Assembly: GCA_947646015.1 (NCBI GenBank)
Contig: CANSEY010000029.1
Location: forward strand, 1 to 53,356
Length of the DNA: 53,356 bases
Direction: 5' to 3'
Source: an uncultured Bacteroides sp.
GTDB taxonomy: Bacteria > Bacteroidota > Bacteroidia > Bacteroidales > Bacteroidaceae
This document shows positions 1-53,356 of the stretch, piece after piece; the first letter of the stretch is position 1; every line of letters begins with the position of its first letter. The notes beneath the pieces are model-generated. The model was not told where the DNA came from and did not search any database. It worked only from the letters and a program-made list of their open reading frames with translations. Made by a program: the position numbers and the translations under genes.

Positions 1-48
1 AATCCTTTGGCCATTGCGGCTGTGCGGGTTCAAGTCCCGCTTCGAGTA
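1..48 (+). tRNA. 3' part of a type II tRNA, probably tRNA-Leu (5' end outside window)
   Basis: The T arm is complete: stem GCGGG (24-28), loop TTCAAGT (29-35), stem CCCGC (36-40). It is followed by a 7-nt acceptor strand (41-47) and discriminator A48. A long variable arm with stem GCC/GGC (10-12 with 18-20) marks the Leu/Ser/Tyr class. Discriminator A and the TTCAAGT loop favour Leu. The anticodon lies outside the window, so identity is not proven. CCA is not encoded. Confidence 0.8.
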
Positions 49-63
49 CGAGCGTCTAGCCAG

Positions 64-97
64 AAGCCTTGTAAGTCAAATGCTTACGAGGCTTTTT
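64..97 (+). terminator. Rho-independent terminator of the tRNA
   Basis: A 12-bp stem (64-75 with 83-94, one T-G wobble) closes a 7-nt loop and runs into a T-tract. It lies 15 bases after the tRNA end and reads in the same direction. Confidence 0.85.
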
Positions 98-177
98 AAA
101 TTTATTATAGACAATATATAGAAAAAGTTCATGTTCTCCGTGCGTATATTAGCGTCTCCTACAAAAATACATTTCGA

Positions 178-290
178 TTTTCCATCTTCTACCTTTTTAT
201 ACTTACTCCCTTAATAGTCAATGTGATGAATGGGTGGAAGATCGCGTTTTTAGTCCGTTTATCTTCCACCCGTATCTTCCATCTTCCACC
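178..290. repeat. ATCTTCC(A)CC short repeats with an inverted copy
   Basis: ATCTTCCACC occurs at 261-270 and 281-290, ATCTTCC again at 274-280, and a variant near 178-191. An exact inverted copy GGGTGGAAGAT at 232-242 can pair with ATCTTCCACCC at 261-271, giving an 11-bp stem with an 18-nt loop. Function unknown. Confidence 0.6.
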
Positions 291-439
291 TGAATATTAG
301 AGAACCTTATAATCGATAATGTGCTGATTCACAATATTAAGAGGCATATTAATTAACTAAATACGTTATTTAAAGCATCTTGTTTTCTTTTATTGTTTAG
401 TCGAAAATACTCTGTTCTTTATCCTGTCCCTGCTACCTG

Positions 440-505
440 TGCTCATGAGCCCACGTATCTGTGCCCATAGGTCCGCATACCGGAGACCATGAGCTCGCGT
501 ACCAG
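440..505. repeat. Three imperfect 22-bp tandem repeats
   Basis: Units at 440-461, 462-483 and 484-505 share the pattern tgcyCATgaGcyCrCGTAyc. A weaker fourth unit may precede them at about 418-439. They are visibly more GC-rich than the surrounding AT-rich DNA. The 22-bp period argues against a protein repeat. Confidence 0.6.
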
Positions 506-847
506 GGCTGAGATAAAGATATTGAGATTCATTATAATAGACTTGAATACAATGTCTTAAGAGTAGGGACAAATACAGTTGTTTGGTTTATGATTTGTAA
601 AGAAGAAAAGAATCGTTATGCTCTATCGGAATGGTAATTGGGATAAGGTTATATTGGTTAAGATCATTTTCTTTTTAATTCCGATCCATAAATTGAGACT
701 GGGATTACGTATCACACTTCTAATGTGAATTACTTTAGTCGGGTTATTGTATTCTCTTTTGAAAATGCTTCTGAGGATCTTTATGCTTTTAGACTATTGC
801 ATGGACTTTCTTGAGATTGTTCTTCTTTTTTATCCCTAAAAAAGTAC

Positions 848-855
848 TACTTTTG
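848..855 (+). promoter_or_regulatory. Candidate -7 box TACTTTTG for the downstream glycosidase gene
   Basis: Matches the Bacteroidetes -7 consensus TAnnTTTG. No TTTG lies at the usual distance upstream. It would give a leader of about 110 bases before the start at 972. Confidence 0.35.
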
Positions 856-971
856 TAATAAACCTTTGTCTTTTTGTAAAAAGGATATTGAAACTTTTAT
901 ATATGTTCTAATTATCAGTGATTTGTATTACTGAGAAGTATAATCGACTGTTAAACACACACGCATTAAAT

Positions 972-3287
972 ATGAAGTTAAAGTTTCTCTTTCTGTTTCT
1001 AAGCTATAGCTTATCGATACATTCGCAAAATAACTTATTGTATGCTGATTTGTCAAAGGATTCGCTCTTCTTTGAACAAAAAAAGGCACTGCTTACGGCA
1101 ACATGGCATAAACCTTTCAGTTATAGCAGTATTCAGAGCAATCATGCTCCTTTAGGCCCCTATATGGGGAATGGAGATGTAGGGGTAGTGGCATTTACAT
1201 CGGACAATAGTCAGACATTAAAGATATCGAAAGTGGATTTTGTCACGGATGGTTGGACAGACTGGGCAGGCAGTGGTCCGGCTGCTTTGCCCATTGGCGG
1301 GGTGAATATCACTGTAAACTCTCCGGTATATTCCGGCTTTGTCACAGTCAACCGGGCGGACCCTTCCGGATTTAGTTATCAGATGGACCAGTTAAATAGT
1401 GAGTTACGAATGACTACTGCTACTGCTCAGCAGGTTAAAATGGTCAGTTGGATGGGAGTGAATGAAAATATGATAATAACTGAGTTGACCACCTCTTCAA
1501 AAACTCCGGTTCCTATTTCGGTAGATACTTATGCTGATAATCAATCTGCTTCTTATACAACTACAGCACAGGTGAATGGACAAATAGCTCAAGTCACTCG
1601 GCAAACGAAGATTGATGCGGTGAGATGGATTTCTTGTGCCGGTATATCCACTAAAATAGTGGGAGTTATGTCTAAACCGGAATGCCTGTCCGAGTCGATG
1701 GTCCGATCAAATTTTCAGCTGACAGCTTCCGATACGCTTCTCGTTGTGGTATATGTTTCGGGAGGTGGAAAAGGAAATGATCCGCAACTGCCAACGGCCT
1801 ATAACAAACTGTTGACTTTAAATAAAGCGGATGTGACTCAATTGAAAATGGCGAAAAAAGCATGGTGGAAAGATATGTGGACCCGTTCATATGTGGAAAC
1901 GAATGACGAGTTGTTGAATCGTCACTACTTGTCGTCCATTTATTTACTAGCTTCTGCCTATAACGAACATTCACCGGTATCCGGTGGCATGTATGGAGTC
2001 TGGAATATGGATGACAAAATGATGTACCATGGTGATATTCACCTGAACTATAACAGTCAAGCGGGATTCTATAGTGCTTTTTCATCCAATCGTCCGGAAA
2101 TAGCCTTGCCTTTCTATAAAACGATAGAGTTGCTGATACCCGAAGGAAAACAGCGGGCAAAGGAAGAAATGGGAATTATGCATCCATCATGGGAAGGAAA
2201 GTCTTGCAGGGGAATACTATTTCCTGTAGGGGCCTTGGGTATCGGGGTGTTTTATAATTATTATTGGCAACAAACCATGAATGCTCCGTTCAATGTTCCT
2301 CTGTTCAGTTGGTATTATGAATACACCGGTGATTTGAACTTTTTACGGTATCGGGCGTATCCTTATATTCGTCTTTGTGGCGATTTTTATGAAGACTATA
2401 TGCAGAAGGAGACATACGGCAAATCATATCGTTATACCATAACGACAGGAGGACACGAGGATTCGTGGGATCTGAACCCTCCTTCCGATTTAGCTTTTGT
2501 GAAACAGACGTTCGGTTTGTTAGTGAGGTACAGTAAGCTGTTGGGAGTAGATCAAAAACGACGGAAGAAATGGAATGACATTTTGTCTCATCTTCCGGAG
2601 TATAAGGTGATAATGCCGACCAAAATACCTAATCAAGGCTTGCCTGTCTATGCGAAGAACGAGGCCGGATGGGATTTGCCAAGCCATGCCATACAGTTGC
2701 ATGCTGCCTATCCCTGTGAAATACTGAATTTACATTCGGACTCTACAGCCTTGCAGATAGCCCGAAACACATTGTATTATTATGAGGTTTCTCAAAAGGG
2801 ATTTACCAATACGATGAACGAATTGGGATTGAGTGCTTTTGTGATGGGGGCCCGTATCAGATTTGATCCCGATCTCTTATTGGAAAATATGAAGACTTTG
2901 ATAAAAACGGCCGGAACTAATTTTCTGATTATCGACGGGCATCATTGTACTGAGAAAACTGCTGTTATAGAGACGGTAAACTCAATGATGCTCCAAACGG
3001 TGGAGGGTGTCATCTATCTTTTTCCATGTTGGACACAAACACCGGCTGCGTTTACGAGGCTTAGAGCAAAAGGAGCCTTTCTCGTTTCTGCCGATTATGA
3101 CGGAACGTCAGTGGGCGGTCTGAAAATCTTTAGTGAGAAAGGAGGTATATGCAGACTGAGCAATCCTTGGAGGGGAAGAAGACTTCGGGTCACCGAGAAT
3201 GGAAAACCCGTCTCCGTGAAAGAACAAAACAATGTCTGTTCATTTATTACCCGAAAAGGAAGCACTTATACGATAGTAGGTCTTTAA
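972..3287 (+). CDS. Secreted glycosidase-like protein (GH95-like, six-hairpin fold)
   Basis: About 771 residues from the chosen start. An in-frame ATG at 918 would add 18 residues before the signal peptide, so I start at 972, where MKLKFLFLFLSYSLSIHSQ is a typical export signal. The segment PLGPYMGNGDVGVVAF near the N-terminus resembles the PLGNG-G entry motif of GH95-type alpha-L-fucosidases and related DUF5703 proteins. The middle (GVWNMDDKMMYHGDIHLNYN) resembles the alpha/alpha barrel substrate region of that clan. This suggests a periplasmic or surface carbohydrate-active enzyme, but the exact family and substrate cannot be fixed from sequence alone. It stands alone, with no SusC/D partner nearby, and ends at a bidirectional terminator facing the DUF2007 gene. 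Confidence 0.7.
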   Translation: MKLKFLFLFLSYSLSIHSQNNLLYADLSKDSLFFEQKKALLTATWHKPFSYSSIQSNHAPLGPYMGNGDVGVVAFTSDNSQTLKISKVDFVTDGWTDWAGSGPAALPIGGVNITVNSPVYSGFVTVNRADPSGFSYQMDQLNSELRMTTATAQQVKMVSWMGVNENMIITELTTSSKTPVPISVDTYADNQSASYTTTAQVNGQIAQVTRQTKIDAVRWISCAGISTKIVGVMSKPECLSESMVRSNFQLTASDTLLVVVYVSGGGKGNDPQLPTAYNKLLTLNKADVTQLKMAKKAWWKDMWTRSYVETNDELLNRHYLSSIYLLASAYNEHSPVSGGMYGVWNMDDKMMYHGDIHLNYNSQAGFYSAFSSNRPEIALPFYKTIELLIPEGKQRAKEEMGIMHPSWEGKSCRGILFPVGALGIGVFYNYYWQQTMNAPFNVPLFSWYYEYTGDLNFLRYRAYPYIRLCGDFYEDYMQKETYGKSYRYTITTGGHEDSWDLNPPSDLAFVKQTFGLLVRYSKLLGVDQKRRKKWNDILSHLPEYKVIMPTKIPNQGLPVYAKNEAGWDLPSHAIQLHAAYPCEILNLHSDSTALQIARNTLYYYEVSQKGFTNTMNELGLSAFVMGARIRFDPDLLLENMKTLIKTAGTNFLIIDGHHCTEKTAVIETVNSMMLQTVEGVIYLFPCWTQTPAAFTRLRAKGAFLVSADYDGTSVGGLKIFSEKGGICRLSNPWRGRRLRVTENGKPVSVKEQNNVCSFITRKGSTYTIVGL

Positions 3288-3356
3288 CGGTAAGAAGCGT
3301 CATTCTTTTGTGAGAACAAAAGTGGTACTAATGGAATATAAGTGCTGTCAATCAAA

Positions 3357-3394
3357 AAAAAGCCGGAATGCAACACGATACATTCCGGCTTTAC
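3357..3394. terminator. Bidirectional terminator between convergent genes
   Basis: A 12-bp perfect stem (3359-3370 with 3381-3392) has a 10-nt loop, an A-run on the left and Ts on the right. It can therefore stop the plus-strand glycosidase gene and the minus-strand DUF2007 gene. Confidence 0.85.
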
Positions 3395-3425
3395 TTTCCT
3401 AATCAAACCTAATCTAACAAACCAT

Positions 3426-3626
3426 TTATGAAGCTGTCCGGCCGCCGATTACCCGCATCGCTGCCGTGTAATATTCACATGGAACGGAAAGCAATATGCT
3501 GCCTATACCTTTGTCTTTCATAGCCACTTCGATAGATGCGGCTTTCAGGAGGCTTTTGACACTTGCTACTTCCCATGGACTGCCCGCGAACACTTCAATC
3601 TGAGAAATCTTTCTGCTTACTATCAT
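3426..3626 (-). CDS. DUF2007 small protein
   Basis: 66 residues, a complete small single-domain protein. The segment EVFAGSPWEVASVKSLLKAA followed by IEV is characteristic of the DUF2007 ferredoxin-like fold, sometimes called a putative signal-transducing protein. No signal peptide or membrane segment is visible, so it should be cytosolic. It is monocistronic: a terminator lies downstream at 3357-3394 and a -7 box upstream at 3657-3664. It lies downstream of the acyl-CoA synthetase gene on the same strand but is separated from it by about 150 bases. The molecular function of the family is not established. Confidence 0.8.
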   Translation of the reverse strand: MIVSRKISQIEVFAGSPWEVASVKSLLKAASIEVAMKDKGIGSILLSVPCEYYTAAMRVIGGRTAS

Positions 3627-3656
3627 TTGCTCTTAATTGTTTAATGGTTACGGATG

Positions 3657-3664
3657 CAAATATA
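3657..3664 (-). promoter_or_regulatory. Candidate -7 box TATATTTG for the DUF2007 gene
   Basis: Perfect TAnnTTTG on the minus strand, 30 bases upstream of the DUF2007 start codon. No clear -33 element is seen at 19-21 bases. Confidence 0.45.
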
Positions 3665-3774
3665 GCAGGTTGTTTGTTCATTTAAGAACAATTTCTGTTC
3701 AGATTATAACACTTTTGTTGCAAACGTTTGCTCAATTTCGTATTTGATTGTTTTTTGTTGTTTTTGAGACATGA

Positions 3775-5430
3775 TTATTTCTCGTCATTCTTCCGAATTT
3801 CCACTCGTCGGATTTTACCGCTAATGGTCTTAGGCAATTCGTCGACAAATTCGATGACGCGTGGATATTTATAAGGAGCTGTGACTTTCTTCACATGATT
3901 CTGGAGCTCTTTTACCAGGTCTTCCCCTTTGCGTTCACGATACTCTTTGGCCAGAACGATGGTAGCTTTCACTAACTGTCCGCGTATTTCGTCGGGAACG
4001 CCGGTTATGGCACATTCTACTACGGCGGGATGTGTCATCAATGCACTTTCCACTTCGAACGGACCGATACGGTAACCGGAACTTTTGATTACGTCATCGG
4101 CGCGTCCCACGAACCATAGATAACCGTCTTCATCTTTCCAGGCTACGTCGCCAGTGTAGTATATTCCGTCGTGCCATGCTTCGTGTGTACGCGAGGCGTC
4201 CCGATAGTATTCTTTGAACAGTCCCAGTGGCTTTCCTTTGTTAGTCCGGATTACGATCTGTCCTTGCTCTCCGGCTTCTACCGACCGTCCTTCGTAATCG
4301 ATCAGATCAACATTGTATTGTGGATTGGGCACCCCCATACTTCCCGGTTTGGGTTCCATCCATGGGAAAGTGGCTACTGTCAGTGTAGTCTCGGTCTGTC
4401 CGAAGCCTTCCATCAGTTTGATGCCTGTTAACTTTTTGAATGTGTCGAAAACAGCCGGATTCAAGGCCTCACCTGCAATGGTGCAATATTCCAATGACGA
4501 AAGGTCATATTTCGTCAGGTCTTCGTGGATAAGGAAACGGAAAATGGTGGGAGGGGCACAGAGTGAAGTGACATGGTAATTTTGTATCTTTTCCAATATA
4601 TCGGCAGGAGTGAACTTTTCATGATCATATACGAATACATTTGCTCCGGCAATCCATTGTCCGTAGAGCTTTCCCCACACTGCTTTTCCCCAGCCGGTGT
4701 CGGCAATGGTGAGATGGAGGCTGTTTTCTTTCAGATTGTGCCAGAAACTACCGGTTACGATATGCCCCAATGGATAAGTGAAGTCGTGTGCAACCATCTT
4801 AGGCTCTCCGGTTGTTCCGCTGGTGAAGTACATCAGTGAAATGTCATCGTTGGTGTTCGGATGTTCCGGCTTTACGAAAGGCGCCGCATGCTCGATGCCC
4901 TGATGGAAGTCATCAAATCCTTCGGGTATTTCGGGCCCTACGCTAACTAAATGCTTTACAGTAGGAGAGTCCGGCATAGCATCTATTATGTGTTTGGTGA
5001 CCACTTCTTCTCCGGCAGCCACAATCATTTTTATGTTGGCTGCATTGCAACGGTATACAATGTCTTTCTTGGTTAGCAGGTGTGTAGCCGGAATAACGAC
5101 TGCCCCTAGTTTGTGCAGGGCAATGATGCTGAACCAGAATTCATAGCGTCGTTTCAATATCAGCATGACCATATCACCATGTCCGATACCCAGGCTCTGA
5201 AAATAAGAGGCTGTCCGGTCAGTATATTGTTTCATATCCGCAAAAGAGAACTGGTGGTGTTCACCTTTGTCATTAGTCCATAATAAGGCCGGTTTGTCTG
5301 GTTGTTCGGCAGCCCAGGCATCCACTATGTCATATCCGAAGTTGAAGTTGTCCGGAACGTGTATCTTTAAGTTTTTCACAAAGTCTTCCTGTGAACTGAA
5401 GGAAGTTTGAGATAAAAATCTATCTATCAT
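3775..5430 (-). CDS. AMP-forming acyl-CoA synthetase (acetyl-CoA synthetase-like)
   Basis: 551 residues, the normal length for the ANL adenylating family. The ATP/AMP-binding A3 motif YFTSGTTGEPKM lies near residues 201-212. The AMP-contact segment is in YYTGDVAWKDEDGYLWFVGR, the hinge motif is GRADDVIKSSGYRIGP, and the catalytic lysine is in PKTISGKIRR near residue 539. The enzyme activates a carboxylic acid to acyl-AMP and then acyl-CoA; medium-chain or aromatic acids are as possible as acetate. No signal peptide, so cytosolic. It starts 17 bases after the XRE-cupin gene and is almost certainly co-transcribed with it, implying control by that regulator, perhaps in response to the acid or its CoA ester. 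Confidence 0.9.
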   Translation of the reverse strand: MIDRFLSQTSFSSQEDFVKNLKIHVPDNFNFGYDIVDAWAAEQPDKPALLWTNDKGEHHQFSFADMKQYTDRTASYFQSLGIGHGDMVMLILKRRYEFWFSIIALHKLGAVVIPATHLLTKKDIVYRCNAANIKMIVAAGEEVVTKHIIDAMPDSPTVKHLVSVGPEIPEGFDDFHQGIEHAAPFVKPEHPNTNDDISLMYFTSGTTGEPKMVAHDFTYPLGHIVTGSFWHNLKENSLHLTIADTGWGKAVWGKLYGQWIAGANVFVYDHEKFTPADILEKIQNYHVTSLCAPPTIFRFLIHEDLTKYDLSSLEYCTIAGEALNPAVFDTFKKLTGIKLMEGFGQTETTLTVATFPWMEPKPGSMGVPNPQYNVDLIDYEGRSVEAGEQGQIVIRTNKGKPLGLFKEYYRDASRTHEAWHDGIYYTGDVAWKDEDGYLWFVGRADDVIKSSGYRIGPFEVESALMTHPAVVECAITGVPDEIRGQLVKATIVLAKEYRERKGEDLVKELQNHVKKVTAPYKYPRVIEFVDELPKTISGKIRRVEIRKNDEK

Positions 5431-5447
5431 CTTGTTTATTTAAATAA

Positions 5448-6002
5448 TTACATGATTACTGCCAGGAAACGTACTGTTTTCCCGTCGAGTGCTTTCATTC
5501 CATGAGGTAGTTTTGAATTGAAGTACAGGCTGTCCCCTTCGTTTAATATCAAGTCTTTTCCATCTATACTGATCATCATGCGGCCTTCAAGTACCAGGTT
5601 GAATTCCTGTCCGCTATGACTGTTATAGTGTATCGGCTCGATGTCGGGTTTGGGTTCGACAGTTACAATGAACGGGTCGGCATTCCGGTTCATAAAACCT
5701 GCTGCCAGTGACTGGTATTTATAAGCCTTTGTGCGCTCAATACTGGTTCCTTTTCCTGCACGGGTCAGGAAGTAACTACTCATCTTGGGCTCTTCGCCAA
5801 ACATCAGAGCGTCGAGAGCGATTCCGTATTTACGTGCGATTTTTTGCAGCATACTCACTGAAATGTCGTAATCTCCCGTTTCTGCGAGGCGATATTCTTC
5901 CGCTGAAATCTCGCAATCACGGGCGATGTCTTCGGCCGTCAGTTCGAGTACGTCACGTAATCCGCGCAGACGTTCTGCTATTTGTTTAATTTGGTCGTCC
6001 AT
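5448..6002 (-). CDS. XRE-family regulator with C-terminal cupin domain
   Basis: 184 residues. Residues 1-65 form a helix-turn-helix of the XRE type, including EDIARDCEISAEEYRLAETG and the following helix. Residues 105-184 form a small cupin barrel, with HYNSHSGQEFNLVLEGRM and the terminal LPHGMKALDGK strand carrying the His/Glu positions usual for ligand or metal binding. Such proteins often regulate an adjacent metabolic gene with a small acid as effector. It lies 59 bases after proC and 17 bases before the acyl-CoA synthetase gene, so a local regulator of that enzyme is the simplest reading. Confidence 0.88.
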   Translation of the reverse strand: MDDQIKQIAERLRGLRDVLELTAEDIARDCEISAEEYRLAETGDYDISVSMLQKIARKYGIALDALMFGEEPKMSSYFLTRAGKGTSIERTKAYKYQSLAAGFMNRNADPFIVTVEPKPDIEPIHYNSHSGQEFNLVLEGRMMISIDGKDLILNEGDSLYFNSKLPHGMKALDGKTVRFLAVIM

Positions 6003-6061
6003 ATCAATTTTAGTGTTTAGTGATTATTTGTTTTATATTTTGTGATTACAGTGTCCGGCCA

Positions 6062-6835
6062 CTATCTTGATGCTTTCATTGCTTTAATGATGGCAGAGGT
6101 GAATCCATTATGCTCCAGTTCGTTGATGCCTTTAATGGTAATTCCGCCGGGTGTAGTCACTTTGTCGATCTCAACGCTTGGATGGGTGTCATTGTTCAGT
6201 ATCAGTTCGGCGGCACCTTTTACAGATTGGGCAATCATATCCATGGCATCCGATGGCCGGATTCCCATTTCGATGCCCGCTTGCATGGCAGCCTGAATAT
6301 ATTTCAGTACGTAAGCGATACCGCAGGAAGTCAGGGCGGTAGCCGCTTCCAATTTGTCTTCAGGCAAAATCATTGCCATACCCATCTCGCTGAATAGATT
6401 GACCATCAGTGCTTCTAATTCTTGGCCGGCATTTCGCGAAGCAATCAGTGTCATGCTCTGTAATTCACTGATAGCTGTGTTGGGGACAATACGGAACATA
6501 GGCATTTCAGGTTCTACTACATCATGAGCCAATTGTTCGAAACTGATACCGGCAGCAACAGAGACCAGAATCTGTTTGCTTCTTAGTTTCATTTCTCGGA
6601 GTACACCTCTGATCAGCCAAGGTTTCACAGCTAGAATCACGATATCAGCACCAGTAGCAGCTTCAGCATTATTGCGAGTGATAGCAATAGAAGGAAATTC
6701 TTTCTTTAGTGCTTCCAGCTTTCCAATGCTGGGGTTGGATACTATTATATCGGAAGCCGGAATCAGCTTACCTTTTGCCAGTCCGCAGGCAATGGAGCCC
6801 CCCATATTTCCTGCACCAATGATAGCTACTTTCAT
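6062..6835 (-). CDS. proC: Pyrroline-5-carboxylate reductase
   Basis: 257 residues. It reduces 1-pyrroline-5-carboxylate to proline with NAD(P)H, the last step of proline synthesis. The Rossmann motif GAGNMGGSIA starts at residue 7, and the family segments AVKPWLIRGVL and TPGGITIKGI are present, the last matching the signature found in ProC enzymes. Cytosolic. It follows argD but is separated from it by a strong hairpin (6877-6921) and has its own -7 box, so it probably begins a second transcript continuing into the XRE-cupin and acyl-CoA synthetase genes. Confidence 0.95.
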   Translation of the reverse strand: MKVAIIGAGNMGGSIACGLAKGKLIPASDIIVSNPSIGKLEALKKEFPSIAITRNNAEAATGADIVILAVKPWLIRGVLREMKLRSKQILVSVAAGISFEQLAHDVVEPEMPMFRIVPNTAISELQSMTLIASRNAGQELEALMVNLFSEMGMAMILPEDKLEAATALTSCGIAYVLKYIQAAMQAGIEMGIRPSDAMDMIAQSVKGAAELILNNDTHPSVEIDKVTTPGGITIKGINELEHNGFTSAIIKAMKASR

Positions 6836-6863
6836 ATTATATAATTATTTAGTCTGTTTCTGA

Positions 6864-6871
6864 CAAAGGTA
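6864..6871 (-). promoter_or_regulatory. Candidate -7 box TACCTTTG for proC
   Basis: Perfect TAnnTTTG on the minus strand, 28 bases upstream of the proC start. A TTTG lies 23 bases further upstream (6895-6898), somewhat beyond the usual spacing and inside the loop of the preceding terminator hairpin. Confidence 0.45.
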
Positions 6872-6876
6872 TAAGT

Positions 6877-6921
6877 AAAAAGTGAAAATACGAGCAAACG
6901 TGGCAGGTATTTTCACTTTTT
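6877..6921 (-). terminator. Terminator hairpin between argD and proC
   Basis: A perfect 15-bp inverted repeat (6877-6891 with 6907-6921) has a 15-nt loop. The stem end reads TTTTT on the minus strand, as expected for an intrinsic terminator. It marks the likely end of the arginine operon. Confidence 0.7.
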
Positions 6922-6947
6922 CACTTTCCTTATAAGGATGCTGATTA

Positions 6948-8072
6948 TTAACCGAGTACTTTTCTTAGCCGGGCGAGGAATTCATCGGCTTCCTCTTTGC
7001 TGAGGCAGAGAGGAGGCAACAATCGGATTACGTTCGTACCGCTGGCACCGGTAAATACTTTTTGTTCGTGGATCAGGCGGCTCCGGATTTCCTTTACCGG
7101 TTGGTCAAATTCCATTCCGATCATTAATCCGCATCCGCGCACTTCTTTGATTTCCTTGAATTTTTTCAGTTCTTCCAGCAGATAGGAGCCGATGTTGGCT
7201 GCATTTTCTACTAAATTCTCCTGTTCGATGACATCCATTACTGCCAATGCAGCCGAGCAAGCCAGATGATTGCCCCCGAAAGTTGTTCCAAGCATGCCAT
7301 ATACGGGTGTAAACATAGGACTGATCAGTACTCCGGCCATCGGGAATCCGTTTCCGATTCCTTTGGCAACTGTAATAATATCCGGTTTGATTCCGGCATA
7401 TTGGTGAGCGAAGAATTTGCCACTACGTCCGTAACCGCTTTGTATTTCATCCAGAATCAGGATTGTTCCGTGTTCTGTACAGGCTTTGCGGAGCTCTTGC
7501 AGGAATTCGGGAGTCGGTATTTTGATACCGCCAACTCCCTGTATGCCTTCAATGATGACAGCACAAATATCTTCTTTTGCCAATTCGGCTTTCGCAGCCT
7601 CTATGTCATTTAGCGGAAGGTAGGTGATGTGTCCGTTGGCATTGATCGGAGCTATAATTTTAGGATTATCTGTGGCCTCGACTGCTAGTGAAGTGCGTCC
7701 GTGAAAAGCTTTCCCAAAAGAGATCACTTTGGTACGTCCGTTATGGAACGAAGCCAGTTTCAACGCGTTTTCATTTGCTTCGGCACCACTGTTTATCAGG
7801 AATAGGGAATAATCTTCATATCCGGATATTTTTCCGAGACGTTCGGCTACCTGTTGTTGCAGCTTGTTGATTACGGAGTTTGAATAGAAGCCCAGGGTTG
7901 CCACCTGCTTGCTAATCATGTCAACATAATGGGGATGAGCATGTCCGATAGAGATAACGGCATGGCCTCCATAAAGATCCAGGTATTCGGTTCCATTCTC
8001 GTCCCAGACGTGACAACCCTTTCCTTTTATTATGTTTATATCGAAAAGTGGATATACATCAAATAAGTTCAT
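6948..8072 (-). CDS. argD: Acetylornithine (or succinylornithine) aminotransferase
   Basis: 374 residues, a class III PLP aminotransferase. The pyridoxal-phosphate lysine is K237 in TVAKGIGNG, preceded by the cofactor-contact motif ILDEIQSGYGR. The phosphate-binding segment SGAEANENALKLA is near residue 96. It converts the N-acyl-glutamate semialdehyde to N-acyl-ornithine in arginine synthesis. In B. fragilis the intermediates are reported to carry a succinyl group rather than acetyl, so the physiological substrate may be N-succinyl. It starts 9 bases after argC and is the last gene before the operon terminator. Confidence 0.93.
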   Translation of the reverse strand: MNLFDVYPLFDINIIKGKGCHVWDENGTEYLDLYGGHAVISIGHAHPHYVDMISKQVATLGFYSNSVINKLQQQVAERLGKISGYEDYSLFLINSGAEANENALKLASFHNGRTKVISFGKAFHGRTSLAVEATDNPKIIAPINANGHITYLPLNDIEAAKAELAKEDICAVIIEGIQGVGGIKIPTPEFLQELRKACTEHGTILILDEIQSGYGRSGKFFAHQYAGIKPDIITVAKGIGNGFPMAGVLISPMFTPVYGMLGTTFGGNHLACSAALAVMDVIEQENLVENAANIGSYLLEELKKFKEIKEVRGCGLMIGMEFDQPVKEIRSRLIHEQKVFTGASGTNVIRLLPPLCLSKEEADEFLARLRKVLG

Positions 8073-8081
8073 TGTTTCTTC

Positions 8082-9050
8082 TTAGAATGCAGAGGGCTTG
8101 AGGCGCAGGCCTACCGTTTCCTCCAGGTTAAACATCAGGTTCATGTTGTGGACAGCCTGTCCGGATGCACCTTTCAATAAATTGTCGATGCAAGAAATGA
8201 TCAGTAATTTATCGCCGTGTTTTTCCAGGTGAATCAGACATTTATTGGTATTTACTACCTGTTTGAGATCTATGTTTTTATCAACGATGTGGACAAACGA
8301 ATCTTTGGCATAATATTCCTCATACATGCGTACGATCTCTTCCAATGCTACTTTTGTTTTCACTACCAAAGTGGCAAAGATGCCGCGGGGGAAATCGCCG
8401 CGATAAGGGATAAAATCAATTTCCGCATCAAAACTGTTCTGGAGTTGTTTCAGCGATTGCTTGATTTCAGGAACGTGCTGGTGTTCGAAAGCTTTGTATA
8501 CACTCATATTGTTGTTACGCCAGCTGAAATGACTGGTTGCACCGGGTTTTACTCCCGCTCCCGTGCTTCCTGTAATGGCGTTTACCATTACGTCCTCATT
8601 TAGCATCAGGTGTTTTGCCAGTGGGAGCAGTCCCAGCTGGATGCAAGTTGCGAAACATCCCGGATTAGCCACATGCTTTGCTGTGCAGGTTGCACGACGA
8701 TTTAGTTCCGGCAGACCGTATATGAAGTCATGATCCGGTGAAGCTATGCGATAATCCATTGAAAGGTCTATAATTTTCAGTTCCTCCGGGATATTATGGC
8801 TTTCCATAAATTTCTTCGTATCCCCATGGGCTGTACAGAAGAACAGTACATCGATATCTTCCAACGGAAGTTCGTCTGTAAAAGTCAGGTCACACTCTCC
8901 GTAAAGTCCCTCGTGTACATCAGTAATTTTGTTTCCGGCGTTACTGGTACTGTTGATAAATACGATTTCAGTCTCGGGATGATTGATAAGCAGGCGGATA
9001 AGTTCGCCTGCTGTATATCCTGCTCCACCAATGATTCCTGCTTTTATCAT
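8082..9050 (-). CDS. argC: N-acetyl(succinyl)-gamma-glutamyl-phosphate reductase
   Basis: 322 residues. The NADP-binding GIIGGAGYTAGEL is at the N-terminus, and the catalytic cysteine is C132 in ANPGCFATCIQLG. It reduces N-acyl-glutamyl-phosphate to the semialdehyde, the substrate of ArgD. The length matches the shorter (type 2-like) ArgC proteins. The start codon overlaps the argG stop by four bases, a sign of translational coupling. The partner kinase argB and the transcarbamylase are not in the window. Confidence 0.94.
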   Translation of the reverse strand: MIKAGIIGGAGYTAGELIRLLINHPETEIVFINSTSNAGNKITDVHEGLYGECDLTFTDELPLEDIDVLFFCTAHGDTKKFMESHNIPEELKIIDLSMDYRIASPDHDFIYGLPELNRRATCTAKHVANPGCFATCIQLGLLPLAKHLMLNEDVMVNAITGSTGAGVKPGATSHFSWRNNNMSVYKAFEHQHVPEIKQSLKQLQNSFDAEIDFIPYRGDFPRGIFATLVVKTKVALEEIVRMYEEYYAKDSFVHIVDKNIDLKQVVNTNKCLIHLEKHGDKLLIISCIDNLLKGASGQAVHNMNLMFNLEETVGLRLKPSAF

Positions 9051-10252
9051 ACCTCTTCGTCCTTATGGTTAGCATAGTAAACACGTAGTGGGGTAGAAGT
9101 CACCTTGATGAAGCCTTTTGCATCTTCGGCCGTCCAACCCTTTTGCATTTCTCCATATTCACCAAACTTGGTCTTTACCAGGTCGTCTTGTGATTCTACA
9201 CCGACAGTAGAGAATGACAACGGACGGAGCTCAAGGATGGCTGTACCGTTCACATTACGTTGTGATTCCTGAAGCATTGCTTCGATATCACGCATCACCG
9301 GTTCCAGGTATTGGCTTTCATGAAGGAACATACCATACCAGTTAGCTACCTGATCTTTCCAATATTGTTGCCATTTGCTCAATGTGTATTTCTCAAGGAA
9401 ACGGTGTGCACCGATGATCAACATTGGAGCGGCGGCTTCGAATCCTACACGTCCTTTGATACCGATGATAGTATCACCTACATGCATATCACGGCCAATA
9501 CCGTAAGCAGCACCTATCTCTTCCACTTTCTGGATGGCGGCAATTTTATCTTCGAACACTTCTCCATTCACGGCGTGAAGTTCACCATTCTTAAATTCAA
9601 GGCGCAGAAGTTCACTTCCCTCTTTCGTTACTTGCTTCAGGTAGGCCGTTTCGGGCAATCCTTGTGCACTGTCTAGAATTTCTCCGCCGCAGATTGAAGT
9701 CCCCCATAGTCCGACATTATAAGAGTATTTTAGTTTTGTAAAGTCTGCTTCGAAGCCATTTTTGTTTAAGTAGTCGATTTCTTCCTGACGGCTGAGTGCC
9801 ATATCGCGGGTCAGCGTAATAATTTCTACACCCGGAGTCATGACAAGGAATGTCATGTCGAAACGAATCTGGTCGTTACCGGCCCCTGTCGAACCGTGTG
9901 CAATGGCTTCCGCGCCAATCTCTTTCGCATAGCGTGCGATGGCCAATGCCTGGAAAATACGTTCGGAGCTGACAGAAATAGGATAGGTACCGTTACGTAG
10001 TACGTTACCGAATATCATATATTTCAGACTTTTTTCGTAATATTCCTGAGTGACGTCGAGTGTGACATATTTCACAGCACCCAGTTTGTAGGCATTCTCT
10101 TCATTCTGTTTCAGTTGTTCTTCGCTGAAGCCACCTGTGTTGGCACACGCTGCATACACTTCATATCCTTTTTCCTTGGCCAGGTACATTACAGTGAAAG
10201 AGGTATCGAGACCTCCGCTGAATGCAACCACTACTTTCTTTTTCTGTTCCAT
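9047..10252 (-). CDS. argG: Argininosuccinate synthase
   Basis: 401 residues, the usual length. The N-type ATP pyrophosphatase motif AFSGGLDTSF lies at residues 10-19, and the segment EAIAHGSTGAGNDQIRFD is the family signature for citrulline/aspartate binding. It joins citrulline and aspartate with ATP to form argininosuccinate. It follows the acyltransferase gene by 13 bases and overlaps argC, placing a late pathway enzyme inside the block of early-step genes under ArgR control. The lyase argH is not nearby. Confidence 0.96.
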   Translation of the reverse strand: MEQKKKVVVAFSGGLDTSFTVMYLAKEKGYEVYAACANTGGFSEEQLKQNEENAYKLGAVKYVTLDVTQEYYEKSLKYMIFGNVLRNGTYPISVSSERIFQALAIARYAKEIGAEAIAHGSTGAGNDQIRFDMTFLVMTPGVEIITLTRDMALSRQEEIDYLNKNGFEADFTKLKYSYNVGLWGTSICGGEILDSAQGLPETAYLKQVTKEGSELLRLEFKNGELHAVNGEVFEDKIAAIQKVEEIGAAYGIGRDMHVGDTIIGIKGRVGFEAAAPMLIIGAHRFLEKYTLSKWQQYWKDQVANWYGMFLHESQYLEPVMRDIEAMLQESQRNVNGTAILELRPLSFSTVGVESQDDLVKTKFGEYGEMQKGWTAEDAKGFIKVTSTPLRVYYANHKDEEV

Positions 10253-10265
10253 AGTGCTGTATATT

Positions 10266-10844
10266 TTAAATGTTATTTCTTTCTTGTTCTTTTTTTATGT
10301 TATGCGGATCTGTCGGATCATATAGCATAGCGGTGCAGATGCAGAATTTACGGTCCTTCGCCATCAGTATTTCATGGTTTATGCACCCTTCACATCCTTT
10401 CCAAAAGGCTTCGTCGTCGGTCAGCTCGTTAAAAGTGACCGGTACATATCCCAATTCCGTATTCATTTTCATCACGGCTGCGCCGCTGGTCAGACTGAAT
10501 ATTTTAGCTCTGGGCCATCGTAAACGAGCCAATTGGAAAGAGGCTTGTTTGATACGTTTGGCCAGTCCTAATCCCCGGAAGTCAGGGTGTACGATCAATC
10601 CTGAAGTAGCAACGTATTGCTTGTTTCCCCATGATTCAATGTAGGTAAATCCGGCAAATACATCTCCGCAAAGAGCTATGATTGCTTTTCCTTCTTTCAT
10701 TTTGGTGGCTACGTACTCGTGTGTACGTTCTGCTATTCCGGTTCCGCGTACTTTTGCTGCGTTTCTGATTGTCTCCAAAATAGTGTCAACGTAAACCTCA
10801 TGCGAGGCGTCGGCTACCATAACATCTATTTGTTGAGTGTCCAT
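10266..10844 (-). CDS. GNAT N-acyltransferase, candidate first enzyme of arginine synthesis
   Basis: 192 residues, a single GNAT domain. The acyl-CoA pyrophosphate loop is in VHPDFRGLGLAKRIKQ (about 86-101). The C-terminal third has four cysteines in the pattern C151xxC154 and C168xC170, possibly a metal site and unusual for this fold. It lies between argR and argG with spacings of 33 and 13 bases, so it is an integral operon member. No argA or argJ is present in this cluster, so inference from position is that it makes the N-acyl-glutamate (N-succinyl-glutamate in Bacteroides). I recall that orthologues have been proposed for this role but cannot verify that here. Cytosolic. Confidence 0.8.
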   Translation of the reverse strand: MDTQQIDVMVADASHEVYVDTILETIRNAAKVRGTGIAERTHEYVATKMKEGKAIIALCGDVFAGFTYIESWGNKQYVATSGLIVHPDFRGLGLAKRIKQASFQLARLRWPRAKIFSLTSGAAVMKMNTELGYVPVTFNELTDDEAFWKGCEGCINHEILMAKDRKFCICTAMLYDPTDPHNIKKEQERNNI

Positions 10845-10877
10845 TGTTGATTTAGTATAGAGTATAATTGTTGTTAG

Positions 10878-11351
10878 TTAGTTGATATTCGGAATAATGA
10901 GAGACAGGAAATGTCGTACGGCAGTGGGCGTTGCCCCTTCACGTAGTACCAACATAATGGTATCGTCTCCGGCAATTGTTCCCAAAATGGTGTCAGATTC
11001 ACGGTTGTCGATGTCGTAAGCCATGCTGCTGGCATAGCCGGGGCGAGTTTTGATTACTGCGATATTTCCGGAAAACTGAAGGGAAATGAAGCCATTGTTC
11101 ATCAACATTTCACTGGCACTCTGGTCGCCGACACGTTTGTACATGATGTCGTTGGGTAATACGTATACATATCTTCCGTTCATGCTGGCGGCTTTGGCCA
11201 CTTTCAGTTGTTTCAGGTCACGTGAAAGAGTAGCTTGTGTCAGTTCAAATCCTTCCTGACCTAATTCTTGCAAGAGTTCTTCCTGTGAACCTACTTCCTT
11301 ACTGGAGATAATCATTTTGATGGCGTCTAACCGATTTGCTTTCTTCTTCAT
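10878..11351 (-). CDS. argR: Arginine repressor
   Basis: 157 residues. The N-terminal winged helix contains the recognition helix TQATLSRDLKQLKV. The C-terminal oligomerisation and arginine-binding domain has GTIAGDDTIMLVLREG, where the two aspartates normally contact arginine. It should act as an arginine-dependent hexamer. It is the first gene of the operon, and palindromic AT-rich sites overlap its promoter, so autoregulation of the whole arginine block is likely. Confidence 0.96.
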   Translation of the reverse strand: MKKKANRLDAIKMIISSKEVGSQEELLQELGQEGFELTQATLSRDLKQLKVAKAASMNGRYVYVLPNDIMYKRVGDQSASEMLMNNGFISLQFSGNIAVIKTRPGYASSMAYDIDNRESDTILGTIAGDDTIMLVLREGATPTAVRHFLSLIIPNIN

Positions 11352-11377
11352 CTTGTATAATTATTCTAAGAATGGCG

Positions 11378-11385
11378 CAAAAGTA
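11378..11385 (-). promoter_or_regulatory. -7 box TACTTTTG of the argR operon
   Basis: Perfect TAnnTTTG on the minus strand, 26 bases upstream of the argR start codon. It adjoins candidate ArgR sites, so bound repressor would block polymerase. Confidence 0.6.
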
Positions 11386-11447
11386 TGCAATATTTTGGAA
11401 ATAGTATGCATAAAAAGCTGTTTTTTTACTCTTTTTATACATAAAAA
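11383..11447. promoter_or_regulatory. Candidate ARG boxes upstream of argR
   Basis: The region holds GTATGCAATAT (11383 on), the palindrome TATGCATA (11405-11412) followed by AAAAAG, and a 16-bp palindrome TTTTTATacATAAAAA (11432-11447). These resemble the AT-rich palindromic ARG boxes (TGAAT/ATTCA type) of other bacteria in size and position, about two helical turns apart. Binding is inferred, not shown. Confidence 0.5.
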
Positions 11448-11623
11448 TAGCATGTGATGTAGAAATATGCAGAATTTGGATTGGAAGTGATATATAATTT
11501 AGGGGGGAGTAATTTTTTGGGTGAAAGTAAAAAGAGGAATTCAGATTGATCCGGGAATTCTCTCAGAATTTAGGTATGATCCCAAGTTTTCAAACTGAGC
11601 CACAATCCTTTAATTCCGATTCT

Positions 11624-11669
11624 TTTTCTTAAAAACAAACAAGCCACTCAAATAGAGTGGCTTGTTTGT
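11624..11669 (-). terminator. Terminator of the tRNA-Phe/tRNA-Pro transcript
   Basis: A perfect 15-bp stem (11635-11649 with 11655-11669) with a 5-nt loop is followed on the minus strand by a T-run. It lies just downstream of tRNA-Pro. Confidence 0.9.
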
Positions 11670-11676
11670 GCGAATG

Positions 11677-11749
11677 TCGGAATGAGGCGACTCGAACGCC
11701 CGACCCCTACGTCCCGAACGTAGTGCGCTACCAACTGCGCTACATTCCG
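11677..11749 (-). tRNA. tRNA-Pro(CGG)
   Basis: 73 nt folding as a full cloverleaf: acceptor CGGAATG/CATTCCG, anticodon stem CTACG/CGTAG, loop TTCGGGA with anticodon CGG, T arm with TTCGAGT, discriminator A. CCA is not encoded. It lies 12 bases after tRNA-Phe, in one transcript ending at the hairpin 11624-11669. Confidence 0.95.
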
Positions 11750-11761
11750 CTACTTGCAAAG

Positions 11762-11834
11762 TGGTGCCACCAGGAATCGAACCGGGGACACAAGGATTTT
11801 CAGTCCTTTGCTCTACCAACTGAGCTATGGCACC
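11762..11834 (-). tRNA. tRNA-Phe(GAA)
   Basis: 73 nt cloverleaf: acceptor GGTGCCA/TGGCACC, anticodon stem AAGGA/TCCTT, loop CTGAAAA with anticodon GAA, T loop TTCGATT, discriminator A. First gene of a two-tRNA unit. Confidence 0.96.
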
Positions 11835-12274
11835 TTTGTGATTGCGGGTGCAAAGATAGGTATAATTTTTAATACTGCAATAGTTTGGCAAAGAAAATAT
11901 GAAATATTTGTCCAAAGGGAGTGGAAATCTTTTTTCTTGTTTTGATTTTACGATGATCTTACGTCTTTCTTCAACGAAAATGATATTAATACGTTTCTGT
12001 CGGTGAATTAATGAAGTTAGGAATGGACAGCAGACAAAGAAGATGTATGAAAATCTGTAAGACTTAGTATCTTTGGGTTAGAGACTGTATGAATATGCAT
12101 AGATGCAACCGGAAGAAAAGGTTTCTTAAAATGTGGTCATCCTCAATAAAATAAACGTTTGTCTTTATTATATGTATAATGCTATTTCCTTATCTTTACC
12201 GCAAAATTATGTAGCGGGTAACTGCGGACATGTTCATAATAAACAAAACAAATAAGATTTCCAGTTAGAAGTAT
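11835..12274. other. Intergenic region between tRNA-Phe and the histidine kinase
   Basis: No convincing gene. It should contain divergent promoters for the tRNAs and for the kinase. The best kinase -7 candidate is TATCTTTA at 12191-12198, one mismatch from TAnnTTTG; no well-spaced -33 element was found. Confidence 0.5.
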
Positions 12275-13510
12275 ATGATGATCTACATTATCTTTAGCGT
12301 CTTTATAATCATTATTCTTTTTATTTGTGCCAGATATTGGTATTTGTGGAGAAAGATAAGTGTGCAAAAGAACGAATGGGTGGCTCAAACCAAGGAATCA
12401 GATACGATTTTACGTAGTATGAACGCTTGCTTTATCTTGATAAATAGTGACTTGGTGGTGATAAGGACCAATTATTATGATTTGAGTGGAATCTCAGAAG
12501 AGCCTGAGTCCTCCGGTAGAGTCGGTGATCTACTGAATTGTAAAAACGCTGTTCGTAGTGGCGGAGGATGCGGGGCACATAAAAATTGCGAAAATTGCAT
12601 GATTCGCCATACTATTGAGAATGCATTCTGCCATAAAAAGGGTTTTCATAAATTAGAAGCATCCATGAGGCTGCTCAGTTCGGATCATCAACAGATTATT
12701 CCTTGTGATGTTTCTGTCTCGGGTACTTACTTGAATAATGAAGGTCACGAACAGATGTTACTGACTGTCTATGATATTACTGAATTGAAGAATATGCAGC
12801 GGTTGCTGAATATTGAAAAAGAGAACGCTGTTTCTGCCGAAAAGTTGAAATCTGCTTTTATAGCTAATATGAGTCATGAAATTCGTACCCCACTGAATGC
12901 GATTGTCGGTTTTTCCGGTTTGTTGGCTTCTGCGGATGATGATACGGAAAAAAAGATGTATCTGGATATTGTAGCGGAAAACAATGATCGTTTATTGCAG
13001 ATAGTGACGGATGTACTCGACCTTTCAAAAATAGAGTCGGGTAGTCTGGATTTCCATTATTCCGAATTTGATGTAAACGATTTATTATGTGCTCTGCATG
13101 GCATTTTAAACATACGTCTGAAAGACAAGCCCGAAATTAAACTGATTTGTAAGGCAGGAACAGATGAATGGATCATTTATTCCGAGCAACATCGTATCGT
13201 ACAGATAATCACAAATCTGGTACATAATGCGATGAAGTTTACCCACAGTGGGGAGATTTGTTTCGGATGTCGTCCCCAAGGAGAGGACGAGATTTACTTT
13301 TATGTTTCTGATACAGGTATTGGCATTCCTGCCGGAGAACAGGATAAAATATTCGACCGATTTACCAAATTGGACCATGAAGTACCCGGAACAGGGCTGG
13401 GACTGACTCTTTCACAAACTATCGTACAGAATCTGGGGGGAGAAATGGGAGTCGAATCGGAAGTGACAAAAGGATCTACCTTCTGGTTTACCCTTCCTTT
13501 GAAATCCTGA
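12275..13510 (+). CDS. Membrane sensor histidine kinase with cysteine-rich PAS domain
   Basis: 411 residues. One N-terminal membrane helix (about 3-20) is followed by a PAS-like sensor (about 40-170) and the kinase core. The H-box ANMSHEIRTPLNAIVGFS has the phospho-acceptor H201; the N-box is LVHNAMKFT, G1 is DTGIGIP and G2 is GTGLGLTLS. The PAS domain holds a cysteine group C89, C99, C105, C108 in the pattern NCKN...GCGAHKNCENCMIR, resembling metal- or redox-sensing PAS variants. No response regulator gene is adjacent and no receiver domain is fused, so the partner is unknown. Divergent from the tRNA pair and convergent with gadC, with a shared terminator. Confidence 0.9.
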   Translation: MMIYIIFSVFIIIILFICARYWYLWRKISVQKNEWVAQTKESDTILRSMNACFILINSDLVVIRTNYYDLSGISEEPESSGRVGDLLNCKNAVRSGGGCGAHKNCENCMIRHTIENAFCHKKGFHKLEASMRLLSSDHQQIIPCDVSVSGTYLNNEGHEQMLLTVYDITELKNMQRLLNIEKENAVSAEKLKSAFIANMSHEIRTPLNAIVGFSGLLASADDDTEKKMYLDIVAENNDRLLQIVTDVLDLSKIESGSLDFHYSEFDVNDLLCALHGILNIRLKDKPEIKLICKAGTDEWIIYSEQHRIVQIITNLVHNAMKFTHSGEICFGCRPQGEDEIYFYVSDTGIGIPAGEQDKIFDRFTKLDHEVPGTGLGLTLSQTIVQNLGGEMGVESEVTKGSTFWFTLPLKS

Positions 13511-13525
13511 GCAGATTTATGAAAA

Positions 13526-13580
13526 ATAAGAGGTTGTATCCGGTAGAATATAGAATAAACTTTCGGATACAATCTCTTTC
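13526..13580. terminator. Bidirectional terminator between kinase and gadC
   Basis: A 15-bp stem with one wobble pair (13528-13542 with 13564-13578) encloses a 21-nt loop between two convergent genes. Its right arm ends in CTCTTT on the plus strand. Confidence 0.6.
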
Positions 13581-13602
13581 ATTCAGGTAGATAGATACAC
13601 TT

Positions 13603-15201
13603 TTAACTTTGTTTCTGTGGGGTGTCCTTATCGGATGAAACAGAGCCGGAACCTGTCGATGGGGCAGAAGTTGTACTACCGATAGTGGTAGCGCTGCTTG
13701 TTGCCGGACCGGCGGTAGTTGTTGTTGCCGGAGCAACTTGTGGTTTAGCTTGTGTTTCCCAGTGGAACGGTTCGAAAGTACTATTCGGGTCAGCCCATGA
13801 TGGCTTTTTAGCTGCATAAATGATAAACGGAGCAATCACAACAACCAAAGCACCGATAATCAATACAGAGAACCATACCGTGTTGCTACCTGTAGAAATC
13901 TGGCTGGGCGGGATAAAGCTGAGGATAAACGCCAGTAATGAACCGAGGAAGCCGAGGCCGCCGACAATCCACATCAAGCCGTTACCTTTTTTACCGATAC
14001 GGAACGGACGGTTAGATTTCTTCATGTTATAGCGCAGGTAGATGGCACCGGAGAACATAAGTAAGTACATCACCAGATAAAGAATAACTGTCAGCTGTGA
14101 CAAGATCTGATAGAAGCTCTGTACGGAAGGCATAACCACAAACAGAAGGCTCAATACGGTAACAGCACCACCCTGAACGAACAGGATATTTTTCTGTACA
14201 CCCAATTTATTGGTTTTCTGGAAGAACGGAGGCATATAACCGGCCTTACCTACGGCAAAGATACCTTTGGACGGACCGGCAACCCATGTCAATACACCTG
14301 CCAACACACCGAATGCAAGAGCAATGGCGATGATCGGTGATAACCAGGATGCATGGATATATCTAAAATAGTTGTCGAAGCCAACAAGTAAACTCTGTGT
14401 CAGGCTGATATCTTTGGCCGGGATAATGATACCTAGTGAGAATGTACCCAAGACGAAGATGATTACAGTAATAAGTGCACCGATAAATACTGCTTTCGGA
14501 TAGTTCTTTGAAGGGTTTTGCATATCCTTTACGTGGATACCGCCCATTTCCATACCGGCATAAAAGAGGAAGATACTTGCCGCTAATACCACGTTATCGA
14601 AATTCGTGAGGTCGGGGAAGAAGCTGCTATGGAAGTCAAGGTTGGAATGCCCTCCGGATGCCAAGTAAACAATACCCAGGATAATCAGCAGGGCAGCGGG
14701 GATGATGGTTCCCACCATACCGCCAATTTTAGCTACTTTACCTACCCATCCCATTCCTTTCAGTGAGATGAAGGTAGCCAGCCAATAAATGATAAGCACA
14801 ACGGCCAGTGTATAGTATTTGTTGCTGGCCAGTGTCATGTCGTGTGTATCATTCATTCCGATGAAAGCGATAGATACAGCACCGAATGTCAATACAGTCG
14901 GATACCAGATCGTACTTTCAATCCATTGTACCCAGATGGCAAGGAATCCCAATTTCTTTCCGTACGCTTCGCCTACCCAACGGAACACACCACCCTGTTT
15001 GTCCTGGAACATGGCAGCCAATTCCGCCGCAACGAGTGATGTCGGAATAAGGAATACGATAGCTGCGAAAAGATAATAGAAGGCCGAACTCATTCCATAT
15101 ACGGCCTCGGCAGGAAGTCCGCGTAGGGATACTACTGCCGTTACGTTCATGATCGCCAGGGTGAATACCCCTAGTTTCACTGCTTGTTTAATATTTGCCA
15201 T
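13603..15201 (-). CDS. gadC: Glutamate:GABA antiporter, GadC-like
   Basis: 532 residues, an APC-superfamily transporter with about twelve membrane helices. Segments such as VAGPSKGIFAVGKAGYMPPF, FYAGMEMGGIHVKDMQNPSK and SFIPPSQI parallel E. coli GadC. It would exchange external glutamate for internal GABA at the inner membrane, removing protons as part of acid resistance. The last 50 or so residues are a Thr/Ser/Ala-rich low-complexity tail after WETQAKPQ, where E. coli GadC has its pH-sensitive C-terminal plug. No glutamate decarboxylase or glutaminase gene is in the window. The divergent neighbour encodes a channel-like protein that may belong to the same system. Confidence 0.85.
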   Translation of the reverse strand: MANIKQAVKLGVFTLAIMNVTAVVSLRGLPAEAVYGMSSAFYYLFAAIVFLIPTSLVAAELAAMFQDKQGGVFRWVGEAYGKKLGFLAIWVQWIESTIWYPTVLTFGAVSIAFIGMNDTHDMTLASNKYYTLAVVLIIYWLATFISLKGMGWVGKVAKIGGMVGTIIPAALLIILGIVYLASGGHSNLDFHSSFFPDLTNFDNVVLAASIFLFYAGMEMGGIHVKDMQNPSKNYPKAVFIGALITVIIFVLGTFSLGIIIPAKDISLTQSLLVGFDNYFRYIHASWLSPIIAIALAFGVLAGVLTWVAGPSKGIFAVGKAGYMPPFFQKTNKLGVQKNILFVQGGAVTVLSLLFVVMPSVQSFYQILSQLTVILYLVMYLLMFSGAIYLRYNMKKSNRPFRIGKKGNGLMWIVGGLGFLGSLLAFILSFIPPSQISTGSNTVWFSVLIIGALVVVIAPFIIYAAKKPSWADPNSTFEPFHWETQAKPQVAPATTTTAGPATSSATTIGSTTSAPSTGSGSVSSDKDTPQKQS

Positions 15202-15417
15202 AAGTTAAGGTTTTAAGTGAAAAATATTTTTAAGTCAGTGTCTATAACAACGTTTAACGTGAGATGTTTTAGTTTACTAACGTCAAACTTGGTTAATTAA
15301 CATCGGTGAAGAGTGAAATCACCGGTTCCTCTATTGAATCCGGGTGGGTATCAAACAAATCGTGTAGGACTCTTGTTCCTTCTGCATAATAAAATAACCT
15401 ATAAAATATCAGCGCTT

Positions 15418-16155
15418 ATGAAAATGGCTCTTTCTGATTTTGCTTTGCGGAAGAAAGGGATTTACGGCATTTTACATGTCATCATCCTGCTGCTTTCCCT
15501 GTTTCTGGTCATCAGCATCTCGATAGATACGTTTAAGGGTATCCCTTTTTATACCCAATCGGTTTATATGAAAGTTCAGCTATGGATTTGTGTCTTATTT
15601 CTGTTCGATTTCATTCTCGAGTTGTTTCTTTCGAAAAATAAGTGGCACTATCTTAGTACGCATTTCATCTTTTTGTTGGTGGCGATACCTTACCAGAATA
15701 TTATATCCTATATGGGATGGACTTTTTCACCCGAAGTGACTTATATGATTCGTTTTGTTCCTTTGGTTCGAGGCGGCTATGCGATGGCTATTGTGGTGGG
15801 GTGGCTTACTTATAATAAGGCTTCCGGACTGTTTGTTTCCTATCTGACTATGTTGCTTGCTACTGTTTACTTTTCAAGCCTGGCTTTTTTTGTACTCGAA
15901 CACAAGGTCAATCCCCTGGTGACCGGTTACGGAGATGCGCTTTGGTGGGCGTTTATGGATGTGACTACGGTAGGTTCCAATATTATTGCTGTCACCGTGA
16001 CGGGACGTGTACTTTCGGTGTTGCTGGCGGCACTGGGTATGATGATGTTCCCGATCTTTACGGTTTATGTCACCAGCCTGATTCAAAAAAAGAACAAAGA
16101 GAAAGAGGAGTATTATAAACAATTGGAGGCAGCTGACGAAAGTAAGCCAAAATAA
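15418..16155 (+). CDS. Voltage-gated K+ channel-like membrane protein with atypical filter
   Basis: 245 residues from the ATG at 15418. An in-frame start at 15313 would add 35 residues with no membrane or family feature, so I prefer the shorter form. It has six hydrophobic segments: four in an S1-S4-like half, then a pore region WWAFMDVTTVGSNIIAVTVTG and a final helix. The expected selectivity filter TVGYGD reads TVGSNI (about 184-189), so the tyrosine, second glycine and aspartate are all replaced. The S4-like helix has only two arginines (about R112 and R118). The C-terminus is a short charged coil. Divergent from gadC; a role in ion or pH homeostasis with GABA exchange is inference. Confidence 0.75.
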   Translation: MKMALSDFALRKKGIYGILHVIILLLSLFLVISISIDTFKGIPFYTQSVYMKVQLWICVLFLFDFILELFLSKNKWHYLSTHFIFLLVAIPYQNIISYMGWTFSPEVTYMIRFVPLVRGGYAMAIVVGWLTYNKASGLFVSYLTMLLATVYFSSLAFFVLEHKVNPLVTGYGDALWWAFMDVTTVGSNIIAVTVTGRVLSVLLAALGMMMFPIFTVYVTSLIQKKNKEKEEYYKQLEAADESKPK

Positions 16156-16175
16156 CTGTTCAGGAATAAGTATGC

Positions 16176-16217
16176 CTAAAAAATACTGCCCATCTGCACG
16201 TAGCAGACAGGCAGTAT
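16176..16217 (-). terminator. Terminator of mdh
   Basis: Two-part stem ATACTGCC/GGCAGTAT (16183-16190 with 16210-16217) and TCTGC/GCAGA (16193-16197 with 16203-16207), followed on the minus strand by a run of six Ts. It separates the convergent channel and mdh genes. Confidence 0.85.
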
Positions 16218-16246
16218 CCCAACTAATTAAACTTTGTATGATGTCA

Positions 16247-17248
16247 TCAGTTAATATGCTTGTTCAGTTCATGCCATTTATTGATTTCCGGAAGGATACC
16301 CATAGCGATCACTTCATCACGTAATTTGCATAAGTGAGCGTAGCTCTCTTCCATTTCTTTTTGCTCTTCGGGAGTTCCCTGTATTTCCTTATGGCTCACA
16401 CCTTCTTTCGTGATAGAAGTCTCCATTGCCATCAGGATATGATCGAACTTTTTGTCGGATACGTACGTTCCTGCCGGCCAGCGGAAAGGTTGTCCGCCCA
16501 TGGCTGCTGCAATCATTTCGATAGACAGATAGGCCGGACTTTGGAATGAAGAGCGCCCGCGCAGGTCGATGATATGCTTTCCACCTTGGATGACGCGTAC
16601 TTTCAGGTCTTCCCAATCCTGCATAGGCATACGTGGAGTATCTATAATTTTAGTAAGCGCTTCACCTTGTACTTTGGTGGTAGAAGCGAATACGGCCATC
16701 TGTTCTCCGTGTCCGCCATACGTACGGCAATTCACTATTTCAGATGCGGGAATATGAAGGTATTTCACCAGTTCGTTTTGCAGACGTGTACTGTCCAAAG
16801 CTGCTAATGTTGATACTTGTGACGGTTTCAGTCCGGCATAGAGTAAGACAATCAATCCGGTGATATCGGCAGGATTGAATACGACAACCACATGTTTTAC
16901 GTCCGGGCAATATTGGCGGATATCTTTACCAAACTGGGCGGCGATTTCTGCATTACCTTTCAGTAAATCTTCACGGGTCATGCCTGCTTTACGGGCAGCA
17001 CCACCGGAGGACACAATGTATTTGGCTCCCGACAAAGCTTCTTTGATGTCTGAAGTGTAGGTCAGGTTTACCCCCTCGAACGCACAGTGATACAACTCTT
17101 CAGCCACGCCTTCCAAAGCGGGTGCATAGGGGTCGTACAGGCAGATGTTCGGAGTCAGTTTCATCATTAAGGCAGTCTGTGCCATGTTAGAGCCAATCAT
17201 TCCGGCAGCTCCTACAATCGTAAGTTTTTCGTTGGTTAAGAATTCCAT
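16247..17248 (-). CDS. mdh: Malate dehydrogenase
   Basis: 333 residues. The NAD-binding loop is IVGAAGMIGSNMA at the N-terminus. Substrate-loop arginines are in ARKAGMTREDLLKGN, the catalytic arginine region is LAALDSTRLQNEL, and the catalytic histidine is in TYGGHGEQMAVF. This is the LDH/MDH superfamily form typical of Bacteroides annotations, interconverting malate and oxaloacetate in the reductive branch leading to fumarate and succinate. Cytosolic and monocistronic, with its own terminator downstream and a -7 box at 17300-17307. Confidence 0.92.
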   Translation of the reverse strand: MEFLTNEKLTIVGAAGMIGSNMAQTALMMKLTPNICLYDPYAPALEGVAEELYHCAFEGVNLTYTSDIKEALSGAKYIVSSGGAARKAGMTREDLLKGNAEIAAQFGKDIRQYCPDVKHVVVVFNPADITGLIVLLYAGLKPSQVSTLAALDSTRLQNELVKYLHIPASEIVNCRTYGGHGEQMAVFASTTKVQGEALTKIIDTPRMPMQDWEDLKVRVIQGGKHIIDLRGRSSFQSPAYLSIEMIAAAMGGQPFRWPAGTYVSDKKFDHILMAMETSITKEGVSHKEIQGTPEEQKEMEESYAHLCKLRDEVIAMGILPEINKWHELNKHIN

Positions 17249-17299
17249 AATTTATATCTTTTTTAATTCGACAATTGCTTTGTTTTTTTGTTTCCGATG

Positions 17300-17307
17300 C
17301 AAAGATA
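17300..17307 (-). promoter_or_regulatory. Candidate -7 box TATCTTTG for mdh
   Basis: Perfect TAnnTTTG on the minus strand, 51 bases upstream of the mdh start codon. Confidence 0.55.
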
Positions 17308-17440
17308 ACTTGTTTATGTGCAGGTTGTTTATCGAAAAAAGTTTTGCGCTATAATGAAAAGTTATCATTTGCCAATGATAACAAGCAGATGCGGCAATAT
17401 GTTTTTCGGCGGCTAATCATTCTTACGTCTGTTTTTTATT

Positions 17441-17448
17441 TATCTTTG
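17441..17448 (+). promoter_or_regulatory. Candidate -7 box TATCTTTG for the CvfB-like gene
   Basis: Perfect TAnnTTTG only 11 bases before the first ATG (17460) and 20 bases before the next in-frame ATG (17469), implying a very short leader. Confidence 0.5.
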
Positions 17449-17459
17449 CAGTAAACAGA

Positions 17460-18308
17460 ATGAAGATTATGAGCATTGAATTAGGAAAATTCAACCAGCT
17501 TGAGGTAGTCAAGCAGGTCGATTTCGGTATGTATCTGGATGGGGGAGAAGAGGGAGAAATCCTGTTGCCCACCCGTTATGTACCCGAAGATTGTAAGTTG
17601 GGAGACTGGTTGAACGTCTTCCTTTATCTGGATAATGAAGAACGGTTAATAGCTACTACATTGACACCTTTGGTACAAGTAGGGGAGTTTGCCTGCCTGG
17701 AAGTATCGTGGGTCAACCAGTTCGGAGCTTTTCTTAACTGGGGATTGATGAAGGATCTGTTTGTCCCTTTCAGCGAGCAGAAGATGAAGATGCAGGTAGG
17801 GAATAAATACGTTATCCATGCCCATATTGATGATGAAAGTTTCCGGATCGTAGCTTCGGCCAAAGTAGACCGTTACTTATCTAAAGAGAAAGCTTCTTAT
17901 CAGCCTGGTGAAGAAGTGAACATCCTTATCTGGCAGAAGACAGACCTCGGGTTTAAGGCTATTATTGAGAATATGTATAGCGGCTTGCTGTATGATAGTG
18001 AAATATTTCAGACTTTACATACCGGCGATGTACTGAAAGCATACGTCAAGCAGGTACGCGAAGATGGCAAGATAGATCTGATTCTCCAGAAGCCGGGCTT
18101 TGAAAAGATAGATGATTTTTCAAAGACACTTCATCGCTACATCACAGAGCATGGGGGATGGATTGGACTTACAGATAAGAGTCCTGCCGAGGAGATTTAT
18201 GACACGTTCGGTGTTAGTAAGAAGACATTCAAGAAGGCCGTTGGCGATTTGTACAAGAAGCGTCTGATTCTTCTTCATGAAGACGGCATCGAGTTGGTAC
18301 GTCCCTAA
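17460..18308 (+). CDS. S1-like RNA-binding protein, CvfB family
   Basis: 282 residues. It contains successive S1-like OB folds: FNQLEVVKQVDFGMYLDGGEEGEILLP around residue 10, a second around VGEFACLEVSWVNQFGAFLNWG, and a third near YQPGEEVNILIWQKTDLGFKAII. The C-terminus (GLTDKSPAEEIYDTFGVSKK) is the winged helix typical of CvfB/YitL proteins, which bind RNA and affect virulence or stress genes in Firmicutes. Cytosolic. ATG codons at 17460 and 17469 are both possible; the promoter position slightly favours the second. It ends at a clear terminator. Confidence 0.85.
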   Translation: MKIMSIELGKFNQLEVVKQVDFGMYLDGGEEGEILLPTRYVPEDCKLGDWLNVFLYLDNEERLIATTLTPLVQVGEFACLEVSWVNQFGAFLNWGLMKDLFVPFSEQKMKMQVGNKYVIHAHIDDESFRIVASAKVDRYLSKEKASYQPGEEVNILIWQKTDLGFKAIIENMYSGLLYDSEIFQTLHTGDVLKAYVKQVREDGKIDLILQKPGFEKIDDFSKTLHRYITEHGGWIGLTDKSPAEEIYDTFGVSKKTFKKAVGDLYKKRLILLHEDGIELVRP

Positions 18309-18349
18309 GTTGAATAGGGAAAACCCTACGTATGAATAGACAGAATCAT

Positions 18350-18379
18350 TAGGGTGGGGAGTTTCCTCACCCTATTTTT
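18350..18379 (+). terminator. Terminator of the CvfB-like gene
   Basis: An 11-bp stem (18350-18360 with 18364-18374, one G-T wobble) with a 3-nt loop is followed by TTTTT. Confidence 0.9.
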
Positions 18380-18410
18380 GTGATATTAGAAACAATAAAA
18401 ACTAAACGAC

Positions 18411-19064
18411 ATGCGAAAAGTAATCATAACTCTTTGTTTCTTGTTTGTTGCATTTGTTGCACAAGCCGGAAGAATCAGCGGAATAAATATCCAAAGCTCA
18501 GGTGAAGCGATTCTTGTCTTTGTGGATGGCGAGCAAATCTGCACTCCGACGGAGACTTGTTTCATTGCTAATTATTCGGGCAGGCACCGGATAGAAGTAT
18601 ATGCAGTACGTTATATACCACGTACCGGACAAAGTGTGAAAGGCGACTTGCTGTTTCAGGAATGGGTCTCAAATCCCGGTATGAATATCAGGAATATTCG
18701 GGTGGGCTATAATGATCGTCCTGATTTCTGTCCCGATCGTCCGGTGCGTCCCGGCTATGATGTAGTGATGAACCGTACAGAGTTCGACCGTTTTCTGAGA
18801 ACTGTGAAAGACAAACATTTCGACTCAGACCGTAACAAGCTGATTGAAACTACACTTGTTTCGACAGGCTTCACTTCCGACCAATGTCTCCAATTAGTAA
18901 ATCTGTTCAGTTTCGATAGTGAAAAGATAAAACTGATGCAGGCTATGTATCCACGGATTGTTGATAAACCCAATTTCTATCTGGTCATCGAAAGCCTGAC
19001 TTTTCAGTCGGATAAAAACAAGATGAACGAATTTGTGAGAAAATACCATAATCAACGTAACTAA
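18411..19064 (+). CDS. Exported DUF4476 protein
   Basis: 217 residues. The N-terminal signal peptide MRKVIITLCFLFVAFVAQA ends in a good cleavage site, so the protein is periplasmic. Residues 20-110 look like a beta-rich domain. Residues about 120-215 are DUF4476, beginning DVVMNRTEFDRFLRTVKDKH. The next gene, 14 bases downstream, ends in the same domain, and corresponding segments such as TEFDRFLRTVKDKHFDSDRNK and DEFARFLNDVKSKTFDSDRTD show clear paralogy. Function of the family is unknown. Confidence 0.85.
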   Translation: MRKVIITLCFLFVAFVAQAGRISGINIQSSGEAILVFVDGEQICTPTETCFIANYSGRHRIEVYAVRYIPRTGQSVKGDLLFQEWVSNPGMNIRNIRVGYNDRPDFCPDRPVRPGYDVVMNRTEFDRFLRTVKDKHFDSDRNKLIETTLVSTGFTSDQCLQLVNLFSFDSEKIKLMQAMYPRIVDKPNFYLVIESLTFQSDKNKMNEFVRKYHNQRN

Positions 19065-19078
19065 AACCTATAAGAATT

Positions 19079-19747
19079 ATGAAAAAAATACATGTTTCGG
19101 CGATATTAATCTTGCTTGTTGTTATGAGTAGTTGTGCAGGCTTGATCATAAACTTCAAAAACAGTCAGCTAATGAGTATCCAGAAAGGAATGACACAACA
19201 GGAAGTGAAGACGATTCTTGGAAAGCCCAATTACAGACGCTTTGATGGAGCAATGGAAGAGTGGGAATATCGCGGGTATCTTTCCAAAGCAGGGCATTCG
19301 GTGATTTGTGTTAACTTTATCGACAACCGTGTTGTTGGGTTGGATTCATTTAGAGACGGTGCACCGACTGCTCCTCCTGCCCCTTCCTTTTCTTTAGGCA
19401 TAGGTGGTACAGTCACTGCTTCGGACATAGCTCCCGCTTGTGACTATAGAGCCATGAGAAACGATGAGTTTGCCCGCTTTTTAAATGATGTAAAGAGTAA
19501 AACTTTTGATTCGGACCGGACAGATTTCATTGAGAAAGCAACCCGCTCTACCGGATTTACATCAGAGCAATGCTGCAGATTGATAAAACTTTATAGCTTT
19601 GATGATGATCGGACTAAGGTACTGAAGATACTTTATCCGAGCGTAGTGGATAAAGATAATTTTTCCGCAGCAATAGACGGATTGGATTTTCTGTCGAATC
19701 AGGATACGGTGAAGAACTTTGTGAGGAACTATAATAGAATTAAATAG
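19079..19747 (+). CDS. Lipoprotein with SmpA/BamE-like and DUF4476 domains
   Basis: 222 residues. A lipoprotein signal ends at the lipobox around MSSC. Residues about 28-85 carry SIQKGMTQQEVKTILGKPN and EEWEYRG, the pattern of SmpA/OmlA (BamE-like) domains. A Pro/Ala-rich linker (APTAPPAPS) leads to a C-terminal DUF4476 domain of about 90 residues. It is co-transcribed with the preceding DUF4476 gene and the basic exported protein 9 bases downstream. The combination suggests an envelope-associated role, but I do not know the function. Confidence 0.82.
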   Translation: MKKIHVSAILILLVVMSSCAGLIINFKNSQLMSIQKGMTQQEVKTILGKPNYRRFDGAMEEWEYRGYLSKAGHSVICVNFIDNRVVGLDSFRDGAPTAPPAPSFSLGIGGTVTASDIAPACDYRAMRNDEFARFLNDVKSKTFDSDRTDFIEKATRSTGFTSEQCCRLIKLYSFDDDRTKVLKILYPSVVDKDNFSAAIDGLDFLSNQDTVKNFVRNYNRIK

Positions 19748-19756
19748 ACTTAAGAT

Positions 19757-20620
19757 ATGAAACGAATATTGATATTCTTTTTGGTCATAGGAATCACTGC
19801 TATAAGCAGTGTGAGTATGGCAGCCATGAGCAATAGCCGCATTCGCAAGGAGACTCGTTTCCTGACCGATAAGATGGCCTATGAACTGAACCTGAGCACA
19901 GGGCAATATAATGATGTATACGAAATCAATTACGATTTTATTTACTCCATTCGTTATCTGATGGACGATGTGATAAGGGGAGAAGAGTGGGCACTCGATA
20001 AATACTATCGTACCCTGGACATTCGTAATGATGATTTGCGTTGGGTGCTGACTGCTTCACAGTATCGCCGTTTTATAGGGGTCGATTATTTTTATCGACC
20101 GGTTTATGCCAGTGGTGGCAGTTGGAGTTTCCGTATCTATATTCGGTATACAAACCATAATCATTTCTACTTTGGCAAACCGTACCACTATAACAGCTAT
20201 TGCGGTGGACACTATCGTACTCATTATCATAACAGCTATTATCGCGGACGCTATCGACATGATTTCTATTCGGGTTCGCACAGTATAAGAGATCATCGAA
20301 ATTATAACACGCATCGCCGTTCCGATTTCGGATCGGTAACCATACGTTCCAATTCGGGACGGAGAGATGAGGTGAGAAGAGGAGTGTCCCAAAGAGAAAG
20401 CTCAGCTTCACGGGATAACAACAGAGTGACTCCTGGGAATGCTACCCGTACCGGCAGAGAAACCAGAAGTACGGAAAATAACCGGAGGACGAATACTGTC
20501 CGGAAGAGTGAAAACATATCTACTCCTCATAGAGTAACACCGGAGCGTACGGATAGCAAACGTAGCAATAGCCGTAGTACTTCATCCCGCTCTGCAGAGA
20601 GGGGGAACAGAGAAAGATAA
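19757..20620 (+). CDS. Exported protein with His/Tyr-rich middle and basic Arg/Ser tail
   Basis: 287 residues, not recognised as a named family. A signal peptide occupies about residues 1-23. Residues 30-110 form a helical segment (KMAYELNLSTGQYNDVYEIN) recalling short periplasmic stress-protein helices. Residues 130-185 are rich in Tyr, His and Gly. From about 190 on the protein is rich in Arg, Ser, Thr and Asn and probably disordered. Third gene of the DUF4476 operon. The basic tail could bind anionic polymer or nucleic acid, but this is speculation. Confidence 0.75.
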   Translation: MKRILIFFLVIGITAISSVSMAAMSNSRIRKETRFLTDKMAYELNLSTGQYNDVYEINYDFIYSIRYLMDDVIRGEEWALDKYYRTLDIRNDDLRWVLTASQYRRFIGVDYFYRPVYASGGSWSFRIYIRYTNHNHFYFGKPYHYNSYCGGHYRTHYHNSYYRGRYRHDFYSGSHSIRDHRNYNTHRRSDFGSVTIRSNSGRRDEVRRGVSQRESSASRDNNRVTPGNATRTGRETRSTENNRRTNTVRKSENISTPHRVTPERTDSKRSNSRSTSSRSAERGNRER

Positions 20621-20739
20621 GTGCTATTTGCCTTTCCTTTCTGTTTCCGTATTATTTCTTTAAAATTTCAGGAGTTGAACCAGTCAGGATAAGAGGTCAG
20701 AACATCTACCTCTTGTCTTGGCTTCGAGGCTTTGGTAAA

Positions 20740-22662
20740 CTATTGTATGCTGTCTCTTTGCAGATCTTTCTTTGCCTCGCCGGTTACATTAATTTCCGGG
20801 CGGATGCTGTCGGCTGCCACTTCACTGATGATTCCTTTTTTCACTAATCGTTCGGTTATTAAACGGTAATAGCCTTCCAGGCTCTCCTTCAGTTGCATAT
20901 CATTGTTAAACGAATTCCGGAAATGCTTCGGCTTTGGAATAATGGAAGCCAGAAAAATAGATTCTTCGGCTGTCAGTTGAGACGGTCGCTTTTTAAAATA
21001 ATAGGTTGCTGCTTCCTGCACCCCATAAACGAGCGGTCCCCATTCTACTATATTCAGATATACTTCGTACATTCGTTCTTTGGAGGTAAGGCGTTCTGTT
21101 TCTATCAGCCAGACAATCAGAGCTTCTTCCAGTTTACGGGCTATGTTTTTGTTTCGATTCAGAAATACGTTTTTCACCAACTGCATGGTGATGGTACTCC
21201 CTCCGCGGGCAAAACGTTTCACTTTCAGATCTTGTATCAACGCTTCGCGCATGGCTTCAGGAAGGAATCTCCGGTGGAAGTAGAAAGCTCCGTCTTCACT
21301 TTGCATCACAGACATTTGCAACAACGGAGAGATGCTGTCCAATGGTGTGAAATGTTCCCAGGAAGGGCCGATTGGAAAAGTACGTACCGGTTGGCCGTTT
21401 TCGTAAGCCGTATAGATAAATTCTTCCGACATTTTACCAAGATCTGTGACCCCGTAGTTTACAATGCAGAAATTCCTTTCCTTCAGTTCCGATTCCAATT
21501 TCAGACTGTCCAACAGGGCAAAATTTGCATCTAGAAAAAAGTGATAGGCCAATTCGCCACTTGTCTTTATACCTTCCAGGTTACTGAATAATCCTTTGGG
21601 AAGTGAACCGAACAATTGGTCTGCCGGAAACCAGGGTTTGTCTACGGCTGCTGTGAAATGCCATTGCTGTTTTTTCTTTTCGGCTTTCAGGTAAGGGTGA
21701 AACTGCATTTGATTGAACCGTATCACAGTAGTACTATCCAGTTCGGCGGATTCTTTGCCTACAAGAATCCGGTAAGATACTTGACCACGATCCAAATTGA
21801 CCGTTTCAGGAGAAAGAGCCTTGTGATATACTTCGAGTCCACTGACAGCCGCTTGCCCGGTCAACTGAACCTGTCCGCCATTCTTTTCCGATTTTGTCAG
21901 GCTATAAGTCAGGGTATCCAGACGAATATCGGCATCGAAACGGCGTTTGAGGTAGGGTAGGATGATTTTGTTGTTCTGTTGTGCATAGAGTTCTGCTTTC
22001 AGGGTATGGCTGCTTCGGTTTACTTTTCCGCAGGTGGTCCAATGTTGGGTTGTCGAGTCTTCATGTACTTCGATATCCGAGCGAAAATGATTTTGCCGGA
22101 CCGTTAGTTTGGGAATATGGATGTTTACGAAGTTACGGTCTTTCCGTTCAGTAATGTCTATTTGACACAAGGTCCCGTTTTCCGGCAGGAAGCCATAGAA
22201 AAGATTCAGTATCCGGTTTATTCTGTGGGCATAGTCGGTCTGAACCTGTCCGGATGAAGTCTCTCGTTTTCTTTTCAAGAAGAGAAAATCATAATTCGCC
22301 ATGCTGTCTGCTTTTATAAATGAGGCCTTCAGTTGGTCGACGGTTACATTACGCACTTCAATTTTTCCCCGAATCAATTTCCAAAAGTTGAGGTGCATGT
22401 TCAAAGTATGCAGGGTGAGAAGGGTATCCCGGTTGCGGGGAACTATAGAGAGATTTTTCAGTTCGATTTCGTTTAATCCTTTCATTCGCAGGTCCTCATA
22501 GCAGATAGATAATCCGTATTTTTGTTCGGCATATAGTATTCGTTTGTCGGCCGTCCGGCAGAGAATTCCGTTACGCCCCAGATATAAACCTGCCAGTACG
22601 AGGATCAGGACACTTCCTGTAATGATGAGAGCAATGCTCCCTTTCGTGCGATATTTTCCCAT
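20740..22662 (-). CDS. Peptidoglycan glycosyltransferase (GT51, MtgA-like) with AsmA-like N-terminal region
   Basis: 640 residues, more than twice the length of ordinary MtgA. A membrane anchor lies at about 9-29. Residues 40-400 resemble AsmA/DUF748-type beta-rich periplasmic proteins (for example IELKNLSIVPRNRDTLLTLH). The GT51 domain follows: SEDGAFYFH at 455-463 includes the catalytic glutamate E456, motif 2 is RGGSTITMQLVKN at 486-498, and RKLEEALIVWLIE and LNIVEWGPLVYGVQEAA complete the set. No transpeptidase domain is present. It would polymerise lipid II glycan strands at the outer face of the inner membrane. Divergent from the MutS-like gene. Confidence 0.87.
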   Translation of the reverse strand: MGKYRTKGSIALIITGSVLILVLAGLYLGRNGILCRTADKRILYAEQKYGLSICYEDLRMKGLNEIELKNLSIVPRNRDTLLTLHTLNMHLNFWKLIRGKIEVRNVTVDQLKASFIKADSMANYDFLFLKRKRETSSGQVQTDYAHRINRILNLFYGFLPENGTLCQIDITERKDRNFVNIHIPKLTVRQNHFRSDIEVHEDSTTQHWTTCGKVNRSSHTLKAELYAQQNNKIILPYLKRRFDADIRLDTLTYSLTKSEKNGGQVQLTGQAAVSGLEVYHKALSPETVNLDRGQVSYRILVGKESAELDSTTVIRFNQMQFHPYLKAEKKKQQWHFTAAVDKPWFPADQLFGSLPKGLFSNLEGIKTSGELAYHFFLDANFALLDSLKLESELKERNFCIVNYGVTDLGKMSEEFIYTAYENGQPVRTFPIGPSWEHFTPLDSISPLLQMSVMQSEDGAFYFHRRFLPEAMREALIQDLKVKRFARGGSTITMQLVKNVFLNRNKNIARKLEEALIVWLIETERLTSKERMYEVYLNIVEWGPLVYGVQEAATYYFKKRPSQLTAEESIFLASIIPKPKHFRNSFNNDMQLKESLEGYYRLITERLVKKGIISEVAADSIRPEINVTGEAKKDLQRDSIQ

Positions 22663-22693
22663 TTCAATATGTAAACTATGGATTTATCGGCTG

Positions 22694-22701
22694 CAAAGTT
22701 A
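22694..22701 (-). promoter_or_regulatory. Candidate -7 box TAACTTTG for the GT51 gene
   Basis: Perfect TAnnTTTG on the minus strand, 31 bases upstream of the start codon. Confidence 0.5.
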
Positions 22702-22746
22702 TACAATTCCCGGAGGATGAATAGTGCTATTCCCGGAAAAATATTA

Positions 22747-22754
22747 TATCTTTG
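22747..22754 (+). promoter_or_regulatory. -7 box TATCTTTG for the MutS-like gene
   Basis: Perfect TAnnTTTG lying downstream of the first in-frame ATG (22724) but 23 bases before a GTG preceded by AGGAGG (22769-22774). It therefore decides the start in favour of the GTG. Confidence 0.6.
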
Positions 22755-22777
22755 GGAAATCTATCATAGGAGGTACC

Positions 22778-24076
22778 GTGAAAAAGTTGCGAACAGATCG
22801 ACAGACCCTCAATGACTTAGGAATTGTGGAAAGTACGTATGGCGAGAAAACTCTTTTCTCGCTCTTTGACATGACGGAAAGTGATGGAGGAAAGAGGTGT
22901 CTGGAAGAGTGGCTGGTTCACCCTTTGTCTGATTGGAAAGCATTGCACGAAAGGCAGGAAGCGATCCGCTATCCGGACTTTCCGGAGATACGTATTTGTA
23001 GGGAAGAACTGGATTTCATTGAGTTTTATCTCAGCCAGGGAGATCGTCCGACGAGAGTGAGCTATTTGGAATCTGCCTTTTCATATATCTTCCGGCATTT
23101 CAGGGCTACTCCCGAGCGTTATGTCATCCGTAGGGGGACGAAGTTGCTTGAAAACGTTTTGTTGGAGCTGAAAACTTTTGCAGATCATGTGACGGAACTC
23201 TCTCCCCGGTTGATCCGTAACATTGCCGCCACTATCTCAGAGATCTATCAGGCTACGGAATTGGGAAAAATGGTTGATTCCTGCGGGCAGGAAGATAGCT
23301 TTTACCGGACCGACCGTTTGGATTACATTTTCCGTTATCGACGAAATCATACCATTGCAGCTCTTCTTTCTATTGTATATCAATTGGATGCCATTCGTAC
23401 CATGCATCGGACAGCAGTGACGAAAGGTTGGTGCTTTCCTTCTTTTACTAATGATAGCAAGTTTATGCTGTGCAATTTCTATCATCCGCAAGTGAAAGAT
23501 GCTGTAGCGAACGATTGGGAGATGGAGAATGGGAATATCTGTATCTTTACCGGGTCGAATATGGCGGGTAAATCCACGACTTTGAAGGCAATAGCATCTG
23601 CTGTATGGTTGGCTCATGCCGGATTTCCGGTACCGGCTTCCTCGATGGTTTGTCCTATGTTCGATGGTATTTTTACTTCTATCAATCTGCCGGATTCTCT
23701 GAGAGATGGTCGCAGCCATTTCTATGCGGAAGTATTGAGAGTAAAAGAGGTGCTGGAACAGATTAACAAGGGGCATCACTGTTTTGTACTTTTCGATGAA
23801 TTGTTTAGGGGAACCAATGCGCGGGATGCTTTTGAGGCATCGGTTGCCGTAGCAGAGGTGTTGAAAGCAAAGGCATATAGCCGTTTTTTGATATCTACAC
23901 ATATCATAGAATTGGCCCGTAAATTGGATGGAGATGACGCCTGTTGTTTTTATTATTTAGAATCTGCGATAGTGGATGACGAGTTGATATGTAACCATAA
24001 AGTGAAGCCGGGTATTTCAGAGTCAAGAGTTGGATATTGGATTGTGAAGAAAGAACTTGCCGGATTTGAGAAATAA
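22778..24076 (+). CDS. MutS-like ATPase lacking the mismatch-recognition domain
   Basis: 432 residues from GTG 22778, chosen because AGGAGG sits four bases upstream and a promoter -7 box lies inside the longer frame that starts at 22724. The N-terminal half corresponds to MutS lever/clamp helices (SLFDMTESDGGKRCLEEWLVHP matches the start of MutS domain III). The C-terminal half is the ABC-type ATPase: Walker A TGSNMAGKSTTLK, Walker B CFVLFDELFRGTN, and LISTHIIELA. The MutS I and II domains that read mismatches are absent, and so is an Smr nuclease tail. It probably acts on branched DNA or recombination intermediates rather than in classical mismatch repair. Cytosolic. Confidence 0.85.
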   Translation: MKKLRTDRQTLNDLGIVESTYGEKTLFSLFDMTESDGGKRCLEEWLVHPLSDWKALHERQEAIRYPDFPEIRICREELDFIEFYLSQGDRPTRVSYLESAFSYIFRHFRATPERYVIRRGTKLLENVLLELKTFADHVTELSPRLIRNIAATISEIYQATELGKMVDSCGQEDSFYRTDRLDYIFRYRRNHTIAALLSIVYQLDAIRTMHRTAVTKGWCFPSFTNDSKFMLCNFYHPQVKDAVANDWEMENGNICIFTGSNMAGKSTTLKAIASAVWLAHAGFPVPASSMVCPMFDGIFTSINLPDSLRDGRSHFYAEVLRVKEVLEQINKGHHCFVLFDELFRGTNARDAFEASVAVAEVLKAKAYSRFLISTHIIELARKLDGDDACCFYYLESAIVDDELICNHKVKPGISESRVGYWIVKKELAGFEK

Positions 24077-24114
24077 TGTAACTGACTCTTATAGGAAAAA
24101 TTGTGAATAATAGA

Positions 24115-24122
24115 TATATTTG
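24115..24122 (+). promoter_or_regulatory. Candidate -7 box TATATTTG for the small exported protein
   Basis: Perfect TAnnTTTG, 32 bases upstream of the ATG at 24155. No -33 element at normal distance. Confidence 0.5.
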
Positions 24123-24154
24123 TAGATTATTTTAATTTAAAAACAACGACAAGT

Positions 24155-24715
24155 ATGAAAATTAAATTATTATTTTTGATAAGCATTCTGTTCTGTACAG
24201 GTAGTTATGCACAAGAGACGGTTACCGAACCTGATTTTATAGGTGAGGTGTTAGTGTTAAATCCGGATAACAGCACGACTCCGCTGGAAAAAGCTACTGT
24301 TAAAATCAAAACAAAAGCCAATGCTTCGGTATATTTGGTAGGTATGGGTAAAGTGAAAACAAAGATAAATGTAGATGGTCCTAGCGCTCAGGTACGATTA
24401 CATCAGGGAGATGATTTTAAGTTGATTGTGAGAGCTGTGGACAACAATACCGATCCAATGTCTATTATTAATATCTTTCAGTTCGAAACGGGTAAGAAGG
24501 TACGTAAGGCCGAGTTATCTTCTTTGAGTACATTTGGAGGAGCCTCTAGCAATAATCTGGAACTACTTCCGTATACAGCTAAAAAATATGGAGAAAGTTC
24601 TTATCTGATCACATTGAAAGAAAAGCCGGTGGGCGAATATGGGATAACGGTTCGTAATCCTAATTCTTTGGATGAAAAAAATATCATTGTGGCTTCATTT
24701 GGAATCGATCAATAA
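24155..24715 (+). CDS. Exported protein of unknown function
   Basis: 186 residues. MKIKLLFLISILFCTGSYAQ is a clear signal peptide. The mature part looks beta-rich: it begins EPDFIGEVLVLNPDNSTTPLEKATVKIKTK and ends in paired strands. I do not recognise a named family; similar short exported proteins are common in Bacteroides. No membrane segment, lipobox or catalytic motif is visible. It is a single gene with its own promoter and faces the GH36 gene across an inverted repeat that may terminate both. It is not part of the glycan locus. Confidence 0.7.
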   Translation: MKIKLLFLISILFCTGSYAQETVTEPDFIGEVLVLNPDNSTTPLEKATVKIKTKANASVYLVGMGKVKTKINVDGPSAQVRLHQGDDFKLIVRAVDNNTDPMSIINIFQFETGKKVRKAELSSLSTFGGASSNNLELLPYTAKKYGESSYLITLKEKPVGEYGITVRNPNSLDEKNIIVASFGIDQ

Positions 24716-24764
24716 TAAACACTTATAGCCGGATTGCTATTACTGCAAATGTAAATGTGTCAAA

Positions 24765-24867
24765 ACTCGTATTCACCATAGATTACACCGATTTACACAA
24801 AACGATTTTAAATCTACTGATAACCAATAATATTTATCTATGTAAATCTGTGTAATCTGTGGTGAGT
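24765..24867. repeat. Long inverted repeat between convergent genes
   Basis: The left arm around 24773-24799 (CACCATAGATTACACCGATT core) and the right arm around 24841-24867 (AATCTGTGTAATCTGTGGTG core) are complementary over about 26 bases with a few mismatches; the spacer is about 40 bases. It resembles an intergenic repeat family seen in many genomes and may act as a transcription barrier. Confidence 0.65.
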
Positions 24868-24888
24868 TATGAAACAACCTCTTGTCGG

Positions 24889-27057
24889 CTACTGCTGTTC
24901 CAACTCAATGACAGCGCTACTGTAATCACCGGATAAACCAATAGGCAAGCCTTGATTCATCAGGAAATCGCCACTGAAAGATTGTCCGTTGGCTGACCCT
25001 GTTGCAGCACGGCTTCCCGGATAGATGTTCAATTCTTTCACGTTGTATTTCTTGTCGGGACTCAGACCTTTGAAACGCATCGGAGCACTAACTTCACCGA
25101 TATGTGATTTTAATTGGTAAGCATAGAATACGGCACGACTCTTGTCCGGCAATACATACATCATGGAGGTGCGGTTACCTTCGTAAGGAGATAAAATACG
25201 GTACAGGTCGCCTGTAAACACTATGTTACGGATACTTTCGTAAGTCTTGATAGCCTCTTTGGCAAAGATTACTTCTTTTTCATTCATGGTGGACGGTTGT
25301 AAATCCATTCCCAAAGCTCCCTGCATAGCTACGTCAAAGCGGAATTTCAGTGGAGTAGTGCGCCCGGTCTGATGATTCGGACTGGCAGAAACATGGCAAC
25401 ACATTGCTATCGAGGGAAAGAACTGTGAATTGCCCCATTGAATAAGGATACGTTGCAAGGCATCGGTATTATCGCTGGGCCAGTATTCCTCGAAGTAGCG
25501 CAGTGAACCGTAATCCAGACGGCCTCCTCCACCAGAGCAAAGCATAAAGTGTACGTCGGGATGTGAATCGCGTACTTTCTTAAAAACATTCAGTAATCCC
25601 CGTCCGTATTCGATCCATATGTGTGACTGTTCGTCGGCAGGTAAATAAGTGGATCCCGGGTTGGTTACAGCACGGTTACAGTCCCATTTCACAAAAGCTA
25701 TCTGAGGGTTATCTTTCAGAATGTCGTGTACACTCTTATATACAAACTCTTGTACTTCGGGATTCGACAGGTCGAGTACCAGTTGCCGGCGAAAGAGAAT
25801 ATGTTCACGTCCCGGTTGCTGGATTACCCAGTCAGGATGTTTTTCGAATAGTTCACTTTGGGGGTTTACCATTTCAGGTTCCACCCAGATACCGAACTTG
25901 ATATCATTATCCGTACATTGTTTTACCAGCCATCCCAGTCCGTTGGGAAGTTTTTCTTTGTTTACCACCCAGTCGCCAAGTCCTGCGTCATCATTGTTGC
26001 GGGGATGTTTCTGTCCAAACCATCCGTCGTCCAGCAGGAAGAGTTCGAAGCCCATCCCTGCAGCATCTTCTATAATTGATTTCAGTTTGGGTTCGTTAAA
26101 GTTGAAGTAAGTGGCTTCCCAGTTGTTCATCAGGGTATAACGTGAATTTTCTCCGTGGCGTAAACCATATTTACGTGCCCAACGGTGGAAATTACGACTG
26201 ACCTGTCCGTTTCCTTTTGTACTGTATGTGTAGAGGAACGAAGGAGTTTGGAATACATCGCCTTTTTTAAGTTTGTAGTGTGATGCGTACGGATTCATTC
26301 CGGCAAGTACACGGAGTTCCTGATTGTTGTTTTTTTCAAACTCCAACTTGAAGTTGGCAGGCCATGCCAGAGCCATCCCTATCACTTCTCCATTGTCTTC
26401 AGTCATCCGTCCGTTCAGGGATAGCAGACACATGGGATGAGCAAAGAATGTGGCACGGGTTCCTAATTTGGAATCTATCACTTTGATGCCTTCTGTCAGT
26501 TCTACTTCACTCATGTTGCATTCTCCGGCCCAGTCACCAGCAAAGTGAGTGAGTCGGTAGGAGGAAGATTTAAAGGAGAGCTGTGCGGAAGCAAACTGGT
26601 AAAGTGTTACCGATTTCTTTTCAGTATGCTGATATATAGTCCATTGTTCTATAAGGTCGCTCTCTTCGTATGCCTTATAGAAAAGTTTCACTTGAAAAGG
26701 ATATAGCGGGTCTTTCAGTGAAATCGTAGTCAGTGTTATGCCGGGTTCCGGAGACTCTTGTTTCACGTTTTCAAAGTTCAGTAGTGTAGAGGTATTACCG
26801 TCTGCATGTACAGCATGAAGGGCCACTTCGTTTTGTTCTCCCATTCCATAAGTCGAATATGCCGGAAAGTTATTGCCCTGTTTCTGTAATACATCGGTGT
26901 CTGCCAGGCGTGGGCCATAATAAACTTGTCTTAGTGATTGATTGGCAACCCTGAAAACAAGTGCTGTGTTGCGTGTCGTAATCTGAATCAGTTCTTGCGC
27001 TGGCAGTGAACAAAAACTCAGGACAAGGCCGATTAATATAAATGTTCTTTTTAGCAT
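24889..27057 (-). CDS. Secreted alpha-galactosidase, GH36
   Basis: 722 residues with a signal peptide (MLKRTFILIGLVLSFCSLPAQ). An N-terminal beta-supersandwich precedes a TIM barrel starting near NNWEATYFNFNE. The catalytic nucleophile is D459 in FVKWDCNRAVTNPGS, the acid/base is the aspartate in EYWPSDNTDA (about 529), and LLDDGWFG and CSGGGGRLDYG are GH36 signatures. It should release terminal alpha-1,6-linked galactose as from melibiose, raffinose or galactomannan fragments in the periplasm. It is the last gene of the glycan locus, 113 bases after GH31, and the intervening RNA can fold into a branched structure. Confidence 0.92.
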   Translation of the reverse strand: MLKRTFILIGLVLSFCSLPAQELIQITTRNTALVFRVANQSLRQVYYGPRLADTDVLQKQGNNFPAYSTYGMGEQNEVALHAVHADGNTSTLLNFENVKQESPEPGITLTTISLKDPLYPFQVKLFYKAYEESDLIEQWTIYQHTEKKSVTLYQFASAQLSFKSSSYRLTHFAGDWAGECNMSEVELTEGIKVIDSKLGTRATFFAHPMCLLSLNGRMTEDNGEVIGMALAWPANFKLEFEKNNNQELRVLAGMNPYASHYKLKKGDVFQTPSFLYTYSTKGNGQVSRNFHRWARKYGLRHGENSRYTLMNNWEATYFNFNEPKLKSIIEDAAGMGFELFLLDDGWFGQKHPRNNDDAGLGDWVVNKEKLPNGLGWLVKQCTDNDIKFGIWVEPEMVNPQSELFEKHPDWVIQQPGREHILFRRQLVLDLSNPEVQEFVYKSVHDILKDNPQIAFVKWDCNRAVTNPGSTYLPADEQSHIWIEYGRGLLNVFKKVRDSHPDVHFMLCSGGGGRLDYGSLRYFEEYWPSDNTDALQRILIQWGNSQFFPSIAMCCHVSASPNHQTGRTTPLKFRFDVAMQGALGMDLQPSTMNEKEVIFAKEAIKTYESIRNIVFTGDLYRILSPYEGNRTSMMYVLPDKSRAVFYAYQLKSHIGEVSAPMRFKGLSPDKKYNVKELNIYPGSRAATGSANGQSFSGDFLMNQGLPIGLSGDYSSAVIELEQQ

Positions 27058-27072
27058 TGTACTTTATTTGAG

Positions 27073-27164
27073 GGCCTTATCCCGCTACTTTCCCAATTGG
27101 CGGGTAGGAATTGCTATTGGTTTTTCCAATCTGCTTTGTGGGGGGAGGAGAGTGGGAAAAGGCC
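27073..27164 (-). other. Intercistronic RNA able to form a branched structure
   Basis: Complementary segments GGCCTT/AAGGCC (27073-27078 with 27159-27164) enclose two hairpins: ATTGG/CCAAT (27116-27120 with 27126-27130) and CCCGC/GCGGG (27081-27085 with 27100-27104). The layout resembles a three-way junction between GH31 and GH36. No riboswitch class was recognised. Confidence 0.4.
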
Positions 27165-27170
27165 GTATTA

Positions 27171-29408
27171 TTATTGTATTTTGATTACAATCGGTTTATG
27201 GATATCCATTACCTTAATAGGTACGATAACTCCGTTTAATTCTTGATTGGGAGTTGTTCGAGCCTTTTTGCCGTTTACCGACACACGGGCCTGTACCGGA
27301 ATCCCCGGCAGTTCGATCCGGTAGGCACGTTTTCGGGGCTGTCCTTCATAAGTCCCTTCTACCGGAGATACAGTGATGATCGTCTGTCCCCCTGATTTCT
27401 GATAGTTGAGGCGTGTGGTGGCATACTTCCCTTGCAGGTAGTCTTGGGTCAGTCCGTCGTCTTCGTACAGGATATAAGTATTGTTTGCTCCTTCTTTGCC
27501 CGGATAACAACGTACGATCAATTCTGTGAGCGGGGTGGAACACATTCGTTCCGTATAAGGCTGCATCGGCAGAGGACAACCTCCCTTGATGAACAATGGA
27601 AATTGTTCCAGCGGGCTTTTCGTTTTGATCACTTGCCCGCCTTCTTGTCTTTCTCCGGTGAAGAAATTATACCAGTCGGTTCCACCGGGCAGCCAGACCT
27701 CTTGTGTGGCTATCTTTTTTTCTCCTTCTCCCTTGGAGGTGATGGGAGCACCCAACAAGAGGTCACCGAAGAGAAATTGTCCCGGATACTGATAGGCTTT
27801 CTCTTCGTCCGGATATTCAATGTACATTCCCCGGTTAAGTGGCAACATATCTGTATGGCATTGGCGGACGGAAGAGTAGATGTAGGGCATCAGTTGAGAG
27901 CGCAGGTGGTAAATCCGGTGCATTGCCTTTTCTGCTTCTACGCCCCAGAGCCAGGGACGGCGGTCGAGTTTTTCGTCGTACACCGAGTGGATGCGGAGTG
28001 AAGAATTCAGCAATCCGAACTGTGTCCAGCGAGTGTAAAGTTCCGGGTCGGTTCCGTCGTAGAATCCGCCAAGGTCATGTGCCCAGAAGAAACAACCTGC
28101 ATTGCCGCTGGTGGTAGTCAGGTCGACCTCAAAGCGGAGTAAGTCCCAGTTGCCCACAGCATCACCGGAGAATTGAATCGGGTGACGATGGTCGCCCCAT
28201 CCGGCCCAACGGCTGAAACCTGCACCGCGAAGGTGGTTACCGGACGAATAATTATAATAGATGTGATTCATCCAGGGAAGATGTTTCATATTTGTTCCCC
28301 GTACCAGAGGATATAGATAATCTTGTTGCCAGTCGAGCCACCAGAAGGCTACTCCCATGGAATCACTTTCCTGATGAGCATGTTTCATGAAAGCATTCAT
28401 ATAGTCACGGTCACCTGCGTCAAACAGGGGTACACCTGTTTGCTGGGTATCGACTCCCAAATCTCGTACAAAAGCTTGATAACTATCTTCGTGCGGACGG
28501 ATGCCGTCGTGTGGATGTTCGTTCAGTACTACGTAGATATGATCGTCTTTGAAGTCTTTTATCAGTTTCTCCGGTTCGGGAATCAGTTTACGGTTCCAGC
28601 TATAGCCTGTCCAACCCCGTGTGCCGGCATGTCCGGTTCCGACTTTGGCATTTTGTGTATGCCATCCCATATCGAACACCATGATATCGAGGGGAAAGTC
28701 GTGTTCACGATATTCCCGTACCAACTGGCGATAATCTTCGTCTGTGTAGTTCCACCAGCGGCAATACCAAGATCCGTGTACATATTTGCGGGTCATCGGT
28801 GATGGTCCGCTGACTGCCTGAAGTGATTTCAAGGCTGCCTTGTAGTCATTACCGTAAACAAACAAATACAGATCCTGAACATGGTTACGGTCACGTGTCG
28901 CCACCCATCCGTTTTTTAGGACTTCCTTACCGGTATCATTAATAAGATACCAGCCGTCCCGGCTCAATAACCCTTCCTGGCGGTCGATGGGACCTTCTAC
29001 GTCGTCAAGCGTCGTCACTGCTCCCAATAGATTCCGGCTTTGGCGGCTGGCTATGTACCAACGTTTTTCTTTAGGGGAGTCTCCGTTTCGGAAATAGACA
29101 AACAAGTTGGTTTGTCCGAAGGGAAATCCGTCATTGTAATACTCGATACGCATGGCGGGAGTGGTCATGATGTAACGGTTGCCTTCTTTACGCTCTACTT
29201 TTACTTCGGTACATCTGGGGGTACGGTCTACAGCGAAGAGGGTAGAGTCGTTCAGGAACTTTCCCTGCTGTGCGTATTCCATACGTACCAGATGGTCGGT
29301 GATAAAGGTAAAACGGCTATTGCCTATGACTACTGGGTTTGAACTGGAGGATGGCAGGCAAAAGAGTAGCCCGGCTATCCAAAGGATGGTTCGTTGGATG
29401 TTTCTCAT
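27171..29408 (-). CDS. Secreted glycoside hydrolase family 31
   Basis: 745 residues from ATG 29408. An upstream in-frame ATG at 29492 adds 28 basic residues before the signal peptide MRNIQRTILWIAGLLFCLPS and is unlikely. GH31 order: N-terminal beta-sandwich, barrel beginning VHGSWYCRWWNYTDEDY, and the segment AFWWLDWQQDYLYP at the nucleophile position (about D359), where the canonical form is WnDMNE. The acid/base aspartate is in FSGDAVGNWD (about D416), followed by AHDLGGF. The C-terminal beta domains contain YEDDGLTQDY. It should cleave an alpha-linked glucose, xylose, galactose or N-acetyl-sugar; specificity is unclear. It lies after susD with a 107-base gap holding a hairpin. Confidence 0.88.
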   Translation of the reverse strand: MRNIQRTILWIAGLLFCLPSSSSNPVVIGNSRFTFITDHLVRMEYAQQGKFLNDSTLFAVDRTPRCTEVKVERKEGNRYIMTTPAMRIEYYNDGFPFGQTNLFVYFRNGDSPKEKRWYIASRQSRNLLGAVTTLDDVEGPIDRQEGLLSRDGWYLINDTGKEVLKNGWVATRDRNHVQDLYLFVYGNDYKAALKSLQAVSGPSPMTRKYVHGSWYCRWWNYTDEDYRQLVREYREHDFPLDIMVFDMGWHTQNAKVGTGHAGTRGWTGYSWNRKLIPEPEKLIKDFKDDHIYVVLNEHPHDGIRPHEDSYQAFVRDLGVDTQQTGVPLFDAGDRDYMNAFMKHAHQESDSMGVAFWWLDWQQDYLYPLVRGTNMKHLPWMNHIYYNYSSGNHLRGAGFSRWAGWGDHRHPIQFSGDAVGNWDLLRFEVDLTTTSGNAGCFFWAHDLGGFYDGTDPELYTRWTQFGLLNSSLRIHSVYDEKLDRRPWLWGVEAEKAMHRIYHLRSQLMPYIYSSVRQCHTDMLPLNRGMYIEYPDEEKAYQYPGQFLFGDLLLGAPITSKGEGEKKIATQEVWLPGGTDWYNFFTGERQEGGQVIKTKSPLEQFPLFIKGGCPLPMQPYTERMCSTPLTELIVRCYPGKEGANNTYILYEDDGLTQDYLQGKYATTRLNYQKSGGQTIITVSPVEGTYEGQPRKRAYRIELPGIPVQARVSVNGKKARTTPNQELNGVIVPIKVMDIHKPIVIKIQ

Positions 29409-29463
29409 GTCGTTTTTATTTTTGTTAAATGAACTGTTCAGGTTATCTCTATATCTTCTTTTT

Positions 29464-29505
29464 ATCCGGTAGACCCTCGTATACTCGGACAAGGGTCCAC
29501 CGGAT
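29464..29505 (-). other. Stable hairpin between susD-like and GH31 genes
   Basis: ATCCGGT/ACCGGAT (29464-29470 with 29499-29505) and GACCC/GGGTC (29472-29476 with 29493-29497) are separated by one mismatched pair. It lacks a minus-strand T-tract, so it is more likely an mRNA stability or processing element than a terminator. Confidence 0.5.
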
Positions 29506-29515
29506 GTTTCTCCCT

Positions 29516-31231
29516 TTATGGATTCTGTTCCAAGACTCCCGGATATGAATCGATCTCACGTTGAGGGATGAATTCGATTACTGCCGGATCGTCAGCTGAA
29601 ATGGTCAGGCGGACCGAAGTTGCGGCTCCACGGTCGTGAGTACCCGGATAGGTACGGTTCATGGTCAGTCCGTTGCGGAAGATGTCGAAGCGGCGATGCC
29701 CTTCGAAAGCCAACTCCTTGCGGCGTTCCTCCAATACATATTCCAACATGGTTTTACCGGGTTTCATGTCACCGGCCGAAAGTGCGGGTATGTGTGCCCG
29801 GGTACGGATTACGTTGAGGTCTGCCAAAGCATCACCCAATGCCGGTTCTTTGGCATAGGCTTCCGCACGGTTCAGGTACATTTCGCCCAGACGGAGAACA
29901 GTTGGTGACCACAGCTGGGGTTGGTTTTCTTGTTTGGAGCATTTGTATACGTAGTACTTCGGATAGTCATTGCGTTTTGCCATCAGATTTTGGATGGTCA
30001 CGTAATGTTTTTCGTATGTGCCCGGGGTGGGATTGTCTTTACCCGATTTCAGTCTCGATTCTACGTAATAGCCTCCGGCATCCTGCTTCATGGTCAGTGT
30101 GTCTTTGTATTCATACTTCGACAAATAGGCATCTTTGATCCGGTAGTTTCCGTTTTCTTCTATGATTTCGTTCCAGCGGTAATACTTTCTGGGGACTCCA
30201 TCTTCTTCGGAGGATTCGATATAGATAAATTCTTTACGATATTCACCTGTCTCGTCATCTTTCAGGTATTGCGGAACGATATATCGTGAGCGCAAGTCCT
30301 CCGGATATTCCGCATACGCATCCCGGAGTGGGTCGGAAGCATACAACTCTCCCCAGCCTACCCCATCGATATTGGCATAAAAGCCTCCGATAGAGTTCCA
30401 ACCGTAGTCGTCTTTATCTTTAGTACAACGGATGGCAAAGATGATTTCCGGATTATCTTCCGGTACCAAAACATTGGCTGTAGCATAAGCTTCTCCTTCC
30501 AGTAAAGTACGTCCTGAACTTTCGATTACTTCGGTAGCGTATTCGGCAGCCAGCTTATTGTTACCCATGTACAGATAGACGCGTGACAACAGAGCCTTGG
30601 CTGCACTGGGACCGGCGTAGATGTTCGACTCCGAATTCAGCAGTGTTTCTGCTTTCTTCAGGTCTTTCAGGATTTGCTCGTAAGATTCCTTTACGGTGGA
30701 GCGCATTGGATAGTCGTTTATGTCTGCCGTCAGTTTCAGGGGAATCCCGAGGTTGGTTTCCGGTGACTGATTGTAAGGACGACCGAAGACATTGACCAGT
30801 ACAAATTCCAGCCATCCTCTGAGGAAGTAGTTTTCACCAATCAGCTGGTCCATCTCTTTGCTCTCTCCTTCCTGTGCTTTCTCAAGTATTTTGTTGGAGT
30901 TGATGATGGAGCGGTAGGCCCATCCCCACATGTTCGACATATGGTAGTTGTCCGTGATGCGCTGGTAGTTGTAGATATACATTAATGCATCCGACGACAC
31001 TCCGCTCAACGAAACGTTATCACTGGCCAACTCGCCTGCATAGTGCCACCCCTGGTGGAAGGCTGTCTGTTTAAATACGGCATAGTTACCACGGGTGGCA
31101 GACAGCAGAGATTCATAACTGCCATCCAGCTCGTCCTCTGTCAGTTGGTTGTAGGGGAGTTCCTCTATGGAGCAAGCCGAAAGTCCGATCAGAGAAACGA
31201 AAAAGCAAGATACGATATGTTTGATTTTCAT
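29516..31231 (-). CDS. SusD/RagB-family surface glycan-binding lipoprotein
   Basis: 571 residues from ATG 31231; a longer frame from 31261 only adds ten residues in front of the lipoprotein signal. The signal MKIKHIVSCFFVSLIGLSAC has the lipid-anchor cysteine at residue 20, so the protein is tethered to the outer membrane. RagB/SusD hallmarks include ENYFLRGWLEFVLVNVFG in the N-terminal TPR-like region and LRLGEMYLNRAEAYA plus LEERRKELAFEGHRRFD near the C-terminus. It captures the oligosaccharide and acts as a lid for the SusC channel encoded 16 bases upstream. Ligand specificity cannot be read from sequence. Confidence 0.95.
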   Translation of the reverse strand: MKIKHIVSCFFVSLIGLSACSIEELPYNQLTEDELDGSYESLLSATRGNYAVFKQTAFHQGWHYAGELASDNVSLSGVSSDALMYIYNYQRITDNYHMSNMWGWAYRSIINSNKILEKAQEGESKEMDQLIGENYFLRGWLEFVLVNVFGRPYNQSPETNLGIPLKLTADINDYPMRSTVKESYEQILKDLKKAETLLNSESNIYAGPSAAKALLSRVYLYMGNNKLAAEYATEVIESSGRTLLEGEAYATANVLVPEDNPEIIFAIRCTKDKDDYGWNSIGGFYANIDGVGWGELYASDPLRDAYAEYPEDLRSRYIVPQYLKDDETGEYRKEFIYIESSEEDGVPRKYYRWNEIIEENGNYRIKDAYLSKYEYKDTLTMKQDAGGYYVESRLKSGKDNPTPGTYEKHYVTIQNLMAKRNDYPKYYVYKCSKQENQPQLWSPTVLRLGEMYLNRAEAYAKEPALGDALADLNVIRTRAHIPALSAGDMKPGKTMLEYVLEERRKELAFEGHRRFDIFRNGLTMNRTYPGTHDRGAATSVRLTISADDPAVIEFIPQREIDSYPGVLEQNP

Positions 31232-31247
31232 AATATGACGTGATTTT

Positions 31248-34200
31248 TTAGAATGAAACATTAAGGCCGAACACGATTCTTCTGCTCAACGGATAGATAG
31301 TACCTGCATAACCGTCGGTACTGCTGTCCGACAATTGGGGAGATACCCCCGAGAATGGGGTAAGCGTGAATAGATTATCAGCACTGCAAGAGACGTTGAC
31401 CCGTTGCAAGCCCAGTTTCCCGCATAACTTCTCCGGTATGGAATACCCCAGTGATAAGTTGCGCAAGCTGAAGTAATTGCCTTTCTCCAAATAGCGTGAA
31501 GACGATTTGTTAGAGTTTTTGTTACCTCCGTTAATGGCTTTCGGATGCGTGGCGATGTCTCCTTCTTTTTCCCAGCGTTTCCAGCCGCTTTTCAGTTTCA
31601 TTGAATTGTAGTCGGCATAAGCACCGTCGGAATCGAGCAATTCGCGGGATTGGTTATAAAGCAGGTTCCCGTATACAAAGTCGAAGTTGGCAGTCAGTGT
31701 AAAACCTTTATAGCTAAATGAATTCATCCATCCACCGGTAAACTTCGGCGCGGCAGAACCACAATATACACGGTCGGCTTTATTGTAAGAGTCGGTAGTT
31801 GTGCGTTTGCCATTCTCATCGGTGGTATACCACAATGGAGAACCGTTAGCAGGATCTACACCGGCCCATTCTCTCAGATACCATTCATCCATATCCCGTC
31901 CTTCTTCCAGGCGTTTCAATCCCTTCAGTTCCGGTTTCCCTCCATAAAGTTCGGTAACCCGGTTTCGGTTGAATCCAATGTTGAAGTCACTGGTCCACTG
32001 GAATTTTGAGGTACGGATGACATCTGCATTAAGACTGATTTCGAGGCCTTTATTATTGATGGCACCTACATTTTTATATTGTCCGGTGTAGCCTGATATA
32101 TTGGGTAGCGGGGCATAGTACAGTAAGTCCGAGGTGTTTTTATTGTACAGGTCGATGGTGACTCCGAAGCGATCGAAGAACCGTGCGTCGATACCGATAT
32201 TGGTGGTGTAACATTTCTCCCACGACAGGTCGGCATTCCCCATCTGTGAAGGGAAGTAAGCTACTTCGTCATTATACATCATTGAAGAATAGAGCGGGTA
32301 GTGTCCGTAGTATGCTCCGGGAGTGTTACCCAGAGAACCATAACTGACTCTCACTTTTAGTTGGTTGACAGACTCACGAAGAGATTCGAAAAAAGTTTCG
32401 TTCTGGATATTCCAGCCGCCACTGACTGTGAAGAAGTGTCCCATACGATTGTTTTTACCGAAACAAGATGATTCGTCCATGCGATACGATACTTGTCCCA
32501 TGTAGCGGTTATCATAGTCGTAGTTGGCATTGAACAGTGCCGATTGGGTGGCAATGGCGTCTTTGTATCCACCGATGGATTTAATACCGGTTGTTACGTC
32601 CAGAATCTCTCTGCCAGGCTGTATGCCTCGTCCTTCGGCGGAAGTCGATTCGTAAAAGTGGCGGGTATATTCGTAAGCTCCCAGTGCGTTGACTTTGTGT
32701 TTGCCGAATGATTTCTCAAAACGTATCATTTGGTTGGTGAATTGCTTGGTCAGTAGTGAATTAGAGTTGGATAACGACCCTTTGTCCGATTGCCCCGAAC
32801 GCGAACGCTTGTCCGTGTAGCTCTCGGAGCGGTTACTGATATAGCGAATATAGTTGTTTGACTCGAAACGCAACCAATCCGTAATCTGATAATTGAAATT
32901 AATGGTTCCGTCAACCGTCAGTTTTTTCGAACGGCTCCAGTTCCATTGCAGGTCATACATGTCGTTGATTCCGTCACGTCCTCTCCAGTCTTGTTCTTGT
33001 CCCGAGCGGATAGAACCGTCTTCATTGTAAGGGAAATCCCAAGGGAGGTAGAGATAAGTGTTGTACACGCTGCGTTGCTGACTGTCTGTGCGCGAGAGCG
33101 AACCTGAAATCTTGGTTGACATGGTGAAGCGGTCTGTAAACTTCACATCATTGTTGGAACGGAAAGTGAAGCGGTCCAATGTAAAGTCCTTAATGGCTCC
33201 CTCTTCGCGGTAGTAGTCTGCCATAACAAAGGAACGCATACGACCGCTGCTTCCGGTATAGGTAATGTTTGCGTTGGTATATAATCCTGGTTTGGAAGCT
33301 TCTTTAAACCAGTCTGTGTTGTGTTTCAGAAGTTCTTCTGTGAACCACGACTGATTATTCCAGGATTTCTGATAGTCATAAAGTTCTTGTGAATTCATCA
33401 TCTCAAGGCGCCCGGTCGATAGTAAGGATACACCGGCATTGACCGATACACTATATTTGTTGGCATCATATTCGCCTCTTTTGGTGGTTACTACAATAAC
33501 ACCGTTGGCGGCACGCGAACCGTACAATGCGGTAGCCGAACCATCTTTCAGCACACTGATATTGTCTATCTCGTTCGGGTTCAGTCCCGGATCCTCACCT
33601 ACAATCACACCGTCGACTACCCAAAGTGGAGAGACAGACGAGTTCAGTGTGCCTTTACCACGAATACGGATTTTGCTGGCTTGGCCCGGTTCGCCGGATG
33701 AACCTGAGACATATACGCCGGATACTTTTCCTTGGAGCATACTTCCTACTTCCAGTGTGTTTACGTCTTTCAATTTATCGGCTTTCACTACGGCTACCGA
33801 TCCGGTTACGGCCGACTTCGTCTGTACGGTGTAACCTACTACGACAACTTCTTCCAGTGTTTTAGTGTCTTCCAGTAATTTGATATTGAGCGTTTTTTGT
33901 GAATCGATTTTGATAGTTTGTGTCAGGTATCCGATGAAAGAAACAATCAGTTCGTCACCGGTAGCTGCTTCGATGGAAAATTCTCCGTCGATATTAGTAC
34001 TCACACCTGTACCTGTGCCCTTTATCATGATGTTGGCTCCGATGATAGTTTCTCCTTTGATGTCTTTCACCACTCCTGTAATATGACGTTTTTGCTGTGC
34101 AGCGTCTGTTTGAGTTGTTTTTGCCATCAGCATGATGTTGTGTCCTTCCATGGCATAACCTACATTGGTGCTACGGAATAGAGAAGAAAGTACATCAGCT

Positions 34201-34475
34201 ACCCGTTGCTGACTTACATTGACGGTTTTGCGTTGATTTACATCTACCTCCTTCTCGGAATATACGAACAGGTAATCTGTCTGGCGTTCGATTTCGCCCA
34301 GGATTTCCCGTATCGGTTTATTGTTTTTCGAGATAGATACCTTTGTTTCCTGAGAGTTCGCATTGCCGGCGAATACTCCCGAGATGAAAACGAAAAGGAA
34401 TAAAACTATCATTTTCATAGTATGTGAAATTGATTTATTTACGATTTTACTTGTTTTTATCAGAGTGTTTTTCAT
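31248..34475 (-). CDS. SusC-like TonB-dependent outer-membrane transporter with STN domain
   Basis: About 1075 residues; ATGs at 34487 and 34475 are both possible, and I take the second (MKNTLIKTSK). Order: signal peptide ending near FAGNANSQ, then an STN signalling domain (KVSISKNNKPIREILGEIER, with NVSQQRVADVLSSLF). A carboxypeptidase-regulatory-like domain follows (ITGVVKDIKGETIIGANIMIKG), then the SusC motif EEVVVVGY, the plug (SVLKDGSATALYGSRAANGV) and a 22-strand barrel. The STN domain pairs this importer with the adjacent FecR-like anti-sigma factor, so substrate binding can induce the locus. Imports oligosaccharide across the outer membrane using TonB energy. Confidence 0.95.
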   Translation of the reverse strand: MKNTLIKTSKIVNKSISHTMKMIVLFLFVFISGVFAGNANSQETKVSISKNNKPIREILGEIERQTDYLFVYSEKEVDVNQRKTVNVSQQRVADVLSSLFRSTNVGYAMEGHNIMLMAKTTQTDAAQQKRHITGVVKDIKGETIIGANIMIKGTGTGVSTNIDGEFSIEAATGDELIVSFIGYLTQTIKIDSQKTLNIKLLEDTKTLEEVVVVGYTVQTKSAVTGSVAVVKADKLKDVNTLEVGSMLQGKVSGVYVSGSSGEPGQASKIRIRGKGTLNSSVSPLWVVDGVIVGEDPGLNPNEIDNISVLKDGSATALYGSRAANGVIVVTTKRGEYDANKYSVSVNAGVSLLSTGRLEMMNSQELYDYQKSWNNQSWFTEELLKHNTDWFKEASKPGLYTNANITYTGSSGRMRSFVMADYYREEGAIKDFTLDRFTFRSNNDVKFTDRFTMSTKISGSLSRTDSQQRSVYNTYLYLPWDFPYNEDGSIRSGQEQDWRGRDGINDMYDLQWNWSRSKKLTVDGTINFNYQITDWLRFESNNYIRYISNRSESYTDKRSRSGQSDKGSLSNSNSLLTKQFTNQMIRFEKSFGKHKVNALGAYEYTRHFYESTSAEGRGIQPGREILDVTTGIKSIGGYKDAIATQSALFNANYDYDNRYMGQVSYRMDESSCFGKNNRMGHFFTVSGGWNIQNETFFESLRESVNQLKVRVSYGSLGNTPGAYYGHYPLYSSMMYNDEVAYFPSQMGNADLSWEKCYTTNIGIDARFFDRFGVTIDLYNKNTSDLLYYAPLPNISGYTGQYKNVGAINNKGLEISLNADVIRTSKFQWTSDFNIGFNRNRVTELYGGKPELKGLKRLEEGRDMDEWYLREWAGVDPANGSPLWYTTDENGKRTTTDSYNKADRVYCGSAAPKFTGGWMNSFSYKGFTLTANFDFVYGNLLYNQSRELLDSDGAYADYNSMKLKSGWKRWEKEGDIATHPKAINGGNKNSNKSSSRYLEKGNYFSLRNLSLGYSIPEKLCGKLGLQRVNVSCSADNLFTLTPFSGVSPQLSDSSTDGYAGTIYPLSRRIVFGLNVSF

Positions 34476-34626
34476 ACATTTGTACACTATGTTAATTAAT
34501 ACTCACTAAGTTTTCGCAGACTGGGGTGTTGTTAACCCGGAGCCGGAAGTGTGCCACCACTTTCGGCTCTTTTTGTTCTTATGTTTTCATTGGTTCCTGT
34601 TTTTAGTTTAAAGTTAATACTTGTTT

Positions 34627-35556
34627 TTAATTTATAGTAATGGTATTACTGTCTTCATCCCGTTGATAGGTGAACTTACATTTCAGTTGAAGCACCTTTA
34701 ATACGTGCTCTACACCGTCTCTGATACGAAATTTTCCGGTGAACCGTACATTTGCCAGGGACTCTTTTTCCAAAATGAATTTTACATCATAGTATAGACC
34801 TAACTGGCGGATAATTTCGTCCATGCGCGTATTGTCGAAATAAAGGATTCCTTGCATCCATAATGCCCGGTTCCACTCGCTGATACTCTCTTTCCGGAGT
34901 TGACCGGCTTTGCCGAATAACCGTTCGTTGGGTTGCAGTTTTACTTTCCTGCCGGTAGTGGTTTCGTTTACTTCTACCGAGCCTTTCAGCAAGACTGTTT
35001 CGAAAAAGTCCTGATCTTTATACATCATCACATTAAATTCGGTACCCAATACTCTTACTTCATATTCTTTGGCTTGTACGATGAAGGGTTTCTTTTCATT
35101 TTTTGCCACCTGGAAATAACCTTCACCGTCCAGTGTCACTCTACGCTCTTTCCGGTCGAAGTGGTCGGGAAACGTAAGTGTCGTATTTGAATTCAGGCAT
35201 ACTCGGGTTCCGTCACCTAATGTTAATTCTGCCCGTTGTCCTGATGGGACATGTATTGCTTTCAAATCAGGTGTATCTCTTCCTCTCTCCGGAGCCAGGA
35301 AATAAACAGAGGTAACTGCTATGAGGAAAATAGCGGCTATTTTAATGAACTCCCTGATGTAAGGAAGTGTCAGCCGTTTCTTTTTATCAACCGTTGCTGC
35401 CGGTTTCTCTTGCCAAAGGGTGATGTCGTGCAACTTTCTCAGGGCAAGATACTCACGCATATGTTGTGGATCGGTATCCAGCCATCGGACTACCATTTGC
35501 TTCTCTTCCGCACTGGCATCTCCTGTAAGATATCTGTTTAGTATCTCTTGATTCAT
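34627..35556 (-). CDS. FecR-family anti-sigma factor
   Basis: 309 residues. The N-terminal cytosolic part (LNRYLTGDASAEEKQMVVRWL) would hold the sigma factor. One membrane helix lies at about 70-88 (EFIKIAAIFLIAVTSVYFLA). The periplasmic FecR core contains IHVPSGQRAELTLGDGTRVC and VLGTEFNV. The last 75 residues match the DUF4974 domain (GILYFDNTRMDEIIRQLGLYYDV), which is related to STN domains. It passes the SusC signal to the ECF sigma factor encoded 94 bases upstream and is followed by susC after 151 bases. Confidence 0.94.
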   Translation of the reverse strand: MNQEILNRYLTGDASAEEKQMVVRWLDTDPQHMREYLALRKLHDITLWQEKPAATVDKKKRLTLPYIREFIKIAAIFLIAVTSVYFLAPERGRDTPDLKAIHVPSGQRAELTLGDGTRVCLNSNTTLTFPDHFDRKERRVTLDGEGYFQVAKNEKKPFIVQAKEYEVRVLGTEFNVMMYKDQDFFETVLLKGSVEVNETTTGRKVKLQPNERLFGKAGQLRKESISEWNRALWMQGILYFDNTRMDEIIRQLGLYYDVKFILEKESLANVRFTGKFRIRDGVEHVLKVLQLKCKFTYQRDEDSNTITIN

Positions 35557-35650
35557 AATTTATACGAGTTCTTGATGAACGTTTTTTGCTCCGTTACATC
35601 TATAAGACGATAGAAGTGAATACAACCCTAGTCTGTTTCTTGATTTTTTT

Positions 35651-36211
35651 TTAGTGGAAATAGAAAAAGAAGTAAAACAAGGGAAGATAATCTTTGAGTG
35701 AAATCCGGAATTCTTTAAGCGCCCTTGATATGTGATATTCCACTCCTTTGACTGTGATGCCCAGATTTTCAGCTATTTCCTTATTCATTTTATTCTCGAA
35801 ACGACTCATTTTAAAGACTTTTCGGGTTTGTTCCGGGAGTGTGCGTAGGGTGGCTTGGATAATTTGGTTAACTTCTTCGGAAAAAATCTCTGACGGGTCA
35901 CAAGCTTCCAGGCTGGATACACGAATGTCCAGTTCGCGAACATAAAGTTCACTCAACTCGGACATGGCATTCAGTTTGTTTTGTTCCAGACGTAAGTAAT
36001 CCAGTGATTTATTTTTCAGAATGGTGAGTAACATGGCCTGAGGGGAATTTATGATATCAGTTTTCAGTTTTTCCCACAATTTGATCAGTGCTTCGGCCGC
36101 AATGTCTTCTGCTACCTGTTCGTCGTGTATATACGATTTGGCAAACAAGAAAGACTTCCTGTAATAAAGAGTATAGAGAGCGTTAAAACTGTTGATATTT
36201 AAGTCGTCCAT
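35651..36211 (-). CDS. ECF-type RNA polymerase sigma factor
   Basis: 187 residues from ATG 36211. The open frame extends to 36412, but the extra 67 residues lack family similarity and overlap a promoter-like -7 box, so the shorter protein (MDDLNINSFNALYTLYYRKS) is preferred. Sigma region 2 is LYYRKSFLFAKSYIHDEQVAEDIAAEALIKLW; region 4 is RTLPEQTRKVFKMSRFENKMNKEIAENLGITVKGVEYHISRALK. The hydrophobic C-terminus (LPLFYFFFYFH) is odd but seen in relatives. It should direct transcription of the SusC/D-GH31-GH36 genes when released by the anti-sigma factor. Confidence 0.93.
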   Translation of the reverse strand: MDDLNINSFNALYTLYYRKSFLFAKSYIHDEQVAEDIAAEALIKLWEKLKTDIINSPQAMLLTILKNKSLDYLRLEQNKLNAMSELSELYVRELDIRVSSLEACDPSEIFSEEVNQIIQATLRTLPEQTRKVFKMSRFENKMNKEIAENLGITVKGVEYHISRALKEFRISLKDYLPLFYFFFYFH

Positions 36212-36380
36212 TCTTGTATACTGTGTTCCGGGATATTTTTCTGTATGATCTAAAAGTGCCGCAAGGTATGAAAAAAAAAGCAAAAGAGGATTAATAGTTG
36301 TGAGTATTTCTGTTTTGCTTCTTTTCCGGGGATGTTGTCTGCTATCGTATGTTTTACTTGCTCTTCTTTTATAGTGTCCG

Positions 36381-36388
36381 CAAATGTA
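36381..36388 (-). promoter_or_regulatory. Candidate -7 box TACATTTG for the ECF sigma gene
   Basis: Perfect TAnnTTTG on the minus strand. A transcript from here would have a leader of about 160 bases before the start at 36211. Confidence 0.45.
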
Positions 36389-36538
36389 GGTGAGGTGTTC
36401 GTTGTCGAACATCTTTTTTCTTCTTAAAATCTTTGATTATTACGAGGTTATGTTTTTGGCACATTACTTGTATAACAATGAAGGAGTGAGTTGTCCGGTC
36501 GTGGTATAGCTCATTCTTAGATTGTAATTTTGATTGGT

Positions 36539-36573
36539 AAAGGGTGGAATGGGAATTTCGCCCTTTATTTTTT
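36539..36573 (+). terminator. Orphan plus-strand terminator
   Basis: A 12-bp stem with wobble pairs (36539-36550 with 36555-36566) and a GGGA loop is followed by ATTTTTT on the plus strand. No plus-strand gene precedes it, so it may end an antisense or small RNA, or insulate the exporter operon. Confidence 0.55.
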
Positions 36574-36589
36574 GTATGGCCTGAAAGGT

Positions 36590-36627
36590 GATAAAAAATA
36601 AGGGTAGAACTATTGTTCCACCCTTAT
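36590..36627 (-). terminator. Terminator of the exporter operon
   Basis: Stem ATAAGGGT/ACCCTTAT (36598-36605 with 36620-36627) plus GAAC/GTTC (36607-36610 with 36615-36618), followed on the minus strand by a T-run. It is placed just after the TolC-like gene stop. Confidence 0.85.
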
Positions 36628-36651
36628 CACTTACAATAATAACAACTTCTC

Positions 36652-37974
36652 TTACTCAATGGGCTGTCCTTTGTAAAAGTCCAGAATCTTTGTACGGAAC
36701 AGATAGTCATATTTGGCCTGAATCCGGTCGGACAATGCCTTAGTCAGATTTAGTTTGGATTCATTGTACTCGACCGAGGTCGCTTTTCCATTGTCGAACT
36801 TTTCACTCATCAGGCGGAAGGACTCTTGGCTGGCTTCTACTGCCGATTCACTTGACTTAAACTTGCTCTCAGCAGCTATGGCATTGTACCATGCTTGTTG
36901 GATTTCTTTATATAATACCTTCTTGGTATTGTCCAGTTGCAATGCCAGATTGGTTTGTTGCAGGCGTGCAGTGCGTACACGGTTGCGAGTGGCCAGGCGA
37001 TTGAATAAAGGTATGTTCAGACTGAATCCGGCATATTTATTCAGGTTGTTCTTCATTTGGTTGCCAAAATTTGAACCGGCGTTACCATTTACCGTATAGA
37101 AGTTTGTACCTAATCCTGCAGAGAAGGACAATTGCGGATAGTAACTGCTTTTTGCTATGCGGACATTCTTTTCGCTACCTTCAAGACGATATTCGGCTGC
37201 TTTGATGCCCGGTTTGTAGAGCATGGCCTGGTTATAGATTTCGTCGGGTGAAGTAAGGGGAGAGAATTCCAACTCCGTATCCGGTGTGGCAAGTGAGAAG
37301 TTCTCCGGAGTCGGAAGTTCAAGCAATTGACTTAAATCGAGTAGAGCTAACCGGTAATTGTTGTCAGCCTGTACCGCACTCATCTCATCTTGTGCAACGC
37401 GGGCTTTGGCTTCGGCAACTTCGGCGGGAGAAGCTTTTCCTACTTCATGCAATCGTGTGATGCGGCTCAGTTGTTCTTTGCTGAGTCCTACCTGACTTTG
37501 TGCCACTTTGCTTAACTCTTGATTAAAAAGCACTTGCAGGTAAGCGGAAGTGACATTGATTGCCAAATCTTCTTTTGCTTTATTCAGGTCTTCGATTGCT
37601 GCTTTCAGGTTTAGTTTGGTAAGTGCATACTGGTTCGGTAATTCCAGACCGGTGAATAACGGAATATTTGTACCCAGGCTGAAGCTACTGCTACCGCTGT
37701 TGATATCATTATAGGTGTTATCTACCGGCGATGCTGTACGTCCCCAACTCCAATTTTGCGAAGCACTGCCGCTAAGGTTGGGTAAGCGTGCCCATTTGGC
37801 GGTATTCACCTCCACTTTACTCTGTTCGGCCGAGTTTGCCGTTTGTTGCACATTGATATTATGCTCAATGGCATAATCGATACACCGGCGTAAAGTCCAT
37901 CCTTCCTGTGCCTGTGCAGTGTAAGCTGACAGTCCGGTCAGTATCAATAAGTTGATCAATATTTTATTTCTCAT
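36652..37974 (-). CDS. TolC-family outer-membrane efflux protein
   Basis: 440 residues from MRNKILINLLI; an ATG three codons earlier is also possible. The signal peptide ends near AYTAQAQ. Two repeated halves of the outer-membrane efflux fold are recognisable: WTLRRCIDYAIEHNINVQQ begins the first, and a second with AEYRLEGSEKNVRIAKSSYYPQLSFSAGLG follows. Long coiled-coil helices include LHEVGKASPAEVAEAKARVAQDEM. It forms the trimeric exit duct of the tripartite exporter and is the final gene of that operon, 48 bases after the adaptor gene. Confidence 0.93.
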   Translation of the reverse strand: MRNKILINLLILTGLSAYTAQAQEGWTLRRCIDYAIEHNINVQQTANSAEQSKVEVNTAKWARLPNLSGSASQNWSWGRTASPVDNTYNDINSGSSSFSLGTNIPLFTGLELPNQYALTKLNLKAAIEDLNKAKEDLAINVTSAYLQVLFNQELSKVAQSQVGLSKEQLSRITRLHEVGKASPAEVAEAKARVAQDEMSAVQADNNYRLALLDLSQLLELPTPENFSLATPDTELEFSPLTSPDEIYNQAMLYKPGIKAAEYRLEGSEKNVRIAKSSYYPQLSFSAGLGTNFYTVNGNAGSNFGNQMKNNLNKYAGFSLNIPLFNRLATRNRVRTARLQQTNLALQLDNTKKVLYKEIQQAWYNAIAAESKFKSSESAVEASQESFRLMSEKFDNGKATSVEYNESKLNLTKALSDRIQAKYDYLFRTKILDFYKGQPIE

Positions 37975-38022
37975 ATTATGCATTGTTGGTGATTCATACT
38001 TTCCCTATATTATACGAGAGGT

Positions 38023-39123
38023 TTATTTGTCTTTCTTTTCCGAAGCTCTTACTTTTTCCTTTCCGGTCAGACCTTCCTTGATTTCCAGTTTGATACCGTC
38101 ACTCATGCCGGTTTTGATCTGGCGGCGTTCAAACTTCTGTTCGGGTATACTATCGGTCATTACCCATACAAACGTACTGTCGCCACTGAATTCGATAATG
38201 CCTTCGGGAACTGCCAGAACTTTTTGCGCACGTTGAAGCACGATTTCTGCATTGGCGGAATATCCGGAACGGATTTGTACAGAGTCCGGTGCATGAACGG
38301 CCGCTTTAATTTCGAACTGATTGGCTCCGTTCTCTTCTACACCTTTCGGAGAAATATATTCCAGTTCGGCATCGAATGTAAGATTTTGTAAAGCTCCGAT
38401 AGTCAGTTTCACCGGCATACCTTCATGGATACGTCCCACTTCTGTTTCGTCAATCTTGCCTTTGAAGATCAGATCGTTCATATTGGCTACTGTGGCAATA
38501 GTCGTACCGTCATTAAACGTATTACTCATGATTACCGAGTTACCTACTTTGATCGGTACGTCCAGAATCAATCCGTCGATGGTCGAACGAATCAGCGTAC
38601 TGCTGAAGGAAGCGCTGTTTTTGGTGATACCTTCTTTGATAATCTCCAGTGCATCTTTTGCAGTTTGCAATTCTTCACGTGCTTTCTTTATTTCTACTTC
38701 GCTTTTTTCGTAATCTTCTCTGCTGATTAACTTGTCGTTATAAAGCTTCTTGATACGTTCATGATCTGTTTCGGCTTGCGCGGTACTGATCTCTGCCACA
38801 CGTACACGGCTCTCGGCTGAGTTCAATTGTCCCAGTTCCGGGATGACTTTTACTTTAGCGATTACTTCACCTTGCTTAATGGTCTGCCCGGCCTCTTTGT
38901 ATACTTCGGATATGATACCCGATATTTGCGGTTTAATGAGTACTTCGTCTCGCGGCTCTACTTTGCCGGTGGCAACCGTAGTCTTTTCCAGATCCGCAAT
39001 CTCCGGGGTAACGGTTTCATATACGGTTGTTTTAGGCTTTGATTTCTGGTACAGGAAAATGAATGTCCCAATGAAGATGGCGGCTACCACTACCAGTAAT
39101 GTAATTTTCAGATACTTTTTCAT
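38023..39123 (-). CDS. HlyD/MacA-type periplasmic adaptor
   Basis: 366 residues. An N-terminal membrane anchor (LLVVVAAIFIGTFIFLYQK) is followed by a lipoyl half-motif (VATGKVEPRDEVLIKPQISGIISEVYKEAG), a coiled-coil hairpin (about 105-160), the second lipoyl half (LIRSTIDGLILDVPIKVGNSV) and beta-barrel domains. It links the MacB-like permeases in the inner membrane to the TolC-like duct. It lies between the second permease gene (108-base gap) and the TolC gene. The overall architecture resembles MacA of macrolide or peptide exporters, but the cargo is unknown. Confidence 0.93.
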   Translation of the reverse strand: MKKYLKITLLVVVAAIFIGTFIFLYQKSKPKTTVYETVTPEIADLEKTTVATGKVEPRDEVLIKPQISGIISEVYKEAGQTIKQGEVIAKVKVIPELGQLNSAESRVRVAEISTAQAETDHERIKKLYNDKLISREDYEKSEVEIKKAREELQTAKDALEIIKEGITKNSASFSSTLIRSTIDGLILDVPIKVGNSVIMSNTFNDGTTIATVANMNDLIFKGKIDETEVGRIHEGMPVKLTIGALQNLTFDAELEYISPKGVEENGANQFEIKAAVHAPDSVQIRSGYSANAEIVLQRAQKVLAVPEGIIEFSGDSTFVWVMTDSIPEQKFERRQIKTGMSDGIKLEIKEGLTGKEKVRASEKKDK

Positions 39124-39231
39124 CTTGTTTTATATTTTGAATTATTATTTTCTATCTTGACTGTGTATTCTTTGTTAACCGATGCTGTCTTGTCGTCCTT
39201 TTTTGTGCGGGAGACAGAGAAAGATCGTACT

Positions 39232-40476
39232 TTATTCATCCCTGATAGCTTCTATCGGTCGGATAGCCATTGCCCTGTAAGCGGGTGCCAGTCCGGCGAG
39301 TAGTCCCAGCGTCACCAGTAACAGGCAGGTTCCGATAGCCATACCAAAAGACACCTGGAAGTGGGAATAATGGTCCTTACCGGAGTTGACGCCTATTTCC
39401 ATTAATTGCAGGATCAGTACACCAAAAGAGATGCCGGCCATGCCTGCAATGGTAGTCAATACCATACTTTCTGATAAAATCTGTTGTAAAATGTCTTTCG
39501 GACGGGCACCGATGGCACGCCGGATACCTATTTCGGTGGTCCGTTCCTTCACGGTCACCATCATGATGTTCGATACACCGATAGCCCCTGCCAGCAGAGT
39601 GCCCAAGCCTACCATCCAGATCAATACATGGATACCGGTAAACAGATTATCCATCATTGAGAACATGGCCTCCGCATTCAGTTTCATAACTGCCTGTTTG
39701 TCATCCGGCGATATATAATGGGCCTCTTTAAGGATGGCTTCTATCTCCGGTTCAAGGTCGCTTACCTTTTTCCCCGGTTTCACGGTATAGCATATCACGT
39801 CGATACGTTTTCCCATGTTGTAGGCTTGCTGCATCGTACTGAAAGGTAGCACAACGGCTTCCGAAGCCCGGCCCTGGATGTTCATGTTTCCTTCGGACAC
39901 ACACATGCCTATCACCTGATAATAAATGCCGTCTACCCGTACATATTTACCACAAGGATCTTCGCCCGGGTTGAAAAGGCTCTCGTAAACACGTTTGCCG
40001 ATAACGCACACTTTGCGTCCCTCGCGTACGTCTACGTCGTTGATAAATCTTCCGTAAGCCATATCCTGGTTTTCAATCTTTGCATAGTCCGGATAAAGCC
40101 CTTTCACGCTGCAATCGTACTTTTTCTCTCCATAAATGGCTGTCGATCCCCAGCGGGCTATCGATGGAGTGATTACATCGATGTCTTTTACTTTTTTGCG
40201 GATTCGTTCAATATCTGCGTTTTCAATATCCCAATAGCGTCCTTTGCGGAATCCCTTGTAAGCCTCTCCTGTCTTTTGTGAGGCCATGAAACCCGAGTTG
40301 GTTGCGAAGCCTTCAAATTCGGCTTGCATCATCTCCTGCATTCCTTGTCCGCCTCCCATCAGGGCCACCAGCATGAAGATGCCCCAGAATACTCCGAATG
40401 CCGTCAGCAGGCTTCGTGTTTTGTTTCTTGTTATCGTGACGAGGATTTCCTCGCACGTATCCATATCTACTCTCAT
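39232..40476 (-). CDS. MacB-type ABC transporter permease (second copy)
   Basis: About 414 residues from ATG 40476 (MRVDMDTCEEILVTITRNKT). A TTG six bases upstream could also start it and would overlap the previous stop. Layout: first membrane helix (LTAFGVFWGIFMLVALMGGG), a large MacB-type periplasmic core (about 50-270), then three helices of the FtsX domain (LIWMVGLGTLLAGAIGVSNI with MVTVKERTTEIGIRRAIGA). It likely pairs with the adjacent permease as a heterodimer, because both genes belong to the same operon with one ATPase. Confidence 0.92.
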   Translation of the reverse strand: MRVDMDTCEEILVTITRNKTRSLLTAFGVFWGIFMLVALMGGGQGMQEMMQAEFEGFATNSGFMASQKTGEAYKGFRKGRYWDIENADIERIRKKVKDIDVITPSIARWGSTAIYGEKKYDCSVKGLYPDYAKIENQDMAYGRFINDVDVREGRKVCVIGKRVYESLFNPGEDPCGKYVRVDGIYYQVIGMCVSEGNMNIQGRASEAVVLPFSTMQQAYNMGKRIDVICYTVKPGKKVSDLEPEIEAILKEAHYISPDDKQAVMKLNAEAMFSMMDNLFTGIHVLIWMVGLGTLLAGAIGVSNIMMVTVKERTTEIGIRRAIGARPKDILQQILSESMVLTTIAGMAGISFGVLILQLMEIGVNSGKDHYSHFQVSFGMAIGTCLLLVTLGLLAGLAPAYRAMAIRPIEAIRDE

Positions 40477-40478
40477 AA

Positions 40479-41738
40479 TCAATCTGCTCTAAGTGCTTCA
40501 ATAGGTCTGATACTCACTGCTTTCTTTGCCGGGAAGAATCCTGCCAGTGTTCCTGCAACGACCAAGGTCAGCGTGGCTTGTATGGCAATGCTGATATCCA
40601 CCGTCGGATTCAGGAATACGGTTTCCGAAAACATTCCTACATCTACGGTTTGTTCTCCGGCCACTTTATTCATCCATTCGGTAGCGGCGATTCCGGCTAC
40701 CATCCCGATGTATCCGAATAGTGTTGTGATGGTCACGCTTTCCACGATTATCAACCACAGGATAGAGAATGGTTTGGCACCCAATGCTTTGCGGATACCG
40801 AACTCGCGTGTCCTCTCTTTTACTGTGATCAGCATAATGTTCGATACGCCTACGATACCACTCAGTAATGTGAAGATACCGATCACCCAGATGGCTGTAC
40901 GCAAGATGCCCATAGCGTTTTGTGACTGTAGATAATTGGTAAAACGGTTCCATATCCACAGTGCGCTGTTGTCCGATGGGTCAAAGCGGTGTTTGGCGCC
41001 CATTACTTTGCGATAGGCTGCCTCGAATGCTTCGTTTGTTTCAATGGTGGTGAGCCCTTTGGTGGTGAAAGTCAGGTTATTCAGTTTATCACCTTTGTTG
41101 TAGATTACTTGTAAGGTGGAGAAAGGAATATAAGCCTCGCTGCTTCCCTGATCGCCCGGATCGGTGTAAAGGCCTACGACTTGATAAGAGACTCCACCGG
41201 CATTTACAAACTTTCCGATAGGTTCTGTTTTGCTTTTTCCGAAAAGGATTTCAGCCGTTTTGGTATGCAGTACAATTACTTTCCGTCGTTCTTTGAGATC
41301 GATGTCATTGATGAACCGTCCGTCTGTCGATTTTACGGATTCCACTTCGGTAAAGTTCGGATACACACCTTCCAGTGAAAGGTTAACGTACTCCTGTCCG
41401 TAACTCAGGTTTACATTACTTTGCCATTGGCTGGCACCTACACTGATGATGTTGTCGCTGAAGTGCTCCATGGTGGCATCCAGGTCCTTATTGTCCAACT
41501 GGATGCGTCGTCCTTCTTTTAATCCGTCGTAAGGTTTCCCTGTCCATCCCGGATATATTTTTATGGAGTTCAGCGCCCGTGCTGATGATGACTTTTCAAA
41601 AGCATGGATCAGTCCGTTTCCGGCTCCCAACAGCACTATCAGCATGAAGATGCCCCATGCTACGGCGAATCCGGTCAGTAACGTACGGAGTTTGTTCCGC
41701 TTGATGGTACCGTATATTTCTTGCCAAATGTCAATCAT
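40479..41738 (-). CDS. MacB-type ABC transporter permease (first copy)
   Basis: 419 residues. First helix LLTGFAVAWGIFMLIVLLGAGNG, a periplasmic MacB core domain with EGVYPNFTEVESVKSTDGRFIND, and the FtsX helices around WVIGIFTLLSGIVGVSNIMLI followed by the coupling segment VKERTREFGIRKALGAKP. It is clearly paralogous to the next gene but diverged throughout, so the two probably form a two-subunit channel. The gene begins 14 bases after the ATPase gene, with almost no gap to the second permease. Confidence 0.92.
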   Translation of the reverse strand: MIDIWQEIYGTIKRNKLRTLLTGFAVAWGIFMLIVLLGAGNGLIHAFEKSSSARALNSIKIYPGWTGKPYDGLKEGRRIQLDNKDLDATMEHFSDNIISVGASQWQSNVNLSYGQEYVNLSLEGVYPNFTEVESVKSTDGRFINDIDLKERRKVIVLHTKTAEILFGKSKTEPIGKFVNAGGVSYQVVGLYTDPGDQGSSEAYIPFSTLQVIYNKGDKLNNLTFTTKGLTTIETNEAFEAAYRKVMGAKHRFDPSDNSALWIWNRFTNYLQSQNAMGILRTAIWVIGIFTLLSGIVGVSNIMLITVKERTREFGIRKALGAKPFSILWLIIVESVTITTLFGYIGMVAGIAATEWMNKVAGEQTVDVGMFSETVFLNPTVDISIAIQATLTLVVAGTLAGFFPAKKAVSIRPIEALRAD

Positions 41739-41752
41739 ATTTATATCTGTTT

Positions 41753-42469
41753 TTATTTCATGTATCCATCCTTGCCGAATGGTGAGGCATCATGATTCAG
41801 GTTCTCTTCAATCCGTTCGATTATACCATCCTTGATGTGGATAATTTTATCTGTCTGATTGGCAACTCCACTTTCGTGGGTGACTACGACAATGGTCATT
41901 CCGGTCTTGTGCAGGTCTTTCAGTATTTGCATCACCTCTACGGACGTCTTACTGTCCAATGCACCGGTAGGTTCGTCGGCCAGAATAATCTGAGGCTGTG
42001 TAATCAAGGCACGGGCAATGGCTACACGTTGTTTCTGACCTCCACTCATTTCATTGGGCATGTGATGTGCCCAATCCTTGAGTCCCAGCTTGTCGAGGTA
42101 CTCCATGGCCATGGCATTACGTTTTTTCCGGCTTACTCCCTGGTAAAACAGAGGTAGTGCGACGTTTTCCACTGCATTTTTAAATGAAATCAGGTTGAAT
42201 GACTGGAAGATGAAACCGATCATCCGGTTGCGGTATTCCGCGGATTTAGTTTCGCTCAGGTCCTTAATCAGCACGTTGTTGAGGTAATACTCTCCGTTAT
42301 CGTAATTATCCAATATACCTAGTATATTGAGTAAAGTAGACTTGCCGGAACCTGATGCTCCCATGATGGAAACGAATTCACCCCGCTCGATGTCGAGATT
42401 GATGCCTTTGAGTACATGGAGTGGGGCTCCGTTGTTGTAGGTTTTGTTAATGTCTTTTAAGTGTATCAC
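41753..42469 (-). CDS. ABC transporter ATP-binding protein (MacB/LolD type)
   Basis: 238 residues. Walker A GASGSGKST near residue 37, Q-loop in GFIFQSFNLI, signature MSGGQKQRVAIARAL, Walker B IILADEPTGALD, and the H-loop histidine in VVVTHESG. It powers the two adjacent permeases and belongs to the subfamily using mechanotransmission rather than transmembrane transport. First gene of the exporter operon: the upstream gap of about 180 bases to the divergent ROK kinase gene must hold both promoters. Confidence 0.95.
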   Translation of the reverse strand: MIHLKDINKTYNNGAPLHVLKGINLDIERGEFVSIMGASGSGKSTLLNILGILDNYDNGEYYLNNVLIKDLSETKSAEYRNRMIGFIFQSFNLISFKNAVENVALPLFYQGVSRKKRNAMAMEYLDKLGLKDWAHHMPNEMSGGQKQRVAIARALITQPQIILADEPTGALDSKTSVEVMQILKDLHKTGMTIVVVTHESGVANQTDKIIHIKDGIIERIEENLNHDASPFGKDGYMK

Positions 42470-42647
42470 AGTTTCATCTATTTAGTTTCAAATTTCTTAT
42501 GATTTGTTCTATTAGACGTACGGCTGATACGAAAAGTTGCAAACGAAGTGAACTTTTTTAAAAAAAGATTTTGTAGACTCAATCTTCTTTACGTAATTTG
42601 TGTGCAATAAACATTTAATATTAACTAACCCTTTAAATAAGAGTATC

Positions 42648-43628
42648 ATGAATTCAAGCATGGAGAAGCCCTATGTGGTGGGTATTGACATTGGCGGAAC
42701 AAACACTGTCTTTGGAATTGTTGACGCGCGCGGAACTATTATAGCAAGCGGTGCAGTGAAAACTCAAGTATATCCTACAGTAGAAGAATATGCAGATGAA
42801 GTATGCAAAAATCTTCTGCCGTTGATTATCGCAAATGGCGGGGTGGATAAAATAAAGGGTATCGGCATTGGCGCTCCTAATGGGAACTATTATACCGGAA
42901 CCATTGAATTTGCTCCTAACTTGCCTTGGAAAGGTGTATTGCCGTTGGCTTCTATGTTCGAAGAACGCTTGGGTATACCGACTGCCTTGACAAACGATGC
43001 TAATGCTGCCGCAGTGGGCGAAATGACTTACGGAGCTGCCCGCGGTATGAAAGATTTTATCATGATTACTCTGGGAACAGGTGTCGGTAGTGGTATCGTT
43101 ATCAACGGACAGGTGGTTTACGGTCATGACGGTTTTGCAGGCGAACTCGGTCACGTGATTGTTCGTCGTGACGGACGTATCTGTGGTTGCGGACGCAAGG
43201 GCTGTCTGGAAACTTACTGCTCGGCTACAGGTGTGGCACGCACTGCACGCGAATTCCTCGCTGCACGTACCGATGCCAGCTTGTTGCGTAATATCCCGGC
43301 TGAGAGCATTGTATCGAAAGACGTATACGATGCAGCCGTACAGGGAGATAAACTGGCTCAGGAGATTTTCGAATTTACAGGTAATATTCTGGGTGAAGCA
43401 TTGGCAGACGCTATTGCTTTCTCGAGTCCGGAAGCTATTATCCTGTTCGGTGGTTTGGCAAAATCGGGTGATTACATTATGAAGCCGATTATGAAAGCCA
43501 TGGAGAATAACCTTCTGAACATTTACAAAGGTAAAGCAAAATTGCTCGTTTCTGAGTTGAAGGACTCTGACGCTGCTGTGCTGGGTGCCAGTGCATTGGC
43601 TTGGGAACTGAAAGACTTGAGAGACTAA
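42648..43628 (+). CDS. ROK-family sugar kinase (glucokinase-like)
   Basis: 326 residues from ATG 42648; the open frame extends to a GTG at 42600, but that stretch has no family similarity. The ATP phosphate motif is VGIDIGGTNTVFGIVD, the catalytic aspartate lies in LTNDANAAAVGE, and the ROK signature includes GELGHVIVRRDGRICGCGRKGCLETYCS, where CGCGxxGC is the zinc-binding cluster. It phosphorylates glucose or a related hexose such as N-acetylglucosamine in the cytosol. No DNA-binding domain is present, so it is an enzyme and not a NagC-type repressor. A strong terminator follows. Confidence 0.93.
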   Translation: MNSSMEKPYVVGIDIGGTNTVFGIVDARGTIIASGAVKTQVYPTVEEYADEVCKNLLPLIIANGGVDKIKGIGIGAPNGNYYTGTIEFAPNLPWKGVLPLASMFEERLGIPTALTNDANAAAVGEMTYGAARGMKDFIMITLGTGVGSGIVINGQVVYGHDGFAGELGHVIVRRDGRICGCGRKGCLETYCSATGVARTAREFLAARTDASLLRNIPAESIVSKDVYDAAVQGDKLAQEIFEFTGNILGEALADAIAFSSPEAIILFGGLAKSGDYIMKPIMKAMENNLLNIYKGKAKLLVSELKDSDAAVLGASALAWELKDLRD

Positions 43629-43657
43629 ACGCCCTATTAAAGTGATTATTTAGCGAG

Positions 43658-43688
43658 AGCTCCGGAAGTCATTCCGGAGCTTTTTTTT
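43658..43688 (+). terminator. Terminator of the ROK kinase gene
   Basis: A perfect 10-bp GC-rich stem (43658-43667 with 43672-43681) with loop GTCA, followed by a run of eight Ts. Confidence 0.95.
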
Positions 43689-44318
43689 GTCTGTACGGGC
43701 GGGAGTTTCGGGATGTACTCCAATATCGTTTTGTCAAAGATGTCATTTTGTATTTTCTATCGCTTCAAGGAGGACATATTCCGATCTTTGGCTTGAGATC
43801 CGTGGAAAAAATGAATTTCAGCTGATTTCCGGCAGCTCAAAAAGATGTCTTATTGAGCTTAATTCTCACCGGAAGAAGGGAATATTCTTTTATTCTGTTT
43901 CGTGTGATAGCGAATCTTGTAACTGAACTTCGAAATGCTACTTAGGATACCTTTCTGCAACCGGAGCCAATAAGTGAAAAATGGCTTTGATTTTAGACTA
44001 TTCATACCTCCTTTGGAGGAAGTTAATGATTCGTTTCGACTTTATTAATAAAAGACTCGGACGTTATTAACAAAAGACTTGGACGAAATTAATAATCTCT
44101 TTCGTCTTTTTCTGTATATATAGTCTCAAAGTGATCAAATTCTGCATGAATACTCTTTTCTTATTCTTTTTTTATGCAAAAAGATCCACAGAAGCTCTTT
44201 GTTTGAGAAAGGGGTGGTTAGCAAATTGTTTGAAAGGAGAGTATAATGATTCTATTTTATAAGATTTAGCGTCTTTTTGTCGGAAAAGATAGGAGTGATA
44301 CTTGTCTTGTGTTACGAA
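43689..44318. other. Gene-poor interval between ROK kinase and rplS
   Basis: About 630 bases with no supported gene. A plus-strand frame of 79 codons at 43687-43926 starts inside the terminator T-run and shows no family feature, so I reject it. The only structure noticed is a short tandem repeat at 44034-44092. Confidence 0.6.
44034..44092. repeat. Tandem 22-bp AT-rich repeats
   Basis: Copies of (T)CGGACGTTATTAACAAAAG-type units: a variant ending at 44056, a second at 44057-44078 and a partial third at 44079-44092. Function unknown. Confidence 0.55.
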
Positions 44319-44359
44319 TAAAAAAGAGGAAATCTTGCCGGAAGATTCCCTCTTTTTTA
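44319..44359. terminator. Terminator of rplS
   Basis: A long stem (44320-44336 with 44342-44358, one mismatch) with a five-base loop and A/T-runs on both sides. It reads on the minus strand after rplS and could also block plus-strand transcripts. Confidence 0.9.
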
Positions 44360-44383
44360 TCTCGAATCGGAGAGCAGGGCTGA

Positions 44384-44737
44384 TTAGCCGTTAACTCTTT
44401 TTTCTTTGATTCTAGCTTTTTTGCCGGTAAGAGCACGCAGGTAGTACAGTTTAGCGCGACGTACTTTACCAACCTTGTTCACTTCAATGCTGTCGATAGC
44501 CGGTGATTCGATCGGGAAAATTCTTTCTACGCCTACAGTTCCTGACATTTTACGTACAGTAAAACGTTTCTTTTCTCCGTGACCGGCGATTTTGATAACA
44601 ACACCACGGTACAACTGTACACGTTCTTTGTTACCCTCGATAATACGATATGCTACTGTTACAGTGTCTCCTGCTTTGAAGCTCGGGTGCTGTTTTCCGG
44701 TAGCGAATGCTTCTTCTGCAATTTTAATTAAATCCAT
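44384..44737 (-). CDS. rplS: 50S ribosomal protein L19
   Basis: 117 residues, the standard length. Conserved segments [53 protein letters not shown] and [23 protein letters not shown] match L19 throughout. It sits at the 30S-50S subunit interface. Here the gene stands alone between its terminator and a divergent operon instead of next to trmD or rpsP as in many other bacteria. A near-consensus -7 (TTACTTTG) lies on the minus strand around 44822-44829. Confidence 0.98.
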
Positions 44738-44836
44738 TGTTGTTTATTATTAAATTGTTTTATCGTTACAACGCAACATACCAGGCAACTCTCTCCTGAC
44801 AGCGATTGCGCGAAAGCGGTGCAAAGTAACGAATTA

Positions 44837-44869
44837 TTTGCCGGATAGCCAAATGTTTTTGTATATTTG
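44837..44869 (+). promoter_or_regulatory. Promoter of the nucleotidase/GH3 operon
   Basis: TTTG at 44837-44840 and TATATTTG at 44862-44869 are separated by 21 bases, a good match to the Bacteroides -33/-7 consensus. The -7 box ends 24 bases before the first start codon. Confidence 0.65.
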
Positions 44870-44893
44870 TAGCATTATTAAGTACTTAAGGAT

Positions 44894-45682
44894 ATGAAAC
44901 AAAATTACGCAAAGATTATTTCAGGATTCATTCTGGCGGGGTTGCTGACATTTAGTTCTTGTCAGTCGACGCATGAGATGGCAAAAACCGATTACCAGAT
45001 TGCCAAAGTAGAGGGAAGGATGATTGACATTGACGCCAAATGGGACACCCATCCCGATGCAGATGCCGTGGCAATATTAAAGCCTTATAAAGAAAAAATA
45101 GACAACATGATGTATGAGGTGATTGGAAGCAGCGAGCAGAAGATGGACAAAGGACATCCCGAGAGCTTGCTTTCCAATCTTGTAGCGGAAGTATTGCGTC
45201 AGGCTGCAACCAAGGTGCAGGACAAGCCGGCAGACATGGGACTGGTGAATATGGGAGGATTGCGTAATATTTTGCCTGCCGGAGATATTACGGTGGGAAC
45301 GGTATATGAGATATTGCCATTCGAAAATTCGCTTTGTGTAATGAAGATGAAAGGAACACACCTGAAAGCATTGCTCACAAGCATTGCATCGTTGAAAGGA
45401 GAAGGGGTGAGCGGTATCCGGATGGAAATTACCAAGGATGGAAAATTACTGAATGCTACGGTGGGCGGCCAGCCGATCGATGACAATAAGCTGTATACCG
45501 TGGCGACAATCGATTATCTGGCTGACGGTAATGGAAGTATGGAGGCTTTCTTGCAGGCTGATGATCGTGTGTGTCCCGAGGGAGCCACGTTACGCGGGCT
45601 TTTTCTTGATTACGTGAGACAGCAGACTGCTGCCGGAAAGAAGATCACTTCGGCACTGGATGGCAGAATCACTGTGAAATAA
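44894..45682 (+). CDS. Lipoprotein carrying a 5'-nucleotidase C-terminal domain
   Basis: 262 residues. The lipoprotein signal ends at the cysteine in LTFSSCQS. The rest corresponds to the substrate-binding C-terminal domain of UshA-type 5'-nucleotidases: ESLLSNLVAEVLRQAA, the NMGGLRNILPAGDITVGTVYEILPFEN motif that contacts the nucleotide, and LYTVATIDYLADGNGSM. The metal-binding catalytic domain is not in this protein but in the next gene, 39 bases downstream, so the enzyme appears split, with the domains in reversed gene order. It is probably anchored in the periplasm or on the outer membrane. Confidence 0.9.
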   Translation: MKQNYAKIISGFILAGLLTFSSCQSTHEMAKTDYQIAKVEGRMIDIDAKWDTHPDADAVAILKPYKEKIDNMMYEVIGSSEQKMDKGHPESLLSNLVAEVLRQAATKVQDKPADMGLVNMGGLRNILPAGDITVGTVYEILPFENSLCVMKMKGTHLKALLTSIASLKGEGVSGIRMEITKDGKLLNATVGGQPIDDNKLYTVATIDYLADGNGSMEAFLQADDRVCPEGATLRGLFLDYVRQQTAAGKKITSALDGRITVK

Positions 45683-45721
45683 AAACGTTATAGATTATAA
45701 AACGATAAAATCCAGTAAATT

Positions 45722-46594
45722 ATGATATTCCCAATCAATAAAAAACATACATTCTTTTCCAAGGAAAAGGCACTTCTAACTTTCTTTTTTATTCTCTTTA
45801 TTTCTTTTTCTGCATTTGGGCAGCAGGATAAAAAGCTGATTCTTCTGCAGACCAGTGATGTGCATAGCCGTCTGGAACCTATCAATCAGGAAGGTGACCG
45901 GAATTATGATAAAGGCGGATTCGTACGTCGTGCCACATTTGTGAAGGAGTTCCGCAAAGAGCATCCTGATATGTTATTGTTCGATTGCGGAGATATTTCG
46001 CAGGGGACACCTTATTATAATATGTTCCAGGGTGAAGTCGAAGTGAAGATGATGAACGAAATGAAGTATGATGCCATGACTATCGGTAATCACGAATTTG
46101 ATTTTGATCTGGATAATATGGCCCGTTTATTCCGGATGGCTGATTTTCCGGTGGTTTGCGCTAATTATGATGTAAGTGCTACGGTGCTTAAAGACTTGGT
46201 GAAACCGTATGTCGTCTTTGAAAGAGACGGTGTCAAGATCGGAGTTTTGGGATTGGGTTGCCAGCTTGAAGGCATGGTACAAGCCAATAAGTGTGTAGGA
46301 GTGGTTTACAATGATCCGGTAACTGTAGCGAACGAAGTGGCTGCTGTCCTGAAAGAAAAAGAGGGATGTGACGTAGTGGTTTGTCTTTCTCATCTGGGTG
46401 TGCAGTATGACGAGAATCAGTTGATCCCTAAAACACGTAATATCGATGTTGTTCTCGGAGGCCATTCGCATACATTCATGAAAGGCCCCAAGACTCTCCT
46501 CAATATGGATGGCAAGAATGTGTCGCTGATGCATACCGGTAAGAGTGGTATCTATGTAGGGCAGATGGACTTAACACTTGAAAAAAAGAAATAA
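45722..46594 (+). CDS. Exported metallophosphoesterase, 5'-nucleotidase N-terminal domain
   Basis: 290 residues. The signal-like N-terminus is preceded by a short basic stretch (MIFPINKKHTFFSKEKALLTFFFILFISFSAFG). All metal ligands of the calcineurin-like fold are visible: TSDVHSR, DCGDISQG, TIGNHEFD, LSHLG and GGHSHTF. It should hydrolyse nucleoside phosphates or related esters once paired with the preceding C-terminal-domain protein. It ends after VGQMDLTLEKKK with no C-terminal domain of its own. Second gene of the operon, 67 bases before the first GH3 fusion. Confidence 0.92.
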   Translation: MIFPINKKHTFFSKEKALLTFFFILFISFSAFGQQDKKLILLQTSDVHSRLEPINQEGDRNYDKGGFVRRATFVKEFRKEHPDMLLFDCGDISQGTPYYNMFQGEVEVKMMNEMKYDAMTIGNHEFDFDLDNMARLFRMADFPVVCANYDVSATVLKDLVKPYVVFERDGVKIGVLGLGCQLEGMVQANKCVGVVYNDPVTVANEVAAVLKEKEGCDVVVCLSHLGVQYDENQLIPKTRNIDVVLGGHSHTFMKGPKTLLNMDGKNVSLMHTGKSGIYVGQMDLTLEKKK

Positions 46595-46661
46595 GAGGAC
46601 GTTGTAAAAATCTGTGGCGGATTCCTGAAATACCGTCTATGAAATACCTCCCAGACAAACT

Positions 46662-49652
46662 ATGCTAAAACAACTACTAACAGTTGTGTTTCTGCTGAGT
46701 GCAGGCACTTTGTGGGCACAACAAGCTGCAGGACTTCTGCCTGTACAGGAAGATACACATTGCAAAGAATGGGTAGAGCAGACGCTCTCCCGTATGAAAC
46801 TGAAAGATAAAGTCGGGCAATTATTTGTTTATACCCTGGCTCCACGAGCAGATAAAGATACTGAAAAGTTAGTGGGCAAACTGACCCGCAAGTTCAAAGT
46901 AGGGGCCTTTCTGTACTCTGAAGGAACAGTAGAAGATCAGGCAAACCTGACCAACTATGCGCAACGCCAGTCGAAAATTCCATTAATGATTACCTTTGAT
47001 GGTGAGTGGGGACTCGCCATGCGATTGGAAAATACACCGGTGTTTCCACGTAATGCGGCATTGGGCTGTATCAGCGACAATACCTTGATTGAGGCTTATG
47101 GGCAGGAAGTGGCGCGTGAGCTTCGTGAGATAGGTGCGCACGTTAATTTTGCTCCGGATGCGGATGTTAATACCAATCCTGAAAATCCGGTCATCCATGT
47201 CCGTTCGTTTGGTGAAAATCCGAAAACTGTGGCTGAGAAAGTAATAGCTTATGGGCGTGGATTGGAGACCGGTGGCATTTTGTCTGTCTCCAAGCATTTC
47301 CCGGGACATGGTGACACGGATGTCGACTCACACCAGGCATTGCCTGCCGTTTATTATAATCGTGCACGGCTGGACAGTGTGGAACTGTATCCTTTTAAAG
47401 AAGCCATTCAGGCAGGATTGGGAGGTGTGATGGTGGGACACTTACAAGTGCCGGCCTTAGAACCTGACCGGATTACCCCTTCTTCATTGTCACATAGCAT
47501 TGTGACGGATCTATTGAGAGGAGAGTTGGGATTCAATGGATTGGTATTTACCGATGCGCTCGCCATGAAAGGAGTAGCTGCCGAATCGGATGTAACAGTG
47601 AAGGCTCTGAAGGCCGGTAATGATATGGTGCTGGTACAGCAAAATGTAGAAAAAGCACAAGAGAGTGTGGTGCAAGCCATAAAAGACGGACGTCTCACGA
47701 TGGAAGAAATAGATGCGAAATGCCGTAGAATTCTGGCGTATAAATATCGTTTGGGATTAAGCAGGCGACCGATGATTCCGGTAGACGGATTGAGTGACCG
47801 TATTCATACTCCTGAAGCGCAGGCTTTGGTAACCAAGCTGCGTACGTCGGCAGTGACTGTACTTGGGAATTATTTTCAGATCCTTCCTCTTACTGCAACA
47901 AAGGGTGAGATAGCCGTATTAACAGTGGGAGATGAAGGCAGCGATGCTTCTTTCATCGAGGGGTTACGTAGTGAATTACCATTAAAAACATTCCGGATGG
48001 ATAAAAATACCGGGGAAGAAGAGCGGCGGAAGATAGTGAAAGAACTGGGAAACTATCGGAGGGTGGTTGTCTGTATAACGGTGCAGGATAAAGAAGCGGG
48101 TGAATATCGTTCGTTTTTTGCCGGGTTCAGGCCCCAAGCTCCTGTGGTCTACGCTTTCTTTACTTCCTATCGGGCACTGGCGTCGCTTGAAGAGGCTGCC
48201 GCCCGTTCGGCTGCTGTTGTCCTGGCACATTCCGGTGAGGAGGATTTGCAACGCTATGTAGCCGATGTGATATTGGGCAAAGCTTCGGCAACGGGACGTT
48301 TATCCATGCGTATCGGCAATACATTTGCAGCCGGTTCCGGTGTAGATGTGATATCCGGTAGCCCAGCGGGCATAGCACCCGAAGATTATGGTTTGAAATC
48401 ATACAGACTCCACCGGATAGACTCGGTGGTAACTGCCGGGCTGGCGGCGAAAGCCTTTCCCGGATGCCAGGTGTTGGTATTGCGGCATGGACAACCGGTA
48501 TATGATAAATGTTTCGGCACTCACTCTGTAACAGACACTACTCCGGTACGGGCGACCGACCTTTTCGATCTCGCTTCATTGACTAAAACCAGTGCCACAC
48601 TGCTGGCCGTGATGAAACTCTATGATCAGGGACGGATCGAGTTGACAGATGCTGTCTCTAAATACGTGCCTGCTTTGCGGGCTACGAACAAAAAGAATAT
48701 CACAATCAGGGAACTGTTGTTACATGAATCCGGACTGGTGCCTTATATTCGTTTTTATCGTGATGCAATCGATGAATACTCGGTGACCGGTCCTTTTACA
48801 CAAGGATTTGTAGACGAGTGGCACCATACCCGTATGGGAGAATATACTTATGCCTGTTCCGATTTCAAGTTTAAGAAAGGATTGGTTTCTGCAACAAAAA
48901 CCTCCGGGCATACGTTGCAGATAGCCGATGGATTGTGGCTGGACAAGAAATTTAAAGCTGCGATGATGAAGAGTATTGCGCAGTCGGAACTCGACCGTAA
49001 ACGTTTTGTATATAGTGATATCGGATTTATCCTGTTGCAACAGGTGGTGGAAGCCGTTACCGGCAAGACACTCGATGCTTATTTAGTTTCAGAGTTTTAT
49101 CGGCCTATGGGATTGGAACATACATTGTTCCAACCTTTAAACCGTTATAAGAAAGCGGATATTATGCCGACTGCTGCCAATGATTACTTACGTCGGCAGG
49201 ATCTTTGCGGATATGTGCATGATGAAGCTGCCGCCTTTATGGGAGGCGTAAGTGGCAATGCCGGATTGTTTTCAACGGCCCAAGAGTTGGGAAAAATCTA
49301 TCAGATGATTCTGAATGAGGGTGAACTGGATGGAAAACGCTATCTTCGGCCGGAAACCTGTCGTATATTTACTACGGAGAAATCAGCTGTCAGTCATCGT
49401 GGACTGGGGTATGACAAACCTAATCTGAAGGATCCGAAGGCAAATGCCTGTGCTTCTTCGGCTCCGGCTTCTGTTTATGGGCATACCGGCTTTACGGGTA
49501 CTTGTGCTTGGGTTGATCCGGAGAACGACCTGGTCTATATCTTCCTGAGTAATCGTCTTTGTCCCGATGCCTGGAATGGAAAGCTGAACAGCATGAAGAT
49601 ACGACAAGCAGTCCAGGAAGTGATTTATCAGTCGTTATATACACCGGAATAG
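46662..49652 (+). CDS. Secreted GH3 (NagZ-type) and beta-lactamase-like fusion protein, copy 1
   Basis: 996 residues with a signal peptide (MLKQLLTVVFLLSAGTLWAQ). Residues about 35-370 are the GH3 barrel with the NagZ signature KHFPGHGDTDVDSH (211-224), whose histidine replaces the usual acid/base, and the nucleophile D298 in VFTDALAMKG. Residues 390-560 form a GH3 C-like sandwich. Residues 590-990 are a class C beta-lactamase/PBP4-like serine hydrolase: S639 in SLTK, YSD at 784-786, and HTG at 941-943. Expected to release N-acetylglucosamine from muropeptides or chitin-like fragments, with a serine-hydrolase activity on peptide or ester bonds. Co-transcribed with copy 2. Confidence 0.92.
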   Translation: MLKQLLTVVFLLSAGTLWAQQAAGLLPVQEDTHCKEWVEQTLSRMKLKDKVGQLFVYTLAPRADKDTEKLVGKLTRKFKVGAFLYSEGTVEDQANLTNYAQRQSKIPLMITFDGEWGLAMRLENTPVFPRNAALGCISDNTLIEAYGQEVARELREIGAHVNFAPDADVNTNPENPVIHVRSFGENPKTVAEKVIAYGRGLETGGILSVSKHFPGHGDTDVDSHQALPAVYYNRARLDSVELYPFKEAIQAGLGGVMVGHLQVPALEPDRITPSSLSHSIVTDLLRGELGFNGLVFTDALAMKGVAAESDVTVKALKAGNDMVLVQQNVEKAQESVVQAIKDGRLTMEEIDAKCRRILAYKYRLGLSRRPMIPVDGLSDRIHTPEAQALVTKLRTSAVTVLGNYFQILPLTATKGEIAVLTVGDEGSDASFIEGLRSELPLKTFRMDKNTGEEERRKIVKELGNYRRVVVCITVQDKEAGEYRSFFAGFRPQAPVVYAFFTSYRALASLEEAAARSAAVVLAHSGEEDLQRYVADVILGKASATGRLSMRIGNTFAAGSGVDVISGSPAGIAPEDYGLKSYRLHRIDSVVTAGLAAKAFPGCQVLVLRHGQPVYDKCFGTHSVTDTTPVRATDLFDLASLTKTSATLLAVMKLYDQGRIELTDAVSKYVPALRATNKKNITIRELLLHESGLVPYIRFYRDAIDEYSVTGPFTQGFVDEWHHTRMGEYTYACSDFKFKKGLVSATKTSGHTLQIADGLWLDKKFKAAMMKSIAQSELDRKRFVYSDIGFILLQQVVEAVTGKTLDAYLVSEFYRPMGLEHTLFQPLNRYKKADIMPTAANDYLRRQDLCGYVHDEAAAFMGGVSGNAGLFSTAQELGKIYQMILNEGELDGKRYLRPETCRIFTTEKSAVSHRGLGYDKPNLKDPKANACASSAPASVYGHTGFTGTCAWVDPENDLVYIFLSNRLCPDAWNGKLNSMKIRQAVQEVIYQSLYTPE

Positions 49653-49681
49653 TGGAAGTGAATGGCTTTTTACAATATAAA

Positions 49682-52600
49682 ATGAAAAGAAGATATTTAT
49701 TGGCTGGTTTAGTTGTATCAGCGCTTTTGGGAGTAGGAGCGAAAGTTCCTGCTTCTATGGATGCCCCTGTCCGTGAGGTTTTTCATACTCCTCCCGGTAT
49801 GTCTGCTCCTATAGAACCTTTGTTGCTTTATCAGGCTTCCCAGGATGAAAAGTGCCGTCACTGGGTAGATTCTGTCTACAATCGGATGAATCTGAGAGAG
49901 AAAGTGGGGCAATTGTTTATTTACACCATTGCGCCCGTGCAGACCAAGCGTAATATGCAGTTGTTGCGTGATGCGGTTCATACTTATAAAGTCGGTGGAT
50001 TACTTTTTTCCGGCGGAAAGATACAGAATCAGGCTACATTGACCAACGAAGCGCAACGGATGGCCCGCTGTCCGCTGCTGATAACCTTCGATGGTGAATG
50101 GGGGCTTTCCATGCGTTTGCGTGGTACTCCTGTCTTTCCGAGAAACATGGTATTAGGATGTATCCAGGACAACCGTTTGATTTATGAATATGGGCGGGAG
50201 ATGGCCCGACAGTGTCGTGAGATGGGAGTGCAAGTCAATTTTGCTCCGGTGGCAGATGTGAATATCAATCCGGACAATCCGGTCATCAATACCCGTTCGT
50301 TTGGTGAAGATCCGGTGAAAGTGGCCGATAAGGTGATTGCTTACGCTTCGGGGCTGGAGAGTGGTAAAGTCCTTTCTGTCTGCAAGCATTTTCCGGGACA
50401 TGGTGATACGGACGTGGATTCTCATAAGGCACTGCCTGTGTTACCATTTACGCGCGAGCGCCTGGACAGTGTTGAACTGTATCCTTTTAAAGAAGCTATT
50501 CGTGCCGGGGTCAGTGGTATGATGGTAGGACACTTGCAGGTACCTGTCATCGAGCCTATAGGTGATTTGCCTTCATCCTTATCCCGTAATGTGGTTTATG
50601 GACTTCTGACCGAGGAATTGGCATTTAAGGGACTTATCTTTACCGATGCCCTTGCTATGAAGGGAGTTGCCGGCAATAAGAGCGTATGTTTGCAAGCTTT
50701 GCAAGCCGGGAACGATCTGGTGCTGGCTCCCCGCAGGCTGAAAGAAGAAATGGACGCTGTATTGGAAGCGGTGGAAAAAGGAGAACTTCCGGAAGAAGAA
50801 ATTAATGCAAAATGTCGGAAAGTACTCACTTACAAATATATTTTGGGGCTGGAACGTAAACCGTTTGTGAAACTATCGGGATTGGGAACCCGTATTAATA
50901 CACCTCAGACACGTGATTTGATTAGCAGGCTGAATCTGGCTGCAATTACTGTGCTGAATAATAAAAATGATGTATTGCCTTTGCATCCCGATCTGAAAGA
51001 GGCGGCCATACTGAATGTAGGCAAACCGGAAGAGATTGAGCCTTTTGACCGCAAAATGAAAAAGTATACTTCATTTGCCCGTTTTCAATTGCGTAAAGAT
51101 CTGCCGGAAGCCGAGCAACAAAAGTTGCGTGACTCTCTTGCTGCCTACCGGCGTGTTATCGTTACTGTGACAGAGCAGCGCCTTGCTCCCTATCAGTCGT
51201 TTTTCGCCAAGTTTGCTCCGGAATCTCCTGTAATATATGTATTCTATACGCCGGCTAAGTCGATGTTACAGATACAGCGGGCTGTATCGGCTGCTGAGGC
51301 TGTGGTATTGGCTCATGCCTCTCGTGACGACGTTCAGGAACGTGTGGCTGATTTACTTTTCGGTAAAGCAACGGCAGATGGAAGACTGTCGGCCAGTATT
51401 GGCGGATTGTTTCCTACCGGTTCGGGTGTTACGATTACTCCGCATACTCCTTTCCACTTTGTACCCGAAGAATATGGAATGAAATCGGAAGTGCTCCGCC
51501 GTATCGACACGATTGCTTTGGAGGGAATCAAGGAGGGAGCTTATCCCGGTTGTCAGGTTCTGGTGATGAAGGATGGCAAAGCTTTGTATGACCGGTGCTT
51601 CGGATACCATACAGATGCAAATAGCGAGAAAGTGAAGCCGACGGATATTTATGATTTGGCTTCTCTGTCTAAAACAACAGGAACGTTGTTGGCCATAATG
51701 AAGCTTTATGATAAAGGTCGTTTCAATCTGACCGATAAAGTTTCAGATTATCTGCCTTTCCTGCGCAAGACGAATAAAGAGAACCTGACCATTCGTGAAT
51801 TGCTCATGCATCAGTCTGGCTTACCTTCCGGTCTGCTTTTCTATCGGGAGGCCATTGACGGGAAAAGCTATAAAGGTTCGCTGTTCAAGCAGTCGAAAGA
51901 TGCCTTACATACGGTACGGTTGGGTGTCCGTACCTGGGGAAATCCAAGATTCCGGTTTAATAAGGGGATGACGTCTAAAGAGAAGAACGGTGATTATACT
52001 CTTCAGGTTTGTGACAGTTTATGGTTGAACCGGTCGTTCCGTGAAGAGATACGGAAGAAAATAGCCGAAGCACCGTTAAAAGACAAGAGTTATCGTTATA
52101 GTGATGTCGGGTTTATCTTGTTGCAGATGCTTGCAGAAGAGCTTAGTGGAAAACCGATGGATGAATATTTATGGCAAGAGTTCTATCAGCCGATGGGATT
52201 GGAACATACTGCCTATCTGCCGTTGCGTTACTTCGATAAAAAAGAGGTAGTACCTTCTGCAGTAGACCGTTTCCTGCGTAAGACTACTTTGCAGGGATTT
52301 GTCCATGATGAGTCGGCTGCTTTCCAGGGGGGAATTTCGGGTAATGCGGGGCTTTTCTCTAATGCTCGTGAAGTCGGACGTATTTATCAGATGTTGCTCA
52401 ATGGAGGTGAGTTGGATGGAAGACGTTATCTCAGCAAGGAAACTTGTGCTCTATTCACTACCGAAAAGTCTAAAATCAGCCGTCGCGGTTTAGGTTTTGA
52501 TAAGCCGGATGTGGTGAATGAAAGTAAAAGTCCGTGCGCTGCTTCTGTTCCGGTTACTGTTTATGGGCATACCGGATTTACAGGAACTTGTGCCTGGGTA

Positions 52601-52735
52601 GATCCCGACAATGGCTTGATTTATGTATTTCTTAGTAATCGTACCTATCCCGATGCTTGGGTGAACAAATTATCTAAACTTGAGATTAGGGAAAAAATTC
52701 AAGAAACGATTTACGAAGCGATGAAAGAAAAGTAA
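49682..52735 (+). CDS. Secreted GH3 (NagZ-type) and beta-lactamase-like fusion protein, copy 2
   Basis: 1017 residues from ATG 49682 (MKRRYLLAGLVVSALLGVGA); in-frame codons back to 49559 overlap the previous gene and are not used. It is a tandem paralogue of the preceding gene: NagZ signature KHFPGHGDTDVDSH near 235, nucleophile in IFTDALAMKGVAG near 320, serine SLSK near 660, YSDVG and terminal GHTGFTGTCAWVDP. Divergence is spread evenly, so the duplication is old. Linkers and the insert around QVCDSLWLNRSF differ most. It begins 29 bases after copy 1. Division of labour between the copies is unknown. Confidence 0.92.
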   Translation: MKRRYLLAGLVVSALLGVGAKVPASMDAPVREVFHTPPGMSAPIEPLLLYQASQDEKCRHWVDSVYNRMNLREKVGQLFIYTIAPVQTKRNMQLLRDAVHTYKVGGLLFSGGKIQNQATLTNEAQRMARCPLLITFDGEWGLSMRLRGTPVFPRNMVLGCIQDNRLIYEYGREMARQCREMGVQVNFAPVADVNINPDNPVINTRSFGEDPVKVADKVIAYASGLESGKVLSVCKHFPGHGDTDVDSHKALPVLPFTRERLDSVELYPFKEAIRAGVSGMMVGHLQVPVIEPIGDLPSSLSRNVVYGLLTEELAFKGLIFTDALAMKGVAGNKSVCLQALQAGNDLVLAPRRLKEEMDAVLEAVEKGELPEEEINAKCRKVLTYKYILGLERKPFVKLSGLGTRINTPQTRDLISRLNLAAITVLNNKNDVLPLHPDLKEAAILNVGKPEEIEPFDRKMKKYTSFARFQLRKDLPEAEQQKLRDSLAAYRRVIVTVTEQRLAPYQSFFAKFAPESPVIYVFYTPAKSMLQIQRAVSAAEAVVLAHASRDDVQERVADLLFGKATADGRLSASIGGLFPTGSGVTITPHTPFHFVPEEYGMKSEVLRRIDTIALEGIKEGAYPGCQVLVMKDGKALYDRCFGYHTDANSEKVKPTDIYDLASLSKTTGTLLAIMKLYDKGRFNLTDKVSDYLPFLRKTNKENLTIRELLMHQSGLPSGLLFYREAIDGKSYKGSLFKQSKDALHTVRLGVRTWGNPRFRFNKGMTSKEKNGDYTLQVCDSLWLNRSFREEIRKKIAEAPLKDKSYRYSDVGFILLQMLAEELSGKPMDEYLWQEFYQPMGLEHTAYLPLRYFDKKEVVPSAVDRFLRKTTLQGFVHDESAAFQGGISGNAGLFSNAREVGRIYQMLLNGGELDGRRYLSKETCALFTTEKSKISRRGLGFDKPDVVNESKSPCAASVPVTVYGHTGFTGTCAWVDPDNGLIYVFLSNRTYPDAWVNKLSKLEIREKIQETIYEAMKEK

Positions 52736-52764
52736 TCATTACATATATAGGTCTATTATACATC

Positions 52765-52797
52765 AATTCCTGATAGAGCGTTGCTCCGTCAGGAATT
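52765..52797 (+). terminator. Probable terminator of the nucleotidase/GH3 operon
   Basis: Stem AATTCCTGA/TCAGGAATT (52765-52773 with 52789-52797) with inner GAGC/GCTC (52776-52779 with 52783-52786) and a three-base loop. The T-run is short, so it may be a weak terminator. Confidence 0.6.
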
Positions 52798-52982
52798 TGT
52801 GTATAACGTCCTATGGTTCATGATGTTTGATATGCTGATATTTCTATTTAGTACTATTGATCCACCGGGATATTCAGGTTATAAATATGGGTTTCACTTT
52901 CTAAATGTAAAGAAATAAGTTTGAGAATAGTCAGGGATGGAGAAAAGTATTAAAATTAATAGTAAAATGAGTGCTCTACTCT

Positions 52983-52999
52983 AAGTTCTATCAGAACTT
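52983..52999. repeat. Left inverted repeat of the invertible segment
   Basis: The 17-base site is itself a perfect palindrome (AAGTTCT, three-base centre, AGAACTT), typical of recombinase half-site symmetry. Confidence 0.7.
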
Positions 53000-53161
53000 T
53001 CCGAAAGGAGTTAGGGGAAATTGGAGAGCATTTTCTCATAAGTATTAATATTTAATTGGTTTTTAGATAGTGGGATAGGACTAATTGAGAAGACTTCTAT
53101 ATGTGTCTGTTTACCCTCTTGATCCTACTTTTCTACCTGTATTAGATTTAACTTTCGAAGA

Positions 53162-53192
53162 CAAAGTTAACTGTATTTTTTATAAATACAAT
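53162..53192 (-). promoter_or_regulatory. Promoter inside the invertible segment, reading leftward
   Basis: On the minus strand, ATTG (53192-53189), 19 bases, then TAACTTTG (53169-53162): a close fit to the Bacteroides TTTG-N19-TAnnTTTG promoter. It now reads toward the 3' end of the convergent GH3 gene; inversion would point it to the right. Confidence 0.65.
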
Positions 53193-53301
53193 AAACAATA
53201 CTAAAAAATAATATAAAATAATTCTTTTATTGATTTGTTTTTCCGCCTAATATAAATGATAAAGTAATATAAAAAGAAAAGTAATCCTTTCATGTCATTT
53301 T

Positions 53302-53318
53302 AAGTTCTGATAGGACTT
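53302..53318. repeat. Right inverted repeat of the invertible segment
   Basis: The 17-base site AAGTTCTGATAGGACTT differs from the complement of the left copy at one base and is nearly palindromic. Confidence 0.7.
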
Positions 53319-53356
53319 GGCATTTCTGCCGGCCTGCTCTCTCCGAACTATGTGTT

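Follow-up and report, generated by a model that had tools for sequence, protein, structure and literature searches.

A probable conserved phase switch at the start of a SusC/SusD importer gene in an uncultured Bacteroides sp.

The locus and its inverted repeats

The window, that is, the whole stretch of DNA analysed, is an entire contig (C29, 53,356 nt) of a genome assembled into 100 contigs and 74.7% complete. Toward its right end, a gene for a two-domain protein is followed by two short inverted repeats, the second of which lies within the opening of a SusC-type reading frame that continues on another contig (C1). We term the orientation found here OFF and its inverse ON, and genomes in which the region was recovered are termed carriers. 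The features of the region are as follows.

49697..52735, plus strand: upstream gene, encoding a glycoside hydrolase family 3 domain and a beta-lactamase-like domain; start codon provisional
52756..52806, plus strand: inverted repeat with 24-nt arms and a 3-nt loop, 3' of the upstream gene
52983..52999, no strand assigned: left inverted repeat, AAGTTCTATCAGAACTT; fits AGTYYYN4GDACT; found in 5/5 carrier genomes
52998..53039, minus strand: hidden start plus 13 further codons, ATG at 53039-53037, MRKCSPISPNSFRK; in frame with susC after inversion
53000..53301, no strand assigned: candidate invertible segment, 302 nt, OFF here; orientation common to all 5 carriers
53162..53169, minus strand: candidate -7 element, TAACTTTG, the segment's sole exact TAnnTTTG when both strands are considered; faces susC only when inverted
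53189..53191, minus strand: TTG, possible -33 element, 19 nt upstream of the -7 element
53301..53303, plus strand: TAA stop in the susC frame, immediately ahead of the part of susC that the right repeat encodes; ends the frame in OFF
53302..53318, no strand assigned: right inverted repeat, AAGTTCTGATAGGACTT; encodes part of the susC signal peptide; its first base is the end of C1
53304..53356, plus strand: 5' end of the susC reading frame, VLIGLGISAGLLSPNYV...; runs on into C1

The upstream gene (49697-52735) served as the anchor for locating relatives, and in the named B. fragilis genomes S82 and Q1F2 its product is 93% and 90% identical, respectively, at the amino acid level (best tblastn segment). 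The neighbouring gene at 46662-49652 has the same unusual domain order, with glycoside hydrolase family 3 preceding the beta-lactamase-like domain. The hairpin-like repeat at 52756-52806 is probably a terminator that insulates the switch from the upstream gene.

A repeat search of 52500-53356 returned the arms 52983-52999 and 53302-53318 as inverted repeats of 17 nt each, complementary at 16 of 17 positions (94%) and separated by 302 nt. Both arms fit the motif AGTYYYN4GDACT, and thus the repeat search and the motif match agree with the pair of sites reported in an initial annotation of this DNA. A chance origin of the pair was ruled out using first-order Markov shuffles of the window. Motif pairs 100-600 nt apart with at most one mismatch occur once in the window and were absent from 300 shuffles (16.0 Mb in total). 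When any inverted 17-mer pair was counted within the same limits, the window again held one, and 40 shuffles gave a mean of 0.025 and a maximum of 1.

The window's final 55 nt reappear, reverse-complemented, as the final 55 nt of C1, which terminates at the first base of the right repeat. Beyond this junction, C1 encodes a SusC-type TonB-dependent receptor (Pfam domains Plug, TonB_dep_Rec_b-barrel and CarbopepD_reg_2), followed by a SusD protein (SusD_RagB). In a search of the same genome, the 407-nt stretch 52950-53356 had no match other than the window itself and the end of C1, and in S82 and Q1F2 the segment continues unbroken into the same susC frame. The initial annotation had proposed a surface-protein or capsule target and the layout of B. 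fragilis invertible regions. A capsule operon is excluded by the susC/susD domains downstream. The layout was borne out to the extent that a candidate invertible segment with a predicted promoter precedes a surface-protein gene in a close relative of B. fragilis, but the target itself lies off the end of the window.

A hidden start codon and a predicted promoter within the segment

In the OFF orientation, the first in-frame ATG, GTG or TTG after the TAA is the GTG at 53352, which lies beyond the hydrophobic core of the signal peptide. We inverted the segment in silico, carrying the whole right repeat along with it. The susC frame then reads back through the repeat to the ATG at 53039 on the minus strand, giving MRKCSPISPNSFRK followed by VLIGLGISAGLLSPNYVFA, which, judged by eye, is a plausible signal peptide. 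The same operation in S82 and Q1F2 extended the susC ORF from 1063 to 1093 aa. After inversion one repeat residue is E (in the window and Q1F2) or V (in S82) instead of G. The C1 end retains the G codon, so that strand exchange would fall left of position 13 in the repeat. The segment had been described as about 300 bp of non-coding DNA, and this applies to the orientation shown, but the minus strand at 53039-52998 holds an ATG and 13 codons that would join susC upon inversion.

Promoters with -33 and -7 elements follow a spacing rule for the two elements, and the TTG at 53189-53191 is the possible -33 partner of the -7 element listed above. The latter is an exact match to the -7 consensus TAnnTTTG, as given in excerpts of PMC4747536, in four of the five carriers, the exception being G018 (TAACTTCG). 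By consensus, the segment thus contains a predicted promoter that is directed at susC in one orientation only. One-mismatch matches to TAnnTTTG are present on both strands of the segment, so that some promoter activity toward susC may also occur in OFF. Likewise, the stretch 53149-53169 reads almost alike on its two strands (plus, TAACTTTC; minus, TAACTTTG), which makes weak transcription in the opposite direction possible. The term promoter segment, used in the initial annotation, suits the lone exact -7 match that faces susC after inversion, but it covers only part of the content, as the segment also holds the start codon and the n-region of the signal peptide. Invertible promoters are in general defined as having no coding sequence in the segment; here a start and 13 codons lie inside. 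Since the segment carries both the predicted promoter and the start codon, transcription and translation start would switch together.

A simpler arrangement would be an inversion that alters transcription alone, with the susC start outside the segment in both orientations. Other motif pairs in this genome have such a position: those at C49, C21/C49, C6 and C25 lie upstream of the nearest start codons, the C49 pairs being 193 and 232 nt upstream of SusC-length genes and the C21 pair preceding the SusC-type gene on that contig by about 210 nt. At the present locus, the right repeat lies within the susC frame, the first start available in OFF falls past the hydrophobic core, and the protein sequence of the hidden codons is the same in all five carriers. 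These features render a switch of transcription alone highly improbable here and favor a switch that also controls the start of translation.

Conservation, orientation and the contig break

We searched 158 genomes of the genus for carriers with a 397-nt query. Eighteen genomes matched, five over most of the query and 13 in short, weakly similar stretches (best E 2.7e-5 to 8.3e-4) that were left out of the carrier count; the remaining 140 gave no match. The five carriers are the window's own genome, G017 (99% against the query), G018 (= S82), G023 (= Q1F2) and G016. Retention of the repeat pair in related strains had been set in advance as a test of the initial annotation, and the pair was found in these four other genomes. 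The 14 hidden residues are identical in all five carriers, with three variable nucleotides, each a synonymous change at a third codon position. In the most distant carrier, G016, identity in 30-nt bins was 28 and 29 of 30 at the left repeat and 27 and 24 of 30 at the promoter, with 12-23 of 30 in the other bins of the segment. We read this pattern as selection on the hidden N-terminus and the promoter; for the coding part, with three substitutions, the case is suggestive, not strong.

The segment is in the OFF orientation in 5/5 carriers. With up to two mismatches allowed, the predicted ON junction was found in none of the 158 genus genomes, including the window's own; a search of viral contigs for it likewise gave none. 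We also compared the predicted ON-state N-terminus joined to the receptor with 301 genomes of the family, of which 12 matched at E <= 1e-90. Three of the 13 fetched loci were inspected. Leaving aside the window's gene, the N-terminus was covered furthest by a match in G021 (query residues 12-366); it was rejected as an ON-like relative, having an ordinary, dissimilar signal peptide and no motif in the fetched locus.

These data fit a switch that is mostly OFF, and also a frozen one, in which relic repeats no longer invert and susC is silent in present strains; OFF in every carrier and an ON junction in 0/158 genomes both agree with the latter. A dead gene should decay, and the intact hidden codons and susC frame in the relatives argue against it, as do the conservation of both repeats and the fact that the contig breaks where the repeat begins. 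We consider a frozen switch quite improbable.

C1 breaks precisely at the position from which an ON sequence would part from an OFF sequence, with a 55-nt overlap with the window. Assemblers of the de Bruijn type leave such overlaps at branch points, and we infer that an assembler of this type was used. The break, which like the repeats, the in-frame join in silico and the conservation pattern is visible in the sequence itself, suggests a second orientation in the sampled population. Other contig ends in this genome fall at the motif: a motif repeat marks the precise end of both C21 and C49, and their counterparts in G017 flank a motif pair 443 nt apart, upstream of a SusC-type gene on C21. 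C90 has a motif repeat at its start, and C52 runs 37 nt past one before it ends. The motif was found within the last 60 nt of 8 of 21 contig ends, many of them chosen for the motif, so that this count is no rate. Two of those eight ends form the motif-bearing junction of C55/C65, which was set aside as a coding repeat junction rather than a switch. In a control with the reversed motif (at least 103 places), none of the matches listed lay within 400 nt of a contig start.

The break could also stem from a mixture of strains, low coverage or an unrelated repeat instead of inverted molecules, as 55-nt shared ends are found at the ordinary repeat of C55/C65 and between the starts of C29 and C82 as well. 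Against this, the present break falls on the very base predicted for inversion, and 52950-53356 has its only matches in the genome at the window and the C1 end. We regard such an artefact as unlikely and favor inverted molecules as the source of the break. Contig breaks lying exactly on recombination repeats may serve as hints of active inversion that require no reads. The 55 nt shared with C82 (window positions 1-55) mark a further assembly branch point, without a link to the motif.

Recombinases, the proposed mechanism and known switches

The consensus AGTYYYN4GDACT is assigned to the tyrosine recombinase Tsr0667, and the repeats used by the serine recombinase Mpi probably differ from those at the present locus. 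The Tsr0667 inversions of B. fragilis were reportedly described by Nakayama-Imaohji in 2009 as nine simple regions and three SusC/SusD shufflons. A text search of the literature for the consensus gave no relevant paper. According to excerpts of PMC4747536, Tsr0667 is responsible for the shufflons of three SusC/SusD clusters and for the inversion of nine further regions, and Mpi for that of the capsule promoters. The motif and the SusC/SusD target point away from the fin-type or capsule class named by the initial annotation and toward the Tsr0667 class of tyrosine recombinases.

The window's own genome has 41 matches to PF00589, 38 of them above the cut-off. Two of these recombinases (C1:311346-312524 and C52:16000-17160) lie between motif sites of SusC shufflons. 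The first has the domains Arm-DNA-bind_5, Phage_int_SAM_5 and Phage_integrase and is 100% identical in G017, at 714 kb; the second is 76% identical to it. On the basis of motif, target and context, the C1 enzyme is a candidate orthologue of Tsr0667. The suggested search for further motif pairs and a recombinase was thus productive, with pairs at C49, C21/C49, C6, C25 and C3 and tyrosine recombinases within SusC shufflons. The large number of PF00589 proteins leaves room for a different enzyme, such as Mpi or another tyrosine recombinase, to move the switch. The motif class and the SusC target both match Tsr0667, and the two recombinases inside motif-bounded SusC shufflons share this context; a different enzyme is accordingly doubtful, albeit the most serious of the alternatives considered here, and we prefer the Tsr0667 orthologue. 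The C1 shufflon (C1:305000-324900) comprises one SusC gene with a normal N-terminus and three without, the site AGTCTTTGCAGAACT four times, and the tyrosine recombinase. The C52 SusC/SusD shufflon has AGTCTTTGCAGAACT twice, along with the second recombinase.

We consider it very probable that a Tsr0667-like inversion switch, acting through a tyrosine recombinase, controls this SusC/SusD outer-membrane importer; inversion in cells, the identity of the enzyme, promoter activity and the phenotype are what we infer in this mechanism. In OFF, the susC frame would open inside the right repeat just past the TAA, with the promoter facing away. Strand exchange within the repeats would turn the 302-nt segment around. 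In ON, the promoter, a leader of about 116 nt, and the ATG with 13 further codons would be fused in frame to the remainder of the signal peptide (MRKCSPISPNSFRKVLIGLGISAGLLSPNYVFA...), allowing susC and susD to be transcribed, translated and exported. A more specific version can be put forward only tentatively, namely a start-codon and signal-peptide inverton in which one flip sets transcription, translation start and export, with OFF in all carriers and ON perhaps confined to a rare host niche. The OFF state of every carrier assembly, together with hidden codons that appear to be under purifying selection, would accord with an ON state limited to a host niche that is rarely captured by cultures and assemblies.

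The locus is probably a conserved phase switch acting on a SusC/SusD importer; its ingredients are known, and its distinctive trait is the start-codon design. With the Tsr0667 regions it shares the AGTYYYN4GDACT repeats, the SusC/SusD target and a tyrosine recombinase in the genome, whereas here a small, simple inversion would unite promoter, start codon and signal-peptide n-region. Passages of PMC5729914 describe a shufflon of B. fragilis NCTC 9343, 'region EE', with repeats that overlap the start codon of susC homologues. It resembles our locus in having repeats over the susC start region, downstream of an invertible promoter, but it shuffles large segments of several genes, in contrast to one gene and one 302-nt segment here. 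The Mpi capsule promoters are likewise small invertible promoter segments with a surface target, but with a serine recombinase and capsule operons in place of susC/susD. According to excerpts of PMC12632263, gut Bacteroidales show promoter, gene-moving and within-gene inversions, and those of PMC10939037 place invertible regions in or near SusC/SusD-like systems among the ones differing most in orientation between IBD patients and controls. The locus is not mentioned in the excerpted text of PMC10939037, PMC11892184, PMC11852207, PMC2535602 or PMC11868660, and it may already be among the published lists of B. fragilis invertible regions.

The analysis yields a precise ON/OFF prediction (ON junction and N-terminus) for an importer of a gut commensal near B. 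fragilis. If true, a simple small inverton can carry the translation start and half of a signal peptide besides a promoter, and gene callers would assign wrong starts to such genes in the OFF state. Intragenic or gene-altering inversions of gut bacteria have reportedly been described by Chanin (2024) and Milman (2023). The present locus is like them in that coding sequence is changed, not transcription alone, but the segment encodes no more than the 14 N-terminal residues, and the outcome would be ON or OFF rather than two proteins.

Two further motif sites lie near putative regulators. At C90:1-700, the motif repeat is located about 150 nt ahead of a gene that by eye resembles an ECF sigma factor, and is possibly a switch acting on a regulator. 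At C3:129065-130914, a hybrid two-component regulator is interrupted by AAGTTCCAGAAGAACTT and its complement, an inverted pair of motif sites, with the sensor part (Reg_prop, Y_Y_Y) on one strand and the kinase/receiver/AraC part on the other. The arrangement resembles a regulator switched by inversion within its own gene. The split gene adjoins a TonB-dependent-receptor-like gene. G017, G018 and G023 are colinear with the region and so share the split orientation, whereas G016 gave weak partial matches only.
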